Shown here piece after piece: positions 1 through 11,935 of a DNA stretch of 11,935 nucleotides (its first letter is position 1; every line of letters starts with the position of its first letter). Under the pieces are notes generated by a model, which did not search any database, was not told the origin of the DNA, and was given only the letters and a program-made list of their open reading frames with translations. The position numbers and the translations under genes are program-made. The stretch is from Tannerella sp. (GTDB lineage Bacteria; Bacteroidota; Bacteroidia; Bacteroidales; Tannerellaceae): the NCBI GenBank assembly GCA_031283785.1, contig JAITBC010000454.1:1-11935 (forward strand). Direction: 5' to 3'.

Positions 1-279
1 ATAAATATTAAAATACTTTCCCCGGCAGGGACAATATACGACGGCGAGGTACGGCATGTGACTTTCCCCGGAGAAACGGGATCTTTTGCGGTGTATCCTT
101 CGCATGCGCCCATCATATCTACACTGGTAAAAGGAAATATCGTATGCTTCACCGAAAACGAAGAAAAACAAATATTTCCCATATGGAACGGATTTGTTGA
201 AGTACTGAATAATCGTGCTACGGTTTGTGTGGAACGATTGTCGGAACATAGCAATAACAACAGACAAAGCGAATCATAA
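1..279 (+). CDS. atpC: F1Fo ATP synthase epsilon subunit, 5' end outside window
   Basis: The frame is open from base 1 (reading INIKILSPAGTIYDGEV...) and ends at TAA 277-279, so the start codon lies just upstream of the window; the GTG at 58 is internal. The visible 92 residues form the N-terminal beta-sandwich domain of epsilon, with the family features 'ILSPAGTIYDGEV', 'PGETGSFAVYPSHAPIIS' and the closing strand 'WNGFVEVLNNRATVCVE'. Epsilon joins gamma to the c-ring in the central rotor stalk of the membrane-bound ATP synthase. The protein stops shortly after the sandwich, so the two-helix C-terminal domain found in E. coli epsilon (139 aa) is missing; short epsilon subunits are usual in Bacteroidota as far as I know. 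atpD is expected immediately upstream. The next gene starts 15 nt downstream. Confidence 0.93.
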   Translation: MNIKILSPAGTIYDGEVRHVTFPGETGSFAVYPSHAPIISTLVKGNIVCFTENEEKQIFPIWNGFVEVLNNRATVCVERLSEHSNNNRQSES

Positions 280-294
280 AAAAAAGCAGGAATC

Positions 295-732
295 ATGGAT
301 AAAGCATATAATAAAAAAGAGGCATGGACAGTTGTACTTTTCGGCATCATTATATTCGGAATTATCGAAATGGTTTTTATTCGCGTCGTTTTCCCTTCGT
401 ATTATACAAATTTTTTACTGCTTATTCCCGTTTATTTCCTGATATTAGGTGTCGGTGTGCTGTTGATTTTGTCGCGTATGAGGCGGAAAAGGCTTCATCC
501 GGGAAGGGCTGTTGCCAGACTTATGTTGTTTAATGTTTCACAGATGATAGTTTCGTTTTTATTGCTGGTGGGATATTACTATTTTTTTGATGTACGGGAG
601 CATACAGTGTTGTTTACATTCAGTGTTTTTTATATTTTCTTTATGGGTATAAAAATGTTTATACTTTATAACATTGACCATCAACGTAATATTGACATAA
701 AAAAGAATAAGCATGCAGGCGATAATAAATAA
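295..732 (+). CDS. Small membrane protein in the atpI position of the ATP synthase operon
   Basis: This 145-residue protein is strongly hydrophobic, with about four predicted membrane helices near residues 12-32, 38-60, 72-95 and 100-125. A basic cytoplasmic-type loop (SRMRRKRLHPGRA, about 60-72) separates helices 2 and 3, and the C-terminus is Lys/Asn rich. It lies between atpC (15-nt gap) and atpB, and its last 20 nt overlap the start of atpB, which suggests translational coupling. Position and topology recall AtpI, the ATP synthase subunit I or c-ring assembly factor, but I see no motif that proves homology, so this is an inference from context. The start is ATG 295, preceded by AGCAGGAA, a weak ribosome binding site. 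It could instead be a lineage-specific Fo assembly factor. Confidence 0.8.
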   Translation: MDKAYNKKEAWTVVLFGIIIFGIIEMVFIRVVFPSYYTNFLLLIPVYFLILGVGVLLILSRMRRKRLHPGRAVARLMLFNVSQMIVSFLLLVGYYYFFDVREHTVLFTFSVFYIFFMGIKMFILYNIDHQRNIDIKKNKHAGDNK

Positions 733-1813
733 ACAGATAAGAGCGTTTGTCTTTTTTTTGGCGGTATTATCCGTCACTGCGAATGTGTATGCGGCAAAAT
801 TGCCCGGCAGCGATATTAACCCTAAGGAAATAATCTTCGAACATATACAGGATGCTTATTGGTGGCATATTACAACGATCAACGAACATCATATATCCGT
901 TTATTTGCCGGTGATTATTTATTCATCCTCAAGCGGTTGGAATATTTTCATGTCTTCGCATCTGGAACACGGACATAAGTACATGGGGTTTTATATTCCC
1001 GGCGAAGGGCGATACGCCGGCAAAATCGTGGAAACCGCTGCAAACGGAGCGGAAATACGTCCGGTTATGGATATATCCGTTACTAAAACGGCCTTGGCGA
1101 TGCTGATTAACTCGGCCGTCATGCTTGTGATATTTTTATCCGTCGCCGGTTGGTACAGGCGTAAACCCGGATATTCGGCGCCGGGAGGATTCGTCGGTAC
1201 GATGGAGATGTTTGTTATGAGTATTGAAGATGACCTCATACGGGAAAGTATAGGCAAAGATTATGCACGTTATTCACCCTATCTGCTGACGGCGTTTTTC
1301 TTTATTTTCATAAATAATATAATGGGGTTGATTCCGGTTTTCCCCGGCGGGGCAAATGTGACGGGCAATATTGCTGTGACCCTTGTTTTGGCTCTCTGTA
1401 CAATGCTTGCCGTTAACCTGTTTGGGAACAAAGAATATTGGAGGGAAATCCTCTGGCCTGACGTACCTTTATGGATGAAAGCGCCTTTTCCTTTAATGCC
1501 CCTGATAGAACTGTTCGGCGTAATATCCAAGCCGTTTGCCTTGACTATACGTCTTTTTGCCAATATAACGGCAGGACATGCCGTTATATTAGCTTTGACG
1601 TGCCTTGTGTTTATTACCGTGAAAATGGGAACTGCCATGAACGTGGGAATGACGGTGTTTTCTGTTATTCTGTCTGTTTTTATGAGTTTCATGGAAATTC
1701 TGGTCGCATATATTCAGGCATACGTTTTCACGATGTTGTCGGCCGTATTCATCGGCCTTTCACGTCAGGAACATGAAGACAAGCGCACCGGGAAAAAGTT
1801 CAAAACTACGTAA
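713..1813 (+). CDS. atpB: F1Fo ATP synthase subunit a with signal peptide and long N-terminal extension
   Basis: This is the proton-channel stator subunit of Fo, 366 aa against 271 in E. coli. The extra length is N-terminal: a signal-peptide-like segment (1-27, ending NVYA/A) followed by about 100 polar, His-rich residues, probably periplasmic, before the first helix of the conserved core (about 127-147). The essential arginine is R280 in 'FALTIRLFANITAGH', and the conserved channel glutamine is Q335 in 'EILVAYIQAYVF'. The E219/H245 pair of E. coli subunit a appears swapped here as H289/E328, the arrangement found in mitochondria and many bacteria. The gene overlaps the upstream membrane-protein gene by 20 nt and is followed by atpE after 46 nt. 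The extended N-terminus matches what I know of Bacteroidota AtpB. Confidence 0.96.
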   Translation: MQAIINKQIRAFVFFLAVLSVTANVYAAKLPGSDINPKEIIFEHIQDAYWWHITTINEHHISVYLPVIIYSSSSGWNIFMSSHLEHGHKYMGFYIPGEGRYAGKIVETAANGAEIRPVMDISVTKTALAMLINSAVMLVIFLSVAGWYRRKPGYSAPGGFVGTMEMFVMSIEDDLIRESIGKDYARYSPYLLTAFFFIFINNIMGLIPVFPGGANVTGNIAVTLVLALCTMLAVNLFGNKEYWREILWPDVPLWMKAPFPLMPLIELFGVISKPFALTIRLFANITAGHAVILALTCLVFITVKMGTAMNVGMTVFSVILSVFMSFMEILVAYIQAYVFTMLSAVFIGLSRQEHEDKRTGKKFKTT

Positions 1814-1859
1814 CAAAGAGATATTTATACATATTTTATAACTTAATAAATTGGAAATT

Positions 1860-2108
1860 ATGACACTATTAAACATTTTGCTGCAAGCAACAGCAAGTTT
1901 AGGTACTTTAGCTGCTCCTATAGGTGCAGGACTCGTAGTAATCGGGGCTGGTCTGGGTATCGGAAAAATCGGCAGCAGCGCAATGGAAGCAATTGCACGC
2001 CAACCCGAAGCATCAAGCGATGTTCGGATGTCGATGATCATTGTAGCAGCATTGATAGAAGGCGCGGCCCTGTTTGCAATCGTGGTTTGTCTTATGGCTT
2101 TAGGTTAA
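1860..2108 (+). CDS. atpE: F1Fo ATP synthase subunit c (proteolipid, rotor ring)
   Basis: The 82-residue hairpin has two membrane helices joined by the polar loop 'ARQPEA' (46-51). Helix 1 carries the glycine-rich packing motif (GAGLGIG, 29-35), and helix 2 carries the ion-binding carboxylate E67 in 'AALIEGAALFA'. The Na+ ligands of Ilyobacter-type rings are absent: aligning on ARQPEA, the Gln position is I34, the Ser after the Glu is G68, and the Tyr position is F72. This indicates H+ coupling. I chose ATG 1860; an in-frame TTG at 1851 would add only three residues (MEI) and fits the family less well. No clear Shine-Dalgarno is seen in the AT-rich 46-nt leader, typical of this phylum. This gene is usually the most strongly translated of the operon. 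Confidence 0.96.
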   Translation: MTLLNILLQATASLGTLAAPIGAGLVVIGAGLGIGKIGSSAMEAIARQPEASSDVRMSMIIVAALIEGAALFAIVVCLMALG

Positions 2109-2118
2109 TATTATCGGT

Positions 2119-2628
2119 ATGTCACTGTTAACTCCAAGTTTCGGGCTTTTATTCTGGATGGTCATATCCTTTGCCGTTGTTTTCGGTATTTTGGCGAAGT
2201 TCGGGTTTCCCGTCATCACGAAAGCCGTTAATGAAAGGAGGGATTATATCCGGCAATCTCTCGATAAGGCTGACGAAGCAAACCGTGTGTTCGATAGCCT
2301 GAAACAACAATCCGAAGAACTGATAGAAGAATCGAAAAAACACCGGCAGGAAATGATCCGTCTGGCTACCGATGAAGCGAACCGGATAATACAAAAGGCT
2401 AATGACGAGGCATTAAGGCAGAGACGGGAAAGACTGGATGAAACTCTCCGCCTGATTGAACTGCAAAAACAGAAATCTATCGGAGAGATTCGTGCACAGG
2501 TTGCTTTACTGTCGGTCAATATTGCGGAAAAGATATTGCGGCGCAGGCTTGACGACATGGAGAATCACGATCAACTGACAGCGCAGTTTCTGGATGAGAT
2601 TGAAGATTCCTGCATCATGAAAAACTAA
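2119..2628 (+). CDS. atpF: F1Fo ATP synthase subunit b (peripheral stalk)
   Basis: This 169-residue protein has one N-terminal membrane anchor (about 7-27, LLFWMVISFAVVFGILAKF), the family segment 'PVITKAVNERRDYI', and then a long charged alpha-helical region from about 40 to 150, rich in Glu, Arg and Gln as expected for the dimeric right-handed coiled coil of the peripheral stalk. The C-terminus (about 135-169) would bind delta. It starts at ATG 2119, 10 nt after atpE, and ends at TAA 2626-2628, 14 nt before atpH. The length is near that of E. coli b (156). There is a single b-type gene in the visible operon, so the stalk is probably a homodimer rather than b/b'. Confidence 0.95.
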   Translation: MSLLTPSFGLLFWMVISFAVVFGILAKFGFPVITKAVNERRDYIRQSLDKADEANRVFDSLKQQSEELIEESKKHRQEMIRLATDEANRIIQKANDEALRQRRERLDETLRLIELQKQKSIGEIRAQVALLSVNIAEKILRRRLDDMENHDQLTAQFLDEIEDSCIMKN

Positions 2629-2642
2629 CGGGTTGATTGATA

Positions 2643-3197
2643 ATGAACGAGGGATTAATTTCAAAACGGTACGCAAAAGCGTTATATTCTCACGCATCGG
2701 ACATGGGCGAAGAAACGCTGCTGTATCACAGGATGCAGATACTGGAGGCTCTTTTGTATAAAATGCCGGAATTTAAAGCGTATATAAAATCGCCCTTGAT
2801 TTCCGTAAAGGAAAAGATTCGCCTGTTAACAAATGCGACCGGTAAAAATCCCGAACAGTCGTATCTTGATTTTATAAACCTTGTTATCGCAAATCGCCGG
2901 AGCGACATGCTGCTGCTGATGACGCTGAGTTTCCAGCGGTTATACCGCCTGAAGAAACATATCAGCGTCGTTCATCTTATTTCTGCAAAAAAACTGTCCG
3001 GCAAGGCCATAGAACGCATACGACGCCTCACGGAACGGAAGACACAGGGGAAAGTGGAATTTTCCACACATATTGACCCGTCAATCGACGGAGGATTTAT
3101 TTTCCGGTTAAACGATGTCCGTATCGATGCTTCGGTGAAAGGACAGCTTGAGCGGATCAACAGGCGGTTAGCGCAAATAAACAAATCTATTATGTAG
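2643..3197 (+). CDS. atpH: F1Fo ATP synthase delta subunit (OSCP)
   Basis: This 184-residue protein caps F1 and links it to the b stalk. The N-terminal helical domain opens with 'LISKRYAKALYSHAS', typical of delta/OSCP. The C-terminal domain holds the signature region 'IDGGFIFRLNDVRIDASVKG' (about 147-166), followed by a basic helix ending in 'RRLAQINKSIM'. I chose ATG 2643; the in-frame TTG at 2637 adds just two residues and is unlikely to be used. The stop is TAG 3195-3197, followed by a 39-nt AT-rich gap to atpA. Length matches the family (about 175-190 aa). Confidence 0.94.
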   Translation: MNEGLISKRYAKALYSHASDMGEETLLYHRMQILEALLYKMPEFKAYIKSPLISVKEKIRLLTNATGKNPEQSYLDFINLVIANRRSDMLLLMTLSFQRLYRLKKHISVVHLISAKKLSGKAIERIRRLTERKTQGKVEFSTHIDPSIDGGFIFRLNDVRIDASVKGQLERINRRLAQINKSIM

Positions 3198-3236
3198 CGG
3201 ATATTATTAAAAACATCAAAGAATACAATTTTTACT

Positions 3237-4823
3237 ATGACGGACAATATAAAAATAAGCGAAGTATCCGAAATACTGAAAATGCAGCTCGACGAAATAA
3301 ACGTGAAGATGTCGTTCGACGAAGTCGGTACCGTTCTGCAGGTGAGCGACGGTGTCGTCCGCATATATGGGCTGAACAATGCCGAGGCTAACGAACTGCT
3401 GGAGTTCGAAAACGGCATCAGGGGAGTCGTTATGAATCTGGAGGAAGACAATGTAGGAGCTGTTCTTCTGGGACCTACGGACGAGGTGAAAGAAGGATTC
3501 ACCGTAAAGCGAACGGGGGAAATAACATCTATCGACGTCGGCGAAGGGATGCTCGGACGTGTCATCGATCCGCTGGGCGAACCGCTTGACGGTAAAGGAT
3601 TGATTGGAGGCGAACGATTCCGTATGCCGCTCGAAAGAAAAGCGCCGGAAGTGATATTCCGTCAACCTGTAAACCAACCGTTGCAAACCGGTATAAAAGC
3701 TATCGATGCAATGATTCCGATAGGTCGGGGGCAACGTGAGCTGCTTATTGGCGACCGTCAGACGGGAAAAACCGCAATTGCGATTGATACCGTTATAAAC
3801 CAGCGTATAAATTACGAGAAAGGAGATCCGGTATATTGCATATATGTAGCGATAGGTCAGAAAGGCTCTACAATAGCATCGGTCGTGAATACATTAAACG
3901 GGAAGGGAGCGATGGATTATACGATCGTTGTAGCCGCTACCGCATCCGACCCCGCTGCCATGCAATATTTCGCACCTTTCGCCGGCGCTGCCATAGGAGA
4001 ATATTTCCGCGATACCGGACGCCATGCGCTTGTTGTATACGACGACCTGTCGAAACAGGCGGTTGCCTATAGAGAGGTTTCACTAATACTCCGCCGTCCC
4101 TCCGGACGTGAAGCTTATCCCGGCGATATCTTTTACCTGCATTCGCGACTTCTGGAACGCGCGGCAAAAATAATAAGCCGGCAAGAAGTTGCCGAAAAGA
4201 TGAATGACCTGCCCGAATCTTTGAAAGGTAAGGTGAAAGGAGGCGGATCGCTTACGGCGCTGCCTGTTATCGAAACACAGGCAGGCGATGTTTCCGCTTA
4301 TATACCGACGAACGTTATTTCCATTACCGACGGACAGATATTTCTTGAAAACGATTTGTTTAACCAGGGCGTACGTCCGGCTATTAACGTAGGTATTTCT
4401 GTGTCGCGCGTCGGAGGAAGCGCTCAGGTGAAAGCCATGAAACAGGTGGCGGGTACGCTTAAACTCGACCAGGCGCAATATCGCGAATTGGAATCGTTCA
4501 CAAAGTTCGGCAGCGACCTCGACCCGATCACGGCTTTTACTATCGACAAGGGACAGAAAAATACGCAACTGCTGATACAGTCGCAATATGCTCCCATGCC
4601 GGTTGAAGAACAGATTGCCGTGCTTTATTGCGGCACGAGGGGGCTTCTTAAGAATGTCGAAGCAAGCCGTGTTCATGAATTTGAACAGATGTTCCTCTAT
4701 CTTCTCCGGAATGATCATCGGGAAGATATTCTGGAGCCTTTGCAAAAAGGTATCCTCGATGATAATGTTGCAGCTGCTATCGAATCGTGTGCGGCGAAAA
4801 TAACAGGAGGCAGTGACTCTTAA
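3237..4823 (+). CDS. atpA: F1Fo ATP synthase alpha subunit
   Basis: Alpha forms the F1 hexamer with beta and carries the non-catalytic nucleotide sites and the arginine finger of the catalytic sites. In the 528 residues I see the beta-barrel domain (about 25-95), Walker A GDRQTGKT (172-179), the Walker B region ALVVYDD (264-270), the alpha/beta signature [10 protein letters not shown] (381-390) and the arginine finger R391 in 'SVSRVGG' (E. coli R376). It is about 15 residues longer than E. coli alpha; part of the excess is an insertion near 312-336 ([16 protein letters not shown]...), between 'LLERAA' and 'GGSLTALP'. No defects are seen. Start ATG 3237; stop TAA 4821-4823, 9 nt before atpG. 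Confidence 0.98.
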
Positions 4824-4832
4824 AATATATTT

Positions 4833-5735
4833 ATGGCGGCGTTTAAAGAAATAAAGAAAAGGATAAACTCTATAAAAAGCACCCGTAAAACTACTTCGGC
4901 GATGAAAATGGTATCATCGGCCAAATTACATAAGGCCGAAAGTATGATATCGAATATGCTCCCGTATGCGGAATCGTTGCATCGTATAACGGAGGTATTG
5001 CTGACGGACGGTTATACGGTGCGGCAACCGGCAGAGGATGTTTATTCGGTCGCGCTGAGTAGTGAACGCCCCCTCAGAAACGTCGCTATTGTTGCTTTCG
5101 CATCCGATTCTTCCCTGTGCGGGGCTTTCAATTCGAATGTCTCACGCGAGTTGCGTGATGTTGTTGACCGTTACAGGAAATCACTGGCGGATGAAAACAT
5201 TTTTGTTTATACGGCAGGCAGGAAAGTGTATGATGCTGTCGGGAAAACGGATATTGCTATCGCCGGAAACTTTGAAAACCTTGCCGGCAAACCGGATTAT
5301 AATGTCATTGCCGATTTCGCGGATTCATTAATCAGACGGTTTGAAAACAGGGAAATAGACCGTGTGGAGATGATTTATCATCATTTCAAAAGTGCAGGTT
5401 CGCAACGCCTCATCAACGAACGGTTATTACCCGTCGCTATTCCCTTGAGGACGGATACACAGGGACGGAAACAGGAGGACGACCGTGCAGATTATATAAT
5501 TGAGCCGTCACGCGAAGAAACACTCAAAGTTCTGATGCTTAAGAGCCTCAAGTTGAAGTTATATACAGCGCTTTTGGATTCCAATGCTTCGGAACACGCC
5601 GCCAGAATGATTGCCATGCAAACGGCAACAGACAATGCGGACGATCTCATCGGCGAGCTGACGGTCGAATACAATAAATCGCGCCAGCAAGCGATAACAA
5701 ACGAACTTTTAGATATTGCCGGCGGCAGCATGTGA
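4833..5735 (+). CDS. atpG: F1Fo ATP synthase gamma subunit
   Basis: Gamma is the rotating central shaft. The 300-residue protein has both family termini: the N-terminal helix 'FKEIKKRINSIKSTRKTTSA' with 'MKMVSSAKLHKAE', and the C-terminal helix 'ARMIAMQTATDNADDLIG' with 'LTVEYNKSRQQAITNELLDI'. These pair as the coiled coil that enters the alpha3beta3 cavity. The middle (about 75-215) is the Rossmann-like domain, with 'FASDSSLCGAFNSNV' as the conserved first strand and loop. Length is close to that of E. coli (287). Start ATG 4833; stop TGA 5733-5735, only 3 nt from the next start codon. This is the last ATP synthase gene of the operon. Confidence 0.97.
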   Translation: MAAFKEIKKRINSIKSTRKTTSAMKMVSSAKLHKAESMISNMLPYAESLHRITEVLLTDGYTVRQPAEDVYSVALSSERPLRNVAIVAFASDSSLCGAFNSNVSRELRDVVDRYRKSLADENIFVYTAGRKVYDAVGKTDIAIAGNFENLAGKPDYNVIADFADSLIRRFENREIDRVEMIYHHFKSAGSQRLINERLLPVAIPLRTDTQGRKQEDDRADYIIEPSREETLKVLMLKSLKLKLYTALLDSNASEHAARMIAMQTATDNADDLIGELTVEYNKSRQQAITNELLDIAGGSM

Positions 5736-5738
5736 CAT

Positions 5739-6305
5739 ATGGTAAAAACGGTATGCGTATATTGCTCTTCAAGTGATAAAATAAACAATGTATATGCCCA
5801 AGACGCGGAAACGTTAGGCGCTTTTCTGGGACAACGAGGCATGAAAGTAATCAACGGCGCAGGCGGCATAGGGCTTATGCGTATCGTTTCCGACGCCGTA
5901 TTGTCGGCAGGAGGTACGGTGACAGGGATAATTCCGCATTTTATGGTACGCAACGGATGGTGTCACCGGCATCTGACGGAAGTGATACGTACGGAGACGA
6001 TGCACGAACGCAAAAAGATAATGGCCGATCTGTCGGATGCCGCAATAGCGCTTCCCGGAGGATACGGCACCCTCGAAGAATTGCTTGAAATTATCACTTG
6101 GCGGCAATTAGGATTATACCGTAATCCGGTGATTATTCTCAATACGAATCATTATTACGATCCGTTACTCGAAATGTTCCGCCGCGCAGCCGAAGAAAAA
6201 TTCCTTCGCGAAGAAGATGCTCGAATATGGTATGTAGCGCGTACGCCCGAAGATGTTATGACGATAATAGACAATTTTGCAGGTCAACCGGCTCCGTCTT
6301 TGTGA
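5739..6305 (+). CDS. LOG-family nucleotide 5'-monophosphate phosphoribohydrolase (TIGR00730 type)
   Basis: This 188-residue protein has the LOG (Lonely Guy) / 'lysine decarboxylase-like' Rossmann fold. Key parts are the N-terminal strand 'VCVYCSSSD' (5-13), the glycine loop 'INGAGGIGLM' (38-47), 'MHERK' with R91/K92 (88-92), and the diagnostic PGGYGTLEE (106-114), whose Arg and Glu positions form the active site in the family. Family members cleave the N-glycosidic bond of nucleoside 5'-monophosphates (cytokinin ribotides in plants, AMP-like nucleotides in bacteria) to give free base and ribose 5-phosphate; the substrate here is unknown. R48 follows GLM where a glycine is more usual. The start is ATG 5739, 3 nt after atpG, so it is probably cotranscribed with the ATP synthase genes. 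It is cytoplasmic, with no signal peptide. Confidence 0.9.
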   Translation: MVKTVCVYCSSSDKINNVYAQDAETLGAFLGQRGMKVINGAGGIGLMRIVSDAVLSAGGTVTGIIPHFMVRNGWCHRHLTEVIRTETMHERKKIMADLSDAAIALPGGYGTLEELLEIITWRQLGLYRNPVIILNTNHYYDPLLEMFRRAAEEKFLREEDARIWYVARTPEDVMTIIDNFAGQPAPSL

Positions 6306-6445
6306 ATCGAACCGGTCCGTCATCGGCAATTATCGGTCTTGCCCATATCTTTCCCGCATTGTAAACGCACATCAATATTGTCCCCGTATGCTTTTGAGCG
6401 GAAACGGCGGACATCCTTCCTGCATATATGTAAACGTCTATACCT

Positions 6446-7210
6446 TTATAATCCCGTAGCCTTCATCCATACTTCGGCCATAAGCTGGCGTCCGGGCAAG
6501 TCGGGATGTACGCCGTCGCCGGACCAATAAGTTGCGGGAGCGACTTTTACGGCTTCATCAAATGCAGACTGAAACGGAACAAATACTGCATCCAATTCTC
6601 CTGCAAGTTTCTTAAGCGAAACCCTGTATGCATCAAACATCGGGAACCAGGCGTCGTCATTGATGGCAGAACCGCCTCTTAGTGTAAACGGCTCACAAAG
6701 AACAAGTTGTGTCTTAGGGAGTTTTTCTATTGTATATTTCAACAAATCGCGGAGGTCATTCTCATATTTTTCAACAGTTCCCTTATAACTGCCGTTAAGC
6801 GTATGCCAGTAATCGTTAACGCCGATAAGAATACTCAGGACATCCGGCATAAAAGCAAGCGTATCGACCTCCCAACGTTCACGTAACTGGAAAACTTTAT
6901 TCCCGCTTATGCCGCGGTTATATATTTTTGGTTGTATATCCGCACGTTTATGAAGAATAGAAGTCGCCGTAAAAAGAGCATACCCCATTCCTAACTGGTC
7001 TGCATTATTACACGTTATGGAATCCCTTTTACGTCCGCAATCCGTAATGGAATCGCCCTGAAAAAGGATAACAGAATCCTTTTTTAAGGCGATTTTTTTA
7101 GCGTTCACTACATGCTGTTCGTTAACAACTGCTTTGGCAATATTCGGAATAATTGCCATACCAACCCCTGCAAAGGTCGCTTTTTTCAGAAAAGTTCGTC
7201 TTGTATTCAT
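6446..7210 (-). CDS. Tat-exported SGNH/GDSL-family hydrolase (probable esterase)
   Basis: This 254-residue protein begins 'MNTRRTFLKKATFAG', a twin-arginine signal (R4-R5) with a hydrophobic stretch and likely cleavage after AKA27. All SGNH blocks are present: block I 'FQGDSIT' with nucleophile S54, block II G100 in 'NRGISGN', block III 'GVND' (130-133), and block V 'DGVHP' with D232 and H235. Such enzymes deacylate esters, often acetyl groups on plant or host glycans, but the substrate cannot be read from the sequence. The frame continues 35 codons further upstream (to 7315); I prefer the ATG at 7208-7210 because it gives a proper Tat signal and because the promoter at 7235-7242 lies inside that extension. 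It is a single-gene unit, convergent with the LOG gene across 140 nt in which I see no clear terminator. Confidence 0.9.
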   Translation of the reverse strand: MNTRRTFLKKATFAGVGMAIIPNIAKAVVNEQHVVNAKKIALKKDSVILFQGDSITDCGRKRDSITCNNADQLGMGYALFTATSILHKRADIQPKIYNRGISGNKVFQLRERWEVDTLAFMPDVLSILIGVNDYWHTLNGSYKGTVEKYENDLRDLLKYTIEKLPKTQLVLCEPFTLRGGSAINDDAWFPMFDAYRVSLKKLAGELDAVFVPFQSAFDEAVKVAPATYWSGDGVHPDLPGRQLMAEVWMKATGL

Positions 7211-7234
7211 CGTATTTATAATTATAATTTGCAT

Positions 7235-7242
7235 CAAAAGTA
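7235..7242 (-). promoter_or_regulatory. Bacteroides-type -7 promoter element for the SGNH hydrolase gene
   Basis: Read on the minus strand these bases are TACTTTTG, an exact match to the Bacteroidota -7 consensus TAnnTTTG. The corresponding upstream box is weak (TTTA at 7264-7261, 18 nt away, one mismatch to TTTG). Transcription would start near 7228, giving a leader of about 18 nt before the ATG at 7210. This supports the shorter hydrolase start. Confidence 0.55.
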
Positions 7243-7311
7243 CATGAAAAATCCGAATTTTAAATACATGAAATGAAAAAAAAATTTGTATATCGAAAAC
7301 AGGACGATTTT

Positions 7312-7373
7312 TCAATTACGAATCTTGTCAATTACGAATCTTGTCAATTACGAATTACGAATTACGAATTACG
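7312..7373. repeat. AATTACG heptamer repeats within a 16-bp direct repeat
   Basis: Two perfect 16-bp copies of TCAATTACGAATCTTG (7312-7327 and 7328-7343) are followed by TCAATTACG and three further AATTACG heptamers up to 7373, so the heptamer occurs six times in 62 bp. No coding frame is credible here. Similar low-complexity AT repeats are common between genes in Bacteroidales from general familiarity; function is unknown and replication slippage is the simplest origin. Confidence 0.85.
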
Positions 7374-7396
7374 GACGAATACGCAGTCAATCGTCA

Positions 7397-7424
7397 TTTT
7401 TCATTCTTAATTTTTCATTCTTAA
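7397..7424. repeat. 14-bp tandem duplication, two perfect copies
   Basis: TTTTTCATTCTTAA occurs at 7397-7410 and again at 7411-7424. On the minus strand it reads as repeated TTAAGAATGAAAAA, giving short 'NEKLRMKN'-like peptides that are often seen as spurious predicted protein ends in Bacteroidales genomes. It sits between the heptamer block and the transposase relic. Confidence 0.8.
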
Positions 7425-7440
7425 TTGACCGCGCGGCGGT

Positions 7441-7584
7441 GTGCCGATAGCAAACCCCATCTATGATCATGTCCTGACGGACGACGGCCGTGTGGCACGC
7501 AAGTTCATATCCGCCATTACCGGCGAGGAAGCGGCAGAACTCTCCTTCGCCCCGCAGGAATACAACCCCGCCATCTCGGATTAA
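7441..7584 (+). pseudogene. N-terminal relic of a PD-(D/E)XK nuclease family transposase
   Basis: From GTG 7441 to TAA 7582-7584 there are 47 codons reading VPIANPIYDHVLTDDGRVAR and then KFISAITGEEAAELSFAPQE, ending YNPAISD. This closely resembles, from memory, the start of Bacteroidota PD-(D/E)XK nuclease family transposases (of the form 'ANPIYDVVFKYLMEDN.VAKL.ISAIIGEE...'). Those proteins are about 300 aa, so nearly the whole gene is missing, including all catalytic residues. A few residues after 'YD' also appear to be deleted. A stop (TGA 7426-7428) precedes the frame, so nothing extends it upstream. The end of the relic lies inside the first unit of the 21-bp tandem repeat. I consider it a dead fragment rather than a functional small protein. 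Confidence 0.6.
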
Positions 7585-7803
7585 GCTCCGAGCATTTCGT
7601 ATTAAGCTCCGAGCATCTCGTATTAAGCTCCGAGCATCTCGTATTAAGCTCCGAGCATCTCGTATTAAGCTCCGAGCGTCTCGTATTAAGCTCCGAGCGT
7701 CTCGTATTAAGCTCCGAGCATCTCGGATTAAGCTCCGAGCATCTCGGATTAAGCTCCGAGCGTCTCGTATTAAGCTCCGAGCGTCTCGGATTAAGCTCCG
7801 AGC
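7573..7803. repeat. 21-bp tandem repeat, 11 contiguous units (VNTR-like)
   Basis: Eleven units of exactly 21 bp run without spacers. The consensus is RTCTCGKATTAAGC followed by TCCGAGC. Only three columns vary: position 1 A/G, position 3 T once (unit 2), and position 7 G (units 1, 8, 9, 11) or T (the rest). Each unit is an inverted repeat, CTCGKA..TCCGAG around TTAAGC, with a perfect 6-bp stem when position 7 is G. A second hairpin (CGAG, 3 nt, CTCG) spans each junction. Because 21 is a multiple of three, four of six frames stay open, giving DARSLIR heptads on the minus strand; one plus frame has TAA in every unit. I see no start or context that makes any of these frames a likely gene. Confidence 0.95.
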
Positions 7804-7952
7804 GGGCTTCACAGCGTCTTGCCGGACAGTATGGAATCCAAAACGACGTTGTACGGCAAGCCGTTGAAAGTGCAGTAACTGCATGAATATGGGTCTGCCG
7901 TTACTCATTAACAGATTTGTATAATAATGGTTGTCAATTTGTAACATAGTCA
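7804..7952. other. Unassigned stretch between the tandem repeat and the first promoter
   Basis: Directly after the last repeat unit one plus frame reads ERASQRLAGQYGIQ then NDVVRQAVESAVTA and stops at TGA 7884-7886. It is continuous with an open frame through the repeats but has no start codon that I can support. The composition looks protein-like, so this may be the tail of a decayed gene. The rest, to 7952, is AT-rich with no repeat, RNA or gene that I recognise. Confidence 0.35.
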
Positions 7953-7955
7953 CTT

Positions 7956-7963
7956 TACCTTTG
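7956..7963 (+). promoter_or_regulatory. Bacteroides-type -7 element (P1), far upstream of the sigma gene
   Basis: TACCTTTG matches TAnnTTTG exactly. A TTG at 7931-7933 is 22 nt upstream, slightly too far for a good -33 box. Twelve bases (CTTTACCTTTGC, 7953-7964) are identical to the element at 8269-8280, and the bases after both are alike (GAAAT.GAAAAA). No convincing gene follows directly; transcription from here would give the sigma gene a leader of about 340 nt, or would be a relic. Confidence 0.4.
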
Positions 7964-8111
7964 CGCTGAAATCGAAAAACAATGAAGTGCTTATTTATTA
8001 ATGTGTGAAAAATTATTTTATGAACCCCATTATTATATACAAGTACGCGGTGGAGAAAAAGCCGGCCGGTGCTGTTGCGCCTGAAACAAATCAAACGACT
8101 TTACCTCACAA

Positions 8112-8208
8112 GACTTTAATGCGTTCTATTTTATTTACTTCCGGCGCTGTTTATTCCGATAGGCAATGCCCACCGTGGACTTTAATGCGTTCTATTTTAT
8201 TTACTTCC
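8112..8208. repeat. 31-bp perfect direct repeat, two copies 66 bp apart
   Basis: The copies are at 8112-8142 and 8178-8208; each starts GACTTTAATGCGTTC and ends TTTATTTACTTCC. The 35 bp between them are not repeated. They lie 100-200 bp upstream of the ECF sigma start and upstream of its proximal promoter. They could be paired regulator sites or the result of a local duplication; sequence alone does not decide. Confidence 0.9.
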
Positions 8209-8271
8209 CATTCCTTCTCCTTTTTGTTATTTTTTCTTATCCCAAACACAGATCTTTACACAAAAAACCTT

Positions 8272-8279
8272 TACCTTTG
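8272..8279 (+). promoter_or_regulatory. Bacteroides-type -7 element (P2), proximal promoter of the ECF sigma gene
   Basis: TACCTTTG matches the TAnnTTTG consensus exactly and predicts transcription starting near 8286, about 24 nt before the sigma ATG at 8310. No TTTG box is found 19-22 nt upstream, so activity may depend on an activator or on an alternative sigma factor. Its place within an upstream in-frame extension of the sigma gene supports the ATG at 8310. Confidence 0.5.
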
Positions 8280-8309
8280 CCGGAAATAGAAAAATTTCAG
8301 CCGTACAAG

Positions 8310-8897
8310 ATGAATTTATTGGAGCAGAAATTAGTAGCCGGTATACTCCATGACGACGAGTCTGCCTTTTGTGAACTGTATGCCATGTACAGGAACAGGC
8401 TGCTTTTTTTTGCCATGAAATTTCTTAAATCGCAGGAATTAGCAGAGGATGTTTTTCAGGATGCATTTGCCTCCGTATGGTTGAATCGCCGCTTCCTGAA
8501 CCCGAACAGGCCGTTTGCTCCCTATATTTACGCCATTGTCAAAAATCGTGTCCTGAATCTGCTGGCCGACATGGACAGGGAACAGGAAGTGAAAAATGCG
8601 ATTTTTTCGCAGGCTGTTGATTTCGACAACAGCACGCACGACGGGATTATGGACGCCGATTTGAATAATCTGTTCAAAAAAGCGCTGGAACAGCTGACAG
8701 CGCAGCAAAAACGTGTTTTCGAAATGAGCCGGCTGGAAATGAAATCGCACCGGGAAATTGCCGGCATATTGCATATTTCCGTCCATACCGTCCAGCAGCA
8801 TATCTCCGCCTCATTAAAAATTATCCGCTCCTACCTGCGCAAATATGCGGACATACACGCCGATCTCTTTTTACTGCTGCTCCTGTTAAATGGTTGA
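8310..8897 (+). CDS. ECF-type RNA polymerase sigma-70 factor (Bacteroidota family)
   Basis: This 195-residue protein has sigma region 2 at about 20-88 ('FCELYAMYRNRLLFFAMKFL', 'AEDVFQDAFASVW') for core binding and -10 recognition, a short linker, and region 4 at about 125-176 ('LTAQQKRVFEMSRLEMKSHREIAGIL' type) with the helix-turn-helix 'HISVHTVQQHISASLKIIRSYL' that reads the -35 box. It ends in a leucine-rich tail (about 184-195, ADLFLLLLLL), which I recall as usual in Bacteroidota members of the family. I chose ATG 8310; an in-frame start at 8166 would add 48 hydrophobic, low-complexity residues across promoter P2. It is followed after 138 nt by its presumed anti-sigma gene. It probably drives the downstream susC-like operon when released, as in FecI/FecR/FecA systems. 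Confidence 0.92.
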   Translation: MNLLEQKLVAGILHDDESAFCELYAMYRNRLLFFAMKFLKSQELAEDVFQDAFASVWLNRRFLNPNRPFAPYIYAIVKNRVLNLLADMDREQEVKNAIFSQAVDFDNSTHDGIMDADLNNLFKKALEQLTAQQKRVFEMSRLEMKSHREIAGILHISVHTVQQHISASLKIIRSYLRKYADIHADLFLLLLLLNG

Positions 8898-8909
8898 CAG
8901 GTAACTATT

Positions 8910-8941
8910 CCCGTGCGAACGCAACGTGCAGGGTGCACGGG
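8910..8941 (+). other. Inverted repeats with two exclusive foldings after the sigma gene
   Basis: CGTGCA (8925-8930) and TGCACG (8934-8939) form a tight 6-bp hairpin around GGG. Alternatively CCCGTGC (8910-8916) can pair with GCACGGG (8935-8941) over an 18-nt loop; the two foldings share the 3' arm and exclude each other. There is no T-run downstream, so this is not a standard intrinsic terminator. It lies 12 nt after the sigma stop codon, in the sigma/anti-sigma gap. Confidence 0.5.
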
Positions 8942-8953
8942 ACTGCCGGCAAC

Positions 8954-8997
8954 ACGGAAAGTTAAAGATTGTTTTACGGAAAGTTAAAGATTGTTTT
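8954..8997. repeat. 22-bp perfect tandem duplication in the sigma/anti-sigma gap
   Basis: Each copy (8954-8975, 8976-8997) begins ACGGAAAGTTAAAG and ends ATTGTTTT. The pair ends 38 nt before the anti-sigma ATG. The core AGATTGTTT occurs once more at 10044-10052, just after the anti-sigma gene. It may be a paired binding site or simple duplication. Confidence 0.9.
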
Positions 8998-9035
8998 CAT
9001 ATCCCAGATGAGCCGCCGTTGTTTGTATTCTATAT

Positions 9036-10040
9036 ATGGAACAGGAAAAAACAACAAATACAGGCGAAGTGCTGAACGACCGGTTAAACCGGTATATCAA
9101 CGGTTTGTACACTCGTGCGGACGTAGAAGCCTTGCGGGAGGCTATGGCACGCGGCGAAGGATATGAACAGACAGGCGAAGCCATGGACAGAGTATGGGAG
9201 GAATACAGCGACGTCCCGACGCCGTTGCAGCAGAGGCAATCCAGAGACGAAGCCCGGCAGTTGTTGAAACGCCTCCGCCGACGGGAAAAACACGTTTCTC
9301 TTCGCCGGATATGGAAATACGCCGCAGCGGTGTTGCTGATACTTGCCTGCGGGACGGGTTATTTCCTTTCTTCCGGCAGGACGAATGACGAAATTCCCTG
9401 TACGACCGTACGGGTGGCACACGGGAAACAGGAACGGCTCACCCTGCCCGACGGTACGAAAGTGATTCTCAATGCCGGAACGGCTTTCTCCTGCCCGCAG
9501 TCCTTCCGCGGCGAAAAACGAACGGTGCAACTCGACGGCGAAGCCTTTTTCGATGTCGCCCGGAACCGTTCCAAACCCTTTGTCGTGCAAACCGGAGACG
9601 CCGACATCGAAGTACTGGGCACGTCATTCAACGTGAAGGCATATGGCGAAGACGAGTTTATTGCCGTCACCGTCGAAAGCGGGAAAGTGAAGGTCAACAT
9701 GGAAGACGCCATGATGCAACTGCTGCCGGGCGAACAGCTCTTTTTCGATAAAATCGGTAACGAGGTTTACCGCAACCGTGAAAACACCGGAAAAACAAAA
9801 TCGTGGATATCCGGATATCTGTATTTCAATAAAACGCCTGTCCAGAGCGTGATCAATGAATTGATGCGGCGATACGACTGCGTCATCGAATTTGAAGGCG
9901 GCAAAATACCCGGCGAATACCTCTCCGGAGTGCATGACAACAAGACGCTGGAGGCCGTCCTGAACTCGATCCACTACACGACGGGCATCAAGTACCGGAA
10001 AGAAGAAAACGGTAAAATCGTGCTCTACGAGAGTAAATAA
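9036..10040 (+). CDS. FecR-type transmembrane anti-sigma factor with C-terminal DUF4974 domain
   Basis: This 334-residue inner-membrane protein has an N-terminal cytoplasmic helical part (1-90, 'LNRYINGLYTRADVEALREAM') expected to hold the sigma factor, and one membrane helix at about 92-111 (IWKYAAAVLLILACGTGYFL). The periplasmic FecR beta domain (about 124-220) contains 'LPDGTKVILNAGTAF' and 'VQLDGEAFFDVA' with 'GTSFNVKAY'. The C-terminal DUF4974 domain (about 262-332, 'FNKTPVQSVINELMRRYDC') is structurally related to STN domains and is typical of Bacteroidota FecR proteins. It should sense the ligand-loaded receptor through the receptor's STN domain and then free the sigma factor. ATG 9036 follows a TTTG-containing AT-rich leader; the gene lies between the sigma and susC genes, the classic order. 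Confidence 0.93.
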   Translation: MEQEKTTNTGEVLNDRLNRYINGLYTRADVEALREAMARGEGYEQTGEAMDRVWEEYSDVPTPLQQRQSRDEARQLLKRLRRREKHVSLRRIWKYAAAVLLILACGTGYFLSSGRTNDEIPCTTVRVAHGKQERLTLPDGTKVILNAGTAFSCPQSFRGEKRTVQLDGEAFFDVARNRSKPFVVQTGDADIEVLGTSFNVKAYGEDEFIAVTVESGKVKVNMEDAMMQLLPGEQLFFDKIGNEVYRNRENTGKTKSWISGYLYFNKTPVQSVINELMRRYDCVIEFEGGKIPGEYLSGVHDNKTLEAVLNSIHYTTGIKYRKEENGKIVLYESK

Positions 10041-10090
10041 AACAGATTGTTTAACCTTAAAAATCAAATCCTATGGACACTTCATGACAT

Positions 10091-10129
10091 CAGAAAAGAA
10101 AAGAGGGGAAAGCGAAAACCGCACTCCCC
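10091..10129 (-). terminator. Rho-independent terminator on the minus strand, between anti-sigma and susC genes
   Basis: Read on the minus strand, GGGGAGTGCG (10129-10120), a GTTTT loop (10119-10115) and CGCTTTCCCC (10114-10105) form a ten-step stem with eight Watson-Crick pairs, one G-T wobble and one mismatch. It is followed at once by TCTTTTCTTTTCT (10104-10092). The plus strand has no T-run after the hairpin, so the element is directional. There is no minus-strand gene that it could serve except a transcript starting inside the susC leader. Confidence 0.75.
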
Positions 10130-10222
10130 CTCCCCGTTGACCCCGTTCCATACCGCAAGAATGGACCCTTCGGTACGGGAACAGACAAAAAAAACAGTTA
10201 CTTAAATTAACATGCTCTATTT
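10091..10222 (-). ncRNA. Predicted cis-antisense small RNA over the susC leader (DonS-like)
   Basis: A minus-strand promoter at 10260-10229 and the terminator at 10129-10091 define a transcript of about 130 nt with no protein-coding content. It contains a second hairpin: GTTCC..TACCG (10145-10149, 10151-10155) pairs with CGGTA..GGAAC (10171-10175, 10178-10182), two 5-bp helices with a small internal loop. The RNA would be fully complementary to the susC 5' untranslated region and to the possible upstream susC start at 10212. Antisense RNAs in this position, between anti-sigma and susC genes, repress glycan-use loci in Bacteroides (DonS of B. fragilis is the named example). Promoter, structure and terminator are seen; expression and function are inferred. 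Confidence 0.65.
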
Positions 10223-10228
10223 AAATTG

Positions 10229-10260
10229 CAAATCTATGAATAATAATAATATCAGACAAA
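10229..10260 (-). promoter_or_regulatory. Consensus Bacteroides promoter for the antisense RNA
   Basis: On the minus strand TTTG (10260-10257) is followed by a 20-nt spacer and TAGATTTG (10236-10229), an exact fit to TTTG / TAnnTTTG. The predicted start is near 10222. The -7 box overlaps the A of the preferred susC ATG (10236), so housekeeping transcription would begin just in front of the susC coding region and run away from it. Confidence 0.65.
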
Positions 10261-11935
10261 TAACAGGGATAAAATACTGGAGTTACCTTCTTTTCGTCCT
10301 CTTAACGGTATTGAGTGTACAAAACCTGTCCGCTCAGTCGCCGGGACCGAAAAACGTAACGGTGAACGTGCAAAATCAACCCCTTGGAGAGGTGCTCGAA
10401 GATCTTTCCGGACAGACGGGGCTGAAATTCTTCTACAGTGAAAGCGTGGTAAGCGGCAAAACCGTCACGCTCAAATTCTCAAACGCGTCTGTGAACGCCG
10501 TGCTGAGCGAAATCAGCCGGCAGACGCAACTCAACTTCAGCCGCGAAAACAACACCATCACTCTCAGCACGCAGACACGGGCGCCGGACAGCGCCCCGGC
10601 AGGCGCTCCGCGCAGGGTGAAAGGCATTGTAATTGACGAATTCGGCGAATCGGTAATCGGGGCGAATGTGGTGGAAAAGAACCGTACCTCGAATGGCGCC
10701 GTCACGGCTGCCGACGGCAGTTTCAACCTGGAACTTTCGCCCAACTCCGTCATTGCCGTTTCCTACATCGGCTATGCCACACAGGAGATTAACATCGGAA
10801 ACAGCATTGTAATCAACGTGCAGTTGAAGGAAGACACCCGAACGATCTCCGAAGTGGTCGTCACGGCGCTTGGTCTCAAACGCGAAGAAAAGGCGCTGGG
10901 CTATGCTACGCAAAAGGTGAGCGGAGAACAGTTTGACAAGGTGAAAGGCGCCAATATCGCGACCAGTCTTACAGGGAAAATATCCGGACTGACCATCCTC
11001 AACTCCACTGAATTTATGCAAAGTCCTACCATCCGCCTCCGGGGAGAAAGCCCGATTTTCATTCTGGACGGCGTACCCACGAATGTTTCTTTAGCCGATT
11101 TGAATCAGGATGACATCCTGAGTATCGACGTACTGAAAGGAGCGACGGCTTCCGCCCTCTACGGCTCGCGGGGTGGAGGAGGAGCTATCATGATTACTAC
11201 GAAAAAGGGCGGTAAAAAAGGATTTTCCATATCGGTTAACACAAGCAACATGTTCTATATGGGAGAACTGGCCATTCCGGAAACGCAACCTTCTTACAGC
11301 GCCGGATATGGAGGCAAATACAATACGGACGACGAAGTCTGGGGCGACAAACTCGATGCCGGCCGCATGTATTATCAGTGGGATCCGGCAACGAAACAAA
11401 TGAGTGCCGCGCCCGTAGAACTGGTATCCAAAGGAAGGGATAACTTTAAAAACTTCCTGGTTCCCAGCCTGATTACGAACAGTACGGTGAGCGTATCCCA
11501 GCATGGTGAAAACGGAAGCGTCCGTTCATCTTTCTCTTACCTTTATAATAAAGGGCAATATCCGAATACCTATGCCAACCGGTTCCGCTATACGGTAGGA
11601 GGAGAAATGAAACTGGGAGAGAAAGTATCCGTCGAAGGGACGATGGGATTTACCAAAACCCTTTCGCCCAATACTGCCGGGTATGGATATACGAATCAGG
11701 GTTATATCTATAACATTCTGGTCTGGACGGGTACGGAGTATGATTTGAGGGATTACAGGGACTACTGGATCAAAAAGGATGAACTGCAAAACTGGCATTA
11801 TAACAACTGGTACGATAATCCTTACCTGATGGCCTATGAAAAACTGAACGGAATAGACAATAACAGGACCAATCTCATGCTTTCGGCCAACTGGCAGATA
11901 CTTCCCTGGATGAAGGCTACCCTGCGTTCGGGAGG
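10236..11935 (+). CDS. SusC/RagA-family TonB-dependent receptor with N-terminal STN domain, 3' end outside window
   Basis: The 566 visible codons stay open to the window end. The signal peptide is at about 1-34 (KYWSYLLFVLLTVLSVQNLSAQ). The STN signalling domain (about 40-113) includes 'LGEVLEDLSGQTGLKFFYSE'. A carboxypeptidase-regulatory-like beta domain follows (about 127-198, 'VKGIVIDEFGESVIGANVV' to 'VQLKED'), then the SusC signature 'ISEVVVTALGLKREEKALGY' (205-223), and then the plug with 'DGVPTN', 'IDVLKGATASALYGSRG' and 'GGAIMITTKKGG' (to about 327). The first barrel strands come after this. SusC proteins import oligomers across the outer membrane with a SusD lipoprotein, expected next. 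The STN domain marks a receptor that signals to FecR. An in-frame ATG at 10212 would add eight residues; I prefer 10236 because of the signal peptide. The ligand cannot be told. Confidence 0.95.
   Translation, partial: MNNNNIRQITGIKYWSYLLFVLLTVLSVQNLSAQSPGPKNVTVNVQNQPLGEVLEDLSGQTGLKFFYSESVVSGKTVTLKFSNASVNAVLSEISRQTQLNFSRENNTITLSTQTRAPDSAPAGAPRRVKGIVIDEFGESVIGANVVEKNRTSNGAVTAADGSFNLELSPNSVIAVSYIGYATQEINIGNSIVINVQLKEDTRTISEVVVTALGLKREEKALGYATQKVSGEQFDKVKGANIATSLTGKISGLTILNSTEFMQSPTIRLRGESPIFILDGVPTNVSLADLNQDDILSIDVLKGATASALYGSRGGGGAIMITTKKGGKKGFSISVNTSNMFYMGELAIPETQPSYSAGYGGKYNTDDEVWGDKLDAGRMYYQWDPATKQMSAAPVELVSKGRDNFKNFLVPSLITNSTVSVSQHGENGSVRSSFSYLYNKGQYPNTYANRFRYTVGGEMKLGEKVSVEGTMGFTKTLSPNTAGYGYTNQGYIYNILVWTGTEYDLRDYRDYWIKKDELQNWHYNNWYDNPYLMAYEKLNGIDNNRTNLMLSANWQILPWMKATLRSG

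Follow-up and report, generated by a model that had tools for sequence, protein, structure and literature searches.

A predicted DonS-type antisense RNA opposite the susC leader of a Tannerellaceae-like bacterium, and a start-stop micro-ORF beside its terminator

Many glycan-import systems of Bacteroidota are placed under sigma/anti-sigma pairs, and many also carry an antisense RNA. The locus analyzed here raises the question of whether the gap between an anti-sigma gene and a susC gene encodes such an RNA on its minus strand and, if so, what this RNA would do to susC. The window, i.e., the whole stretch of 11,935 nucleotides that was analyzed, contains the following genes around the gap:

8310..8897, plus strand: ECF sigma factor gene with Sigma70_r2 and r4 domains (Pfam); 8310 is the likely start, taken from the candidate starts
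9036..10040, plus strand: FecR-type anti-sigma gene (PF04773 and PF16344)
10236..11935, continuing past the window end, plus strand: SusC-type TonB-dependent transporter gene (STN, CarbopepD_reg_2 and Plug domains)

The longest susC reading frame opens at 10212; the start was reset to the ATG at 10236, because CAAATCTATGAATAA at this position is common to the window and to L087, the closest relative for which DNA was compared. The best FecR relatives from named organisms are the Tannerella MAG proteins P0003 (81% identity) and P0005 (78%), and proteins from termite-gut metagenomes are 58% identical to the FecR of the window. Taking into account that these are the nearest relatives, the host is most likely an insect-gut Tannerellaceae bacterium. 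The region also holds several repeats. Eleven copies of a 21-nt unit (7572-7803), open in frames of both strands as SRIKLRA and SLIRDAR repeats, and two identical 31-nt direct repeats lying 66 nt apart (8112-8142 and 8178-8208) are located 5' of the sigma gene. A perfect 22-nt tandem duplication, possibly a regulatory site, is found between the sigma and anti-sigma genes (8954-8997); L087 also has a stretch resembling one of its copies, which continues into TTTTCATATCCCAGATGA.

The gap shows the following elements on its minus strand:

10257..10260, minus strand: -33 box TTTG, within susC codons 8-9
10229..10236, minus strand: -7 box TAGATTTG; the plus strand reads CAAATCTA, the final A of which belongs to the susC ATG
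10091..10222, minus strand: predicted DonS-type antisense RNA of ~130 nt, from promoter, fold and terminator, with deduced ends
10142..10185, minus strand: body hairpin, from the fold, kept in L087
10100..10135, minus strand: intrinsic terminator stem-loop, from the terminator list and the fold
10091..10099, minus strand: U-rich terminator tail, from sequence and fold

The housekeeping (sigma-ABfr) promoter of Bacteroides has the form TTTG / TAnnTTTG. The minus-strand promoter TTTG-N20-TAGATTTG (10260-10229), proposed in a preliminary description of this DNA, is an exact match to this consensus. With susC starting at 10236, the -7 box consequently overlaps the A of the start codon. The pattern TTTG-N19..21-TAnnTTTG has a single match in the 11,935 bases, which is this promoter, while 0.18 matches are expected in the shuffled window and at least one match occurs in 35 of 200 shuffles. 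An origin by chance was considered and ruled out by the unique exact match together with the -7 register conserved among FecR-SusC gaps (see below).

The preliminary description had claimed a complete noncoding unit of about 130 nt, and its promoter, folded body and terminator are indeed all present, with a predicted length of 132 nt between ends (~10222 and ~10091) set by consensus spacing. The minus strand of these 132 nt folds with -46.1 kcal/mol (z -3.7), a value reached by none of 200 shuffles; for the plus strand of a longer, 195-nt stretch, z is -1.9 and 9 of 200 shuffles are equally good. The internal hairpin previously placed at 10182-10145 is recovered in a slightly longer form, as it reaches from ~10185 to ~10142 in the fold. 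The terminator, described as ten steps at 10129-10092, appears as a stem of 15 pairs (~10135-10100) followed by the U-rich tail; as 10130-10106, it occupies the first row of the terminator list of the window, which as a whole holds 21 entries against 14.1 expected by chance. A coding role of the minus strand was ruled out, since only MLI* and one open frame of 20 residues are present, with no gene-like sign. An Rfam comparison of the window and of the loci of 20 relatives gave no family above cut-off, and four weak matches near the gap all remain below.

The comparison with close relatives indicates both retention and absence of the element. L087 (genome G031, FecR 78%) is one of three matches among 41 genomes; FecR relatives of more than 78% identity were compared as proteins. 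It keeps an identical -7 box, the body hairpin and the terminator, while its -33 box is CTTG only (three of four positions) and shifted to N21. Its fold reaches -40.3 kcal/mol on the minus strand vs -25.3 kcal/mol on the plus strand, and one pair of its body hairpin forms as G-U on the minus strand only, the plus strand having C-A in its place. Box and terminator are also present in L002 (FecR 53%) and in three Parabacteroides species (L004, L006 and L009). On the other side, L001 (FecR 63%) and L003 (54%) retain FecR and SusC, with gaps of 11 and 31 nt, without the antisense RNA. The preliminary description had regarded absence of the element from relatives keeping the genes as evidence against it: such absence is found in L001 and L003, and in L087 the element is kept. 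Consequently, the element can be lost; within the group, the predicted unit is lost, or gained, and the near-touching FecR and susC genes of L001 and L003 suggest that the whole module is gained or lost between relatives.

A wider survey of 234 loci plus the window gave 187 FecR-SusC pairs, 171 of them distinct (window included): 136 with long gaps (110-450 nt), 33 with short gaps and two with wider ones, which were excluded. A set of 30 control SusC genes served for comparison. The retrievals comprised the best 80 of 574 loci, 50 of 69 P. goldsteinii FecR matches, 30 of 51 matches in four Tannerellaceae genomes and 30 of 56 B. faecis SusC matches; ORFs failing the FecR or SusC profile and loci without a hydrophobic start were removed before counting. 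Thresholds of our own choice served to call terminators: 6 pairs or more in the stem, -11 kcal/mol or lower, and 6 T in 9. The minus-strand -7 box lies exactly over the susC start (CAAAnnTATG) in 79 of the 136 long gaps, compared with 3/33 short gaps and 2/30 controls (Fisher p ~1e-7 each). Minus-strand terminators are similarly distributed (101/136, 3/33 and 2/30, respectively) and occur in 11 of 408 shuffled long gaps. Furthermore, 74 of the 79 box-bearing long gaps carry box and terminator together. The arrangement is common, not universal: 57/136 long gaps are without the exact -7 register and 35/136 without a detected minus-strand terminator. Three of the 30 controls are unclean, namely L010, with a FecR gene 764 nt upstream and one of the two boxes, and the FecR loci L025 and L078; among the 27 clean controls there are one box, one terminator and no gene with both. 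The difference persists when each FecR cluster is represented by one randomly drawn member: at 50% identity or more (mean of 50 draws), the box is found in ~51/90 long and 2/27 short clusters, and at 40% identity in ~23/45 vs 2/20. Clustering at 35% identity left only a few clusters and was uninformative.

A hold-out set of further loci from eight genomes was scored with the same code; the loci are new, while each genome was already represented in the first set. Two of the retrievals comprised 30 of 143 and 30 of 88 matches, and 8 exact duplicates were removed, as were 12 loci whose FecR shared 60% identity or more with the first set. In the 56 long gaps, the box is present in 28, the minus-strand terminator in 44, both in 24 and a plus-strand terminator in 3; box and terminator occur in 3 of 17 short gaps. 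For Mucilaginibacter and the Chitinophaga/Sinomicrobium/Chryseosolibacter group, 19 of 37 long gaps carry the box and 17 of 37 carry box and terminator. Because of this last value, the register rule holds well outside Bacteroides, and the predicted architecture extends well beyond Bacteroidales, into other classes of the phylum. With the antisense promoter fixed over the susC start codon, candidates can be found by a simple rule that needs only the DNA sequence.

The reading preferred here, with a probability of about 0.7, is that the FecR-susC gap carries, on its minus strand, the gene of a DonS-type cis-antisense RNA that most likely lowers susC and forms a one-way switch with the sigma factor. 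The sequence itself shows a promoter and a terminator, the structure with its strand, and the conserved register; transcription at this locus, the repression and the switch are inferred. The housekeeping sigma factor (sigma-ABfr) would start the RNA ~13 nt 5' of the susC start codon, and the polymerase would pass one or two hairpins and stop at the intrinsic terminator before reaching fecR. Between ~13 and ~145 nt 5' of the start codon, the predicted RNA is complementary to the susC leader along its full length, so that it could base-pair with the region where ribosomes load and with all of the leader upstream of that region. When the ECF sigma factor is inactive, the RNA would most likely lower susC through this pairing, either by blocking ribosome loading or by marking the leader for cleavage. 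Strong sigma-driven sense transcription would in turn silence the antisense promoter, since this promoter sits in the path of the sense polymerase, and the mutual exclusion would make the switch one-way. Repression of susC by the RNA, the off switch proposed in the preliminary description, is put at roughly two in three: DonS acts negatively, with an example in B. fragilis, yet for the PUL antisense RNAs of B. thetaiotaomicron, correlations of either sign with the cognate susC are recounted (PMC10994844).

The antisense unit may also be real and yet act through its transcription, with polymerase at or leaving the antisense promoter blocking or colliding with sense polymerase, and the terminator serving only to shield fecR. 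That the promoter coincides exactly with the susC start codon, and that transcription is convergent, would both fit such an effect. Pure interference would, however, have no need of a structured body, and at the 74 loci with box and terminator, where the predicted RNAs span 75-143 nt (median 96.5), the bodies are more structured than their shuffles: with the terminator removed, the median z of 70 loci is -2.7 on the minus strand vs -0.9 on the plus strand, and z is -1.5 or lower in 50/70 and 25/70, respectively. Interference as the sole action is therefore considered unlikely. The idea that the antisense transcript is a side product which regulates nothing agrees with the lack of the element in L001 and L003, and with the caution of the authors of PMC7366714 that cis-antisense candidates need not all be functional; it is rendered improbable by the recurrence of register, terminator and strand-specific structure among distant relatives.

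The conserved structure could, finally, belong to the sense leader, as a susC riboswitch or attenuator, with the minus-strand signals as its mirror image. The plus strand of the window does fold to some degree, as seen from its z value, and the raw strand difference in folding energy is partly a matter of composition, because the leader strand is A-rich. Nevertheless, the minus strand folds better at 73 of the 74 loci, and still at 69 of 74 after terminator removal, while a plus-strand terminator is found in 1 of the 136 long gaps of the first set. Together with the Rfam result for the window and the loci of 20 relatives, the terminator count rules out a sense attenuator or riboswitch, and a sense origin of the structure is hardly credible. 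The preferred reading of a DonS-type antisense RNA is accordingly the one retained below.

A further element belongs to the sense strand. Past the FecR stop and ahead of the antisense terminator, an ATG followed by 0-7 codons and a stop is recurrent:

10048..10063, plus strand: leader motif TGTTTAACCTTAAAAA, preceding the micro-ORF
10073..10087, plus strand: micro-ORF ATG GAC ACT TCA TGA (MDTS), from position and frame statistics, just outside the antisense terminator

In L087, the micro-ORF has the same frame and one codon more, owing to a 3-nt insertion. Among the 101 long gaps with a minus-strand terminator, 86 have 40-400 nt from the FecR stop to the tail and were eligible; 80 of these 86 contain an ATG 18-48 nt before the antisense tail. 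In 77 of the 80 loci, the frame of this ATG reaches a stop within 7 codons, compared with 26 and 25 for the other two frames, and frame 0 holds the first stop in 59/80 (p 1.7e-13). With one representative per FecR cluster, the in-frame stop is found in ~23/24 loci at 40% identity (other frames 4 and 8) and in ~46/48 at 50% identity (15 and 18). The median distance from the micro-ORF stop to the tail is 15.5 nt. Since the offset of the ATG (near -31 from the tail) was picked from the data post hoc, the hold-out was scored with the same code: 24 of 36 eligible loci have the ATG, and 21/24 of these have a stop close by in its frame, vs 10 and 7 for the other frames; frame 0 holds the first stop in 16/24 (p 9e-4). 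The hold-out ATG is found in 10/11 loci of Bacteroidales and 14/25 of the others, which makes the micro-ORF patchier outside Bacteroidales. When the first ATG past the FecR stop is taken instead (box and terminator loci), the signal is weaker, with a stop within 7 codons in 60/73 and first in frame 0 in 43/73. In long gaps without a detected terminator, the first ATG lies within 7 codons of a stop in 23/31, and control SusC genes display no excess of near stops (42/118 ATGs). The simplest reading of this frame-specific stop excess at variable distance is that the micro-ORF is selected for translation. No earlier report of the start-stop micro-ORF was found in the open-licence literature searched, a body of literature to which the founding DonS paper does not belong.

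Ahead of the micro-ORF ATG, TGTTTAACCTTTAAA is matched at 10 or more of 15 positions in 58 of 79 loci, and the same applies to 27-49% of susC starts, depending on the set. This motif occurs ~25 nt 5' of start codons, at 10048-10063 in the window and at many susC starts, and it is a possible general translation-initiation context of the phylum. A plus-strand ECF promoter at TGTTTAACC...ATG was also considered; given that the distance to the ATG varies, that ordinary susC starts share the motif and that near stops are enriched in frame 0 only, the arrangement is better read as a translation-initiation context.

Taken as a whole, DonS-type loci across Bacteroidota might be three-part modules, composed of an antisense RNA with its promoter tied to the susC start codon, an extended leader and a sense-strand micro-ORF just beyond the terminator. 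A ribosome parked or recycled on the micro-ORF, at the edge of the target, would then decide whether the antisense RNA, Rho or an RNase gains the leader, and the micro-ORF would represent the translational arm of the PUL switch. This proposal is tentative and, as judged at present, doubtful; in the more modest form, the micro-ORF could tune the contest between sense and antisense transcription. As another conserved part of these loci, the micro-ORF could be missed in work directed at the antisense RNA. If translated, it makes the relation between antisense RNA and susC testable by point changes, and it could bear on why correlations are positive in some antisense-susC pairs and negative in others.

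With regard to known systems, the micro-ORF resembles the two-codon minigene of the axe-txe leader, which raises expression in cis (PMC8708949), in that both are start-stop mini-ORFs in a leader; the minigene alters expression of the downstream gene, concerns other genes and comes from a study whose abstract mentions no antisense RNA, so that the likeness bears on the micro-ORF only. For FopS (RF04319) and GibS, small RNAs of B. thetaiotaomicron, action at translation starts is described, and in the case of FopS these are susC starts (PMC11697453). Unlike the present RNA, they work in trans and reach several mRNAs by means of a short seed at the 5' end, and the best FopS score of the window, 20.6 bits vs a curated cut-off of 56, falls at 10000-10080, outside the antisense RNA.

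The closest counterpart is the DonS family of PUL-associated cis-antisense RNAs (Cao et al. 2016, as recounted in PMC7366714, PMC10994844 and PMC9723704), with lengths of 78-128 nt, an orientation divergent to susC and a negative effect on its expression (PMC7366714). The predicted RNA of the window shares with it a short, self-contained form and an antisense, divergent orientation relative to a susC homologue. It lies on the minus strand over the leader, opposite a gene with SusC domains, has a sigma-ABfr promoter and an intrinsic terminator that would give a discrete short RNA, and its position is conserved in related FecR-SusC loci. Such a promoter is reported for 52% of the B. thetaiotaomicron cis-antisense candidates (PMC7366714) and is thus usual, not strictly defining. 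At ~130 nt with deduced ends, the RNA stands at or just over the upper edge of the published range, to which the lengths predicted in the survey are close. DonS is known from Bacteroides, whereas the present host would be an uncultured, Tannerellaceae-like bacterium in which the RNA is recognized from DNA alone. Collectively, the DonS-type membership put forward in the preliminary description is well supported by architecture, with the same geometry in dozens of FecR-SusC gaps, and the element is assigned on this basis as a putative DonS-type antisense RNA gene. The DonS architecture itself was already known; what the present analysis contributes is the fixed register rule, the occurrence outside Bacteroides and the start-stop micro-ORF that goes with the RNA.
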